From: Nitrosopumilaceae archaeon
GTDB lineage: Archaea > Thermoproteota > Nitrososphaeria > Nitrososphaerales > Nitrosopumilaceae
Length of the DNA: 61,189 nucleotides
NCBI GenBank assembly: GCA_011523285.1
Contig: WTHC01000039.1
Location: 1 to 61,189, forward strand
Reading direction: 5' to 3'
Positions 1-61,189 of this stretch are shown here, in pieces; the first letter of the stretch is position 1, and each line of letters begins with the position of its first letter. The notes beneath the pieces were generated by a model. The model saw only the letters and a program-made list of their open reading frames with translations. It had not been told where the DNA came from and did no database searches. The position numbers were made by a program, and so were the translations under genes.

Positions 1-1
1 A

Positions 2-1429
2 GTTAATAACGCAATACCAATTAACACAGATACTAAGATAGATAGAGTTGATGAGTTCAAAAGAATTGAATTTTCTGAGAATATTAGATTTGATATAAAT
101 ATAACACCTCTAAAAATCGGCGAAAATAAAATTGTAATAACTGTTTCTAGTATTGATAATGGAGACAATTTAGATGATTTAAAAGGTATAAATCTTAGTA
201 TTTCAGATTTCAATAAAAATGTAGATAGTATTAATATTCCAATCACAAAGGCAGATGATGATAAAATGGTTTATGAAGGAATTGTATTTTTTGGGTTTTA
301 CGATGAATGGAAAATAGACGTAGAAGCTAAAAGAACAAATGAAGTAAATGAGACTATTTCATTTTATGTTATTATAAAACCACACGCCAACGAATTAAAA
401 ATACAAATATCAGAATATGATTTTCCAGATCCAGAATCAAAACCATTACATGTAATATATCATGATGATTCTATATGGATAAGCGATGTTTCACAAGCTC
501 GTTTATGGCAATTTCTAATAGACGAAAAAAAATTTGCGGAATTCAATTTTGATGGAAGATCGACTACATTTCTAACTGTAGATGACGATGGTAAAATATG
601 GTTTATTGATACAATGGATAACAAGATTGGGTATCTAGATACAAATAAGGAAATTCAAACTATAAAATTACCAACTAAATCAATAGCAACATCGATAACA
701 AGTTTCGATAGTAATATTTGGATCTCTATGGCCGATCATAAATTTATATTAAAATATGATCAAATTAGTAAAAAATTTGAAAAATATAAAACACCTTCAG
801 AATCTTCGTCTATAGTCAATGATTCTAATGGCAATATTTGGTTTACAGAACATAATATTGGTAAAATAGGATATGGTGACAAGTTTACTGGATATGTGAA
901 AGAATTTATTCCAACTAAACCATTAAATGAACCTTTTACATTATTCTTCGATTCTGAAGGAAATTTGTGGATATCAGAACACACTGGTCTTGCGATAACC
1001 AAATTTGATGTAACGTTAGAAGAATTTACTAAAATCGCATTGCCTAATGCTAATGCATCGCCTACTGGGATTACTGAAGATGCATATGGAAATTTGTGGT
1101 TTGCTCAGCATACAGTAGATAATTTAGGAATTTATGATCCTCACAACGACGATCTAATTGAAGTGAGCATACCAACATCTAATTCATTCACTCAATTTCT
1201 AACATCCGACTATAAAAATAGAATTTGGTTTGCAGAACAACAATCAAACAAACTTGGAGTTGTAGACATTACAGAAAAGGATAGTAACATAATGAATAAT
1301 ATAGAGAGTATAGATGACAATCAAGGATTGAGACCTACATTATTAGTTTTTCCATCAATTGGGTTAGTAATAATCATCATGGCGTTGTTATTAAGAAAAA
1401 ATATAGCAAGTAAGAACGTCGCTTCATAA
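2..1429 (+). CDS. 5'-partial protein: CopC-like beta-sandwich segment followed by streptogramin-lyase (Vgb)-like propeller repeats and a C-terminal TM helix
   Basis: Frame is open from base 2 with no stop before the ORF-track Met at 266, so the gene starts outside the window. Repeated 'GNIWFTEHNIGKIGYGD', 'GNLWISEHTGLAITKFD', 'GNLWFAQHTVDNLGIYD' blades; terminal hydrophobic helix LLVFPSIGLVIIIMALLL. Confidence 0.75.
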   Translation, partial: VNNAIPINTDTKIDRVDEFKRIEFSENIRFDINITPLKIGENKIVITVSSIDNGDNLDDLKGINLSISDFNKNVDSINIPITKADDDKMVYEGIVFFGFYDEWKIDVEAKRTNEVNETISFYVIIKPHANELKIQISEYDFPDPESKPLHVIYHDDSIWISDVSQARLWQFLIDEKKFAEFNFDGRSTTFLTVDDDGKIWFIDTMDNKIGYLDTNKEIQTIKLPTKSIATSITSFDSNIWISMADHKFILKYDQISKKFEKYKTPSESSSIVNDSNGNIWFTEHNIGKIGYGDKFTGYVKEFIPTKPLNEPFTLFFDSEGNLWISEHTGLAITKFDVTLEEFTKIALPNANASPTGITEDAYGNLWFAQHTVDNLGIYDPHNDDLIEVSIPTSNSFTQFLTSDYKNRIWFAEQQSNKLGVVDITEKDSNIMNNIESIDDNQGLRPTLLVFPSIGLVIIIMALLLRKNIASKNVAS

Positions 1430-2248
1430 TTATGATCTATTTATAATACCTACATACTTCATGCAAATTGTAGCTACGAAGATCAAAATTGAGATTAATA
1501 CAATAGTACCAGACGAAGTAATATCTAATAAATAAGAAAGCAATATTCCAATAACAACAGAACAAACAGAAATTGTCATGGATAACATAATTGTTTTTTT
1601 GAAACTTTTACCATACAATATCGCAGTAATGTTTGGTATGACAAGAAGAGATGATATTAACAATATTCCTACCAATTGAATGGATGTAACTACTGTAATT
1701 CCAGCAATTGATATTAATAAATAATTTATTTGTTCAACGCGAACTCCACTTATTTGAGCTTGTTCTTCATTAAATGTAGAATAAAGTATTTGGCGGTATA
1801 GAAGTGATATGATGATGAGTATAGATATTGTAAGTGCAATGATAACGATTGTATCTTCAATATTAACAAGTAAAATACTTCCAAACAAGAAGCTAAAAAT
1901 ATCTATTGTAAAACCTCCCGATATACTAATTAAAATGAGTCCTATTGAGATTCCAGAAGATAATAAAATAGCCACTGATGATTCTCCAGATATATCAAAT
2001 TTCTTTTTAATTTTTGTAATAATAATGGCACTAGATAACGAGATTAGATATGCAGTCCATATGGGATATATTCCTAGTAGAAGTCCCATAGCGATTCCTC
2101 CAAATGATGAATGAGCTATAGCATCACCAAATAAGGAATACCTTCTCAAAACAAGAAACATTCCGACAACAGAACATAATAAAGATATAGCTATTCCTGA
2201 AATGATGGCCCTTTGTATGAAGCTATAAGCAAGTATTTCAAAGATCAT
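1430..2248 (-). CDS. Metal (Zn/Mn-type) ABC transporter permease, ZnuB/TroC family
   Basis: Polytopic membrane protein with ABC-3 family motifs (LLCSVVGMFLVLRRYSLFGDAIAHSSFGGIAMGLLLG); overlaps the ATPase gene upstream. Confidence 0.88.
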   Translation of the reverse strand: MIFEILAYSFIQRAIISGIAISLLCSVVGMFLVLRRYSLFGDAIAHSSFGGIAMGLLLGIYPIWTAYLISLSSAIIITKIKKKFDISGESSVAILLSSGISIGLILISISGGFTIDIFSFLFGSILLVNIEDTIVIIALTISILIIISLLYRQILYSTFNEEQAQISGVRVEQINYLLISIAGITVVTSIQLVGILLISSLLVIPNITAILYGKSFKKTIMLSMTISVCSVVIGILLSYLLDITSSGTIVLISILIFVATICMKYVGIINRS

Positions 2249-2966
2249 TTTGATGATTTTGTATATGTTCTTGCATGGAAGATTCAGAATATTTTTTTAA
2301 TAGATTATCGTTGTTGAAAAAATCGTTTGATACACCATGGAAAAATAATGTTCTATTTAAACACGCGACTTTATTTGCTAACATATGCACAGCATTCAAG
2401 TCATGTGATGACCATATTATAGTTATTTTGTTTTGATGTAGTTTAGTTAATATATCATAAAATAATTCTGTGCTATGTTTATCTATCCCAGTAACTGGTT
2501 CATCTAAAATTAATATTTTTGGGCGTCCGGCCAATGCTTTAGCTATAAATACACGTTGTTGTTGGCCTGCAGATAATTCTCCAATACGTTTGTGTGCTAG
2601 TTCATGTATCCAAACTTGTTGTAAAACTTCATTTATTCTATTATCATCATGATTTTTTCTTAATCCCATTTTAATCACTTCGTGAACAGTGATAGGGAAA
2701 TTTTTATCAAATTGAGGCTTTTGTTGTACATAGCCTATATGTTTTAAATATTCTTGTGATTTTCGTATGTCTTCATTAAAAAATTTTATTGTTCCGCAAT
2801 ATTGATTTATCATTCCCAGCATACATGAAAAAAGCGTGGTTTTACCTGCTCCATTCGGTCCAATTATTCCTAAAAAATCATTTTGTTCAACATCAAAATT
2901 AATATTTTCGAGTGTGATTGATTTATTATATTTAACATTTAATTTTTTAATTTCAACTATTTTCAA
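2238..2966 (-). CDS. Metal ABC transporter ATP-binding protein, ZnuC-like
   Basis: Walker A GPNGAGKTT, signature LSAGQQQR, Walker B ILILDEP. Confidence 0.9.
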   Translation of the reverse strand: MKIVEIKKLNVKYNKSITLENINFDVEQNDFLGIIGPNGAGKTTLFSCMLGMINQYCGTIKFFNEDIRKSQEYLKHIGYVQQKPQFDKNFPITVHEVIKMGLRKNHDDNRINEVLQQVWIHELAHKRIGELSAGQQQRVFIAKALAGRPKILILDEPVTGIDKHSTELFYDILTKLHQNKITIIWSSHDLNAVHMLANKVACLNRTLFFHGVSNDFFNNDNLLKKYSESSMQEHIQNHQNDL

Positions 2967-3050
2967 TGTACAAAATCGTCTTAATATTAATAGTATATTA
3001 TGTTGATCATTTATTTAGACAACGATTAGTGTTCTCATGCAGTTGTAAAT

Positions 3051-3995
3051 TTATTTATGTTCAAATCCATTTTTGGTTAGTATTAAGCCTAGTAGTGCTG
3101 CTCTAGTATACTTACCATATTCGGCTTGTTTAAAATATTTAGCATGTTTAGAAGTATCTATATTGTTTGGTATTTCATCAAGCCTCGGTAGCGGGTGTAA
3201 AATTATTGAGTTTTTCTTCAATTTTTTGATCACAGAATTATCAATAACATAACTTCCTCTAACCTTGAAATATTCCTCTTTATCTTGAAATCTTTCTTTT
3301 TGAATTCTAGTAACATAGATTACATCTAAATCATGAATATAATCATTTAATTCTGTGGATTCTGTTAGTTGTAACTTTTTTTTTATATCATAAATTGAAT
3401 CTGATCTTATTCTCAATGCTTCGGGTGAGATCAGATATACGGTAACATCATAACTGCTTAAACCGTATAGCAGAGAGTAAACAGTTCGCCCATATTTTAG
3501 ATCGCCTACTATTGCTATTTTTAAACCATCTATTTTTTTGGTTTCCTTGTTTATTGTGTATAGATCCTGTATAGTTTGTGTAGGATGTTCTTCAGTACCA
3601 CTGCCAGCATTAATTATTGGTTTTGTTGATATTTCAGAGGCAAATTTGCTTGAACCGTCTAGAGGGTGACGTAAAACTAAGACATCAGAATATAAAGATA
3701 TTATTTTTATTGTATCTGCAAGGCTTTCGCCTTTTTGTGTAGATGACAAGATATTGGAAGTTGCTAAAGTGTTACCTCCAATATAAGACATAGCAGATTC
3801 AAAGCTCAAACGTGTTCTTGTACTTGGTTCAAAAAATATACATCCTAATGTTTTACCACTACAAATATTGTAGTTACTATTATGTTGTATTAATTTGTCT
3901 GTAACATCAAAAAGCAATTCAAAATCTTGTCGTGTTAGATCTCTAACAGATGTTAGACTTCGTTGAAAAAATGTATTATAGATCATTTTAATCAT
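3051..3995 (-). CDS. pyrB: Aspartate carbamoyltransferase catalytic subunit
   Basis: FEPSTRTRLSFE, HPTQTIQDLYTI and LHPLPRLDEI motifs; divergent from pyrI. Confidence 0.95.
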   Translation of the reverse strand: MIKMIYNTFFQRSLTSVRDLTRQDFELLFDVTDKLIQHNSNYNICSGKTLGCIFFEPSTRTRLSFESAMSYIGGNTLATSNILSSTQKGESLADTIKIISLYSDVLVLRHPLDGSSKFASEISTKPIINAGSGTEEHPTQTIQDLYTINKETKKIDGLKIAIVGDLKYGRTVYSLLYGLSSYDVTVYLISPEALRIRSDSIYDIKKKLQLTESTELNDYIHDLDVIYVTRIQKERFQDKEEYFKVRGSYVIDNSVIKKLKKNSIILHPLPRLDEIPNNIDTSKHAKYFKQAEYGKYTRAALLGLILTKNGFEHK

Positions 3996-4029
3996 ATATA
4001 CTGGTATAGGATATACAAAGTATACTATA

Positions 4030-4485
4030 ATGAAAGAAGCGAATCTTTTGGTACGAAGAATAAAGGATGGTACTGTTATAGATCATATAAATAAAGGAAA
4101 AGGACTATATGTTTTAAATGCGTTAGATATAGATGGAAAAGATGGTAATGTAATAACTATCGCGTTAAATGTAAAAAGTAAAAAATTTGATAAAAAAGAC
4201 ATTATAAAAGTAGAAAATAAGTTTTTAAAGGAAGATGATACAAATATGCTTGCAGTAATTGTTCCAGAAGCAACTGTAAACATAATAAAAAATTTTAATC
4301 TAGTTGAAAAACGGCATTTGACATTACCCGATCAAATAATTAGAATTTTTGCATGTGGGAACCCAAATTGCATCACAAATAGCAATGAAAATATTGAAAC
4401 TGTAATGAATGTGATAGACAAAAAAATATTACAATGTAAATATTGTAGAAGAGTACTCGACATCAACAAATTACTATATGCATGA
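4030..4485 (+). CDS. pyrI: Aspartate carbamoyltransferase regulatory subunit
   Basis: DGTVIDHINKGKG N-terminus and zinc-site Cys (CGNPNCITN...CKYC); next to pyrB. Confidence 0.95.
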   Translation: MKEANLLVRRIKDGTVIDHINKGKGLYVLNALDIDGKDGNVITIALNVKSKKFDKKDIIKVENKFLKEDDTNMLAVIVPEATVNIIKNFNLVEKRHLTLPDQIIRIFACGNPNCITNSNENIETVMNVIDKKILQCKYCRRVLDINKLLYA

Positions 4486-4520
4486 TTTCTAAATATAAAT
4501 TAAAAAATATGATTTTGTTA

Positions 4521-4829
4521 TTATTGTCCAAGTATTATGAACATCATAACTATTCCGTATATTGCAATTGATTCTACCATACCAATGAATATAAATACCT
4601 TGGACTGAAGAGCTGGATTTTCACTAATCACAGCTAGGCCAGCAGATCCAACATATCCTAAACCAATACCTGCACCACCAGCTGCTAGACCGAAGGCCAA
4701 ACCTGCACCAAGTAATTTTGCGCCAGCATCGTCGTTAGTATCTTTGGTAGATTCTTCACCATATACAGTAGTGATACCTGTTACGGAAATCGCGAATATC
4801 ATAAAAATCAGAAGCGTCAAATATTTCAT
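4521..4829 (-). CDS. atpK: A-type ATP synthase subunit K (proteolipid) with N-terminal signal-like segment
   Basis: Two Gly/Ala-rich TM helices, acidic MVESIAIYG in the second; last gene of the ATPase cluster. Confidence 0.88.
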   Translation of the reverse strand: MKYLTLLIFMIFAISVTGITTVYGEESTKDTNDDAGAKLLGAGLAFGLAAGGAGIGLGYVGSAGLAVISENPALQSKVFIFIGMVESIAIYGIVMMFIILGQ

Positions 4830-4883
4830 TATTGTATTGTTAACTTACTATTCCATATTTAAATCATAAGGCGATTTAATAAT

Positions 4884-5015
4884 TTAAATCTGGCTTGATG
4901 TCTTTTTCTTAAATTCTTCTAACGTTTTCTTAATTTTAGTAGTTGAATTGTTATGATATTTTTCTAATACAGCGATTGATTTTTGCAATATATTTTGGAT
5001 TTCTTCTTTTGTCAT
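4884..5015 (-). CDS. 43-aa hydrophilic small protein inside the ATPase operon
   Basis: Hand translation MTKEEIQNILQKSIAVLEKYHNNSTTKIKKTLEEFKKKTSSQI*. Its ATG overlaps the atpD stop as ATGA. Below the ORF-track length cutoff. Confidence 0.6.
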   Translation of the reverse strand: MTKEEIQNILQKSIAVLEKYHNNSTTKIKKTLEEFKKKTSSQI

Positions 5016-5644
5016 TTTCTCTTTTCAATAGCAGCTTTCACTTTTTTTAATCTTGCGAATTCTTCACGTTCTCGTTCTTCCAATGTTGCTAAAATAAATC
5101 GTATCTTATGATTATATTGAGGAATGATTATATTTTCTAATGCGTTTAATAATTTCTGTGTTTTTTCAAGAGCTTTAGCTAGACTCAATATAGAGTTTTC
5201 ATATTCTGCAGCTTTACATATGCTTGGTAAAATATTTTTAATTTGTTTAGTTGCCCTATCAATGGATGTATTTGTATCAATAAATCCATATGGGGTAGAT
5301 TTAGAATCATTTTTCATAACTTGAAGAGTTGGAGTTGTTACATCTACTATTCTTTTAACATCAACATCTACTTCCACTGCGGCAGGAGTAGATTTTGCTA
5401 TTGAATCAATAGTGCGAGTACCTAACGATAAATATGCATCATTTACAGATTTGTATATATCCTGTAATGGATTCCATATATCACTTCGTGCTTGTGTAGC
5501 CTCTGCGATCATTTCTTCTATATTTTTGAGAAGAACTTTACGTTTATCATCAAGAATTTTTTGCACCATGACAGCAACTTGACTAGATCTCTTGTACTTG
5601 AGAAGTTCAATTTTTGTTGCAGAAACACTTTGAGCAAACGACAT
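5012..5644 (-). CDS. atpD: A-type ATP synthase subunit D
   Basis: Typical V/A-type D subunit coiled coil; contiguous with atpB. Confidence 0.9.
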   Translation of the reverse strand: MSFAQSVSATKIELLKYKRSSQVAVMVQKILDDKRKVLLKNIEEMIAEATQARSDIWNPLQDIYKSVNDAYLSLGTRTIDSIAKSTPAAVEVDVDVKRIVDVTTPTLQVMKNDSKSTPYGFIDTNTSIDRATKQIKNILPSICKAAEYENSILSLAKALEKTQKLLNALENIIIPQYNHKIRFILATLEEREREEFARLKKVKAAIEKRK

Positions 5645-5645
5645 T

Positions 5646-7031
5646 TTATTTTGTTGATTTATAATACATAGAAATAAACTTATCCTTAACTTTAGTTAAT
5701 TCATTTTTTGGTAGTAATGAAGCCGCTTTCCATTGTAATAGAAGTGTTTCATCAATAGATCTGTTTTCATCTACATCTTGAGTTAAAAATTCTTTTTCGA
5801 GTGTGTCTCCAAAGTCTAGATATTTTAGATCAATATTTGTAAGTCCAGCTTTACCAACTATCCCGACAAGAGCACGTACTTCTTGAGCTCTTGAATACGC
5901 ATCATAATTTTGATTTGATATTTCCTGATGATCTGCTCGTGTTCGCCCTTCGCCAATACCATCTTTCATTATTCTACTCAGACTCATCAAAATGTTTACT
6001 GGAGGGTAGACACCTTGTCTAAACAAATCACGCCCCAAAACAATTTGACCTTCTGTTATGTATCCAGTTAGATCTGGTATTGGGTGAGTTATATCGTCAG
6101 AAGGCATAGATAAAATTGGCATTTGTGTCACACTACCATTTTTACCTCTTAATCTACCAGCTCTTTCATATATTGTAGAAAGATCAGTATATAGATATCC
6201 AGGATATCCTTTTCTGCCAGGAACTTCTTCACGAGCTGCGCTGATTTCTCTCAATGCTTCAGCATAATTTGTCATGTCTGTAAGTATTACTAATACATGC
6301 ATACCTACTTCATATGCTAAATATTCAGCAACAGTCAGAGCTACACGAGGTGTAATAATTCTCTCTATAGCAGGATCATCTGCAAGGTTAAGAAATAATA
6401 CGCTTCTTTTTAGAGCTCCAGATTCTTCCAAACTACGCCTAAAATATTCTGATTCACTATATTGAACTCCGATTGCCGCAAAAACAACAGCAAATTCATC
6501 ATTAGTACCTACTACAGAAGCTTGTCTAGCAATTTGCGCAGCAAGCACATTATGAGACATTCCAGAACCTGAAAATATAGGAAGTTTTTGTCCACGTACT
6601 AATGTAAGCATACCGTCTATAACTGACACTCCAGTTTGTATGAAATCTCTTGGATATTCACGTTGTTCTGGATTCATGGGAGAACCATTTATATCTAAGA
6701 ACTTGTCTGCAATTGGATCCGGTAATCCGTCCTTTGGTCGTCCAAGACCATCAAATATTCTTCCTAGAACTTGTTCAGAAACAGGCATTTCCATAACTTT
6801 TCCAACGAATTTAGCATTAGTTTGAGATATAGATAATCCAGTAGTACCTTCAAAAACTTGTACAACTGCTTTACCATTTCCAACTTCAAGTACTTTACCT
6901 AACCTTTTTTCACCAGATGTTGTTTGTATTTCAACCAATTCATCAAAAGCAGCGTTTTCTACATCATCCACTACTACTAAAGGGCCTTTAATTTCGGCTA
7001 TTTTACTATATTGAATTCCACTTTTTGCCAT
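5646..7031 (-). CDS. atpB: A-type ATP synthase subunit B
   Basis: [69 protein letters not shown]. Confidence 0.97.
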
Positions 7032-7035
7032 TTTA

Positions 7036-8805
7036 TTATTTCACACTCTTAATGTTTTTAAATTGTTCATTAATTTCAGTGTTTAATTGTTCTAGTTTTT
7101 CGATTTGATCATCATGTACTTCCATTCGTGCTTTTAGCAAGGTGCCTATTACTGGCATAGATCTTATATCATTAATTGATACTCCATTTTTAATAGCTTG
7201 TATTCCAGAATGATAAAACATCATTAATAATTCTAATAATTTGAATTGTTTAGTAGGACTACAATAAGTATCAACGTTGTCAAAAGAATTTTGTTGCAAA
7301 ATACCAATTTTGATCATTCGTGCAACTTCCAAAATTAGTTTTTCTTCATCTGGTAATGCTTCTGGCCCCAATAATCTAACAATTTCTTTTAATGTGTCTT
7401 CACGTTGCAATATTCCATATATTTCACCACGTATTTTGAACCAATCATTACTAACATTTTTGCTCCACCATTTTGCAACATCATTTAGATATCCAGAATA
7501 ACTACTCATCCAATTTATAGATGGATAATGTCTTGAATAAGCTAATTTTGCATCTAAAGCCCAAAATGTTTTGATGAATCTCATAGTATGCGTAGTAACG
7601 GGTTCTGTGAAATCCCCTCCCGATGGAGATACTGCTCCAACCAAGCTTACGGATCCATCTCTATCTGGAGAACCATTTGCTTGCACTCTACCAGCTCTTT
7701 CATAAAATTCAGCTAGTCTGGAAGCTAAATATGACGGATAGCCTTCTTCTGCGGGCATTTCTTCTAATCTTCCACTCATTTCTCTAAGAGCTTCTGCCCA
7801 TCTACTTGTAGAATCAGCTACAAGTACTACATCTTTACCCATGTCCCTATAGTATTCTGCTATAGTGACTCCAGTATAGATGCTGGCTTCTCGTGCTGCT
7901 ACAGGCATATTACTTGTGTTAGCAACAAGTACTGTTCTATCCATTAATGGTTTTCCACTTCTTGGATCTTTGAGTTTTGGAAATTCTACAAGTACTTCAG
8001 TCATTTCATTCCCACGTTCTCCACAGCCTATGTATACTACAACTTGAGAATCAGCCCATTTAGCTATTTGGTGTAAAGTGACTGTTTTTCCAGTACCAAA
8101 AGCACCAGGAATAGATCCAGTACCGCCTTTAGCCAGAGGAAAAAATGTATCAATCACTCTTTGACCTGTCAATAATGGCACAGTAGGATCGTATCGTTTT
8201 TTATATGGACGTGGTTGTCTAACTGGCCATTTATGATACATCTTAATGTTGTCTGATTGACCATTTTTATCAACAGATGCTATTTCTGTTTCTATATCAT
8301 ATTTTCCTTCTTTAACAACATTAGTAACTTTACCGCCAGGATGAGTTGGTGCTAACATAATACTATGTTCTATTAATTCTGTTTCATGTACAGTCCCTAA
8401 AATAGATCCGTGAGAAATTTCATCTCCAACATTAACGTTAGGAACAAATGTGTATTTCTTACTCATATCTACGGGCGAGGTCACAATACCACGTCCAATA
8501 AATGAGCCTGATTTTTTAGATAATTCTTTTAATGGTCGTTGTATACCATCATATATTTGTCCTATTATTCCAGGGCCTAGGAATACACTGAGAGGGTTAC
8601 CAGTGCCTATAACAGGTTCTCCAGGTTTGAGACCACTAGTAGATTCATAAACTTGAATAAAAGCTACATCACCAGTTAATCTGATGACTTCTCCAATTAG
8701 TTTAGATTCTCCTACAGAAACAGTTTCATACATTTTTGCATCCGACATCCCATCAGCTTTGACTGCAGGTCCACTAACCCAAATTATTCTACCTTTAGCA
8801 ACCAT
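7036..8805 (-). CDS. atpA: A-type ATP synthase catalytic subunit A
   Basis: P-loop [49 protein letters not shown]. Confidence 0.98.
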
Positions 8806-9402
8806 TTAATTATTCACACCAAATTTTGTTGCAATTTCTTTCCTTATTAAAGGCTTCATGTTTGCAAGTCTAGCATCTATTGTGTTATCTAATATCATTG
8901 CACCATTTTTAGATTTTGCTTTAATTCCTCCTAAACATGCTATTCTTTTTGATGCCAATTTCACTGTGGTGAATTTAGTTAAAACAGATTTAATAATTGT
9001 CTCGTCTTTATCATTTATTGAAACTTCGATATCAGAAGTTCCAAGTGTTTTTATGGATTCGTCTATTAAAGATGACAGAAATTTAGAATATTCATTCTCG
9101 CGGGCCATATTTTCAAGTTTAGATGTAACTGTAGAAAAAACTTTTTCTATGTATTCTTCCAGTATTGCAAGTTGTTTATTTCGAGATTCTAATTCAGCGC
9201 TTCCAATTATTTGTTTAGTTAATTTATCTGATTCTTTTTTGCCATTATTGATTATTTTATCATATTCATTGGCAAGAGAATCATAAGATTTCAACAGTAC
9301 TTCTTTGGATTCATTTAAAGTATCTATCAAATTAGATGTCAACTCAGATTCAGACTGTGTTATGATTGTATTTAATAGATTTTCTAATTTATTAAGTTCC
9401 AT
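8806..9402 (-). CDS. atpE: A-type ATP synthase subunit E
   Basis: 198-aa stalk-like protein directly upstream of atpA, typical subunit E C-terminal region. Confidence 0.85.
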   Translation of the reverse strand: MELNKLENLLNTIITQSESELTSNLIDTLNESKEVLLKSYDSLANEYDKIINNGKKESDKLTKQIIGSAELESRNKQLAILEEYIEKVFSTVTSKLENMARENEYSKFLSSLIDESIKTLGTSDIEVSINDKDETIIKSVLTKFTTVKLASKRIACLGGIKAKSKNGAMILDNTIDARLANMKPLIRKEIATKFGVNN

Positions 9403-9501
9403 TTAAGCCGTTTTGTTTTGATTTATAACTGATTTTAATGTTTTGAATGGCGTATAGAATTAATTTAGAAAGACTTATTTTTTGATGCACATAGGTATAA
9501 T

Positions 9502-11613
9502 GTGGTAGTTTCTGATCTTAAGATTGGTACTGTAATTTTACCTAGGATGGAGTCACCAAGTGCAATTTCACGCATTTCCGAATTTGAATGGTTTCATAAG
9601 ATCAATACCAATAATGAGGTACAAACTAAAGAAATAGACGATCTTCTATTACGAGCACAGAAAATTTATCAGTCGATTGAAGAAGTCATGAAAGGGCTTA
9701 AAATACCATATAATATAGGAATTTTAGAAATTCTTTTTAAAGGTACTTCTATTCCCAAAAAAAAATATAGGATTTCTGAAATTCAAGTAATGATTAATAA
9801 TTTAGAAGACAAAACAAATAGTATTATAATTAACATATTACAAACAATTCAGGAAATAGATCAACTAAAAAAATCAATAGCAGAATATAATAATCTAAAA
9901 GGCAGTTTAAATACAATAAAGAAACTTGATGTAGATATAAGTAGTTTCAAAATAACTCATAATTTTTATTTTGAGCTTTTTATTGCAGATGGTGCAGATT
10001 ATGAGGAAATTAACAAATTGTTACCAAAAACATTGATATATAAATATGAGCTAGATGGCAACAAAAAAATTGCATTAATCGTAATTTCACAAAATACAGA
10101 ACGTGATAAAATACTAAAAATTATGCGTAATTTTAATACCAATGTATTTTCTATTCCCAAAAAATTACCGCAAGTACCAAGTGATGCTTATATCTTTGTT
10201 GAATCTAAAATTAAAGAATTTAATCAAAAACAACAATTGTTACAAAAGAAGATAGAAAATATTATCAAAAAACAAAGATATGAAATTGTAAGATTATATG
10301 AAACTTCAATGACTTCAAAGACCATTCTTGAAACTGTACGTAAACCAGGCGGAACTAAATTATTTGCAGCGATACAGGGATACATACCAAAATCAATGAC
10401 GAATAAATTCATGTCTCTTACAAAACAATGGGTAACTATAATAGAAGATGTAGATCCTAATGATAAAAACATTCCAACGTTGTTCAATAATCCTAAGTTT
10501 GTTAAAACATTTGAAGTGATAACAGAAAGTCAAGGAATTCCTGGAAAAGGAGAACCAGATCCAACTCCTATGATTGCTATAATGTGGCCCATATTTTATG
10601 GTATAATGTTTGCAGATTTAGGGCATGGATTGCTGTTAATGTCATTAGGATTGTTGTTTAAAGTAAAAGGACAAGGAAATTTATCTAAATGGGGGATGTT
10701 AATAGCTATTTCTGGTGCGTCTGCATCTATTGCTGGAGTAGGCGCCGGAGAAGCTTTTGGTTTTCATATAGATCATTTAGAGCCTTTTGGTTCCATATTT
10801 CATGAAGGGGGGATATTACACTCAATATCATGGTTAGTTGGAATCATAAGTGTAGCTGAATTAAATTTTGATCAGGTAATAACAATACTCAAAGTATCTA
10901 TATTTTTGGGAATAGTGCATTTAGTATGGGCGTTCGTATTACGCATAATTATGTTGAAGAAAGAAAACAAAAAATCAATAATAATAACAGAAGCTATACC
11001 AAACCTATCATTATATTTTGGCATAGTTGTTATAATGATGTGTGCTATTGGTTCTGGATACGATGTAATGAATATGTACTCAAAGATACACACAGAACCA
11101 GTGCCATGGGTAACAGTATTTTTAGGCGAATGGGCACAAGTGTGGATAATTACTAGAATTGCAATTGCAATAATAATAACATCTGTTATAATAATGATAG
11201 TTGGAGGTATACAACGCGCCAAAAAGCATCCAGAGGAAGGAAGTGACCCAGCTAGTGTTTTAATGGAAGTGTTACTTGGAAAGACAATAGAATGCTTGGC
11301 CCACACTATCAGCTATGCTAGAATTGGCATAATGCTATTAGTACATGCAGCATTATTATTAACAGTCAACAATGCTTATAAATCTCTAGGCGGAATGGAC
11401 TCGATAGGAGCTATAGCTCTTATAGTGGGAGGAAATTTAGGGATCATGATGATAGAGGGATTAATTGTATATATTCAATCATTAAGATTACACCTGTATG
11501 AATTTTTTACAAAATGGTATGCTGGAGGATCTCAGCAATTCAGTAAGATTGTACCAGAGATGATATATAACAAATTATCTTGGGAAAGATCAAACGACTT
11601 AAAACAAAATTAA
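9502..11613 (+). CDS. atpI: A-type ATP synthase subunit I
   Basis: Long cytoplasmic coiled-coil N-terminus, then TM domain with MIAIMWPIFYGIMFADLGHGLLL and ISYARIGIMLLVHAALL; GTG start. Confidence 0.93.
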   Translation: MVVSDLKIGTVILPRMESPSAISRISEFEWFHKINTNNEVQTKEIDDLLLRAQKIYQSIEEVMKGLKIPYNIGILEILFKGTSIPKKKYRISEIQVMINNLEDKTNSIIINILQTIQEIDQLKKSIAEYNNLKGSLNTIKKLDVDISSFKITHNFYFELFIADGADYEEINKLLPKTLIYKYELDGNKKIALIVISQNTERDKILKIMRNFNTNVFSIPKKLPQVPSDAYIFVESKIKEFNQKQQLLQKKIENIIKKQRYEIVRLYETSMTSKTILETVRKPGGTKLFAAIQGYIPKSMTNKFMSLTKQWVTIIEDVDPNDKNIPTLFNNPKFVKTFEVITESQGIPGKGEPDPTPMIAIMWPIFYGIMFADLGHGLLLMSLGLLFKVKGQGNLSKWGMLIAISGASASIAGVGAGEAFGFHIDHLEPFGSIFHEGGILHSISWLVGIISVAELNFDQVITILKVSIFLGIVHLVWAFVLRIIMLKKENKKSIIITEAIPNLSLYFGIVVIMMCAIGSGYDVMNMYSKIHTEPVPWVTVFLGEWAQVWIITRIAIAIIITSVIIMIVGGIQRAKKHPEEGSDPASVLMEVLLGKTIECLAHTISYARIGIMLLVHAALLLTVNNAYKSLGGMDSIGAIALIVGGNLGIMMIEGLIVYIQSLRLHLYEFFTKWYAGGSQQFSKIVPEMIYNKLSWERSNDLKQN

Positions 11614-11844
11614 ATGTAATAAATAATAATAAACATATAATCTTTTTAAATTAAACAATAAGTCAAATTTCATAGTACACCATGAATTCAATATATACTC
11701 GTTGTAAATTAGCTTTTAATAATATTAATCACATATTCTGAATATTACAGATCATGTTATATGAATTTGTTATATTACATTAAAATACAATAATCATAAT
11801 GATGTTTTTAATAACATAAAAAGTAGAGGAGGTGTATATGGATT

Positions 11845-13404
11845 TTATTCGTTTATGTATGCCCGTTCTCCGTGTTGAGCTATATCCAACCCAATTTCTT
11901 CTTCTTTTGGAGTTACACGTATTCCACCTGGCCATACTGCGTCCATTATTTTAAGTATGATCATGGTGAGACCGAATGTATATCCGATAGAAATTGCAGC
12001 TGCAATAATACTGATGCCTTGTTGTTCTAGTCCTTCAGGTGTACCAGTCCAAGCACCTATACCATCACCAGTATTCCATATGTGAGGACTAGCTAAAGTT
12101 CCTGCAAGAATTGTTCCTGTGACACCACCCATTCCGTGTACGCCCCATACATCTAGTGCATCATCCCATTTACGTGCGTTTTTGAATGCAACACAACCAT
12201 AACAAATAGCAGCTGCTGCAATTCCTATAATTATTGCGGCCATTGGTCCAATAAATCCAGACGCAGGTGTCACTGCACCTAAACCAGCTATCGTACCTGT
12301 AGTTGCTCCGATTATGCTAGGTTTGCCAGTATGAGCCCAACTCATCAACATCCAAGTTACTGTTCCCATCGCTGCTGCAGTATTAGTAACTATCCATGTA
12401 CTTACTGTCACTCCGTCCACCATGACTTCACTGCCTGGATTAAATCCAAACCAGCCAAACCACAGTATACATGTGCCTAGCACTACCATTGGGAGGTTAT
12501 GTGGCTCCATAGGAGTTTTACCAAATCCCAACCTGCGTCCTAAAACTAGTGCTGCTGCCAACGCAGCAAATCCTGCTGAGATGTGTACTACAATACCACC
12601 AGCAAAATCTAGAGCATAGCTTGGAGATAAATCTGGATCTAGATCAAGTGTACCTCCACCAAAATATCCTCCGCCCCACACCCAGTGTGCTAATGGATCA
12701 TAAACAAATGTAGCCCAAATAAGAACAAATATCACCAACGCACTAAATTTCATACGATCTACTAATCCACCAATGATCAACGCAGGTGTTATTATTGCGA
12801 ATGTACCTTGAAATGCTGCAAATAAAGCGTGTGGAATTGTTCCTGGCCAATCTTGGCTACATATTTCATCTTCATGGAATACTTGCATTTGATATGCCGC
12901 GGACCATGTTTCTGTGCAAGGTCCTGGACTTCCAAGAGGCGCATAGTGAGATACTTCATTAAATCCTACATATCTTAATGAGCCCATGAACATGTTTATG
13001 TCATTTTCAATAGGTCCAAACGCTAATGAGTAACCCCATAGTATCCATTGTATTGTCATAATGCCCATAACTACAAATGTCATGCCGATCACATTTACTA
13101 CATTTTTGGATCTAGCTAATCCCCCATAGAAAAAAGCTACGCCCGGAGTCATTAAAAGTACAAATGATGATGCAGTCAATATCCATGCAGTGTCGCCTGT
13201 ATCGATTCTACATGGCATCATGTTACCTTCACCGTCTTCAAACCAACATTCGTTTGGATTTCCAGTGTATATACCGCTTATTCCTAATACATATCCATCC
13301 ATACCGTCAGTAATTTGTTGTGCATATGCTTCTGATAATGCGCTTATTGCTATTATTGCTACTGCTGTTACAAGTATTAACGCATACTTGTTTTTAGAAT
13401 TCAT
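11845..13404 (-). CDS. amt: Ammonium transporter (Amt family) with N-terminal signal-like segment
   Basis: Amt motifs PGVAFFYGGLARSKN, FDFAGGIVVHISAGFAALAAALVLGRR, DVWGVHGMGGVTG. Confidence 0.97.
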   Translation of the reverse strand: MNSKNKYALILVTAVAIIAISALSEAYAQQITDGMDGYVLGISGIYTGNPNECWFEDGEGNMMPCRIDTGDTAWILTASSFVLLMTPGVAFFYGGLARSKNVVNVIGMTFVVMGIMTIQWILWGYSLAFGPIENDINMFMGSLRYVGFNEVSHYAPLGSPGPCTETWSAAYQMQVFHEDEICSQDWPGTIPHALFAAFQGTFAIITPALIIGGLVDRMKFSALVIFVLIWATFVYDPLAHWVWGGGYFGGGTLDLDPDLSPSYALDFAGGIVVHISAGFAALAAALVLGRRLGFGKTPMEPHNLPMVVLGTCILWFGWFGFNPGSEVMVDGVTVSTWIVTNTAAAMGTVTWMLMSWAHTGKPSIIGATTGTIAGLGAVTPASGFIGPMAAIIIGIAAAAICYGCVAFKNARKWDDALDVWGVHGMGGVTGTILAGTLASPHIWNTGDGIGAWTGTPEGLEQQGISIIAAAISIGYTFGLTMIILKIMDAVWPGGIRVTPKEEEIGLDIAQHGERAYINE

Positions 13405-13424
13405 TGATGTGGGAAAAAAATCTT

Positions 13425-13436
13425 GAATATATAAGT
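13425..13436 (-). promoter_or_regulatory. Predicted TATA box for amt
   Basis: acttatatattc on the minus strand, centred about 26 bp before the amt ATG, implying a leaderless or near-leaderless transcript. Confidence 0.45.
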
Positions 13437-13537
13437 ATTGAGTTATTCTAGAAACATAATTATTTTAGATAGTAATTTAAGCATAAACTGGATCTACGCT
13501 CAAATATGAAACATTAAAATCAGAAATAAATTTAAAT

Positions 13538-14575
13538 GTGGTAATGGGAAACCCGACTAAGAAAATATATGCGTCTGTAAAAGCATTCAGTCAACGTGGT
13601 AAATTATTATCCAAAGACGATTTTCAAACATTATCAGAATCTAGAGATATGGATGAATTAATAACTAGAATGAAAAATACTAAATACTCGGACATAATCT
13701 CATACATACCAAAACCATACAATATTACAAACATAGAACGTGCATTAAAAAATCATCTGATTGAAATGCATTTTTCTATTGCTAAAACATCTGGGGAAAA
13801 GGTCTTAAGTGAATATTATTTAAGATACGTTTTGTGGAATTTAAAACTAATTATCAAAGGTAAAATTCTAGGAAAAAGCTATGAAGATATAGAATCTCAA
13901 ATAAATTTACGTGCAGAAGAGTTAATCAAACAAAGGGATACGATAGTAAAGACAATGACATCATCAGATCTAGAAGAAGCTGTTACAAGTCTACGCAATA
14001 CAGTTTTTGGCGAAGGTGTATCAAAAGCGGTGAATGTGTATAACGACACAAAAAATATTCAGGTTTTCGATATTTATTTTGATAAAATTTTAACGAAGCA
14101 AATTAAAAGCGCATTACAATTTTCTAGTGACAGGGATATTGTACGTCTAACGTGGATGAACATAGATTTTTATAATTTAGTAAGCATATTGAGAGGTAAA
14201 TTTTGGGATTTAACAGAAGAACAAATTAATGACTTGATAGTAACATCTACACCTAGTGCGTCAAAAGGATTGTTATCTAAGATGGCGTCTGCATCATCAA
14301 TTAAAGATGCATGTAACGAAATATCAAATACACGTTATAAAAATTTAATATCAACATTTGAAAATGATATTGATTTGATTTCTGATTTTGAACATGCATT
14401 TGAAATTGCTATGTATAAAGCATCGAAAAGCAGTTTCACTACAATGTTTAGCCCAAGTAATAGTATGGGCATTATAAACTTATTAAATTATGAAGTAAGA
14501 AATATATCGTCAATAATATTCGCAATAGAGCAAAAAATACCTTCCAAAACAACTATGTCTAAATTAATAATATAA
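13538..14575 (+). CDS. atpC: A-type ATP synthase subunit C
   Basis: ASVKAFSQRGKLLSKDDFQTLSESRDMDELITRMKNTKY and YYLRYVLWNLKLIIKGK, typical of AhaC/V-type d subunits. Confidence 0.85.
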   Translation: MVMGNPTKKIYASVKAFSQRGKLLSKDDFQTLSESRDMDELITRMKNTKYSDIISYIPKPYNITNIERALKNHLIEMHFSIAKTSGEKVLSEYYLRYVLWNLKLIIKGKILGKSYEDIESQINLRAEELIKQRDTIVKTMTSSDLEEAVTSLRNTVFGEGVSKAVNVYNDTKNIQVFDIYFDKILTKQIKSALQFSSDRDIVRLTWMNIDFYNLVSILRGKFWDLTEEQINDLIVTSTPSASKGLLSKMASASSIKDACNEISNTRYKNLISTFENDIDLISDFEHAFEIAMYKASKSSFTTMFSPSNSMGIINLLNYEVRNISSIIFAIEQKIPSKTTMSKLII

Positions 14576-14593
14576 ATTAGATGTTTTGTAGTT

Positions 14594-14824
14594 ATGAAAA
14601 ATTTTGACAAGGAACACAAGGTAGATAATAAAGCATTAAACAGAATTATTTTATTAAGTGGAATAATTGCAATAATACTGTCAGTACCAGCAGTTTCTAT
14701 ATTTATAGTAGTTTATAATATAAGTGATAATGTATGGTTATCTGTAATATCGGGGTTTATTATTCATTTTATATTATTATCTAAATCCGAGAAAATATCA
14801 AAACTATTAATTAAAATATATTAG
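14594..14824 (+). CDS. Small two-TM membrane protein, unknown function
   Basis: 76 aa with two hydrophobic helices, immediately after atpC. Confidence 0.6.
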   Translation: MKNFDKEHKVDNKALNRIILLSGIIAIILSVPAVSIFIVVYNISDNVWLSVISGFIIHFILLSKSEKISKLLIKIY

Positions 14825-14841
14825 CATGAAGATTACAAAGG

Positions 14842-14952
14842 TTAATCTAATTGTTCTGGGTGTCCTTTTCCTCGTAATGCAAAAATAATTACAGACAATA
14901 CAATACCCATGCCAATAACAGTGCCATATGCAGCCATTCCAGCTTCAGCCAT
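14842..14952 (-). CDS. 36-aa single-TM microprotein
   Basis: Hand translation MAEAGMAAYGTVIGMGIVLSVIIFALRGKGHPEQLD*: small-residue-rich TM helix with a basic cytosolic flank; below ORF-track cutoff. Confidence 0.6.
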   Translation of the reverse strand: MAEAGMAAYGTVIGMGIVLSVIIFALRGKGHPEQLD

Positions 14953-14998
14953 GGTTATGTTAAGCGATGTTTCCTTTATATAATTTTGCAATTTTCAA

Positions 14999-15622
14999 CT
15001 ACTTATAAAGTTCAAAATCAATTTCGTTTTCAGCTCCACTAGTCATAGAACTTAAATTAAAAAATAATTTGCCTTTAACATGCCATGTTATATCCGAATC
15101 TATTACATAGTCCCAAACATCTTCTATTTGAGAATTATTATGTAATTTTATTTTGTCTTTTAGCACAAGATCATTATTATTAAGTATCGTAAAATAGTTA
15201 GAAGCAGATAACATTCCAATCATTCTCTCACCAATTTGTCCAGCGTGTATTAAAATGTCATTACCATATAATTCATATTTCAATATTTGTAATATAATAG
15301 AACGTGTATTTGGATTATGTATTTTAAATTTAATTTCAAGTACAGACGTATTATTAGAAACTGACAAAACATTCACTTCTTCTAAATTTATGTCCAGCGG
15401 TAAAATAACATCATTACGATCAGCAACATCATTTTGTTGTTCAATGTAATGAAATAATGAATCTGAAAATGTGAAAATTAATGCTATAACAGCTAAGACA
15501 ATAATAGACAGCCAGAGCCATAGTTTGTTATTCAATAATGATTTTATGTTGTAATATATCTTAAATGTTGATAAAATTATTATTATCCTGATTATTTCAT
15601 CTACATATTGCATTATTTTCAA
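14999..15622 (-). CDS. Membrane-anchored protein with LEA14/WHy-like beta-sandwich domain
   Basis: TM anchor then VLEIKFKIHNPNTRSIILQILKYELYGNDILIHAGQIGE, typical of LEA14-like domains. Confidence 0.55.
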   Translation of the reverse strand: MKIMQYVDEIIRIIIILSTFKIYYNIKSLLNNKLWLWLSIIVLAVIALIFTFSDSLFHYIEQQNDVADRNDVILPLDINLEEVNVLSVSNNTSVLEIKFKIHNPNTRSIILQILKYELYGNDILIHAGQIGERMIGMLSASNYFTILNNNDLVLKDKIKLHNNSQIEDVWDYVIDSDITWHVKGKLFFNLSSMTSGAENEIDFELYK

Positions 15623-15952
15623 GCTGTTACTGTAGGTAAAAAAAGAGCCACAAAATCACAATTGATTTTATTCAAAGCTTCAGGTTTTGCTTCAATTGTA
15701 TTAACTACTAAAAAAATAAATGGTGAGTTTGTGCCGGTAGGCGAAGAAGAGCTTGCTACAGTAATTAATATAGAAAACGGATATACTGCAATTATAGTAG
15801 ACAAAGATGGATACACAAAGGCACAATCAAAAATTTTAGAAAAACAAGATGCAATTAATGTATTCAACAAATTAATTAACAATGGATCTACAAAATACAA
15901 TGGTAAATATGTGAATATATGGACCAACAGATATCCTACAATTTTACATTAG
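15608..15952 (+). CDS. Conserved hypothetical protein (114 aa)
   Basis: Open frame with plausible composition and TTG start; no recognised motif. Confidence 0.5.
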   Translation: MHYFQAVTVGKKRATKSQLILFKASGFASIVLTTKKINGEFVPVGEEELATVINIENGYTAIIVDKDGYTKAQSKILEKQDAINVFNKLINNGSTKYNGKYVNIWTNRYPTILH

Positions 15953-16617
15953 AATGTTATTTCAGTTCCAATTTTTACTCCATCAATAGCTTTTGTAAGA
16001 TCTTCTATCTTAGAATTCAAAACAATTGTTTTAATTTTAGATCTTTCGATTATTTTTAACGATACAATATCAAGTAGATCATATCCACCAGCTATTGAAT
16101 CTTGCTTCATTATAATACGCTTTAATTTATTAATGTTAATTCGGTTAAATTTTTTAGCTTTTTTATTTTTATTTGGATCTCGATCATAAATTCCATCAAC
16201 GTCTGTAGCATTAAGAAATTTAGACGCATTTATTTTTTCAGCGATCAAAGCTGCTGTGCCATTAGTACTTTGGCCAGGATATAACCCACCAGAAATTACA
16301 ATCAAATTAGTGTTTGCTGCATTTGTAACCTCACGTAAATTTTTTGGCGTATATGGATAAACGTTATTTGTGGCACATATTAACAATTTAGCGTTCAACC
16401 TAGATATTTTTATTCCGAATTCATCTAATGTAGATTCATCTGCGCATAAAGATCTCGCATTAGATATATAATGACGTGCCACTTTGCCTCCACCTGTTAT
16501 TATTATTGGTTGATAAGAATCCTTCAGGCTTGAAATGAAATTACCATATTTACTTATATCATTATTTTCAAGATCAAAAATTCTACCAGATAATTTAATT
16601 ACTATTTTTGGTTTCAT
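15949..16617 (-). CDS. pyrH: Uridylate kinase (archaeal UMP kinase, amino-acid-kinase fold)
   Basis: KIVIKLSGRIFD, PIIITGGGKVARHYI, KFLNATDVDGIYDRDPNKNKKAKKF. Start reassigned to the internal Met (MKPKIVIKLSG). Confidence 0.88.
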   Translation of the reverse strand: MKPKIVIKLSGRIFDLENNDISKYGNFISSLKDSYQPIIITGGGKVARHYISNARSLCADESTLDEFGIKISRLNAKLLICATNNVYPYTPKNLREVTNAANTNLIVISGGLYPGQSTNGTAALIAEKINASKFLNATDVDGIYDRDPNKNKKAKKFNRININKLKRIIMKQDSIAGGYDLLDIVSLKIIERSKIKTIVLNSKIEDLTKAIDGVKIGTEITF

Positions 16618-17833
16618 TAGTATTGAAGATTGAACGTGCTGCAATTTCAACTTTTTTTTTATATTCTCTAAATGTGTATATTCGTAAAATATTCATGGAG
16701 CCTGTCAAAGTAGAAATCAACGGTATTTTAGATACTGGAGTTTTTTGAATTTCTAAATTATTGTTCGATGTTAATGTAATGGAATCGTATTCATGTTTTG
16801 ATGGTGTGAGTGGCATGGATGATGTTGTTGATCTATCAATGAAAATTTTACTCGGATCTACTTTAGATGTATCAGATATACTTTTTACTAATTCGTATGA
16901 TGTAATGTTAGTATCGTTATCGTGTAAATATTTTTCAAATACACATTTTAATAATATTCTATCAACATAGTTTTTAGCCAATTTCTTTGCATATTTTGTT
17001 GTTTTGGAAGGTATTAGATTCAATATTTTTAATAGCATAGAATAATCATCAAGTTTCAGATAATTATCAATGTTTAATTCAGCTAAACCTAATTCATCAA
17101 ATGATGATTTGATTGAATTTAATAACATAACTTCGGCAGATCTAACCGTCTTATGGAAATATACAGTTCTAAACATTTGATATCTAGAATGCATCATTGA
17201 CTCAAATGAATAGATTGCAGATTTTTCTAATGATAATCTGTCATTGTGTATTCCAAGAGATTGTACTATTCGCTTATGATCTATTTTAGCATGCTCAGCT
17301 CCAGTGAAATATCCGTCTCTCAATAGATAATCCATTATATCAGCACTAAGAGCTCCAGATATTATTTCGTTGATAAATTGAGTTTTGGAATTTCCAAATG
17401 CAATGTCTGATATTTGTCTTTTATCAAATCCATGTTTAGATAGAATATCTCCGATTTCAGTATATTGTATAACTTCGTTTCCTATTTTTTCATGAGACAT
17501 ACACCGTTTTTCTATTAATATTTCTTCAAAAAGATGAGAAAAAGGACCGTGTCCAATATCATGCAATAATGCAGCTAATCTAATTTTTTTAATATCATCA
17601 TTATTTAGAATTCCTTTTTCATACAAAGTAATCGAAATGAAATTTGCAACATGTAAAACACCTAATGAATGTTCAAACCTACTATGCATAGCACTAGGAT
17701 ATACTAAATGCGCTCCCGAAAGCTGTTTAATTTTTCTTAGTCTTTGGAATATAGGATTGTCAATAATTTCAATTTCATGTAGATTGAGTTTAATGAAATC
17801 ATGTATGGGATCTATTATATTTATAAATTTCAT
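16595..17833 (-). CDS. HD-domain phosphohydrolase (SAMHD1/dNTPase-like)
   Basis: HSRFEHSLGVLHVA, LLHDIGHGPFSHLFE, MDYLLRDGYFTG. Confidence 0.88.
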   Translation of the reverse strand: MKFINIIDPIHDFIKLNLHEIEIIDNPIFQRLRKIKQLSGAHLVYPSAMHSRFEHSLGVLHVANFISITLYEKGILNNDDIKKIRLAALLHDIGHGPFSHLFEEILIEKRCMSHEKIGNEVIQYTEIGDILSKHGFDKRQISDIAFGNSKTQFINEIISGALSADIMDYLLRDGYFTGAEHAKIDHKRIVQSLGIHNDRLSLEKSAIYSFESMMHSRYQMFRTVYFHKTVRSAEVMLLNSIKSSFDELGLAELNIDNYLKLDDYSMLLKILNLIPSKTTKYAKKLAKNYVDRILLKCVFEKYLHDNDTNITSYELVKSISDTSKVDPSKIFIDRSTTSSMPLTPSKHEYDSITLTSNNNLEIQKTPVSKIPLISTLTGSMNILRIYTFREYKKKVEIAARSIFNTNETKNSN

Positions 17834-18417
17834 AAAATACCACGTGATTTAATTGTCTCAATAATTGAATTATGGATATTAGCTCTTGTGTCAGATGCAT
17901 TGATTATTGTCCATTTATTTTGAATTGCTAATTTTTCATATATTTCTGAAACTCTGATCAGAAATTTTATGTTTGTTTCAAATCTATCTTTGTTAGTAAC
18001 GTTTTTGCGTCTAAATAACTTCACAGGATCAACTGCATGCAGTAATATTACAAGTTTTGGTTCTGGGAGTCCAGTATCTAAATTTTGTAACCAAGTTGGA
18101 TCTAAATTATGAGCGAGGCCGTAAGCTAAATTTGATTGGTAATATCTATTTAATATTAAGAAAGTATTATCAGTATTGTATTTAATTAATTGTGATAGTT
18201 TTTCCCATCTATTAGCTGATAACAAACAATGAATCACTTTAGGGTGAAGTTTTCGTCGCCCATATAGATAATGTCGTATTTCTTTACCAATAGATGTAGA
18301 ATAATCTGGAAAACTCATAATTTTAGCTTGTTTATTTTGTTTTCTTAATACTTGGTACAACAACTTACATTGTGTTAGCTTACCAGCCTGATCGCATCCT
18401 TCAATTACTATTATCAT
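17830..18417 (-). CDS. tmk: Thymidylate kinase
   Basis: P-loop IEGCDQAGKLTQ, LILNRYYQSNLAYG, adjacent nucleotide genes. Confidence 0.85.
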   Translation of the reverse strand: MIIVIEGCDQAGKLTQCKLLYQVLRKQNKQAKIMSFPDYSTSIGKEIRHYLYGRRKLHPKVIHCLLSANRWEKLSQLIKYNTDNTFLILNRYYQSNLAYGLAHNLDPTWLQNLDTGLPEPKLVILLHAVDPVKLFRRKNVTNKDRFETNIKFLIRVSEIYEKLAIQNKWTIINASDTRANIHNSIIETIKSRGIL

Positions 18418-18456
18418 TAATTAGTAATAACACAAATTCAATTAAAAATTTACCAA

Positions 18457-18468
18457 AATATATAAAAT
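18457..18468 (+). promoter_or_regulatory. Predicted TATA box for the Hsp20 gene
   Basis: aatatataaaat centred about 28 bp before the ATG at 18490. Confidence 0.4.
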
Positions 18469-18489
18469 ATACATGTTAATGGATTAACA

Positions 18490-18870
18490 ATGATGAATAT
18501 GACCAAAAAATTGATTGATGAAATAGGCAATAAATCGCGTGAATTTTATGAATTTGTTTTACCTCCAATTGACATGTACATAAATAATAATGATGATTTA
18601 ATAATTGAAATTGATATACCTGGTTTCAATAAAAAAGATATCAAGTTATCCATACATAAAAATATTTTGTCTATAGAAGCCAAAAAACAATTTAAAGATG
18701 AACGTTCAAATAATATCATCTGGAAACAAAAACCAAATATAATTGATAAAAAAATTTTGTTACCTGAGATTATTAAAGAAGGGATTATTGCGTCTGCAAA
18801 ATATTTAGATGGGGTATTAACGGTATCCATACCTAAAATAGACCAAGGTAAAAATATTACAATCGAATAA
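18490..18870 (+). CDS. Small heat shock protein, Hsp20/alpha-crystallin
   Basis: LIIEIDIPGFNKKDIKLSIHKNILSIEAK and LDGVLTVSIPK. Confidence 0.92.
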   Translation: MMNMTKKLIDEIGNKSREFYEFVLPPIDMYINNNDDLIIEIDIPGFNKKDIKLSIHKNILSIEAKKQFKDERSNNIIWKQKPNIIDKKILLPEIIKEGIIASAKYLDGVLTVSIPKIDQGKNITIE

Positions 18871-20406
18871 CTACTTTTTTAAAAAAATAATCCCAGCAAT
18901 TAAAGAAACAACGAATCCGATAGTTCCGAATATTTCATTCATAGAATACATAAAAACAGAACCAATGAGTATTGAAGATGCGAATACACTAATTGCCATA
19001 GATTTGTTTTTTTTATCTGATGAGTTATTCACGTTTTGTTTACTTAAAAATTTGTGTAATTCTGAGATTATTGAAATTATTGAATCAGAGGATTTTGATA
19101 TATTTGAAATTGTATTATGTAGCTCACTTAGATATGCTTTTGTGTTTATATGATCTTGGGTTAATATTTTTTGTAAAATTTTAATAAGTTTAAACTCAAC
19201 GTTATGAGTTTTATATATTCCTTCTATAATAGATGTCATTCTAATGTACAAAGATAAATTTTTTGGTAAAATAAATGGGAATTTACCCATGGATTTGTTA
19301 ACTATGGATGTAAGAGATTGAATTTCATGTTCTGTTGGTTTTTTACCATGTAATGAATTTATTGACATGTCTATACTTTTTTCTATTATTGTTTTATCAA
19401 AATCAGGTATTAACATACCAAGTTTATACATGGCATTAATAGTTCTAGATGTATCTTTATCAATCAATGCAAGGTATAATCTTATTAATAGCATACGTGT
19501 CTCATTGTCTAATTTACCAACCATTCCATGATCATAAATTATTATAGATCCATCTTGCCCCACTGAAATATTTCCTGGATGCGGATCTGCATGAAAAACT
19601 GCATGACATAACAACATGGTAAAAAATATTTCGTGCACATCACGTACTAATTTTACTCTATCAATACCGTGTTTATCTAATTTTTCTATATCTGTAATTT
19701 TGATTCCTGGTATGTATTCCATAGTTAAAATATTTTTTGTAGAATAATCATCATATATATCTGGAACAACAACATTATTGAAAATAGATAAATTTTTTTT
19801 AATTAAATGTAAATTTTGTGCTTCGAGATCATAATTCATTTCTTCATATATTGTTTCTATAAACTGCGATAACATGGCACGTATTGATGTTTTTATACTA
19901 GAATCTATAAACCTGGTTATAAATGGAAGTACTTTTTGTAGTATTTGAATATCTAATTCAATAATCTTGTCAATTTCAGGTCTTTTGACTTTAATGATTA
20001 CTGTTTTCCCATGTAATTTTGCAAGATGTGCCTGCGCCAACGAAGCTCCAGATATCGCGTTAGGGGAAATATAATCAAATGCTGTTTGGCCTAATTCTGA
20101 GTCAATTACAGTTTTTATTTTAGAGAATGGATCTTGAGGTACTTTGTCTTGTAAGTTAGATAACTCAGAAAGGTATGGCTGAGGTAATATGTCAGCACGT
20201 GAAGATAACCATTGACCAAATTTTATATAAACAGGGCCTAACGACATAAAAGTGTTCAGGATTCTATGAGCATGCTTTTTATATTTTTTAATATTAACAT
20301 TTTTGCCCTTTTTTTTGATCCAATCACGCCGATCATATTTTATTGAAATTATAATTGGGATAATTTTAATAATTACTTTAATAATTCGAAATATTTTGAA
20401 TTCCAC
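18871..20406 (-). CDS. ABC1/UbiB-family atypical kinase with C-terminal TM helices
   Basis: LGPVYIKFGQWLSSRADILPQPYLSELSNLQD, AHLAKLHGKTVIIKVKRP, HADPHPGNI. Confidence 0.92.
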   Translation of the reverse strand: MEFKIFRIIKVIIKIIPIIISIKYDRRDWIKKKGKNVNIKKYKKHAHRILNTFMSLGPVYIKFGQWLSSRADILPQPYLSELSNLQDKVPQDPFSKIKTVIDSELGQTAFDYISPNAISGASLAQAHLAKLHGKTVIIKVKRPEIDKIIELDIQILQKVLPFITRFIDSSIKTSIRAMLSQFIETIYEEMNYDLEAQNLHLIKKNLSIFNNVVVPDIYDDYSTKNILTMEYIPGIKITDIEKLDKHGIDRVKLVRDVHEIFFTMLLCHAVFHADPHPGNISVGQDGSIIIYDHGMVGKLDNETRMLLIRLYLALIDKDTSRTINAMYKLGMLIPDFDKTIIEKSIDMSINSLHGKKPTEHEIQSLTSIVNKSMGKFPFILPKNLSLYIRMTSIIEGIYKTHNVEFKLIKILQKILTQDHINTKAYLSELHNTISNISKSSDSIISIISELHKFLSKQNVNNSSDKKNKSMAISVFASSILIGSVFMYSMNEIFGTIGFVVSLIAGIIFLKK

Positions 20407-20407
20407 T

Positions 20408-20776
20408 TTATTTTAACTTTTTTACTAGATCATAACCTACATATCCTAATACTACCGCAGAGATAAGCCAGATCAAATTTTTGGAATTTTTGCTGCCGTT
20501 TTTGAGTATGCACGAAGAGAATTTGCCTCCAAAAAAAGATAATAATAATCCTGTTAATATTTCAGGCGCATCACAAAGTAAATGTCCTATGGGGTCTTTA
20601 CGTGGATCCTTTTTATCCATATGTACTAAAAAAGTATTCTCGTATTCACGTATATGTAGATTTCTGTATCTGTATTGTTTAATTGCGTTTTTTTTTAATC
20701 CGAGAAATGTTTCTTGTGCACCATCTAACATAAATTGTCGTATTTCTTTTGGCACAGAGATTTCATTATTTGTCAT
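20408..20776 (-). CDS. Conserved hypothetical protein (122 aa) with C-terminal hydrophobic segment
   Basis: 2 bp from the UbiB-like gene on the same strand, so probably co-transcribed. Confidence 0.6.
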   Translation of the reverse strand: MTNNEISVPKEIRQFMLDGAQETFLGLKKNAIKQYRYRNLHIREYENTFLVHMDKKDPRKDPIGHLLCDAPEILTGLLLSFFGGKFSSCILKNGSKNSKNLIWLISAVVLGYVGYDLVKKLK

Positions 20777-20870
20777 AAAAAAATATTTGGGAGTATTTTA
20801 TATATTTCTAATTGTTGAAAATCAATACTGCCTTACTAAGTTATAAAATATTTGATAATACCTATAATAT

Positions 20871-21410
20871 ATGGTTACGAATGTAAAAATAATCTCAAAA
20901 AATAAAATTTATTCAAATAATATTTTTGAGATACAAAAAAATGAGTTGATGTGGGACCAACAAATAAGAAAATTTGATATAATAAAACACAATGGTGCTG
21001 TTTCTATATTAGCATTAGAAAACAAAGATGTAGTTATGATAGAACAATACCGTCCTTCAATAGAAGATTACATTATGGAGATACCTGCTGGAACCATAGA
21101 AAAAAACGAGAAAATAAAAGAATGTGCAATAAGGGAACTGGAAGAAGAAACTGGTTATAAAGCTAAAAACATCTTTCATATGATATCATATTACTCATCA
21201 ATAGGATACAGTACAGAATTGATTCACTGTTATGTTGCAACTGGCATATACAAAAACAGTAATAGGTTATTTACTAGTGACGAAATTATAAATATAAAAA
21301 AAATTAGATTCAAAACATTACTTGAAATGATCCAAACAAATAGAATAAAAGATTCTAAGACAATATGCGCAATATTGTTTTATAATCAACTCAACAATCA
21401 AGTATTGTAG
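20871..21410 (+). CDS. NUDIX hydrolase (ADP-ribose pyrophosphatase-like)
   Basis: Nudix box GTIEKNEKIKECAIRELEEETGY. Confidence 0.93.
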   Translation: MVTNVKIISKNKIYSNNIFEIQKNELMWDQQIRKFDIIKHNGAVSILALENKDVVMIEQYRPSIEDYIMEIPAGTIEKNEKIKECAIRELEEETGYKAKNIFHMISYYSSIGYSTELIHCYVATGIYKNSNRLFTSDEIINIKKIRFKTLLEMIQTNRIKDSKTICAILFYNQLNNQVL

Positions 21411-22381
21411 TTAGGTTTTACAAGATCTGCTAGATCAATCCATGAATGTATTATTTTCTCCAACATGTGAATTATATCTAGATAATCTAATGGTATTTGT
21501 TTCGTGTTTTCTAACAAATATCTAACATCATATATTTTTTTTTGGTATTTATTATATAATTTGATAGCTTCTATTGCCAAGCATCTATTATTTAATATGA
21601 ATGCATCTATTGATTTTTGTTCTATCAAACCAAAAGATCTTGTCAAGTCATAAACTTTTTGAAGTTCTTGTTTTGATAGCGTAGTATTTATTAATAGATT
21701 TGCTAGATCGACAATAACATCACCGGTTGTTTCTAATATGTGAGCCGCAATTCTATAATCTAGAATATCAATATTTTCTAGATTAAATTTATTAGCTAAT
21801 TTTCTATCTACTATAATTGTACGTATTAATCGTACCAGTAGAAAATATTGTCTATCTACTTCATCGTCTCTAGTTGATAACGAATGTAAATTGGTGCGAT
21901 CACTCAAAGAAAATCCTAATAAAACAGTATTAAACATGCCAAGTTCTATTGTACTTATTCTTTTCAAAATTTTTTCTGGGTTTAATGTAGTACTATCTAA
22001 TAAAAATTGAAGATCTATATTATAGGAGCCTTCTTCTACGATCTCCATTCCTACTAATCTTCTCATGGAACCTCGTATTTTTTCACGATCTTCAGTAGGG
22101 ATTATGATATCTTTACTTTTTATTTTTATTAAATCATATCCTGACAAATATGCGCCTATTATATCTGCAATTATGTTTTCTTCAGTTTGAAGAGGGTAAG
22201 AAATAATCACTTCTTGTGAAACGTGTGTGTTTTTATTTATTGTGATCGATATATTGTTATTATTTGCTTCCAATTCAACTTCGTCACTTTTATGTAGGTT
22301 ATTAGTATCAACCCATTGTTTGGGAAGAGAGACCAATATGCTATTCCCTATTTTTTGTAATGTTCTAACGAATTTGGCCAA
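21398..22381 (-). CDS. PhoU-like regulator with N-terminal AbrB/SpoVT-type domain
   Basis: KIGNSILVSLPKQWVDTNNLHKSDEVELE swapped-hairpin motif, then helical PhoU-like region. Confidence 0.82.
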   Translation of the reverse strand: MAKFVRTLQKIGNSILVSLPKQWVDTNNLHKSDEVELEANNNNISITINKNTHVSQEVIISYPLQTEENIIADIIGAYLSGYDLIKIKSKDIIIPTEDREKIRGSMRRLVGMEIVEEGSYNIDLQFLLDSTTLNPEKILKRISTIELGMFNTVLLGFSLSDRTNLHSLSTRDDEVDRQYFLLVRLIRTIIVDRKLANKFNLENIDILDYRIAAHILETTGDVIVDLANLLINTTLSKQELQKVYDLTRSFGLIEQKSIDAFILNNRCLAIEAIKLYNKYQKKIYDVRYLLENTKQIPLDYLDIIHMLEKIIHSWIDLADLVKPNYNT

Positions 22382-22443
22382 TTTAAATCAGTATAAATAA
22401 TTTAAACCATATTTTTATATTTTTAATTAAGTTTAAATTCTAG

Positions 22444-23349
22444 ATGAGTAAAGCTAAAGTAATTGCGTTTTGTCCAGCTCATATAACTGGGTTTTTCAAA
22501 CCAGAATTAGCTTTCAATAAACCTGAATTAATAGGCTCTACAGGCGTTGGTTTTTCAATAAAACAAGGCATAACTACATCAGTAACAGTAGAAGGTAGCT
22601 ATAAAACAAGCATTAAGATCAATAACATAGGATATAAATCAAATGACAACAAAGTATCAAAATTTATAGTAAATGAATTTCTTAAATTAACTGACAAGCA
22701 GTTAGTGATAAATATAACTCACAATACTACAATTCCAATAGGATATGGTTTAGGGTGTAGTGGAGCTGCGGCATTATCGTTATCACTAGCATTAAACAAA
22801 GCATTTAATTTTAAATATTCTAAAATTGAAGTTGGCCAAATTGCTCATAAAGCGGAGATTATATGCAACACAGGCTTGGGAGATGTTTTAGCTACATATT
22901 ATGGTGGTTTTGAAATACGTACAAAAGGCGGAGCGCCTGGAATAGGATCAGTTGAAAAAATACATATAAACAGTAAATCTATGGTAATAATTGGTTGTTT
23001 ATCTTCAATTCGCACCAAAAAATTAATTCAAAAGAGTAAAAAAGTTAGTGCGCTAGGAGATGAAATGGTGAATAGATTTTATCAAACCAAAGATAGTAAT
23101 GATTTTCAAGATATGTCATTAAAATTTGCACACCATATGAATATAATCACTCCTAAAATGAATTCTATAATTACTGAGTTACATCAAAATAAAATTAAAT
23201 GTGGCGTGGCTCTTTTTGGAGAAACTATATTCACTCTTATACATCAGAATATGGAAAAAAAAGTTTTAAAGATAATGGAAAAATATCAATGTACCATAAT
23301 CAAATCTAAAATTGATTATGCAGGAGCTAGAATAAAAAATCATGTATGA
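22444..23349 (+). CDS. Pantoate kinase (archaeal, GHMP family)
   Basis: CPAHITGFF N-terminus, IPIGYGLGCSGAAALSLSLALN GHMP motif, first of a CoA-biosynthesis operon. Confidence 0.9.
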   Translation: MSKAKVIAFCPAHITGFFKPELAFNKPELIGSTGVGFSIKQGITTSVTVEGSYKTSIKINNIGYKSNDNKVSKFIVNEFLKLTDKQLVINITHNTTIPIGYGLGCSGAAALSLSLALNKAFNFKYSKIEVGQIAHKAEIICNTGLGDVLATYYGGFEIRTKGGAPGIGSVEKIHINSKSMVIIGCLSSIRTKKLIQKSKKVSALGDEMVNRFYQTKDSNDFQDMSLKFAHHMNIITPKMNSIITELHQNKIKCGVALFGETIFTLIHQNMEKKVLKIMEKYQCTIIKSKIDYAGARIKNHV

Positions 23350-24124
23350 CATTAATGCTATAAATCTTCCAAAAAATCATCCTAGATTAAAATCATTATT
23401 AATAAGAGATAAGCTTGTTGCGGGATTCAAGAATGGGCTTGTAGTACAACAAGGCTTAATGGCACATGGACGTGGAGAAGCTTTTGATTATTTATTGGGC
23501 GAAAAAAGTATGAAGTATGCTAAATTAGCAATAAAAACTGCAGCTGCTGTTTTATTTTTAGCAAAATTACCAATAATTTCAGTGAATGGAAATATTGCAG
23601 CGTTATGCCCAAGAGAAATTGTAGAGTTATCAAATATAACCAATACTAAAATTGAAGTCAATTTATTTTATCACAACGAAAAACGAAAGCAAGCTATTGC
23701 AAATAATCTAAAAAAACATGGTGCAAAGGAAATATTGGGTATGAAAATCGAATCACACAAACATATCAAAGGTTTAGAGAGCAGTAGAAAAGTTGTAGAT
23801 AAGGATGGAATTTATAAAGCTGATGTTGTTTTAGTGCCTTTGGAAGATGGAGATAGGTGTATAAAACTAAAACAACTAGGAAAAACAATAATTACATTTG
23901 ACTTAAATCCATTTTCACGAACATCACAAACAGCAGATATAACAATAATAGATAATGTAGTTAGAGGGATTATTGAATTAATTAGAATAAGCAAAAAAAT
24001 ATCAAACAAAGATGATAAATATTTGAGAAAAATAGTCAATGATTTTGATAATAAAAAAAATATAGCTCTTAGTATATTACAAATTAATAACAACTTACTA
24101 AAGAACATAATTAATTATGAATAG
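23342..24124 (+). CDS. 4-phosphopantoate--beta-alanine ligase (phosphopantothenate synthetase)
   Basis: HPRLKSLLIRDKLVAGFKNGLVVQQGLMAHGRGEAFDYLLGE, DLNPFSRTSQTADITIIDNVVR. Confidence 0.92.
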   Translation: MYDINAINLPKNHPRLKSLLIRDKLVAGFKNGLVVQQGLMAHGRGEAFDYLLGEKSMKYAKLAIKTAAAVLFLAKLPIISVNGNIAALCPREIVELSNITNTKIEVNLFYHNEKRKQAIANNLKKHGAKEILGMKIESHKHIKGLESSRKVVDKDGIYKADVVLVPLEDGDRCIKLKQLGKTIITFDLNPFSRTSQTADITIIDNVVRGIIELIRISKKISNKDDKYLRKIVNDFDNKKNIALSILQINNNLLKNIINYE

Positions 24125-24950
24125 ATCTATACACGATATAGTTAATCAGAAAAAACAAAAAAAAATATCTGCAATTACTAGTTATGATTATACAATGGCA
24201 TCACTTTGTGACGAAGCTGGAATTGATTTAATTTTAGTTGGAGATAGCGCCGGAGTGGTTATGTTAGGTTATGAAAATACTATTCCAGTCAAGATGAGAG
24301 ATATGTGTTTATTTACCGAAGCTGTAAACAGGGCAACTAAAAATGCAGTAGTTGTTTCAGATCTACCTTTTAGATCATATAACAACATATCACAATCGAT
24401 AAATAATTCACGAAGACTTATAGCGTCAGGTGCTGATGCAATTAAAATAGAAGGCGGATCTCAAATAACAAATAAAATAAAAGCGATAACAGGAAAAGGG
24501 ATTTCAGTTATGGGACATATAGGCTTACAACCACAAACTATGATTCATGAAAAACGTAGAATACGTGGAGATACTAAAACAGAGGCAGTTAGTCTTATTG
24601 AAGATGCAAGGTTACTTGAGAAATCAGGAGTGTTTTGTATAATACTAGAAATGATAAATTACGAAGTTGCAAAAATAATAACAAATAGTGTAGAAATACC
24701 AACAATAGGTATAGGATCTGGAAGTTATTGCGATGGACAGATATTAGTTATTCATGATATGTTAGGTCTTTATGACAAAGTTAAATTCAAGTTTGTAAAA
24801 AAATATCTGTCACTATCACATGACATAATTAATGCCATCAAAATGTACAAAAATGAAATAGAACAAAATGAATTTCCAAGCACTAGTAATTGTTTTTCTA
24901 TGAAGCAAACAGAATATCAAAAATTAAAAAAGCTATACGGTGTTAATTAA
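24117..24950 (+). CDS. panB: Ketopantoate hydroxymethyltransferase
   Basis: AITSYDYTMASLCDEAGIDLILVGDSAGVVMLGYENTIPV and SVMGHIGLQPQ. Confidence 0.95.
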   Translation: MNRSIHDIVNQKKQKKISAITSYDYTMASLCDEAGIDLILVGDSAGVVMLGYENTIPVKMRDMCLFTEAVNRATKNAVVVSDLPFRSYNNISQSINNSRRLIASGADAIKIEGGSQITNKIKAITGKGISVMGHIGLQPQTMIHEKRRIRGDTKTEAVSLIEDARLLEKSGVFCIILEMINYEVAKIITNSVEIPTIGIGSGSYCDGQILVIHDMLGLYDKVKFKFVKKYLSLSHDIINAIKMYKNEIEQNEFPSTSNCFSMKQTEYQKLKKLYGVN

Positions 24951-26201
24951 TTGAAAAATCTTAATGAGCATCCGTCTCATGACATTATAGGCACACATGG
25001 CATTGAATTATTAGATAAGAAAATAATATTATGTATTGGTGGCAGCGTGGCAGTCTATAAAGCTATAGAATTAGCTAGATTACTGATGAGGCATGGAGCA
25101 GATGTAATATGTGTTATGAGTAAATCAGCTACCAAACTAATAAACTCAAATTATTTCAAATGGGCAACAGGAAATTATGTTATCACAGAATTGAGTGGAG
25201 AGTTAGAACATATTAAATTAGCAGATTACAAAAAATCAGATTGCATTGTAGTTTATCCTTCCACAGCTAATATAGCGGGAAAATTAGCAAATGGGATATC
25301 AGATAGCTTATTATCTACAATTTTAATGGTGGGACTTGGAGCTAATATTCCGATATTCATGGCCCTTGCAATGCATGAGTCTATGTATAAGAATATAGCA
25401 GTAACTAAAAACATTAATTTTTTGAGAGATAAAGTGAATATCATAGAATCTAACATCGATGAGGGTAAAGCAAAGATTCCAAATCCTGAAAAAGTAACGA
25501 AATGCGTTATTGAGAGAATTACTCAAAAATCTATTTTAGCAGATAAACGTATTTTAGTTACAGCTGGAGCTACAATAGAATATATTGATCCAATAAAGGT
25601 TATTACTAATAATAGTACTGGAAAAACTGGAGTGCTATTTGCGAAAGAAATGGCAGAACATGGCGCAGATGTTACTTTGATATATGCACATGGATCTGAA
25701 AATCCTCCAAATGGAGTAAAAGTAATACGTGTAAACACTACTAATGAGATGTTCGAGTCAATAAAACAAGAAATGAAAAATAAAATAGATGTTGCTGTGT
25801 TAGCATCTGCAGTATCAGATTATAGACCAAGTAGAATTAACAAATCTAAGATCAAATCTACTAAAATAAATTTAAAATTGAATCGTACTATTAAGATAAT
25901 AGATCATATCAAAAAAATTCAAAACGATGTTTTTCTGGTTGGTTTTAAGGCAGAAGCTTGCGTTTCTAAAAATACTCTAATCAAAACAGCAAAACAAAAA
26001 ATGATAGATTCTAATTCGGATATGATAGTAGCTAATGACATTGGAGATACAAAATACAAAAATAATCCAGATTATAATGATGTTACTATAATAAATAATA
26101 AATCAGTAGTCAATACAGGATGGACTACAAAATCTAACATAGTAAAAATAATTGTGAAAATCATCATACAGAACATTCATAATAAATCATCATCATTATA
26201 A
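24951..26201 (+). CDS. coaBC: Bifunctional phosphopantothenoylcysteine decarboxylase / phosphopantothenate--cysteine ligase
   Basis: Flavoprotein LCIGGSVAVYKAIELARLL and ligase VTAGATIEYIDPIKVITNNSTGKTG; TTG start directly after panB. Confidence 0.93.
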   Translation: MKNLNEHPSHDIIGTHGIELLDKKIILCIGGSVAVYKAIELARLLMRHGADVICVMSKSATKLINSNYFKWATGNYVITELSGELEHIKLADYKKSDCIVVYPSTANIAGKLANGISDSLLSTILMVGLGANIPIFMALAMHESMYKNIAVTKNINFLRDKVNIIESNIDEGKAKIPNPEKVTKCVIERITQKSILADKRILVTAGATIEYIDPIKVITNNSTGKTGVLFAKEMAEHGADVTLIYAHGSENPPNGVKVIRVNTTNEMFESIKQEMKNKIDVAVLASAVSDYRPSRINKSKIKSTKINLKLNRTIKIIDHIKKIQNDVFLVGFKAEACVSKNTLIKTAKQKMIDSNSDMIVANDIGDTKYKNNPDYNDVTIINNKSVVNTGWTTKSNIVKIIVKIIIQNIHNKSSSL

Positions 26202-27254
26202 AATTAATAGATCTTTTGTGAATTTATGTAACAAAACATATTTGTCTGTTACGATGAGAGAATCTTCAATTCTAACGCCTAATTTATGTGGTATATAAAT
26301 TCCAGGCTCTATGGTGATCACCATATTACGGTTTAACTTTGTTTGATTAGTAGACGATATTATTGGTGATTCATGTACGTCTATACCTATACCATGTCCA
26401 GTAGAATGAATAAAATATTCTCCATATTTATGCGAACTAATATAGTCTCTACATGTTTTGTCTATGTAACTGCATATGACTCCATTACGTACATTATCAA
26501 CACCATACGATTGAGAAGTTTTCACAATGTCATAGATTTGTTTTGCAGTTTCAGAAACTGCGCCCAACCCAAATGTACGAGTAGCATCAGATACATATCC
26601 TTTATATCTCAATGTAAGATCAACTACAACTAAATCACCACTATTAAATTTTCTATGTGTGACTTGCGCATGCGGTAATGCAGCATTTGGACCACCAGCA
26701 ATGATCAAAGGGTTAATTGTAAATTTGTAGCCAGTATCAAACATCTCGTATTCCATAGCTTTAGACATTAGAAATGTTTGTAATTCATTTTCAGTTTGTC
26801 CAATTTGTATTTTATTTGCACAAATATCAAATAAATTATCTATTATAGCAGCAGCTTTTTGAAGTATATTTATTTCCTTTGTATCTTTGATTAAACGTGA
26901 GTTAAAAAATGGATCTGTAGATCTGACTATATCAGATTTGAGATTTAAATTTTTGAGTACTTCATAATCATCACAGTCAGTACATATTTTACAATTTTTA
27001 GTTGTTGAAAGTAATGATCGGATCAGATCATTTCGTGTTGATTTTATAATAGTGCAATCTATGGATTCTGTTCTCGCTCTATATTCTTCCAGTTCTGATG
27101 TTATTATTACAGTATCTAATGTATTTTTTAATATAGCTATACATTCTCCCCAAAATCCAGTCATATAAAAAATATTCTCTGGTGAAAAAGCCACTAATGT
27201 ATCACAACCAATTGCCAATGCGTGATTGATGAGATTCTGTCTACGATTTTTCAT
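26196..27254 (-). CDS. M24 metallopeptidase (Xaa-Pro aminopeptidase/PepQ-like)
   Basis: VVDLTLRYKGYVSDATRTFGLG, HSTGHGIGIDVHESP, VITIEPGIYIP. Confidence 0.92.
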   Translation of the reverse strand: MKNRRQNLINHALAIGCDTLVAFSPENIFYMTGFWGECIAILKNTLDTVIITSELEEYRARTESIDCTIIKSTRNDLIRSLLSTTKNCKICTDCDDYEVLKNLNLKSDIVRSTDPFFNSRLIKDTKEINILQKAAAIIDNLFDICANKIQIGQTENELQTFLMSKAMEYEMFDTGYKFTINPLIIAGGPNAALPHAQVTHRKFNSGDLVVVDLTLRYKGYVSDATRTFGLGAVSETAKQIYDIVKTSQSYGVDNVRNGVICSYIDKTCRDYISSHKYGEYFIHSTGHGIGIDVHESPIISSTNQTKLNRNMVITIEPGIYIPHKLGVRIEDSLIVTDKYVLLHKFTKDLLIL

Positions 27255-27319
27255 GATATTATTTTGCTATTTGTGTTTGTAAAGTTTTATAATATAATAT
27301 ATTGATAATTGTTTAGATC

Positions 27320-28327
27320 ATGGATAAAAAAAAAATTGTCGCTTTATTGTCTGGTGGGTTAGATAGTCAATTAGCTATTAAAATGATGCAAGAAAAAAAT
27401 TTTGAAGTGTCTGCAATTGCAATAAAAACACCATTTTGTGATTTTGATTGTGGGAGAGGATGTGGATCTGAGATTAAAGAAAAAGCTGATGATTTGGGTG
27501 TTAGTTTAAAAACAGTATACTTAGGCGAAAATTATATAGAGATGCTTAAACACCCCAAACATAAATTTGGATCTGGTATGAATCCATGTATAGATTGTAG
27601 AACTATGATGTTCAATGCAGCAAAAAAGTATATGGAAGAAATAAATGCAGAATTCGTTATTTCTGGCGAAGTGTTAGGGCAAAGACCGATGAGCCAACAT
27701 AATAAAGCATTAAAGATCATAGAAGATGAATCAAATTTGAGTGGAAAAATTGTTAGGCCATTATCAGGTATGTTGTTACCTAAAACAGAACCAGAAAAAA
27801 AAGGATTGATATCTAGAAAAGATTTAGAAAAAATTAAAGGGCGGACTAGAAAATCACAGTTAAAACTAGCACAAAAATTTGGAATTAATAACCCTCCAAA
27901 TGCTGGCGGCGGATGCTTGTTAACAGATAAATCTTTTGCGCAAAAAGCTAAAGATCTTTTCAAATACATAGAAAATCCAACAATGAATGATATCGAATTA
28001 TTAAAAATAGGAAGGCATTTTAGATTTAATAAAACAACCAGGTTAATAATTGGCAGAAATGAACGTGAAAATGAAATTATAGAGTCTCTAAAACTCTCTG
28101 ATGATGTATTGTTGTATGTGAAAGATCATGTCGGACCAACTTCACTATTACGTGGTAAGCAATGTATGGACCAGATAGAAATAGCTTCACAAATTACAAT
28201 ACGTTATTCAGATGCTTCTATAAATACAAATACGAATGTTATTTACGAATACAAAGATATGAAATATGAAATCAACACAAATTATAAAGACAAATTTTTT
28301 TATTTAAAATATAGAATTAGTCTTTGA
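27320..28327 (+). CDS. PP-loop ATP pyrophosphatase, putative tRNA thiolation enzyme with NFACT-R/DUF814-like tail
   Basis: PP-loop LLSGGLDSQLAIKMM; CIDCRTMMFNAAKKYMEE; FVISGEVLGQRPMSQ; C-terminal GRHFRFNKTTRLIIGRNERENEII. Confidence 0.75.
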   Translation: MDKKKIVALLSGGLDSQLAIKMMQEKNFEVSAIAIKTPFCDFDCGRGCGSEIKEKADDLGVSLKTVYLGENYIEMLKHPKHKFGSGMNPCIDCRTMMFNAAKKYMEEINAEFVISGEVLGQRPMSQHNKALKIIEDESNLSGKIVRPLSGMLLPKTEPEKKGLISRKDLEKIKGRTRKSQLKLAQKFGINNPPNAGGGCLLTDKSFAQKAKDLFKYIENPTMNDIELLKIGRHFRFNKTTRLIIGRNERENEIIESLKLSDDVLLYVKDHVGPTSLLRGKQCMDQIEIASQITIRYSDASINTNTNVIYEYKDMKYEINTNYKDKFFYLKYRISL

Positions 28328-28387
28328 CATAGATGTAAATAGTAATTGACAAATAATACTTTTTCGATTATTACTCAATCTTAAATA

Positions 28388-28663
28388 ATGCACAAACAAG
28401 AACCTATCTATTTGAAAGCAATAACATTGAGAGAATTGAGTGATGTTTATTCATTAAAGAAAGATATTAAAAATAAAATAATATTAATTGTAAGAATTAC
28501 GCCATTAGCACAAAAAGACGTAGAAGGGTTACGTAAAGCTGTTGAAGAATTATATTCATTCACAAAAGATTTTGATGGAGATATGGTGAGACTTGGAGAT
28601 GAGCGTATCATTGTAACACCGCCCAATGTTAAAATTTGGAAGTCAAATAACAGATTAGAATAA
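28388..28663 (+). CDS. sepF: Archaeal SepF-like cell division protein
   Basis: KAITLRELSDVYSLKKDIKNKIILIVRITPLAQKDVEGLRKAVEELYSFTKDFDGDMVRLGDERIIVTPP, typical DUF552/SepF core. Confidence 0.82.
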   Translation: MHKQEPIYLKAITLRELSDVYSLKKDIKNKIILIVRITPLAQKDVEGLRKAVEELYSFTKDFDGDMVRLGDERIIVTPPNVKIWKSNNRLE

Positions 28664-30586
28664 TTTTATTGCTTCTTGAATTTGCGGGTAATGTGTTGGT
28701 ATTCTAAACATTCTACGTATTGACATAGAAAGATTTTCAGATTTTCTTCTTTCTCCATGATTTACCAGTACTCGTCTAAGTTTTGGCCTTAGTTTATGTA
28801 CAAATGATATTAATTGGTTATAATCACTATGCCCACTAAAACCATCTAGTTTTTCTATAGAACAGTTGATATTTGCAGCTTCTATTTTACCATTTTTACC
28901 AATCAATGAAACTTGTTTGGTGCCATCTAAAACACGTCTTCCCAGAGTGCCATTTACTTGATAAGAAACAAATAAAATTTTGTTTTTTTTGACTGGCGCT
29001 ATATTTTTAAAATATTCTAAGACAGGGCCTCCTTCCAACATTCCAGAGGTAGCTATTATTATACAATGCATGTTATCTCGTAATGGTTCTTCTCTAGCAT
29101 CTGGATGTTCTATATTTGTGAAGTATTCAGAATCAAATGGGTTGTTGTCAGTTTCTAGAATTTTTTGTTTAAGCTCACGAGCTAAATATTCTGGATAAGA
29201 TTCATGGATTGCAGAAGCTTCAGATATCATACCTTCCATAAATACTGGAGATTCTATCATTTCTCCAGATTTCATATATTGATCTATAACCATCATGATT
29301 TCTTGCGCACGTCCAACTGCTGGTATTGGTATAAGTATTTTTCCACCATCCACCAATGTAGTGTTTATTGCATTGATGAATGCAGACTCTACTTCTTGTC
29401 GCGTAGGTTGTATATCTTCTTTAGCACCATAAGTACTTTCTATAAGTAATGTTTCAACACGAGGGTAATTCCAGCTCGCACTTTCAAATAGCATGCTTTT
29501 TCCATATTTTATGTCTCCCGTATATACAAAATTATGATCTCCATTACCAATATGAAAATGACATGTAGAAGAACCCAAAATATGCCCTGCATTTGACAAG
29601 ACTAGTTTGATATCAGGAGCTATATCAGTAACTGTACTATATGGTAAAGTTATAGTTTGTTTCATAATTTGTTTTACATCGCGTTCAGAATATATTGGAG
29701 ATTTTCCCTGTGCAGCTGAAACTTTAATTGCGTCTAATTGTATTAGATTCATCATTGGAAGTGTAGGTTCGGTACAATAAATTGGTCCTTTATATCCATA
29801 TTTACAAAGGACTGGGAGAAATCCAGTGTGATCCAAATGAGCGTGGCTTATTACTATAGCATCTAGATCGTCTAATGTAATGTTAGCCCAATCTAATCTA
29901 GGAAATGATTCTGTAGGATTGCGCGTTCCAGGATTAACTCCACAATCTATTAAAATTTTACTGTCTTGAGTCATTAATAACATACATGATCTTCCAACTT
30001 GGCCAAAACCACCTAGTGTTAATAATGAAACTTCTGATTTGCGAGATAATCTAGGCCGAAAAATTTTTTCGCCAATTTGTTTAAGTTGTTTACTTCGATC
30101 AGAAGAAGATATTTTTAAATTATAATTTATTGTTTGTACTGTAGTAGATGTTTTTGTAGCTGCTTTTCGTATTCTTAATCTCCATCCCACTCGCTCAGTT
30201 ATTTCTGAAACATTAAACTTTGTATTTTGTAATAACCATGGTCGTTTTACTTCTACAGAAACTTCACCTATAGCATTATCAAAGAACATACCTTGCAAAT
30301 TAGCGTCTTTAGGGATTTGATTAATTATGATCTGTTTGGCTTCTTCTTCTATTTTTCTAATAGATTCGTCTGTTCGTATGACTATTCTTTTTTTAATTAT
30401 ATTGACAAGATTAGATATTATTTCGTTATTTTCCAATAAATATTTAGGAGAGTTTGTGTAAAGCGCTATTTTTGGTCCTTCATAATCAATTTTTGTAACA
30501 TTAGATTCTTTTGGTATATTTTGCAAAATTGTAGACATTATACCTTGACTAGATTGTATTTCTTTTTGTGGGTTTTTTTTTTGCAT
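28655..30586 (-). CDS. KH-domain beta-CASP ribonuclease aCPSF1 (FttA)
   Basis: HAHLDHTGFLP, LIESTYGAKEDIQP, FSGHSDYNQL, N-terminal KH domains. Confidence 0.95.
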   Translation of the reverse strand: MQKKNPQKEIQSSQGIMSTILQNIPKESNVTKIDYEGPKIALYTNSPKYLLENNEIISNLVNIIKKRIVIRTDESIRKIEEEAKQIIINQIPKDANLQGMFFDNAIGEVSVEVKRPWLLQNTKFNVSEITERVGWRLRIRKAATKTSTTVQTINYNLKISSSDRSKQLKQIGEKIFRPRLSRKSEVSLLTLGGFGQVGRSCMLLMTQDSKILIDCGVNPGTRNPTESFPRLDWANITLDDLDAIVISHAHLDHTGFLPVLCKYGYKGPIYCTEPTLPMMNLIQLDAIKVSAAQGKSPIYSERDVKQIMKQTITLPYSTVTDIAPDIKLVLSNAGHILGSSTCHFHIGNGDHNFVYTGDIKYGKSMLFESASWNYPRVETLLIESTYGAKEDIQPTRQEVESAFINAINTTLVDGGKILIPIPAVGRAQEIMMVIDQYMKSGEMIESPVFMEGMISEASAIHESYPEYLARELKQKILETDNNPFDSEYFTNIEHPDAREEPLRDNMHCIIIATSGMLEGGPVLEYFKNIAPVKKNKILFVSYQVNGTLGRRVLDGTKQVSLIGKNGKIEAANINCSIEKLDGFSGHSDYNQLISFVHKLRPKLRRVLVNHGERRKSENLSMSIRRMFRIPTHYPQIQEAIKLF

Positions 30587-30600
30587 TTAACCACATTATG

Positions 30601-31230
30601 TTATAATAATTGTGCTTTTTTTTGTTCTTTTGTTAACAGTTTATAACCATTTTTATCTATTACTGAAATGTTTATTCCGTCACCTGTTCCTATGTTTCGT
30701 GTTATGGCTGCATGCACTGCATGCAAAGCTATGTGTTTAGCCTTTTCTACATTGATAGAACTATTATATTCATTTTCTAATATACCATAAGCTACAGGAG
30801 ATCCACTGCCAGTCGTCACATATGTTTTTTCTTCAACAGAACCAAACATATCAATATTGTATAATGAAGGTCCTTGTTTGTCATACCCACCAACTAATAT
30901 ATCAGCTATAAACGGATAACCACGATTTTGATGAAATATCAATGATGTTAATCTAGTAAGTGATTTTATTGGAATTGGCTCATTTTTACTAACTTTATAA
31001 ATACCAGCATGATACTTCAATATGTCTGTAATATTTTGCGCATCAGCAACTCCACCAGCCATGGTCATGGCTACGTGGTTATCTATTTGTTGTATTTTCA
31101 TAGTATTATTGTTAGCTATAAAGTAGCCAGCACTGGCTCGCATATCAGCACATAGTACTACACCATCTGTTGCTTTTATTCCTACTGTAGTAGTCCCATG
31201 CAATATTTTTTCTTTAATGTTGTCAGACAA
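30601..31230 (-). CDS. psmB: Proteasome beta subunit
   Basis: TTTVGIKATDGVVLCADMRASAGYFIANNNTMKIQQID with catalytic Thr. Confidence 0.95.
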   Translation of the reverse strand: MSDNIKEKILHGTTTVGIKATDGVVLCADMRASAGYFIANNNTMKIQQIDNHVAMTMAGGVADAQNITDILKYHAGIYKVSKNEPIPIKSLTRLTSLIFHQNRGYPFIADILVGGYDKQGPSLYNIDMFGSVEEKTYVTTGSGSPVAYGILENEYNSSINVEKAKHIALHAVHAAITRNIGTGDGINISVIDKNGYKLLTKEQKKAQLL

Positions 31231-31312
31231 AAAAACACCTTAATATAGCATCAAAGAAGTTATGCCCCTTTTAAATAACTTTTTATTTTTCATGGTGAGA
31301 TATTGTCTCAAT

Positions 31313-32356
31313 ATGAAATTTCATGCTATGGAATTACCTAGATTAATTGTAATTGGCGAAAAAATCATTACAGATTTGGAAGAATTTATTCGTTCTATTA
31401 GTAATACCAAAAAAATTTCGATAATATCTGGAAAATATGTTAAAAATATGATTCAGAAAAAAATTATCAATGCATTATCACCTTCAAATATTCAATGTTT
31501 CTGGCATATAGCAACAAACAATGATGTGGCGTCCATAAATAAATTACTGGAACAAATTAACAAGGATAGGAGTAAAATTATCGTTGGAATTGGCGGCGGT
31601 CGATCTGTAGACATAGCAAAAATGATATCTTTTAGGCTTGCTAAGCAATTTATTAGTATACCGACATCTGCATCACATGATGGCATAGCTAGTCCATTTG
31701 TATCTATTCGTGGAGATAAACCATATTCAGTTATTGCCCATGCACCGCTTGGTGTTTTTGTTGATATAGATATAATCAAAAGTTCACCGAAAAGATTATT
31801 GGCTAGTGGTTGTGGAGACTTAATTGCAAATGTCATAGCAATACATGATTGGAAACTTGGAAGGGATAAAAATAATGAATATTTTGGAGAATATGCTGCA
31901 AATCTGGCAAATATGAGTTCCAAAATATTGATTGAGAATACTAAAAACTTTGCAAGAAATGGATTAGATGTGAGAATAATAGTTGAAGCGTTAATTAGCG
32001 CTGGAGTAGCTTCATGTATTGCTGGTAGCAGTAGACCATGTTCTGGTTCTGAACACTTATTCTCACATGCGTTAGACATAATAGCTCCTGGTATTGGTTT
32101 ACATGGAGAAAAATGCGGAATCGGATCTATAATGATGGCGAAATTACAAGGTCAAAATTGGAAAAAAATAGCTGACGCATTAAATGATGTAGGAGCTCCT
32201 ACTACTGCCAAACAAATTGGTATAAACCCAGAAATATTAGCTAAAGCATTGGTAATAGCAAGGAGATTAAGACCAGAACGCTATACAATTCTTAATGAAT
32301 ACGACATGAATGAAAAAAAAGCACTTAGACTTGCAAAAAGTACACTAGTATTATGA
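31313..32356 (+). CDS. egsA: sn-glycerol-1-phosphate dehydrogenase
   Basis: VGIGGGRSVDIAKMISFRLAKQFISIPTSASHDGIASPF and RPCSGSEHLFSHALD. ORF track starts at 31262; internal Met chosen, start uncertain. Confidence 0.92.
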   Translation: MKFHAMELPRLIVIGEKIITDLEEFIRSISNTKKISIISGKYVKNMIQKKIINALSPSNIQCFWHIATNNDVASINKLLEQINKDRSKIIVGIGGGRSVDIAKMISFRLAKQFISIPTSASHDGIASPFVSIRGDKPYSVIAHAPLGVFVDIDIIKSSPKRLLASGCGDLIANVIAIHDWKLGRDKNNEYFGEYAANLANMSSKILIENTKNFARNGLDVRIIVEALISAGVASCIAGSSRPCSGSEHLFSHALDIIAPGIGLHGEKCGIGSIMMAKLQGQNWKKIADALNDVGAPTTAKQIGINPEILAKALVIARRLRPERYTILNEYDMNEKKALRLAKSTLVL

Positions 32357-33064
32357 TTGAGTTTTTTGTTTATTCATAGTTGGTTTTACATATGTTTCTA
32401 TAAAATTAATCTTATTTATAGTGGAAATAAATTTAAAAATTTCAGATTTAACTAAATGCTTAATTATTTGAAGCCCTTCCAATCGAAGTATATCTTCATG
32501 TACATGTATATTGAGCATTCCAGAATTCGTTTTTTGAAATGTTAATTTAGTTTTTGGTATGTTAATGTGTCTTTGTAATATAGATGCAATTTTGTCTTCG
32601 TCAGTATCTAATAATTTTAAAATATCAACATCATAAATTATTGTCTTACCAGCGAATCTATGGTTAAAATCTATTTGAATGCGTCCAGATCCGATAAAAC
32701 GAATGATGCCTTTTCTATTATCTACCTCTATTGAGTCTCCTACAGAAACTTTATCTGCATTTTCACCTAGCTTTCTCAGTGGCATCATTCTAACTTTGCC
32801 AGGATCTCTTTCACCAAATCCTTTAGTAGGAAGGATCTGCATAGATGTTTTATCACCCACGTTAGTATTTGCTAATGCATCATCAAGACCTTTGATAACC
32901 CACGATTCGCCTATAGCTACCAATTTAGGGCAATACGTAACATCAGAGTTATAAAAATTATGTTTCTTAGCTTCGTCTTCATAAGTTGTTTCAAAAACTT
33001 CGCCAGTATCTTTTACCTTTGCCGTGTAATTAATTAAAATTAATGAATCTTTAGCAAATGTCAA
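32351..33064 (-). CDS. FKBP-type peptidyl-prolyl isomerase (SlyD-like)
   Basis: LINYTAKVKDTGEVFETT, ALANTNVGDKTSMQILPTKGFGERDP, FNHRFAGKTIIYDVDI. Confidence 0.9.
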   Translation of the reverse strand: MTFAKDSLILINYTAKVKDTGEVFETTYEDEAKKHNFYNSDVTYCPKLVAIGESWVIKGLDDALANTNVGDKTSMQILPTKGFGERDPGKVRMMPLRKLGENADKVSVGDSIEVDNRKGIIRFIGSGRIQIDFNHRFAGKTIIYDVDILKLLDTDEDKIASILQRHINIPKTKLTFQKTNSGMLNIHVHEDILRLEGLQIIKHLVKSEIFKFISTINKINFIETYVKPTMNKQKTQS

Positions 33065-33103
33065 TATTAATAATTCTTAAAATTCCTTATATTAAGTAAC
33101 GTG

Positions 33104-34255
33104 TTAACTTGATTCAAGTTCACTGAGTTTGTCTTGAGCAATTCGAAATGACGTTGAATCTGTTTTATAATTCATCATATTTAATGTAGAAGATATAGAA
33201 GAGATGGTTCTCATGACATGATATTTATTAATTTCTCCCATGCAACCTATTCTGAATACTTTTCCTTTTAAATCACCAAACCCACCAGCTACCAAGACTT
33301 TAAATTTTTCAGCTAGCGTATTTCTGAATATTTTATCATCTAACCCAGCTAAATAATTTAATGCGATTATTGAAATTGATCTATCAGCTTCTTTCGCAAA
33401 TGGTTTAAATCCCATTGCTGTTAAACTAGAATATAGAGCATCTGAACATATTTTATGACGTTTTATTCTAATGTCAAGTCCTTCCTCAAGTATTATAGAT
33501 AACGCTTCTCTGTATGCATACAAAATTGGTATTGCAGGCGTGAATGGAGTTTCTTTAGATTTAGCGTAGTAATTAAAATATCGTGGTAAATTGAAATACA
33601 TTGTTGGTGGCGGGTTATTCATCATGTATTTTTTTGTTCTTTCATTTACAGAAATTATAGAGATGCCTGGAGGGGCAGCTATAGCTTTTTGCGAACCTGT
33701 GACACATATATCAATATTCCATTTATCTACTGGCAGATAAGATCCTCCAAGTAAAGAAACTGAATCCACTATATAATAACAATTATTTCTGTAGGTAAGA
33801 TTGGATATTTTATCAAGGTATTTAATTTGAGTGCCAGTAGAAGTTTCGTTATGTACAACATAAAAAGCTTTTACATCAGGATTATTATCAAATGTTTCTT
33901 TAACTTGTTCAAATGTAGCATTTTCACCTGGCGGCGTGACTATTTTAATTGTATTTGCACCTTGCATTTCTAGTAATTGAGATAATCTACTACTGAATTC
34001 TCCATTGACAGGGATAATTACTTTGTCGCCTTTTTTGATAAGATTTACTACTGATGCTTCAACAGCTCCTGTTCCAGATGATGATAACACAACAATATCG
34101 CCATCAGTTTGAAAAACATTCTGTGTTTTGTGTATTATGTCTTCATATAATTCAACAAAATCATTACCACGGTGATTTATCATATGCGTTAACATTGCTT
34201 GAGTTACTCGTTCTGGCACATTAGTAGGTCCTGGGAGCATAGTCAAATATTCCAA
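33104..34255 (-). CDS. Class V aminotransferase (alanine--glyoxylate/serine--pyruvate type)
   Basis: LPGPTNVPERV, VVLSSSGTGAVEASVVN, DICVTGSQKAIAAPPG. Confidence 0.92.
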   Translation of the reverse strand: MEYLTMLPGPTNVPERVTQAMLTHMINHRGNDFVELYEDIIHKTQNVFQTDGDIVVLSSSGTGAVEASVVNLIKKGDKVIIPVNGEFSSRLSQLLEMQGANTIKIVTPPGENATFEQVKETFDNNPDVKAFYVVHNETSTGTQIKYLDKISNLTYRNNCYYIVDSVSLLGGSYLPVDKWNIDICVTGSQKAIAAPPGISIISVNERTKKYMMNNPPPTMYFNLPRYFNYYAKSKETPFTPAIPILYAYREALSIILEEGLDIRIKRHKICSDALYSSLTAMGFKPFAKEADRSISIIALNYLAGLDDKIFRNTLAEKFKVLVAGGFGDLKGKVFRIGCMGEINKYHVMRTISSISSTLNMMNYKTDSTSFRIAQDKLSELESS

Positions 34256-34292
34256 TGATATCTAATTTAATTTGGCATCCCACTATTTATAA

Positions 34293-34784
34293 TTAAAGAA
34301 TAGATAATCGTTCTTTCAAATTAATGTTACGTAATACTTTTTTTGTTCCTGCAGGAACTAATTCTTCCCATTTGTCTCCAGATATCATTTTATTTCTAAT
34401 ATTAGTTCCAGATAATATTTTTCTATCATGTAGACGAATTGTAGAAACATTTGATGTTTTAGAGCATATAGATGTAGTTATTTCATCATTAGAGAAAACG
34501 AGATCATATTTTGGTACGATATAGTTTATAGCGTCAATCCATTTGGAATGATCATCAAAATCAGGTATTAAATAAATTTTAATTCTTCGTAATAAAGTTT
34601 TATTAATTGATGACAAAATCATCTGTTTACGTTCTATTGCATTAAATGGATTACGTTTTTCATTTTTTTTGTTAGAGCTTCCAATACCAACCCACAGCAT
34701 ATCTACCTTAGATAATGCAAATTGCATAGCATAAAAATGACCCAAATGAAACGGTTGAAATCTACCTATAAAAAATCCTTTCAT
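34293..34784 (-). CDS. Nicotinamide-nucleotide adenylyltransferase
   Basis: GRFQPFHLGHFYA nucleotidyltransferase motif and LSGTNIRNKMISGDKWEELVP. Start moved to the internal Met. Confidence 0.88.
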   Translation of the reverse strand: MKGFFIGRFQPFHLGHFYAMQFALSKVDMLWVGIGSSNKKNEKRNPFNAIERKQMILSSINKTLLRRIKIYLIPDFDDHSKWIDAINYIVPKYDLVFSNDEITTSICSKTSNVSTIRLHDRKILSGTNIRNKMISGDKWEELVPAGTKKVLRNINLKERLSIL

Positions 34785-34874
34785 AATCCACATTTATTAA
34801 TATTTATTTAAATTCTTTTAATCCATAATTTGGACTAAAGTGCGTTTTGAAACGTTATATGTTAAGTATATTAC

Positions 34875-35354
34875 CTATACACCATCATCTAATAATGCGG
34901 CCATAAGAAAAATTAATAATGAAATAATCAAAGTTAATTTTCCCAAGAAAATTATTTTACTTCTTAATTTTTGAAATTGTTTTTCATTTTGATTTGATAT
35001 TATTAGATCTTGATTTATTATTTTAACATGAATGATAAATGATAATATTAAGACAATAACCAAAATTATTTTAATCAGCAAGAAATAACCATAATTTGTT
35101 GTGAATAATATATCAGGTTGCGTGAGGAATAAATGGGCTTTATATATACCAGTGACTATTAATATGACTAGAGATGGTAGTGCTAGTTTATTGAATTGTT
35201 TACCTATTTTGATCATGATTTTTATTCTTTCTTGTAAACTGAAAGTTCCTTTTAGAGTAGGAGCTATTACTAATCCAATGAATACAGAACCACCAAGCCA
35301 TATAGATGCAGTCACCAAATGGATCCAAGTTATTATTGCGTGTTCTATTGTCAA
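34875..35354 (-). CDS. CopD-like membrane protein
   Basis: Four TM helices; WIHLVTASIWLGGSVFIGLVIAPTL. Confidence 0.7.
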   Translation of the reverse strand: MTIEHAIITWIHLVTASIWLGGSVFIGLVIAPTLKGTFSLQERIKIMIKIGKQFNKLALPSLVILIVTGIYKAHLFLTQPDILFTTNYGYFLLIKIILVIVLILSFIIHVKIINQDLIISNQNEKQFQKLRSKIIFLGKLTLIISLLIFLMAALLDDGV

Positions 35355-35430
35355 TACAAATATAAAATCCCAAATGTTTTAATTTAAATTTTAATAAAGT
35401 TTTTTAGATATAAGATAATTAATAAAGTAG

Positions 35431-35928
35431 TTGGTATTTCAAGGCAAGCTTATTATTTTTGTTGCGATGGGAGGTTTACTTGCAATGTTAGGTGGAATAG
35501 TATATTATGCAAGTCTTGATAATCCAAAACTACAACAAGCTGGGGTATATTTAATGGATGTGAAAGTGATAGACGTAAACGTAGTAGAAAGATACGCGAA
35601 GCTTCAGACAACGTTTCTAGTGAAGAATCCTACAGATAAAACGTTCACTGTTCCATTAATAGCATATAAATTATTTGCGAATGGTGTATTAATTGGCAAT
35701 GGGCAGTATTCTACTGAAGATATTGCGATGCCAGGACGTGCTGCGTTTTATCCAAATACAGAAATTCCACTAACACATATTTTTAGATTAGTATTCTCAG
35801 AAAATATAGAAGAAGAATACAACAACATTGTTAACAATGATAAAAATATTAAATTCACTGCAGATGGCATAATAACATTAGAAAATGCATGGAGTGTAGT
35901 TGAAAAAAATTTTAATACATCATTATGA
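35431..35928 (+). CDS. Membrane-anchored LEA14/WHy-like domain protein
   Basis: N-terminal TM; VVERYAKLQTTFLVKNPTDKTFTVPLIAYKLFANGVLIGNGQYS. Confidence 0.6.
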   Translation: MVFQGKLIIFVAMGGLLAMLGGIVYYASLDNPKLQQAGVYLMDVKVIDVNVVERYAKLQTTFLVKNPTDKTFTVPLIAYKLFANGVLIGNGQYSTEDIAMPGRAAFYPNTEIPLTHIFRLVFSENIEEEYNNIVNNDKNIKFTADGIITLENAWSVVEKNFNTSL

Positions 35929-35944
35929 TATTTTGGATTTTATA

Positions 35945-36017
35945 TGGGCCGAGAGAGATTTGAACTCTCGATCATTGCCGTGTCGAGGCAATATCATACC
36001 AGCTAGACCATCGGCCC
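35945..36017 (-). tRNA. tRNA-Val (anticodon GAC)
   Basis: 73-nt cloverleaf read on minus strand: acceptor GGGCCGA/TCGGCCC, anticodon stem TTGCC/GGCAA with loop TCGACAC, T-arm GAGAG-TTCAAAT-CTCTC, discriminator A. Confidence 0.9.
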
Positions 36018-36091
36018 ACAATATACTATATAAGATATACAATATTAAATTTTGACGGAAATATTATTAAATAATCAAAATGTTTTTTATT

Positions 36092-36186
36092 GGGCTGGTG
36101 GCGCAGAATCAAAAATTGATGCGAATAATGGATAGCGTGGTAACCTCCTAAGTTACAGGTCGAGGGATCGAAGCCCTCCTAGCCCG
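36092..36186 (+). tRNA. tRNA-Arg (anticodon CCT), with probable D-loop intron
   Basis: Acceptor GGGCTGG/CTAGCCC (one G:U), anticodon stem GTAAC/GTTAC with loop CTCCTAA, T-arm GAGGG-ATCGAAG-CCCTC; about 20 extra nt between G15 and G18G19. Confidence 0.9.
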
Positions 36187-36222
36187 AAGTATGATATATA
36201 TTTTAGTTAAAAATTTTAATGG

Positions 36223-36759
36223 ATGATAAGCTTGAATATAATAGTGATATCTGGAAGCCCGCGCAATATATCAAATACTCAAATAATGATGAAATATGTT
36301 TATGATTACGTAAAAAGCAAATATAATAACACAAAATTTTTAAACCTATCTAAAGTAAAAATCGAATCCTATTGTGGAAATGATGAAAATTACGGCGAAG
36401 AGACTAAACAAGCTATTAACGATGTAATAAATGCAGACGTATGGTTGATTGGAGCACCAATATATAATTCATTTTTCAGTGCAGCATTAAAAAACTTGTT
36501 TGAGTTTATTCAATACAAAAATACAGCTGGTAAAATTGCAGGAATAGCTATCATGGCTTCTGGTAAAATAGGATTTATTGATGTACATACATTACTTGTC
36601 CAATTAATGACATATTTCAAAGTAATTACAAATCCAAAAGCTGTATATATGAATGCAAATATGATAGAACAAGATCAAATACTAGATCATGAATCAAAAT
36701 CTAGGTTGAACGAACTTGCAGATGAAACTATAGCATTGGCTGAAAAACTAAAGGCTTAG
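36223..36759 (+). CDS. NADPH-dependent FMN reductase-like flavoprotein
   Basis: VISGSPRNISNTQIMMKYV, LIGAPIYNSFFSAALKNLFEFI. Confidence 0.85.
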   Translation: MISLNIIVISGSPRNISNTQIMMKYVYDYVKSKYNNTKFLNLSKVKIESYCGNDENYGEETKQAINDVINADVWLIGAPIYNSFFSAALKNLFEFIQYKNTAGKIAGIAIMASGKIGFIDVHTLLVQLMTYFKVITNPKAVYMNANMIEQDQILDHESKSRLNELADETIALAEKLKA

Positions 36760-36847
36760 TTGTGAAGTAATGTAATGCTATAAGCATAATGCAATTATAT
36801 TAAAAACATAATATATTAGGTAAATTATTTTATCGATTTGTTTAAGA

Positions 36848-36943
36848 ATGAATTGTAGTTGTAAATGCCATTTTGGAGGAGCTATAAGTTGTCCAACATG
36901 TAAAAAAAATCATGGAGAGGTTTGTAATCATTGCCATATTTAG
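36848..36943 (+). CDS. 31-aa Cys/His-rich microprotein
   Basis: Hand translation MNCSCKCHFGGAISCPTCKKNHGEVCNHCHI*; putative metal-binding CxCxCH, CPTC, CNHCH. Confidence 0.5.
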   Translation: MNCSCKCHFGGAISCPTCKKNHGEVCNHCHI

Positions 36944-36976
36944 AATATAGTTTTAAGTAGATAACATAATCATAGT

Positions 36977-37195
36977 TTAATCAGAATCACTGATTTGTTT
37001 TTCGTTTTTTATTTCTGATTGCAGAATTTTAATTTTTCTAAGTAATTCATTCCTCAAATCACGAGCAACTCGTCTTACAGTAGGACGTGGTACTCCCAAG
37101 TCGTCTACTACTTTAGTGTATATATCTTGTTTATTGGTAAATCCATTTTCAAGGCATATATTTATTGCATTTTTTACAACTATACTTTGATTCAT
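36977..37195 (-). CDS. Small helix-turn-helix protein
   Basis: ENGFTNKQDIYTKVVDDLGVPRPTVRRVARDLRNELLRK looks like an HTH domain with a charged tail. Confidence 0.65.
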   Translation of the reverse strand: MNQSIVVKNAINICLENGFTNKQDIYTKVVDDLGVPRPTVRRVARDLRNELLRKIKILQSEIKNEKQISDSD

Positions 37196-37318
37196 ACGAT
37201 CACATAATGGTTTTTTAGATGTTATATATAAGATTATACAAATTCGTTAGTTTAGATTTTGTTTAGATCTCATACTAGTCAAAAATATGTTGATCTTTAT
37301 TATTATTCAAATACAAGA

Positions 37319-37471
37319 TTAATCACAGCTAGAACCACAAGAGCAGAATCCATATTCATCTATTCGTGTATTACAGATAACACAAAGATCTCCGTAGACT
37401 ACTTCCCATGGTTCTTTACCAAAAAGTTTGAAATGAGTATCTATTTCAATAGGTATTTTCCTTTTGGTCAT
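37319..37471 (-). CDS. 50-aa Cys-rich small protein
   Basis: Hand translation MTKRKIPIEIDTHFKLFGKEPWEVVYGDLCVICNTRIDEYGFCSCGSSCD*; CxxC...CxC...C motif; antisense to the ORF-track entry 37259..37501. Confidence 0.55.
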   Translation of the reverse strand: MTKRKIPIEIDTHFKLFGKEPWEVVYGDLCVICNTRIDEYGFCSCGSSCD

Positions 37472-37522
37472 TTGTATTATAATGAATTAGTATTATATTA
37501 GTAGATACATTTACATAATAAC

Positions 37523-37705
37523 ATGGTATGTGGATGTCATTGCATAATATGTAAAAATTCAATGTTAGAATCAAAACAAGTTGGAAAAACGGAAGATGAT
37601 GGATATTTTGATATGCATCACACATGTAAGAAATGTAAAACACATTTTAATCATTTAGACGGTCAAATAATAACAAATTGTAAGATTTGTGATAATGAAA
37701 AATAA
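37523..37705 (+). CDS. 60-aa Cys-rich small protein
   Basis: MVCGCHCIICKNS...HHTCKKCKTHFNHLDGQIITNCKICDNEK with several CxxC pairs. Confidence 0.6.
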   Translation: MVCGCHCIICKNSMLESKQVGKTEDDGYFDMHHTCKKCKTHFNHLDGQIITNCKICDNEK

Positions 37706-37911
37706 TAAAATATAATCCATCAGTAATCTGGGAATTGAATTTTTAATACTTAGGTAAAAAGATATCTTCAAATAACACAATTAGATTTTGTACAAATATT
37801 AGATATGCAACTGTCAATTGCACGTTAATATCATTGGTATTTATTATGAAATTTTAATTCAAAAAGTGACGAGTATTATAAAACAACAGTATTTATGTAA
37901 AAGACATCAAT

Positions 37912-38841
37912 TTGATTTATACATGGTTTAAGGCTAATAATACATTGTTAGTTGTTTTTGGTTCTGTAGCATTAGATACAATAAGAACACCTACATCTAC
38001 ATTATATGAAGTGTTAGGAGGCGCAGCTACATTTTCGAGTATTGCAGCTAGCTTTTTTTCCAAAACAGGAATAATAGGAGTCGTTGGGAAAGATTTTCCT
38101 AATTTGTATGAAGGTATATTGAATCGGTATGTAGATACCAAAGGATTAAACAAAAAAGAAGGAAAGACATTTAGATATGATGGGAAATATGATAGAACTT
38201 TAAGTACAAGAAAAACTTTGAAAACAGAACTAAATGTGATCAGAGATTTCAGTCCAGATGTTCCAGAATCATATAAAAAATCAGAATTTGTGTATTTAGC
38301 AAATAATGATCCAGATCAAAATATTAAAATGTTGAAAAGTTTTGATAATGTGAAATTATCTATGTGTGATACTATAGAATATTGGATATCTACTAAGAAA
38401 GCTTCGGTAATTAAGATGATAAAAAATTCAAATATCGTTACAATGAATGATGAAGAAGCTAGATTGTTAACTAAAGAATATAATTTGATTAAATGTGCAA
38501 AAAAAATTATCGAATTTGGATCTGAATATGTCATAATCAAAAAAGGCGAACATGGATCTGTTCTATTTCATGAAGATATTATATTCCCATTAGCTGGTTT
38601 TCCGATAGAAGATATTAGAGATCCTACAGGGGCTGGAGATTGTTTAGGAGGTGCAATGATGGGTTATTTAGCTAATGAAAATGATATAGATATCAAAACT
38701 ATAAAAAAAGGGCTCATATATGGAAATGTACTAGGATCTTTTGTGGTAGAGGGATACGGAGTAGAGAAATTATTAACCCTGCAAAAAATCAAAATCGATG
38801 ACAGGATTAAAAAATATGCGGCTATGACTCAAGAATTATAG
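37912..38841 (+). CDS. PfkB-family carbohydrate kinase
   Basis: EVLGGAATFSSIAASFFSKTGIIGVVGKDFP and DPTGAGDCLGGAMMGYL. TTG start as in ORF track; true start may be slightly downstream. Confidence 0.92.
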   Translation: MIYTWFKANNTLLVVFGSVALDTIRTPTSTLYEVLGGAATFSSIAASFFSKTGIIGVVGKDFPNLYEGILNRYVDTKGLNKKEGKTFRYDGKYDRTLSTRKTLKTELNVIRDFSPDVPESYKKSEFVYLANNDPDQNIKMLKSFDNVKLSMCDTIEYWISTKKASVIKMIKNSNIVTMNDEEARLLTKEYNLIKCAKKIIEFGSEYVIIKKGEHGSVLFHEDIIFPLAGFPIEDIRDPTGAGDCLGGAMMGYLANENDIDIKTIKKGLIYGNVLGSFVVEGYGVEKLLTLQKIKIDDRIKKYAAMTQEL

Positions 38842-39198
38842 GTGGATAATAATCGCAAATTAAATGTGAAAGATAAACTAGATTTAATTTTTTCATTGCA
38901 AAAGGAATTATCTTCTTTAATGGATTTATCAAGATATCCAAAAACAATGGAAGATAAAATATCAATGTTATGTATTGCAATAATACACGAAGCTACAGAA
39001 TTACAACGTATAACGAATTGGAAATGGTGGAAAAAACCTACAAATTTTGATGTCAAAGAAGCAAAAGAAGAGCTTATAGATATACTACATTTTGTAATTC
39101 AGGCTTCGTTAGAACTCGGATTAAGCCCAAATGACATATTAGAAGAATATATTAAAAAAAATTACATAAATAGAAATAGACAAAAAAATGGTTATTAA
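38842..39198 (+). CDS. All-alpha NTP pyrophosphohydrolase / dimeric dUTPase-like
   Basis: AIIHEATELQRITNWKWWKKPTNFDVKEAKEELIDILHFVIQASLELGL: paired EXXE / EXXD metal motifs. Confidence 0.8.
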   Translation: MDNNRKLNVKDKLDLIFSLQKELSSLMDLSRYPKTMEDKISMLCIAIIHEATELQRITNWKWWKKPTNFDVKEAKEELIDILHFVIQASLELGLSPNDILEEYIKKNYINRNRQKNGY

Positions 39199-39268
39199 AT
39201 ATATTATCATTAACTGAAGATTTTCAGATATTTCAATCGGTTTTTATATCACAATTTAAACAATCGCA

Positions 39269-39826
39269 ATGATGAAAACCAATCTACAAAAGACTGATAC
39301 AGGTTACAAAATATTTTTGTATATATTTTATATTTCATCTTTCATTATGACTTCTATAATGTTGTATGGCACGTTTCATATGTTTTCAGAATGGCAAGAA
39401 AAAAATACATATGTGATGGGAGAGATTTTGGTTAAAACAGAAATACCTTTTAAAAATTTTGCTAAACTAACAACATGGTTATTCTTCTCTAGCATAATTT
39501 CATGGTATTGTGTTTCTAGGATAGGTTGGAAAAGAACGGTAAAAATAGATTCATGGAAAATATCATTACTACAGCTCATGCTGTTAAGTTTTGCCATAAT
39601 AAGCCTATATGAAGTATTATATAACTTCACAATACTTAACTCTCAAATAACAGCAGGAATAATAAACGACGAAATTCCTGATATAGATTCGTTAGTTATA
39701 TCTTATCCAGATTCAGAGAGACCATGGAATTTAATTTTTGCTACAAAAATGTTTTTAGCAGCATTTTTAATTAGTTCACATGCATTTTATTTGAGCACTA
39801 GACCTAGGAAAACAAACATGTCATAA
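39269..39826 (+). CDS. Membrane protein (about four TM), unknown function
   Basis: 185 aa, four hydrophobic segments. Confidence 0.65.
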   Translation: MMKTNLQKTDTGYKIFLYIFYISSFIMTSIMLYGTFHMFSEWQEKNTYVMGEILVKTEIPFKNFAKLTTWLFFSSIISWYCVSRIGWKRTVKIDSWKISLLQLMLLSFAIISLYEVLYNFTILNSQITAGIINDEIPDIDSLVISYPDSERPWNLIFATKMFLAAFLISSHAFYLSTRPRKTNMS

Positions 39827-39863
39827 AATCTGTAAATTTATAGGTTAACAAAAATGACGTAGA

Positions 39864-40895
39864 ATGTTGGATATTACTACGAAGATCAACATTATAAAAT
39901 TACCTCCTACAAGTGAGATAGTTACAGAAGAAGAATTATCAAATACATTAAAAATTGATGATAATCCTAAGCATTACATAGGATTAGAAGTTTCAGGATT
40001 TTTACATTTAGGAAGTTTAATATTAATAGGCATAAAAATTAATGATTTCATAAAAATAGGTATGAAATGTAATATTTTTTTAGCTGATTTGCACACATTA
40101 ATTAATGACAAGATAGGAAGTTTAGAAGAAATATCAAAAGTTTCAAAATACTATGAAAACGCATTCAAAATTGTATGCCCAGGAGCTAAAATAATTACGG
40201 GTTCTGAATTCTATAAGTCGCAAGATAGATACTGGTTAGATTTGATCAAAGTGTCTAAACATTTATCATTATCACGTGCAATAAGAACCATAACCATAAT
40301 GGGTAGATCTGAAAAAGAAAAATTAGATGTTGCAAAATTACTATATCCTGCAATGCAAGCTACAGATATTCATGATTTAGATATAGATATAGCGCATTCA
40401 GGAATGGATCAACGCAAAATACACATGGCCGTCAGAGAGATATTTCCTAAATTGAAGTGGAAAACACCTATTGCAATACATCATAACATTTTACCTAGTT
40501 TGAAATCTCCAAAACCAAATTATATAAACAAAATGAGTAAATCTGACACAAATTCTGGCATATTCATACATGATACTAAAGCAGTAATAAAAAATAAAAT
40601 AGAAAAATCTTGGTGTGAGAGTGGAAATATAAATAATAATCCAATATTAGAAATTATGAAAAATATAATTTGTCATGAATTTAGCGACGTTACTATAGAC
40701 AGGCCTATAAAATTTGGCGGAGATATAACATATAATGATTATAATGAAATAGAATCAGATTTCATAAGTAAAAAATTACACCCGGTAGACATAAAATCGT
40801 CTGTAACCGATTATTTAATTAAAATTGTACAACCAATACAGCAGAAATTAAAGTTGGATACTAATGTAATAGATATCATAAACAATAAAATTTAA
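39864..40895 (+). CDS. tyrS: Tyrosyl-tRNA synthetase (archaeal type)
   Basis: YIGLEVSGFLHLGSLI (HIGH-like), DIAHSGMDQRKIHMAVREI, NKMSKSDTNSGIF. Confidence 0.92.
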   Translation: MLDITTKINIIKLPPTSEIVTEEELSNTLKIDDNPKHYIGLEVSGFLHLGSLILIGIKINDFIKIGMKCNIFLADLHTLINDKIGSLEEISKVSKYYENAFKIVCPGAKIITGSEFYKSQDRYWLDLIKVSKHLSLSRAIRTITIMGRSEKEKLDVAKLLYPAMQATDIHDLDIDIAHSGMDQRKIHMAVREIFPKLKWKTPIAIHHNILPSLKSPKPNYINKMSKSDTNSGIFIHDTKAVIKNKIEKSWCESGNINNNPILEIMKNIICHEFSDVTIDRPIKFGGDITYNDYNEIESDFISKKLHPVDIKSSVTDYLIKIVQPIQQKLKLDTNVIDIINNKI

Positions 40896-41677
40896 TGTTG
40901 TTTTATTTTATCATGGTAACTATATTTGGATTTATATCCACGTGGATTTATAATTAAATTTTTGTAGTTAAATGTACTTGAATTTCCAATTATCACTGTA
41001 CTGATCATTCCTAAATGATCATATTGATTTTCTAAATCTTGTAAATTTGTTAGTATAATTTTTTCCGATCCACGATAAGCACCTTTGATAATTGCAATTG
41101 GAGTAGATGGAGATCTATATTTAAGTAAAATTTGTCGTGTATCTCTAATTTGATGTGTTCTTCGTTTACTTGATGGGTTATAAATTACTATAACAAAATC
41201 ACCTCTAGCTGCAGCTTCAACCCTTTTTGCTATTATGTCCCATGGCACTAAGAGATCACTCATGCTTAATACTGCAAAATCTGTCATTAATGGAGAACCT
41301 ATTAATGAAGAACATGAATTCAATGCAGATATTCCTGGAACTACTTCTACACTAAGATCTTTTTGTGGATCCCAACTAGACTCTGCAAGCATTTCATAAA
41401 TTAATCCGGCCATACCATAAATACCTGGATCCCCACTAGAAATTAAAGATACTATTTTACCTCTTTTAGCAAGTTCTATACATTGTTTTGCTCTATCAAC
41501 TTCTTGCGTCATTGCGTATCTGTATACATCCTTACCATGTATTAGATCCTGTACTAGATTGACATATGTTTCATATCCAACAATTGTATCACTTTCTCCT
41601 ATTACTTTGTGCGCATAGAAAGTCATATGATCATGGCTTCCAGGCCCAACACCAACAATATATAATTTACCTTGCAA
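40892..41677 (-). CDS. cbiH: Precorrin-3B / cobalt-factor III C17-methyltransferase
   Basis: LYIVGVGPGSHDHMTFYA, VSLISSGDPGIYGMAGLIYE, VVPGISALNSCSSLIGSPLMTDFAVLSMSDLLVPW. Confidence 0.9.
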   Translation of the reverse strand: MQGKLYIVGVGPGSHDHMTFYAHKVIGESDTIVGYETYVNLVQDLIHGKDVYRYAMTQEVDRAKQCIELAKRGKIVSLISSGDPGIYGMAGLIYEMLAESSWDPQKDLSVEVVPGISALNSCSSLIGSPLMTDFAVLSMSDLLVPWDIIAKRVEAAARGDFVIVIYNPSSKRRTHQIRDTRQILLKYRSPSTPIAIIKGAYRGSEKIILTNLQDLENQYDHLGMISTVIIGNSSTFNYKNLIINPRGYKSKYSYHDKIKQH

Positions 41678-41740
41678 TGAATGACGATATATTGTAGTAT
41701 CATTTATTGTTTGTTAAGTTCTATTTTACCAACATAATTT

Positions 41741-43138
41741 TTATTGTATAGATAGATTTAATTCATCATGTAGTGATTTAACTACAGAATCGCAGTCAGT
41801 GTCTCTGATTATAAATGATAAATTAAGCTCTGATGATCCTTGTACGATCATCACTACATTAACATTATTTTTTGAGATGATATTAAATACTTTAGAAGCA
41901 ATTCCTATGGTTCCACGCATACCAGATCCTATTAACGCAATAATTGATACGTCAGTTGTAACATCTATTTTTTTAACTAATTTACCAAGTAAATTTATCT
42001 CTAATGAGTTAACAGCTTTATCAAGATCCATTTTTTGTACTACTATCGATATACTTGACTCGGATGGGTTTTGAGAAATCATCATTACATTAACTCCAGC
42101 ATTAGCTAAAGTAGAAAATATTTTAGCTGCCGTTCCTTGAAGACCAATCATACTGCCTCTAATATCGATCAAACCATTATGTTTGATTGCATTAATACAT
42201 TTTACAGGTTTGTTTATGTTGGATCTAGTTGATGCAGATATGTAAGTTCCTGTATGCTGTGTGTTTAATGCATTTCTTATTCTCATCGGTATTTGATCCT
42301 TTAATAATGGTTCAAATGCACGTGGGTGTATTTGTTGTATACCAAAAATATTCATTTCTGAGGCCTCTGCATAAGATACTTCTTTTAAGACACGTGCATT
42401 ATGTGTTATTCTTGGATCTGCAGTCATCAATCCATCAGTGCTGCCCATGATCCATATTTCGTCAGCGCGAATACATGAAGCTATGATTGTTGCAGTATAA
42501 TCAGACCCTCTCCTTCCAAAAGTTGTTATATGGCCATATTGATCTGCACCCACAAATCCTCCTACGATTGGTAGTAATTTTCTATCTAACAGAGAATTGA
42601 TTGTTCTAGATACATTGATTGTTGTTGTATCTATTAGTAATTTAGATTCTCCAAAATTAGAATCTGTGATTATGCCAACCTCTTTGCCTGTCAGTGGAAA
42701 AGACATACAATTCAGATTCAGAAGAACGTGAGATATTATGTTTATAGATAATTTTTCTCCAAATGAGATTAAATAATCTAAAGATCTAGATGTGATTTCA
42801 CCGATAATCAATGCGCCTGCTAAAAATTCTTTGAGATCATCGAAGTCAGAGTCCAATTTTTTTATTAGTTTATTACGTATTGTCAATTTGTCAATTGATC
42901 TGACAGCTATTTGTTTATGATTTTTAATTATTCTTGATATCAACGAATTTATTGTTTTTTTGTCCTTAGTTTCCACAAATTTTGCAATTTTCATTAGATC
43001 GTCAGTAGTTTTATTTATAGCTGAACAAACAACAACTATTTCATTGGTAATAGATAATTGTTTCAAATATAAACATATTTTATTAATGTTCTCAGATTTA
43101 GATATGGAACAGCCATCGAATTTTATTACTAACTTCAA
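41741..43138 (-). CDS. lysC: Aspartate kinase
   Basis: VIKFDGCSISKSENI, FGRRGSDYTATIIASCIRADEIWIMGSTDGLMTADPRI, C-terminal ACT repeats. Confidence 0.92.
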   Translation of the reverse strand: MKLVIKFDGCSISKSENINKICLYLKQLSITNEIVVVCSAINKTTDDLMKIAKFVETKDKKTINSLISRIIKNHKQIAVRSIDKLTIRNKLIKKLDSDFDDLKEFLAGALIIGEITSRSLDYLISFGEKLSINIISHVLLNLNCMSFPLTGKEVGIITDSNFGESKLLIDTTTINVSRTINSLLDRKLLPIVGGFVGADQYGHITTFGRRGSDYTATIIASCIRADEIWIMGSTDGLMTADPRITHNARVLKEVSYAEASEMNIFGIQQIHPRAFEPLLKDQIPMRIRNALNTQHTGTYISASTRSNINKPVKCINAIKHNGLIDIRGSMIGLQGTAAKIFSTLANAGVNVMMISQNPSESSISIVVQKMDLDKAVNSLEINLLGKLVKKIDVTTDVSIIALIGSGMRGTIGIASKVFNIISKNNVNVVMIVQGSSELNLSFIIRDTDCDSVVKSLHDELNLSIQ

Positions 43139-43173
43139 ATTGATAATTATTCGTATAATTCTTTTAAATGCGT

Positions 43174-43929
43174 TTAGCTATCCACTCTAGGCGCGAGATA
43201 GAAATGTATTCTTCCGATATTTGTTATTTTAAATTCCATTCGCAGTGGTTTTGCAGTAGAATATTCACATGTTATTGAATTTGCTGTAGTTCCGACGGCT
43301 TTAACTACAGGATTAAGATATTCCAAACTATACGTTCCAATTACCACATCTTTTGAATTAACTTCAATTATTTCGTCTTGATGTTTGTCCATATTTATTG
43401 TTACTTCTCCTAGATCTCCTTTGCCTGAAAATTCTACTTTGGGTGAAAATGATTTAATTGTTAAATAATCAGAAACTACTTGTACATCACCTAAAATTTT
43501 ATCAAATAACGACGAATTCAATTCAATTTTTGCGTCATAGGATATTTTTGGGAGCGGAGTGTCAGTAGATGAACTTTCTATTAGTCTGATTTTGTATTTT
43601 TTTGTTTTGCCAACTTGCACTGTTAGCATATTATCTGAAGATATTCCAATTTCTATGCTATCTTTTTTATTTGCACGTTTTATTAATTTTGAGAGTTCGT
43701 CTATTCTTACACCGAATTTTATATTATCACCACATTGATATTTTTCGAAAGCAGAATTCGGCCAAGAGATATCTATTAATGCTACGTGCGAAGGATCCAT
43801 TCCTCTAAATGTTATGCCTTCTGCTGTTGCTACGAATGTGGCTTCTTCAACTAAAGTAGAAATAGCAGATATTATTGCTTTAAGGCTATCTGAACCATTT
43901 GTCTTAGCAGCAAACGACAATTTTTTCAC
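43174..43929 (-). CDS. pcn: DNA polymerase sliding clamp (PCNA)
   Basis: LKAIISAISTLVEEATFVATAEGITFRGMDPSHVALIDISWP; LRMEFKITNIGRIHFYLAPRVDS. Confidence 0.95.
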   Translation of the reverse strand: MKKLSFAAKTNGSDSLKAIISAISTLVEEATFVATAEGITFRGMDPSHVALIDISWPNSAFEKYQCGDNIKFGVRIDELSKLIKRANKKDSIEIGISSDNMLTVQVGKTKKYKIRLIESSSTDTPLPKISYDAKIELNSSLFDKILGDVQVVSDYLTIKSFSPKVEFSGKGDLGEVTINMDKHQDEIIEVNSKDVVIGTYSLEYLNPVVKAVGTTANSITCEYSTAKPLRMEFKITNIGRIHFYLAPRVDS

Positions 43930-43947
43930 ATACTAAATGTTCTATTG

Positions 43948-44250
43948 TTATGCATAATTACGCCATGTATAATTACATTTTGTACAACGATAAAACTGTG
44001 TAGTGGGTTCATCAGCACTACGTGTTTGTAACATCCACCAAACAGCTTTTACATTATCGCATTTTTCACATTTTATATCGATAGTGGGTAATGAAATGTT
44101 TTCATCATTTTCTAATATATTAAAATCAGATTTCTGAATGTTTGTGTTTTGAGTAGCACGAAGTTTAGTTTCTATATGACCACATTTAATACATTTCAAT
44201 TCCGAGTTAATGGTTTTTAATCTTATGTCGCATGTTGGACAGAATTTCAT
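43948..44250 (-). CDS. Transcription factor S (TFIIS/RPB9-like)
   Basis: MKFCPTC...LKCIKCG and CEKC...QTRSADEPTTQFYRCTKCNYTWR. Confidence 0.95.
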   Translation of the reverse strand: MKFCPTCDIRLKTINSELKCIKCGHIETKLRATQNTNIQKSDFNILENDENISLPTIDIKCEKCDNVKAVWWMLQTRSADEPTTQFYRCTKCNYTWRNYA

Positions 44251-44531
44251 TTGGATGTGACCTCTTTCCCAATTTTGGTAAATAGATCAGATATTTTGTT
44301 TGACATTGAGATCGCACGATCATTAGCTTCAATAATTGCATCATATGGTTTTGTATCACGTGTTTTGACACGCATCCAACATTCATTTGTCAATGGGTGT
44401 TTGATAATAACACCTACAAATTCTACATGTTTTAACAATTCATGTTGAATTATATACAGAATACCAACGTCAAATTTTTTTATAGATAAACAAACTTCAT
44501 CACTACTAGAAGTGATAATATCTATATTCAT
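44247..44531 (-). CDS. rpoL: DNA-directed RNA polymerase subunit L (Rpo11)
   Basis: FVGVIIKHPLTNECWMRVKTRDTKPYDAIIEA; overlaps tfs. Start at internal MNIDII. Confidence 0.75.
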   Translation of the reverse strand: MNIDIITSSSDEVCLSIKKFDVGILYIIQHELLKHVEFVGVIIKHPLTNECWMRVKTRDTKPYDAIIEANDRAISMSNKISDLFTKIGKEVTSK

Positions 44532-44581
44532 ATAAGTAAAAAATAATTTATTACGGATATAAATCATTATACATAAAAATC

Positions 44582-45127
44582 ATGAAAAGTTTCATTACAG
44601 ATCTCAAATTATCTACTGACAAAAATATGTTTAATTCCAATGAAGATATTATGATAAATGTAAAATTTACAATAGATGGTTTATTACCACATATATTTAA
44701 CGAAAAAAACTGGACATCTGCATATAACGAAAATGATACTCAAATCAAAATAAAATATGGGATCAAACTAATTAAAAATGGCATAAAAAAACATGATGTA
44801 GGAACAGCTATAAATACATATAAAAAAGCTACTTTTTTTTGGACGCGAAATCCAAAGTTGGTAAATCCTTCTGAAAAAAAACGTATTTGGGTACAAATAA
44901 TAAAAAATTTTAGATCTTATATTTATTTAGATACAAAAAATATTTTAAAAAATTTGTGTGGGTTCAATGAAAATATATTAATAAGATCTTCAGAGTTAGG
45001 AATTGGATCTCATAAAATAATATCTGAGGTATATGTGTCATGGAAAAAACATGCGTATATAGAGGAAGAAAATATTAAAAAACGTTCCCAAGAAATCGAA
45101 ATTATAATCAATCAGGATATAAAATAG
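44582..45127 (+). CDS. Hypothetical protein (181 aa)
   Basis: Open frame, no recognised domain; possibly beta-rich. Confidence 0.55.
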   Translation: MKSFITDLKLSTDKNMFNSNEDIMINVKFTIDGLLPHIFNEKNWTSAYNENDTQIKIKYGIKLIKNGIKKHDVGTAINTYKKATFFWTRNPKLVNPSEKKRIWVQIIKNFRSYIYLDTKNILKNLCGFNENILIRSSELGIGSHKIISEVYVSWKKHAYIEEENIKKRSQEIEIIINQDIK

Positions 45128-45146
45128 TAAGTATAAATAAATATTA

Positions 45147-45299
45147 ATGTCAAAATATGATGGGCTACGTGGACAAGAATTACTAGAAATAGAAGATCCA
45201 GATAAAGAAGGCGGAATAACATTAATTTTTAAGGACAATAGATACCTATTTATTAAAATCGAAAATGGGAAACTTGTCACACAATCAATACCAGAATGA
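45147..45299 (+). CDS. Hypothetical 50-aa protein
   Basis: Hand translation MSKYDGLRGQELLEIEDPDKEGGITLIFKDNRYLFIKIENGKLVTQSIPE*; below track cutoff, 19 bp after the preceding gene. Confidence 0.5.
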   Translation: MSKYDGLRGQELLEIEDPDKEGGITLIFKDNRYLFIKIENGKLVTQSIPE

Positions 45300-45304
45300 T
45301 GAAA

Positions 45305-45799
45305 TTATTTATGTGTGTGTTTTTCATAGAGATTTATAGCCATCTCTTGCGATGTAGATTGAATAGACCCAGGTCTGGCATTCCTAATTTTTTTTATTGC
45401 ATCATCAGCTGTGTAGTTTAAATATTTTATTAAATAACAAGCTAGAATAGTACCTGTTCTGCCAATACCAGCAGCGCAGTGAACCATTACAGGTGTGTTA
45501 TTATTCAATTTTTCATTAATGAAGTCAACAGTTATATCAATTTTATCTAGATCAGGCGCACTACGATCAGCTGTTGGCATATGTAAACAATCTAAATTCA
45601 TCAACCAAGATTCTGGTAGTGGGTTTTCTGTCATGTTAATTATTGATTTTACTCCTTGTTCTTCGATCCAGTTTATTTCATGTCTAGATGTAGGCATCCC
45701 TGAGCCCGCCAATTTGCTAGAAATAATCCAAGAGAAATTAGTTGGTTTTTTTATCATTTTGCCATGAAGTGTTCTCCAAGCATCACCAAGTTTAGTCAA
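45305..45799 (-). CDS. Dual-specificity/tyrosine protein phosphatase
   Basis: Active-site loop VMVHCAAGIGRTGTILACYL. Confidence 0.92.
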   Translation of the reverse strand: MTKLGDAWRTLHGKMIKKPTNFSWIISSKLAGSGMPTSRHEINWIEEQGVKSIINMTENPLPESWLMNLDCLHMPTADRSAPDLDKIDITVDFINEKLNNNTPVMVHCAAGIGRTGTILACYLIKYLNYTADDAIKKIRNARPGSIQSTSQEMAINLYEKHTHK

Positions 45800-45855
45800 T
45801 AAAGATTAATTATTTTAACGATATTTAATAGTAAACATTATCCAATATTAATTAA

Positions 45856-47019
45856 TTACGTTGTCATCGCTATTCTTTTAATCTCATTTACAACTGTCAT
45901 GATCTCATCTTCGGTATTAAAGAAATGCGGGGAAATTCTGATTATTTTTTTGTTATAAATTTCACGAACTGCAATAACAATTTTTTTCTTATCTAAGCGA
46001 TTTACTACCAAGTGTGGATCTACGTCATTAAGGTTAAATGAAACAATACTAGTTCTCATGTTTGGATCTGCTGGCCCGTATATTGTAACATTTTTAATTT
46101 TTAATAATTCATTTCGCAAGATGTTTGATAATTTAATTACTATATTACGTATTTTGTTTAATCCTATTTCCAGAAGATAATTTATGGATTCGTTTAATCC
46201 TACAGCACCAACATAATTGCGAAATCCAGTTTGGAATTTATTTGGAATGTCTTTATACACCAATTTATTTTTAAATAAAATTGCCGATTCTCCACCAACA
46301 TCTGTTGGTAGTAATAGATTTGGCTCGCCACAATAAAAAATTCCTGTTCCCATAGGCCCACATAGCCATTTTGAACCATTAAATGATGCAAAAGTACATT
46401 TACATTTATTGACGTTAAATTCATCCAAACACCCAATTGTTTGTGCAGCATCTATAAAATATGGTATATGTTTTTCGTCTAGAATTCTACCTATTTTGTC
46501 TATGGGCATAATAGAACCTGTATTATATAATGCATGACTCAATACTACTAACTCAGTATTATTATCTATATTGTTATAAAAATTAGTCAGATCAAAAAAT
46601 CCATTTTCATTTATTTCCAAATTCCTAATTTGAATTCGTGGAGATAACTTCAACCATGGATAATAATTAGCATGGTGTTCATGATTAGATCCACGTAGTA
46701 TTATATTAGATTTATATTTAAATGATAAACCGTTAGATGTTATATTTACTCCATCGGTAGTACTTTGCGTCAAAATTATTTTATTAGTAGCACAGTGCAA
46801 CAATTTCGAAATGGCTTTACGAGTTTTTGCTAATTCTTCTGCTAATAATGTCTCAGACTCCTTGGAATCTGGACCAATATTATTATATGTAACAAGGAAA
46901 TTTTTCATTTTTGTGATGCATGGCATTGGCATCATGGAAACAGAAGCATTATTCATGTATATTTTGTTATGCGGAAAATCTTGTAATATTTTTTCATCAA
47001 AATTCATATTATTTTGCAA
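45856..47019 (-). CDS. Class V aminotransferase / cysteine desulfurase-like
   Basis: LTQSTTDGVNITSNGL, YFIDAAQTIGCLD, FASFNGSKWLCGPMGTGIFYC. Confidence 0.85.
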   Translation of the reverse strand: MQNNMNFDEKILQDFPHNKIYMNNASVSMMPMPCITKMKNFLVTYNNIGPDSKESETLLAEELAKTRKAISKLLHCATNKIILTQSTTDGVNITSNGLSFKYKSNIILRGSNHEHHANYYPWLKLSPRIQIRNLEINENGFFDLTNFYNNIDNNTELVVLSHALYNTGSIMPIDKIGRILDEKHIPYFIDAAQTIGCLDEFNVNKCKCTFASFNGSKWLCGPMGTGIFYCGEPNLLLPTDVGGESAILFKNKLVYKDIPNKFQTGFRNYVGAVGLNESINYLLEIGLNKIRNIVIKLSNILRNELLKIKNVTIYGPADPNMRTSIVSFNLNDVDPHLVVNRLDKKKIVIAVREIYNKKIIRISPHFFNTEDEIMTVVNEIKRIAMTT

Positions 47020-47034
47020 TTAATCATTATTACT

Positions 47035-47583
47035 ATGTATGATAAAAATTATGTGGATGATTGCATAAATAAAACCGCCAAGTTGATATTAATGCATTCC
47101 AATATTATTAAACTAGACTATGATGATCCTTTTATGAAAATAGATTTCATTGAAAAGTTAATTAAATTAATTGATTATGAAATAATTTATTTAGATTGTG
47201 ATCTTTTGTATACAGGTTACAATAAATCTGGGATTTCAGATTATCATAAAAACGTAATTATACTTCAACCAACTACCGAAAGCATAATAGATTGTATTAA
47301 GTACATAGCATTACAAATTACTAAGAAAAAATGTTTGGTTATAATAGATTCTCTCAATAATTTTTCTAATTTATTTTGTGTGGACCCAGGTATTAGGATT
47401 ACTACTAGCATTATGTTATTTGCATCATTAGCTAAAATATCAGAATCCAACGTATTATTTTCAAGTAAGATAGAATCAGAAGATATTAACAGTTTTGTTT
47501 TATCTGTTGTAGGAACATATGTAATTAAACCTGAAAAATTATTTAATGTTACATTAAAATCTGAATTTAAAAAAACGCAATAA
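47035..47583 (+). CDS. Hypothetical protein with RecA/KaiC-like Walker B-type strand but no P-loop
   Basis: CLVIIDSLNNFSNLF; no GxxxxGK[ST]. Start at internal MYDKNY avoids overlap with the divergent gene. Confidence 0.45.
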   Translation: MYDKNYVDDCINKTAKLILMHSNIIKLDYDDPFMKIDFIEKLIKLIDYEIIYLDCDLLYTGYNKSGISDYHKNVIILQPTTESIIDCIKYIALQITKKKCLVIIDSLNNFSNLFCVDPGIRITTSIMLFASLAKISESNVLFSSKIESEDINSFVLSVVGTYVIKPEKLFNVTLKSEFKKTQ

Positions 47584-47599
47584 ATAAAAAATGATATTA

Positions 47600-47635
47600 T
47601 TAACAGTGTTATAATATTGTTAACGCCGTTATAAT
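47600..47635 (+). repeat. Two 16-bp direct near-repeats upstream of the ferredoxin gene
   Basis: TTAACAGTGTTATAAT (47600-47615) and TTAACGCCGTTATAAT (47620-47635), 13/16 identical, exactly 20 bp apart. Confidence 0.6.
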
Positions 47636-47683
47636 TGGCATTTCATGGGGAAGTTATATTAATGCCACAATACAAACTACTTC

Positions 47684-47983
47684 ATGCCAGTGGCAATATT
47701 ACCGGACATCGGTGAACAAATGTGTATTGGATGCGCGTTATGTGTTGAAATATGCACAACTTTGGGACCAGATGTTTTGAGAGTAAAACCAGTAGAAGGC
47801 TGGAAAAGAGGAAAAGCATTTGTCTTTTATCCAGAAAGATGTATTTCAGATGGAGCATGCATTGGAGTATGTCCAACAAAAGCAATATTTTGGATGAGAC
47901 CAATGGATTTCACAGTAGGACAACCAGTTCCATTATACAAGAACTCAGTCTTCGTAAAAGGTTGGACCGATCTAGTAGACTAG
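47684..47983 (+). CDS. Ferredoxin with two 4Fe-4S-type Cys clusters
   Basis: CIGCALCVEIC and CISDGACIGVCP. Confidence 0.88.
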   Translation: MPVAILPDIGEQMCIGCALCVEICTTLGPDVLRVKPVEGWKRGKAFVFYPERCISDGACIGVCPTKAIFWMRPMDFTVGQPVPLYKNSVFVKGWTDLVD

Positions 47984-48043
47984 AAAGTTCAATCATTTAA
48001 TTTCTTTTTAGTTGTTTCGTATAATGTTTGTAATTCTAAGAAA

Positions 48044-48811
48044 TTAATTATATTTAGATCTACGAAAGCTGTGAGTGAATTTTTTATCGTATAATTTGGT
48101 ATATTCATATGTATGTGGGTTTATTATGTGTCCCACTATAATTATTGCAGTTTTAGTTATTTTTGCGCCATGTGCTTTTTGTACTATATCGTTTAATGTA
48201 CCAATAATTATTTTCTGATCTTGCCAACTAGCTTTATACACTATAGCTACTGGGGTGGATTTTGCATATCCACCATCACAAGTAATTTGTTCTACTATAC
48301 TAGATAGAAGATGTACACTAAGGTAGAAAACCATTGTAGCATTATGAGTTGCTAGAGCAGATATTTTTTCTTTTACTGGTACTTTAGTTCTTGATTCAGC
48401 TCTCGTGATTATGATAGTTTGAGTCACTCCAGGTAATGTGAGTTGAGTTCCAATAGATGCGGCAGAAGCAAGAAACGAAGTTACACCAGGGATTATTTCT
48501 GATTTTATGTTATATTTAGATAAGTTATCTATTTGTTCTTTTATAGCGCCATATATTGTTGGATCACCATCATGTAATCTAATTACTAATTTGTTTTGCT
48601 GTGCTGAATTTTTTAATAAATCAAAAATTTCTTCTCTTATGAGTTTAGATGCATCATACAGTTTGCCATTTTTACAAAATTTAGTTATTTGTGACGGAAT
48701 CAATGAACCAGAATAAACAACAACATCTGCAGATTTTATCAATTTCATCGCTTTAATTGTCAATAGATCGGGATCGCCAGGACCACATCCCACGAAATAC
48801 ACTTTATGCAC
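48044..48811 (-). CDS. cbiF: Precorrin-4 C11-methyltransferase
   Basis: VYFVGCGPGDPDLLTIKAMKLIKSADVVVYSGSLIP; VIRLHDGDPTIYGAIKEQ; IIPGVTSFLASAASIGTQLTLPGVTQTIIITR. Confidence 0.92.
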   Translation of the reverse strand: MHKVYFVGCGPGDPDLLTIKAMKLIKSADVVVYSGSLIPSQITKFCKNGKLYDASKLIREEIFDLLKNSAQQNKLVIRLHDGDPTIYGAIKEQIDNLSKYNIKSEIIPGVTSFLASAASIGTQLTLPGVTQTIIITRAESRTKVPVKEKISALATHNATMVFYLSVHLLSSIVEQITCDGGYAKSTPVAIVYKASWQDQKIIIGTLNDIVQKAHGAKITKTAIIIVGHIINPHTYEYTKLYDKKFTHSFRRSKYN

Positions 48812-49523
48812 GTTTAACCACCATGATTGAAAAATATTTTGTGGTGAGTATGTCTTTGGTTATTTTACCAAGAGTAGTTTTGTGTATGATTTCTTTATCT
48901 GTATCTAGATCTTGTCCTATAACAAATTTAGAAGTGTTTGGAAAGCCAGATTTCACTAGTATTTTTATTATCTGTTCAAAATGTCTGCCATCCTTAAGAA
49001 ATACTAGTGTATCACAATTTTTAGCTAATTCACATATGGTGGATAAATCGTAACAAGATGGAACTATTGCTATTTTATCGCTTGCTTCTCCTATGCCAAT
49101 GTTAGCTTTTGCGGCGAAAGTAAATATGGAAGTAATTCCAGGTATCACTTTTATTTTTATTTGTTGGTTCTGCTGTTCAATTTTCTTATGCATGTATATC
49201 CAAGTACTGTATAGATGAGGATCCCCTATAGTTATGTATACAGTGTTTTGTCCAGATAGAACATAATCCAATAATATTTTTGAGTTTGTTTTCCATGATT
49301 CATCTAAAATTTGTTTATTTGTAACCATTGGGAAAACTAAATTTACTATTTTAGGTTTAGGATCTACTAAGAATTTAGATATTATAGATAAAGCCATACT
49401 AGTTTTGCCAGTTTTGGAAGTGGGGCATAATATAATATCTGCTTTTTTTATAGCATTTACAGCCTTAACAGTCAAGAGATCTGGATCTCCAGGCCCGCAG
49501 CCAATGCAAGTTAATTCATACAC
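48804..49523 (-). CDS. cbiL: Precorrin-2 C20-methyltransferase
   Basis: LTCIGCGPGDPDLLTVKAVNAIKKADIILCP; VYITIGDPHLYSTWIYM; VIPGITSIFTFAAKANIGIGEASDKIAIVP. Confidence 0.9.
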   Translation of the reverse strand: MYELTCIGCGPGDPDLLTVKAVNAIKKADIILCPTSKTGKTSMALSIISKFLVDPKPKIVNLVFPMVTNKQILDESWKTNSKILLDYVLSGQNTVYITIGDPHLYSTWIYMHKKIEQQNQQIKIKVIPGITSIFTFAAKANIGIGEASDKIAIVPSCYDLSTICELAKNCDTLVFLKDGRHFEQIIKILVKSGFPNTSKFVIGQDLDTDKEIIHKTTLGKITKDILTTKYFSIMVVKRA

Positions 49524-49546
49524 ATATCAAATGAGAGAATACCTAA

Positions 49547-50140
49547 TTAAAATCTAGATTTGGATGCGGAGATAATAGTAATTGGATTTCTAGATAGCAT
49601 CATGGTTCCAATAGACAATTGGCGGTTTTTAGAAATTATGACTTGTGTTATATCTATAGATGTGAATAATCTATTTATTGTATTCAATGCATTAAACAGA
49701 GTTTCTAGCAATATTATACCCATAACTATTCTTCCTCCTTGTTTTAGTTTCATGTAGCATATTTCTATAATTTTAGTTGTATCAATACCAGTACCTCCAA
49801 TAAAAATAACATCACTAGTTGGCAAATCAAACAATTTATCTTTTGCATTACCATGTATCACGGATGTGTTAGTTATACTAAATTTAGAAAGATTTTTGCG
49901 TGTTAAATTTATTGCATCTAGATTTACATCTATAGAGTAGACTTTACCTGCTTGCCCTACTTGTAGTGCCGCTTCCACTGATAATGAACCACTACCACAC
50001 CCAATATCATAAATAACATATCCAGGACAAATTCTAGCTTTGCTTATCTGAATTGCTCGTATTTCCTCTTTGGTTATTGGGATATGAGCTTCTCGTAAAA
50101 AATTTTCGTCTGGAATTCCAGGAGTTTTATATTGCCACAT
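49547..50140 (-). CDS. cbiT: Precorrin-6Y/cobalt-precorrin C15-methyltransferase (decarboxylating)
   Basis: GIPDENFLREAHIPITKEEIRAIQISKARICPGYVIYDIGCGSGSLSVEAAL. Confidence 0.92.
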   Translation of the reverse strand: MWQYKTPGIPDENFLREAHIPITKEEIRAIQISKARICPGYVIYDIGCGSGSLSVEAALQVGQAGKVYSIDVNLDAINLTRKNLSKFSITNTSVIHGNAKDKLFDLPTSDVIFIGGTGIDTTKIIEICYMKLKQGGRIVMGIILLETLFNALNTINRLFTSIDITQVIISKNRQLSIGTMMLSRNPITIISASKSRF

Positions 50141-50181
50141 TTATTTTAGATACAATATCTATGTATATTATTAGTTATTCA

Positions 50182-50559
50182 TTACATTTTCGCATGGCTT
50201 AATGTGTAAGTTAAGATCCACATGAACAAGTAAATAAAAACATAACTGCCCATACCAGTAGTGATTATTTTTTTCTTTTCAGACTTATGAAATTGAATTT
50301 TTAATAACTTCGCAAGTCCTATGGAAGTTATAAAAATAGAAATTAATAATAATATAGACGCCCATCTACGTTCCTCCCCTTCTACAGATTCAAATAATAA
50401 AGTAGCCATAATGCCACCTATAGCCGCCATACAAACTCTAACCCAAAATAATTTTGTGTGAGAATTTTTACCAGTATCAGGTTCTATATTATAATGGTTT
50501 TTGTTTTCGGGGTTATTTTCGTTATTTTTTTTATTATTTTTTTTAGTGTGTTTGATCAT
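50182..50559 (-). CDS. Three-TM hypothetical membrane protein
   Basis: FWVRVCMAAIGGIMATLLFE...RWASILLLISIFITSIGLAKLL...GSYVFIYLFMWILTYTL. Start at internal MIKHTKK avoids the long divergent overlap. Confidence 0.6.
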   Translation of the reverse strand: MIKHTKKNNKKNNENNPENKNHYNIEPDTGKNSHTKLFWVRVCMAAIGGIMATLLFESVEGEERRWASILLLISIFITSIGLAKLLKIQFHKSEKKKIITTGMGSYVFIYLFMWILTYTLSHAKM

Positions 50560-50640
50560 CAGTCTAATTTCATCACAATATACCAATTTAAAATCGTTAG
50601 CAATCATTACATAAAAATAGGTTGTATCAAATATGATGCA

Positions 50641-52545
50641 ATGGCAATAACATGGCTAGAATTGCAATATATGATCAATCATATAACTAAGCTAACATCA
50701 GGATATTATGTCAGTAATATATACAGTATAAATACGAATTCATTATTATTTAAATTACACCATACAGATAAACCAGATATTTATTTAGTAGTATCAACAT
50801 TTGGCATATGGATAACAAACACCAAAATTACAAATATCGAGCCCAATAAACTATTAAAAAGATTACGTATTGATTTAATACGATCAAAATTTGTACGTAT
50901 ATCTCAGATAGAATTAGAAAGAATAGCACACCTAACATTTCATAACCATGGACACGAAATAAAATTAATTGTAGAATTTTTTGGCACTGGAAATATGGTT
51001 TTGTGTAATTATGAAATGAAAATACTTGCAATTTTACATTCAGTAAATGTGCGTCATCGTCAATTACGAATAGGTATGAAATATAAATTGCCTCCTAAAA
51101 ACTGTTTAAATGTTTTGGAGTTAGATCAGAATCAGTTATTTAATGATATCGCAAAGACAACCATCACAGTTAGTAAATTCATAGGTAGAACATATGGAAT
51201 TACAAATAAATATCTAAATATTATTTTTTCCATATCCAAAATAAATCCTCTTGTGCAGTGTAATAAATTAAACAATGAAGAAATCACAAATATATTCAAT
51301 GCCATTAATGAAACTGTAAATAATGTAATAAAAGGCAAACACGATCCAGCTATAATTAAAGTTAATGATAACGAGTTGGATATAATTACAATCAAAAAAA
51401 ATTCTGATAATATAATAAAAAGCATGTGTAATTTTAATGATTGTCTGGATTTTGTTTTTACCAAGAAGTTTATAGAAAATAAAGAATCTATTAAAACTGC
51501 AAATATAGAAAATAAATCCAATGAATTAAGAAATAAAATACGTGAACAGTCTAACGCTATCAACATTGTAAAAACAAAATCAATGGAAATATCAGAACTA
51601 GCAAGATCATTATCTAGATGTATAAAAAGTGGGGCACTATCCATCACAGAACCAAATATCATTAAAATATTAAATGAACATAAAGCAAACATAACTTATG
51701 AAAAAGGAGTTAAAATTTTAAAAATAAATAATAAAAAAATTAAATTGAGAGAAAATCTTTCATTACATGCAATAATTTCATTGCTTTATGACGAAGCAAA
51801 AAAACAAATTAAAGCTATAGATTCAATAGAAAGAGTAAAAATCAATACTAAGAAACAGCTCATGGAATTAGAGAGCAAATCCATAAAAATTAAAACAGAT
51901 ATTTCGTTTTCGAAAATTAGGAAAAAAAAATGGTTTGAGAGATACAGGTGGTGTTACACTGGAGAAGGATTATTAGCTATAGGAGGTAGAGATACCTCAT
52001 CAAATTCAGCAATAATACGTAAACATTTGGCAAAAAACGATATTGTTTTTCATGCAGATATCTTTGGATCTCCATTTTTTGTTTTAAAAAATGGTGTTAA
52101 TGCATCAATAGAAACCATAAAAGAAATTGCTAATATGACTGCATGTTTTAGTAGAGCGTGGAGAGAATCAACATATGGATTAAATGTATATTGGGTCTAC
52201 CCATCACAAGTCAAAAAATCTGCTCCAAGTGGACAGTTTTTATCAAAAGGTGCTTTTGCAATAGAAGGAAAACGGAATTATATACCAATATCAGAATTAG
52301 AATTAGCTATAGGAATTGGCAATGTAGATGATGATGTAGTAGCAATAATTGGCTCTTCAAATACGATAGAAAATAAATGCAAAAATTATGTAGTTATTGC
52401 TCCGAATGGAGAAGAAATATCAGAAATAACAAAAAAAATTAAACACGAATTCAGTAAAATAGATTCAGCTAAGAATATCACATTGGATGATATTACAAAA
52501 TGTATACCTTCTGGTAAAAGCCACATAGTAAAAAAAATGATTTAA
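50641..52545 (+). CDS. RqcH/NFACT-family ribosome quality control protein
   Basis: NFACT N-terminus TWLELQYMINHITKLTSGYYVSNIYSI and NFACT-R KWFERYRWCYTGEGLLAIGGRDTSSNSAIIRKHL. Start corrected from 50458 to ATG at 50641. Confidence 0.92.
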   Translation: MAITWLELQYMINHITKLTSGYYVSNIYSINTNSLLFKLHHTDKPDIYLVVSTFGIWITNTKITNIEPNKLLKRLRIDLIRSKFVRISQIELERIAHLTFHNHGHEIKLIVEFFGTGNMVLCNYEMKILAILHSVNVRHRQLRIGMKYKLPPKNCLNVLELDQNQLFNDIAKTTITVSKFIGRTYGITNKYLNIIFSISKINPLVQCNKLNNEEITNIFNAINETVNNVIKGKHDPAIIKVNDNELDIITIKKNSDNIIKSMCNFNDCLDFVFTKKFIENKESIKTANIENKSNELRNKIREQSNAINIVKTKSMEISELARSLSRCIKSGALSITEPNIIKILNEHKANITYEKGVKILKINNKKIKLRENLSLHAIISLLYDEAKKQIKAIDSIERVKINTKKQLMELESKSIKIKTDISFSKIRKKKWFERYRWCYTGEGLLAIGGRDTSSNSAIIRKHLAKNDIVFHADIFGSPFFVLKNGVNASIETIKEIANMTACFSRAWRESTYGLNVYWVYPSQVKKSAPSGQFLSKGAFAIEGKRNYIPISELELAIGIGNVDDDVVAIIGSSNTIENKCKNYVVIAPNGEEISEITKKIKHEFSKIDSAKNITLDDITKCIPSGKSHIVKKMI

Positions 52546-52568
52546 GCGTTGCCTTAAAATTAATTAAA

Positions 52569-52946
52569 TCAACTTATCATAATTTCATCTCCAGTTTGCA
52601 ATTCTTCATATTTATTATCATATATTGTAGCTAATGGGATATTTGCCAATGCGCAACCTGAAGATACTATAAGATCTGCATTCTTGCATAACATTGCACT
52701 AGGAAGTTTATTATTTGATTTAAGAGAATAAATTGAATATGCCCCGACACTACTGCCTATAGCATGTGGAAAAACTAGAATTACATTTTTAATAGATTTT
52801 TGAAATAGATTGCTAGAAGGATCTTTTATGATCCCTGTTTTTACATCTATTAAACTTAGAAAATTAATAGGCATATCAGATTTTAGTACTATGCCATTTA
52901 TCATTCCTTTAATTATGAATTTTTTAACGGTTTGTTGTGTTTTCAT
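52569..52946 (-). CDS. Aconitase X swivel subunit (phosphomevalonate dehydratase small subunit candidate)
   Basis: DUF126-like FPHAIGSSVGAYSIYSLKSNNKLPSAMLCKNADLIVSSGCALANIPLA. Confidence 0.88.
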   Translation of the reverse strand: MKTQQTVKKFIIKGMINGIVLKSDMPINFLSLIDVKTGIIKDPSSNLFQKSIKNVILVFPHAIGSSVGAYSIYSLKSNNKLPSAMLCKNADLIVSSGCALANIPLATIYDNKYEELQTGDEIMIS

Positions 52947-54090
52947 TTATAATTTGTTTTAGTGGTTTTAAATTTGTGTGTAATTTATTTTTGGTGTTTA
53001 GATAATATGAGCCTTTAACACTATTAGTAATAACAGAGTCCAAGTTTTTTTTCGTTAATAATGGAGTAAAACACATACAACAATCTGAGAATATTTCACA
53101 TCCAGCACGTTTTAATTTATTCGCAAATCCTAATACATTTGCTTGGTTTTTTACCATACGTGGGCAAAAAATCATACATGGTTTTGTAAATTTTTTGTTT
53201 TTTAGCATATTAGACATTTGTAATAATTCTATCATTCCTAGTTGAGGGCTTCCAAAAGCTATTAAATCACCATCGTCAGATGTATTCAGTTTATCATATA
53301 CATTGCCGAAATCATTTTTATCGAAATTTATTTTTTCTGTACCAGGTTTTGAATTATTAATAGTATACTTAACACATTGCCCAGACGCCCCAATTCCACC
53401 ACATAAAGATTTTGTTTCTATCTCATTCATATTAAATGATCCATCTATGTCAACAATTTTTTTTGATGTTTGTCCAACATAATATCCTAAAATACCACAT
53501 TCTAATTCATTTTGTATGTCAAGCTGACATTTCACAGAAATTTCAGGTGAATCAAAATCATCGTTTCTTATGTTTGAGTAAATACTTTTTCCTGTTATTG
53601 CACTAGCTAACGCACTGAATGCACTTTCTTTATTAGTTTTAAGATGATCAACAGAATTTGCATGAATTGCAGCGTTACTCTCTGCAAAAGCTACTTGAGT
53701 ACCGCTATTTGGTATTTTATATATATCGTACGGAATGCATGAAAACGATGGCGTAACACCCATTTTTACATATGAATTATTTATGTTGTCTTGTTCGTGT
53801 ATGAAATTTTCATCTATGTCTGAATTTTGTAATTGGTCAATATCGTATCCAGTGGGGTTTAATGTTGTCATAACTCTTGTTTTTGCGGTTTCACTAAACT
53901 CTGATAAAAATTTTGCGCCCGCATTTCCTATTGTGTTATAATTAACTCCAGAAACATGAGCCCATTGAATAGGAATGAGTTTAGTTGCGTCTGTAGCTTC
54001 TCCCACCGCGACAAGTATTCTATAGGCTATTTCTAAGGCGTCTCCATGGTTACCGTCCAATGCATCTTGTTCATATTTTGTTAATTCCAA
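52924..54090 (-). CDS. Aconitase X catalytic subunit (phosphomevalonate dehydratase large subunit candidate)
   Basis: DUF521-like ELTKYEQDALDGNHGDALEIAYRILVAVGEATDATKLIPIQWAHVSGVNYNTIG; overlaps the swivel gene. Confidence 0.9.
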   Translation of the reverse strand: MELTKYEQDALDGNHGDALEIAYRILVAVGEATDATKLIPIQWAHVSGVNYNTIGNAGAKFLSEFSETAKTRVMTTLNPTGYDIDQLQNSDIDENFIHEQDNINNSYVKMGVTPSFSCIPYDIYKIPNSGTQVAFAESNAAIHANSVDHLKTNKESAFSALASAITGKSIYSNIRNDDFDSPEISVKCQLDIQNELECGILGYYVGQTSKKIVDIDGSFNMNEIETKSLCGGIGASGQCVKYTINNSKPGTEKINFDKNDFGNVYDKLNTSDDGDLIAFGSPQLGMIELLQMSNMLKNKKFTKPCMIFCPRMVKNQANVLGFANKLKRAGCEIFSDCCMCFTPLLTKKNLDSVITNSVKGSYYLNTKNKLHTNLKPLKQIINENTTNR

Positions 54091-54155
54091 TGGATGATTA
54101 TATTAGTAATAATGTAATTAATATAACCTTTGAATGTCGTTTATAGATCATAAAG

Positions 54156-54869
54156 ATGATAGATATAATCAAGATTTTTACTTTGATGAAAGATACACTT
54201 CATGATGTTAATTCCTATAGATCTACTACATTAAATGAAATCCATAAAACTAGCAATGGAGATCCTTTCAACATATTAATTGCGACGGTACTTTCATCAA
54301 GAAGCAGAGATAAAAATACTTCCAGAGTAGCAAAAAAATTATTTGCAAGATACAAAACTCCAAAAACATTATCAGATGCCGATATATTAGAAATAGAAAA
54401 AATAATAAAATCTATTGGGTTTTATCATGTGAAATCTAAACGAATTAAAAAAATCGCTCATATAATACATAAACAATATAATAATAAAGTGCCTGAGAAA
54501 ATGGAAGAGCTAATTAAATTACCAGGCGTGGGAAGAAAAACAGCCAATTGTGTATTGGTATATGCTTTCAACAAACCAGCAATTCCGGTTGATGTTCATG
54601 TTCACAGGATTTCAAATAGATTGGGTTTGATTCAAACAAAAAATGTCGAAGAAACTGAATTAGAATTAATGAAGGAAATACCTAAAAGTAATTGGATTAA
54701 AGTAAATGAGATATTTGTCAAGTATGGGCAGAATGTGTGTTTACCTATTTCACCGTTATGTAAATTATGTAAGCTTAATCATCGTTGTAGATATAATAAT
54801 ACACATCATGAACGTTTTGTGAATATTAATAAGAGCAAAACTACGCAGCCTATAGAGCCTACTAGATAG
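54156..54869 (+). CDS. nth: Endonuclease III
   Basis: HhH LIKLPGVGRKTANCVLVYAF, catalytic VDVHVHRISNRLGL, 4Fe-4S CLPISPLCKLCKLNHRC. Confidence 0.95.
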   Translation: MIDIIKIFTLMKDTLHDVNSYRSTTLNEIHKTSNGDPFNILIATVLSSRSRDKNTSRVAKKLFARYKTPKTLSDADILEIEKIIKSIGFYHVKSKRIKKIAHIIHKQYNNKVPEKMEELIKLPGVGRKTANCVLVYAFNKPAIPVDVHVHRISNRLGLIQTKNVEETELELMKEIPKSNWIKVNEIFVKYGQNVCLPISPLCKLCKLNHRCRYNNTHHERFVNINKSKTTQPIEPTR

Positions 54870-55480
54870 AATGGAAATAAATGGTAAGGGTTTTGTGCAG
54901 GATCTCCAGACATGAATTCCAATATCAAACTACCAGAAGATACATAATCATCGTGGTTATTATTAGATGTTTTATCTATGTTATAATACAACACAGAGAA
55001 ATTTCCAATATCCAAGTTAGATAAAACTATTCTTTCACCATTATTAACAGTCAAACCAGCACGTTCTGTATATGTAATTATAATATTTGTATCTCTAATC
55101 CAACCTCGATCAAGTTTGTGGTATGGTACTAAATATTGGTTATCCGAAGTCAACATTCCAACCCAAAATTTATTTTGTTGTGGGCCTCCACCCATTCCTA
55201 TTTCAATAAACTTATTTTGGTCTTGTGAATCATAAAATCTAATTATTACATCAGTACCACTATCATAAACTAAATTATTTGTTAAAGAGATTTGCCAGCT
55301 TATGGAGTGAGATTTATCTAATTTAATTTTTTTGCAATAATTAGAATTGTTATTAAATTCCTCATATGTTATTTCTTCAGTATGCAATATTAATGATGGA
55401 TTTAGTTGTTGTCCATGAACTATAGTTATAGGTATTAGCCACAGGATTAAGAGATAATGATACATTAAACTACAAGGCAT
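54806..55480 (-). CDS. Secreted/membrane-anchored protein, unknown function
   Basis: N-terminal signal-like LLILWLIPITIVHG, C-terminal TM YLVGSIGCVVLLLLIF; 3' end overlaps nth antisense. Confidence 0.65.
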   Translation of the reverse strand: MPCSLMYHYLLILWLIPITIVHGQQLNPSLILHTEEITYEEFNNNSNYCKKIKLDKSHSISWQISLTNNLVYDSGTDVIIRFYDSQDQNKFIEIGMGGGPQQNKFWVGMLTSDNQYLVPYHKLDRGWIRDTNIIITYTERAGLTVNNGERIVLSNLDIGNFSVLYYNIDKTSNNNHDDYVSSGSLILEFMSGDPAQNPYHLFPFYLVGSIGCVVLLLLIFTKRS

Positions 55481-55498
55481 AGTGATTGAAATAAAAAG

Positions 55499-56632
55499 CT
55501 AATCCACGAATGGATCTTTATGATCTATTATTATTTTAGATATTTCAGGGCGCATTATGTATTTTGAAGGGATTATTTTTTGAGTTATCATTTGTCTGAG
55601 ATTAGTTCCGCTAACTTGATTATGGTTTCGCACATCATGTGGGCATACCTTAGAATTAGTAAAAGACAAACACAATGTACAATAGAAAAATGTGGGGAAA
55701 AAAATGGGTTTTATTTTAAGATCTTGATAATAATCAAAGATTTGTTGTGCAGTAAAAGGTTTATAATAATTACCAACACCAGCATGATCTCTTCCGATTA
55801 TTATGTGAGTACACCCATAATTTTGTCTCATTATTGCATGATGTATTGCTTCTTTAGGCCCAGCATATTTCATGTCTGTATGTAATGTAGCTAGTTCGCA
55901 TGTATTATTTGAATAATATAGATCAATCAATGTTTCATATGATTTGATTATAATATCATCTTTAAAATCTCCAGTTTTTTTCTTTCCTATTAAAGGATTG
56001 ATAAATAATCCATCATGGTTCACTAGAGCAGTCTTTTGCATCATCTCATGAGCTACGTGTGGAGGGTTTCTTGTCTGGAAAGCAACTATAGAATTCCAAC
56101 CTAGTTTTTTAAATTGAGCACGTGTTTCTATTGGAGTTTTTCTATGAGCTCTATTTGTATCATATGGTCTTTCTAGATAATCTATTTTACCACCTACTAA
56201 AAATTTTTTCAGTAATGAAGTTTTTTGGACTCCAGGATGGTGCATATCATTAGTAAGATAAATTTTATCCATGATTTGTTTTTTATCATAAGTATAAACT
56301 TCGTCAACATGTAAAATTGCAATATTGTTATAGGGAGTCTTCAGGAGCACATCTGATTTTTGTATTTGTTTTGCTGTAGTTTCATCAACATCCATTATTA
56401 TGGGGATCGTCCATGATAATCCATTCTCTAGTGCGCCATGTTGTACCACACTTTCAAAATCATGTTTACACATAAATCCTTCTAATGGACTAAATACACC
56501 ATCAGATATGTTTTCAACATCGTTAGCTAATTCATGGTTTATTTGTAACTGAAATAAATCTTTAATATCTACATTTTTTGAAATACGGTTTATTAATTTT
56601 CCTCCATGTGGTTCAATAGCAACATGAGACAA
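55499..56632 (-). CDS. sat: ATP sulfurylase
   Basis: [34 protein letters not shown]. Confidence 0.95.
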
Positions 56633-56634
56633 AT

Positions 56635-57348
56635 CTATTTAGCGTGATCAAGATGAAGACCACATTCTTTGTCAGATTGTTGCTCCCACCACCATCTTCC
56701 TGCTCTAAGATCTTCTCCATTTTTTATAGCCCTAGTGCAAGGTTCACATCCTATGCTTGGATAACCTAGATCGTGTAATTTATTGTATACAAGATTATTT
56801 GATTTTATGTAGTCCCAGGTGGTTTGCCAATCCCAATGTACTATAGGATTAATTTTAATAATATCATTATGTTGTGTGTCAATCTCTATGCGATTAGATG
56901 AGTTTCTGTTATTAGTTTGATCGCTTCTAATTCCTGTAATCCAACAATCCAATGTAGATAAAATTTTGTTAAGTGGATGTACTTTTCTTATCCCGCAACA
57001 AAGCTTTCTGTTGTCTTTGCTATCATAAAAAAGATTGGTTCCAAAATTGTTAGTCATTTCAATAACTTCGTTAGCATCTGGAAAAGTAATTTCTATATTT
57101 ATATTATATTTATGTCTTATAGCATCCATCACATCATAAGTCTCTTGATCTAGTCTCCCAGTATCTAACGTGAATATTCTGGCGTTTTTGTTAATTTGCA
57201 TCAACATATCAATTACCACGACATCTTCCGCACCAAAGCTAGAAGCAAAAGCTAATTTTGGATGGAATTGATTATTTGCCCATTTGAGAACTTCTATAGG
57301 ATCTGTTAATTCTGTTTTTAATTTTTGAATTTGTGATGATGTTAACAT
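56635..57348 (-). CDS. cysH: Adenylylsulfate (APS/PAPS) reductase, 4Fe-4S-type Cys pattern
   Basis: [19 protein letters not shown]-loop-like; [12 protein letters not shown] and GCEPCTR; ECGLH C-terminus. Confidence 0.92.
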
Positions 57349-57424
57349 GTAATAATTTCAATACAATATGTTTTATAAATTATTATAATTTTAAAATTAT
57401 AAGCAACTAAATGTAAGTAATATA

Positions 57425-58510
57425 ATGGATAATTCATGTGTGATTATTTTTCCGTCTATTTATTCTTTAAATAGATTACAAATGTTAAAATGTAATATCA
57501 AAAAAACTCTTGAACTACAAAACCAAAAATTTAATACGATAAAAATAGATGGAAAAATCATAGTAGTATATGCTAATGATCCTGTATTTGCATCTTCCAC
57601 TATCAGTATGTTAACAGGAATAAATAAAGTGGCAATAGCAAAAAAAGCAAGCAATAAATTTAATATTGTTACTGATGAGATTGCGAATGTAGCTTCTGAC
57701 CTATTGTTAAACAATGAAAAATTCTATATCAAGGTTAGTGGCGATATTTCAACAAATGCTGCAAACGATATAGAAATTGCTTCTACTTCATCAATAATTA
57801 GTAAAACTAAAAATAGAAATATAAAGCCAGACAAAGAAGATAAATGTGATAAAGTAATTTATATTCACGTTACAAAATCTAGCGCATATATTTGCATATT
57901 TGTAGACAATGGAATTGGCGGGCATCCTTATAATTCACAAAACGACAAAGTAGTTTGTTGTATATATAACAAAATTTCTTCTGTAGCATGTTTAAAATGT
58001 ATGGAGGCCGGATTCGATGTTAAAATAATAGTCTATTATCAAAATTATTCAGAATTAATAAAATTAGTGAAAATAACAAATAAGATGGTTGCACGAATAC
58101 CTAAAAAAAATATAGAGTTAGAATTTTTCAATACAAATAACAAGATCAAATTTTTGGATTTTTTATGTATATCAAATATAATTTCTATTAAAGTAGCAAA
58201 AATATACAATATAAGAAAAGTGTTATTAACATTATCTCCAAATCTTTGTAACGTGGAGATAACAGATCATTTTACCGAATATATTTATAAAAATAGGCTA
58301 ATTCCACTACTACCCCTAGCAGGATATGAATTAATAAATAATCATATAAATACAGAAGTAAATAAACTATTAAAATTAAAAATTGGCAATATCAAAAATT
58401 ATTCTATTTATGAAAAAACTGCTAATGAAATATTTCATAGTGGTAAAAAAATCATAGTCAAAAATGATCTTGATAACACACATAATATTATAGACGGATT
58501 AAAAAATTAG
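57425..58510 (+). CDS. Degenerate ThiI-like protein (THUMP-like segment plus inactive PP-loop-like domain)
   Basis: THUMP-like N-half; DNGIGGHPYNSQNDKVVCCIYNKISSVACLKCMEAGFDVKIIVYY lines up by eye with ThiI GGLPVG..GKVL.LLSGGIDSPVA...RG, but SGGxDS is missing. Confidence 0.6.
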   Translation: MDNSCVIIFPSIYSLNRLQMLKCNIKKTLELQNQKFNTIKIDGKIIVVYANDPVFASSTISMLTGINKVAIAKKASNKFNIVTDEIANVASDLLLNNEKFYIKVSGDISTNAANDIEIASTSSIISKTKNRNIKPDKEDKCDKVIYIHVTKSSAYICIFVDNGIGGHPYNSQNDKVVCCIYNKISSVACLKCMEAGFDVKIIVYYQNYSELIKLVKITNKMVARIPKKNIELEFFNTNNKIKFLDFLCISNIISIKVAKIYNIRKVLLTLSPNLCNVEITDHFTEYIYKNRLIPLLPLAGYELINNHINTEVNKLLKLKIGNIKNYSIYEKTANEIFHSGKKIIVKNDLDNTHNIIDGLKN

Positions 58511-58520
58511 TTTACGAGAT

Positions 58521-59741
58521 ATGAAAAAAATTGCCGAATTCATATACCCATGGGGAAATGGGCATTACCAAAGGATGATGACTCTTAATAACGAATTGTT
58601 AAAATACATGGGACATAATGATGCTCAATTTCACTTCATTAGTATGGATCATGTATATGAGAAATTAATAGAAAGATTTCCTCAAAAAAAAGAATTTATA
58701 CATAAGATATTAATGCCAGTACCAATCGATGGAAAAAAAGGCCCAAGTACACTATTTTCATTACTTAACCTATTAATTCCAATATCAAATAAGCCACCAT
58801 TACTAAAACAGATATTTCAATATTTGGTAAATGAAGCCAAACTATATGATGAAAAAAAATTTGATTTGGTTATAAACGATGGAGACATAGGTTCAAACGT
58901 ATTAGCTCGAAAACGTAAAATAAAAAGCGTGTTTATCACAAATCAATTTATGCCAAAATTATGGAAATCTCATTTTTATTTTTTGCCGTCATTATTATTT
59001 ATTTCTAAACAAATATCTAAAGCTGAAGAAATATTTGTTGCTGACTCTCCTCCCCCATATACAATATGTGAATATAACTTGAATTTTACAGACGAAATTA
59101 AAAAAAAAGTTACGTATGTAGGACATTTTGCGAATAAGACTAACATAAACAAATTATCTAAAATATACGAGTTACTACACGGTAATGATTTTGGTTATTG
59201 GATGCGTACTGGTAATAAATCTACAAATGACTTTACTGGAAAACGATATAATGAAATTTTCAATGATCATGAAATGAGGAATGAAAAAAGAGTCATATCG
59301 TATGCACGGAACAACAAAAATATAAATCGCGTTGTAGATATGAATGGTAATGAATATTCAATTATAGATGCAATTGAAAAAAAGATAGAATGGAAACAAA
59401 TCGATATTGGGTATTTGACAGAAAATGAAAAACAAATTGTTTTGAACTTGTGCAAATATGCTGTCGCGAATGGTTCTCATACTACGATAGGAGAGATTGT
59501 AGGCGCAAATAATAAACCAGTAATTGGAATTCCTGTGTATGATGAACATACGAACCAATTAAAATGGATTCAGGATAGAGGTTTGGGCATATTGGCTAAT
59601 AATAAAAAACAAGTCATTAAAGCTGTTTTAAATATCAAAAATGATTATAATAAATATTTAGAACGGATCTATGATTTTTCCAAAAATTTTGTTAGTGATG
59701 GAGCTAAAAATGCTGCTAGAATAATAAATAATATGTTATGA
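58521..59741 (+). CDS. MurG/GT28-like glycosyltransferase
   Basis: N-terminal YPWGNGHYQRMMTL and C-terminal VANGSHTTIGEIVGANNKPVIGIPVYDEHTNQLKW. Confidence 0.78.
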   Translation: MKKIAEFIYPWGNGHYQRMMTLNNELLKYMGHNDAQFHFISMDHVYEKLIERFPQKKEFIHKILMPVPIDGKKGPSTLFSLLNLLIPISNKPPLLKQIFQYLVNEAKLYDEKKFDLVINDGDIGSNVLARKRKIKSVFITNQFMPKLWKSHFYFLPSLLFISKQISKAEEIFVADSPPPYTICEYNLNFTDEIKKKVTYVGHFANKTNINKLSKIYELLHGNDFGYWMRTGNKSTNDFTGKRYNEIFNDHEMRNEKRVISYARNNKNINRVVDMNGNEYSIIDAIEKKIEWKQIDIGYLTENEKQIVLNLCKYAVANGSHTTIGEIVGANNKPVIGIPVYDEHTNQLKWIQDRGLGILANNKKQVIKAVLNIKNDYNKYLERIYDFSKNFVSDGAKNAARIINNML

Positions 59742-59776
59742 AAAAGAATAATAAAGATTACCTATAATTTGTATAA

Positions 59777-59832
59777 GGCATGTTAGTTCGATGGGCAAGC
59801 TGACATTAGGATGATGAGTATACAAACATGTC
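59777..59832 (+). ncRNA. Possible small structured RNA or 5'-UTR element
   Basis: GGCATGTT (59777-59784) pairs with AACATGTC (59825-59832), 8 bp including one G:U; encloses CTGA (59800-59803) and ATGATGA (59811-59817). Confidence 0.25.
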
Positions 59833-59892
59833 ATAATTTAAAAAAAAGTTTGTGGTAACGCTTTTATGCAAAAAAGTCTTTTTTAAGAAGTA

Positions 59893-60183
59893 TTGCCAAG
59901 TTGCCCAGAATGTATTGCAAAAGAAAAAAAATTATTACATGATCAAAACAAGACTGAAGTTGAAATAAATGAAATAATTGATAAATCATCATTTATAATG
60001 AAGTTTGATGTAGTTACCAAACATTTTATTTGTAAAAAATGTGGTCTTTATGCAACAAGAGAACAAATTAATGATATACATGATAAATTAAATAATCGTA
60101 AAATAACTCGAGAAGATAAACAATATGAATATTTGAATTGGTGGCAACGTAGTAAAAAAGACAAAGAAAAATTAAAACAATGA
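59893..60183 (+). CDS. Small zinc-ribbon protein
   Basis: CPEC...CKKCGLYATREQI...; TTG start. Confidence 0.6.
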   Translation: MPSCPECIAKEKKLLHDQNKTEVEINEIIDKSSFIMKFDVVTKHFICKKCGLYATREQINDIHDKLNNRKITREDKQYEYLNWWQRSKKDKEKLKQ

Positions 60184-60218
60184 TGATGTTATTAGACTGA
60201 TTTGTTTATTATTAACAA

Positions 60219-61189
60219 TCATTTTTTAGCATATTTACTTAACGCTAATTTAACTAATAAGAACCATGTAATGGCTATTGGTATGTGATAAGTAGAAATT
60301 CTCCACACTATGATACCATTCCACAGCATTTTATCTTTTGACAATTCAAAATCTAATGTATCATGATTTTCTAAATATGCCCATATACCCAATTCAGCAA
60401 GTCCAGATCCACCTACAGTTATTGGCATGTTACCAATAGCATTAGATGCCATAACAGCCAAAACAGAATCAAAAATATGTACATCATAGTTTATACTATG
60501 TGCTATGAATATGAATGACATACCATAAAATGACCATGCTACAAGTGACAAAATAAAAGATATTATGAATGTTTTTTTCATTTTACGAGTGTGTAAATTA
60601 TCTTGACTTATTATGCAAATATCTTTTATCCAAAGATTTGTTTTGTAAATATATTTTCTACCACGCTTTTTTCCTAATTTTATTATTAATATAGATATGA
60701 AATTAGGGACTTCAAATATTTTCTTAGATGAAAAAAAAAACAATACTGTCCATAATGATATTACTGGAATACTTGTAAGTAAAACCAAAGATCCTATAAA
60801 AATAGAACCTTGCAAAAGTGCAAAGATGCCAGAGATTATTGCAAAAACCCCTGCAGCTATTACTTCAGTAACTATTTCCACTATAGTCATCCACGAAGCT
60901 TTTCCTGTGGGAACTTTTTTTTTCTTTAACCAGGCTATACGTACTATTTCGCCACCAACGAACATAGGCGTAGTAAATGTAACAAATTCACTGCCCATTC
61001 TAATTAGAATTATTTTCCAAATAGTGTCTATTTTACCAAAAAATGAATTTAATACATAATTAAATTTTATTCCTTGTATGATTAATCTTACAATGATGAA
61101 TGAAGATGCCACTACGAAAGGCAAAATACCTATAGACATGATATCGTTTATACCTATATTAAATTGAAAAATAATTATCACAAATGGAA
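60219..61189 (-). CDS. 5'-partial LPG synthase TM/flippase-like membrane protein (UPF0104-type)
   Basis: RMGSEFVTFTTPMFVGGEIVRIAWLKKK and AIGNMPITVGGSGLAELGIWAYL; frame open to the window edge. Confidence 0.8.
   Translation of the reverse strand, partial: PFVIIIFQFNIGINDIMSIGILPFVVASSFIIVRLIIQGIKFNYVLNSFFGKIDTIWKIILIRMGSEFVTFTTPMFVGGEIVRIAWLKKKKVPTGKASWMTIVEIVTEVIAAGVFAIISGIFALLQGSIFIGSLVLLTSIPVISLWTVLFFFSSKKIFEVPNFISILIIKLGKKRGRKYIYKTNLWIKDICIISQDNLHTRKMKKTFIISFILSLVAWSFYGMSFIFIAHSINYDVHIFDSVLAVMASNAIGNMPITVGGSGLAELGIWAYLENHDTLDFELSKDKMLWNGIIVWRISTYHIPIAITWFLLVKLALSKYAKK

Follow-up and report, generated by a model that had tools for sequence, protein, structure and literature searches.

The window (the whole 61,189-nt stretch of DNA analyzed, lying in contig C47 of the Nitrosopumilaceae-type draft assembly G000, which comprises 826,649 bases and is 93.7% complete) carries at 36092-36186 on the forward strand a tRNA-Arg(CCU) gene with an insert in its D-loop. 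The stems can be read directly from the sequence, and the insert segment is apparent from the 23 nt (36107-36129) that separate G15 from G18G19. The features of the gene are listed below; three-digit positions, here and throughout, are offsets from 36000.

36092..36186, + strand: tRNA-Arg(CCU) gene, of 95 nt with the intron and 75 nt after its excision
36092-36098/36179-36185, + strand: acceptor stem GGGCTGG/CTAGCCC (from the sequence)
36092..36106, + strand: 5' exon, ending at G15 (from empty-site orthologs)
36101..36104, + strand: 5' D-stem strand GCGC; partner is the intron before splicing (central helix of the bulge-helix-bulge, BHB) and 36135-36138 after it
36105..36107, + strand: 5' bulge AG/A, predicted cut after 36106; position 107 is A in 86/89 intron versions
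36107..36126, + strand: intron of 20 nt, separating tRNA positions 15 and 16 (from empty-site orthologs, in silico excision and pair counts)
36108..36120, + strand: inner hairpin of the intron, 108-112/116-120, with covariation (G-C / C-G / A-T) at pair 108-120
36121..36124, + strand: GCG(A), the central-helix strand contributed by the intron, which mimics the 3' D-stem strand (from pair counts)
36125..36127, + strand: 3' bulge AT/A, with a predicted cut following 36126; all 89 intron versions have A at position 125
36127..36186, + strand: 3' exon, beginning AAT-GGATA (D-loop 16, 17, 17a, then G18 G19; from empty-site orthologs and in silico excision)
36135..36138, + strand: 3' D-stem strand GCGT, able to pair with 36101-36104 once the intron is gone
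36140-36144/36152-36156, + strand: anticodon stem (from the sequence)
36147-36149, + strand: anticodon CCT, within the anticodon loop CTCCTAA (from the sequence)
36162-36166/36174-36178, + strand: T-stem GAGGG/CCCTC (from the sequence)
36186, + strand: discriminator G (from the sequence)

ARAGORN and Rfam (at the gathering threshold) both miss this gene, the neighboring tRNA-Val(GAC) being their sole match. With the insert removed in silico, ARAGORN calls a tRNA-Arg(cct) of normal 75-nt length, and a pattern search of the whole assembly returns one match to CTCCTAA plus the T-loop, which makes the gene single copy. An earlier note on this DNA had proposed a D-loop intron in an otherwise intact tRNA-Arg(CCU) gene, and this is borne out by the intact stems, the ARAGORN call, and the empty-site orthologs described below. 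The tRNA-Val(GAC) gene is itself intact and lies on the opposite strand (35944-36018, -), upstream of the tRNA-Arg gene at a distance of 73 bases.

We located the limits of the intron by comparing relatives with and without it, as the earlier note had suggested. Intron-less orthologs from the window's own family (L036, L037, L038, L039, L055, L116, L120, L133, and L149) and from Nitrosocaldus (L119 and L140) read GCGCAG-CAT, -TAT or -CTT-GGATAGCG (GCGCAG-YAT/CTT-GGATA) at the empty site, and intron-bearing orthologs read GCGCAG/AGTC...GACGCGNAA/CAT/GGATAGCG. Because these empty sites fix the junction at 36106/36126, we assign the intron to 36107-36126. The predicted mature D-loop of the window gene is then AG-AAT-GGATA, its 3' exon starting with AAT as in Nitrososphaera-type relatives, with the 3-nt spacing between G15 and G18 that all intron-less orthologs have. 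Since A107 and A127 are the same base, cuts at 106/126 and at 107/127 yield identical products, and 108-127 is an equivalent reading. Both boundaries are fixed while intron length ranges from 14 to 31 nt across the 89 distinct intron versions collected. G15, the last base of the 5' exon, is the position that carries archaeosine in archaeal tRNAs.

Counting pairs over the 89 versions reveals a conserved motif with a central helix of 36102-104/36121-123 and an optional fourth pair, 101-124. Pairs 102-123, 103-122, 104-121, 108-120, and 109-119 are each present in 88 of 89 versions, and weaker ones follow at 110-118 (84/89), 111-117 (68/89), and 101-124 (45/89; a G-A mismatch in the window). The pair at 108-120 is G-C in 66 versions, C-G in 19, and A-T in 3, and its 88 paired versions compare with a mean of 55.3 and a maximum of 66 of 89 in 2000 shuffles, which ignore relatedness. 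C-G marks a second family, and A-T is found in the window's genus as well as in L099, whose intron is otherwise of the common Nitrosopumilus type; because of these separate settings, the base change at this pair probably reflects more than one event. Of random 23-mers drawn at window composition, about 0.26% form three central base pairs and at least four inner ones over a 3-nt 5' bulge, and the comparative evidence (conserved insert, covariation, and empty-site orthologs) is far stronger than this chance-fold figure. The BHB geometry of a central helix with two 3-nt bulges is thus present, with cleavage at the bulges predicted. An outer exon-exon helix, which the earlier note had called not obvious, is absent: positions 36100/36128 are G/A and 36099/36129 are T/T, and nearly all relatives have AT or TT at positions 128-129. 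The motif is therefore of the relaxed HBh' type, outside the strict hBHBh' definition.

Folding energy and comparison favor different registers. The earlier note had paired CGCA with TGCG, leaving bulges GAA and AAT and an 18-nt intron at 36108-36125, which would give a 5-nt D-loop alpha region. Folded by itself, the window sequence scores best, by a small margin, in this register (-27.2 kcal/mol, versus -26.7 kcal/mol for the conserved one), and ARAGORN also accepts the 18-nt excision product. However, its pair A105-T120 is available in 3 of 89 versions versus 88 of 89 for 108-120, and G15 and G18 are separated by 3 nt, not 5, in every intron-less ortholog; on these pair counts and empty sites we rejected the 18-nt excision, and we consider the reading as a whole very unlikely. 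The junction had appeared to be a puzzle because that register is one base off: the conserved register and the standard cut rule remove 36107-36126 and leave a D-loop as long as that of the intron-less orthologs, so the puzzle disappears, and the alternative 3' cut that the note had considered, after 36127 (with the 5' cut after 36107), stands as a route to the same product.

It is extremely unlikely that the segment is instead retained, as an enlarged D-loop tolerated in a working tRNA. The D-stem is able to form with the insert in place (-25.1 to -26.1 kcal/mol, at best 0.6 kcal/mol worse than the BHB), but the conserved, covarying BHB geometry competes with that very stem, orthologs with precisely empty sites exist, and the insert varies in length between fixed boundaries. 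A decayed tRNA pseudogene that acquired an insertion by chance might be suspected from the failure of common tRNA finders, yet it is scarcely conceivable for a gene that is the genome's sole tRNA-Arg(CCU) match, has every stem intact, and shares its structure with more than 100 relatives. Taken from the window sequence alone, the BHB fold appears marginal; the competing folds lie within about 2 kcal/mol, so the register is decided by comparative evidence, not by folding energy. The comparison settles the junction and accounts for the failure of simple tRNA finders to detect the gene.

We are therefore highly confident, from the sequence comparisons, that the locus specifies a functional tRNA-Arg(CCU) with a 20-nt intron at 36107-36126, predicted to be spliced through the relaxed BHB by an (alpha-beta)2 endonuclease and a ligase. 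Before splicing, GCGC of the 5' D-stem would pair with the copy-like strand in the intron, and a short hairpin would form within the intron, together making a BHB that lacks the outer helix (relaxed HBh' type). The (alpha-beta)2 splicing endonuclease would then cut each 3-nt bulge behind its second base, exon joining would fall to a ligase (RtcB is the candidate), and the D-stem strand thus released would pair with 36135-36138 to form a normal D-arm; we infer cleavage, ligation, and the order of these events. Retention of the intron through evolution as a processing checkpoint, with a decoy helix for the 5' D-stem strand and the bulged G15 (the archaeosine site) beside the cut, seems to us unlikely; if it held, D-arm folding and G15 modification would occur only after, or necessarily before, splicing.

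BHB cleavage falls between bulge bases 2 and 3 (PMC4307357), and relaxed motifs need a broad-specificity endonuclease (PMC6379350, PMC4090602), for which a loop lysine of EndA is required (PMC6379350). We find two PF01974 proteins in nearly all sampled genomes of the family. With residues assigned from alignments, the alpha subunit of the congener G001 has the catalytic Y/H/K and aligns its counterpart of the A. pernix EndA loop lysine K44, and the beta subunit lacks the catalytic His; over almost its full length, this alpha subunit can be aligned with the (alpha-beta)2 EndA of A. pernix (3p1z), which carries the crenarchaea-specific loop. The likeness holds for the congener, since the alpha subunit gene, present in G001 and G002, was not found in the 93.7% complete window assembly, which we take as a gap of this fragmented draft. 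The only splicing endonuclease subunit found there is of the beta type, at G000:C2:8653-8907, and RtcB is present, split over two contigs. From its first ATG, the frame of this beta subunit spans 117 aa, compared with 187 aa in G001.

Non-canonical BHB introns are known from Crenarchaeota and Thaumarchaeota, and those of S. tokodaii tRNA-Glu and A. pernix tRNA-Thr(UGU) are likewise short D-arm introns whose borders with the exons form a BHB or a relaxed BHB that is cut between the second and third bulge bases; cleavage with EndA has been shown for the former (PMC4307357). The present case differs in the tRNA and in the site (15/16 of tRNA-Arg(CCU)), and in being known from sequence alone. tRNAscan-SE 2.0 models thaumarchaeal non-canonical tRNA introns, of which 107 are counted, from the same phylum and of the same class as the tRNA-Arg(CCU) intron; the passages of its main text consulted do not single out a D-loop intron in tRNA-Arg(CCU) (PMC8450103). 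The intron is very probably among those that tRNAscan-SE 2.0 detects in Nitrosopumilus-type genomes and, given that thaumarchaeal model, probably already catalogued in reference genomes. A limited literature search retrieved no published description of it, an absence that proves little. The evidence well supports an ordinary, well-conserved non-canonical archaeal tRNA intron of a known class.

We further traced the intron across relatives. In a family sample of 140 genomes, the tRNA-Arg(CCU) gene is readable in 124, of which 120 have the intron and G007, G016, G033, and G104 lack it; G020 and several other genomes of genus g19 are also intron-less (minus-strand matches there were partly checked). 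All 20 readable genomes of the second family, probably Nitrososphaeraceae, have an intron of different sequence at the same site and with the same geometry, and none was found in the orthologs compared from Nitrosocaldus and more distant archaea. Presence is mixed within genus g15 (G069 with; G016 and G033 without) and within g19 (G036 and G072 with; G020 and G104 without). On the simplest reading of these sequences, the intron would have been gained before the two families split and then precisely lost several times, in some cases within a genus. It would thus be old, common to two families of ammonia-oxidizing archaea, and repeatedly lost, with a pairing that must compete with the D-stem; the 89 natural variants and matched empty sites offer a test bed for relaxed-BHB recognition and archaeal tRNA intron loss.

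In 9 of the 89 versions (among relatives including L024, L032, L034, L108, L185, L207, and L208), the intron closes with GCGCAG and exactly repeats, in direct orientation, the end of the 5' exon; deletion between these repeats might be how the intron is precisely lost. Apparent intron-less matches in G014, G165, G167, G175, and G184 were discarded, the repeat having caused a short match to be reported. In part of g19 (L039, which is G020, and others) the anticodon loop is TTCCTAA rather than CTCCTAA, a C32-to-U change seen here only in intron-less tRNA-Arg genes. Genomes of the window's genus (G000, G001, and G002) are only about 0.8 Mb, compared with 1.1-3.2 Mb in other sampled family members, and the genus nonetheless keeps archaeal amoA.
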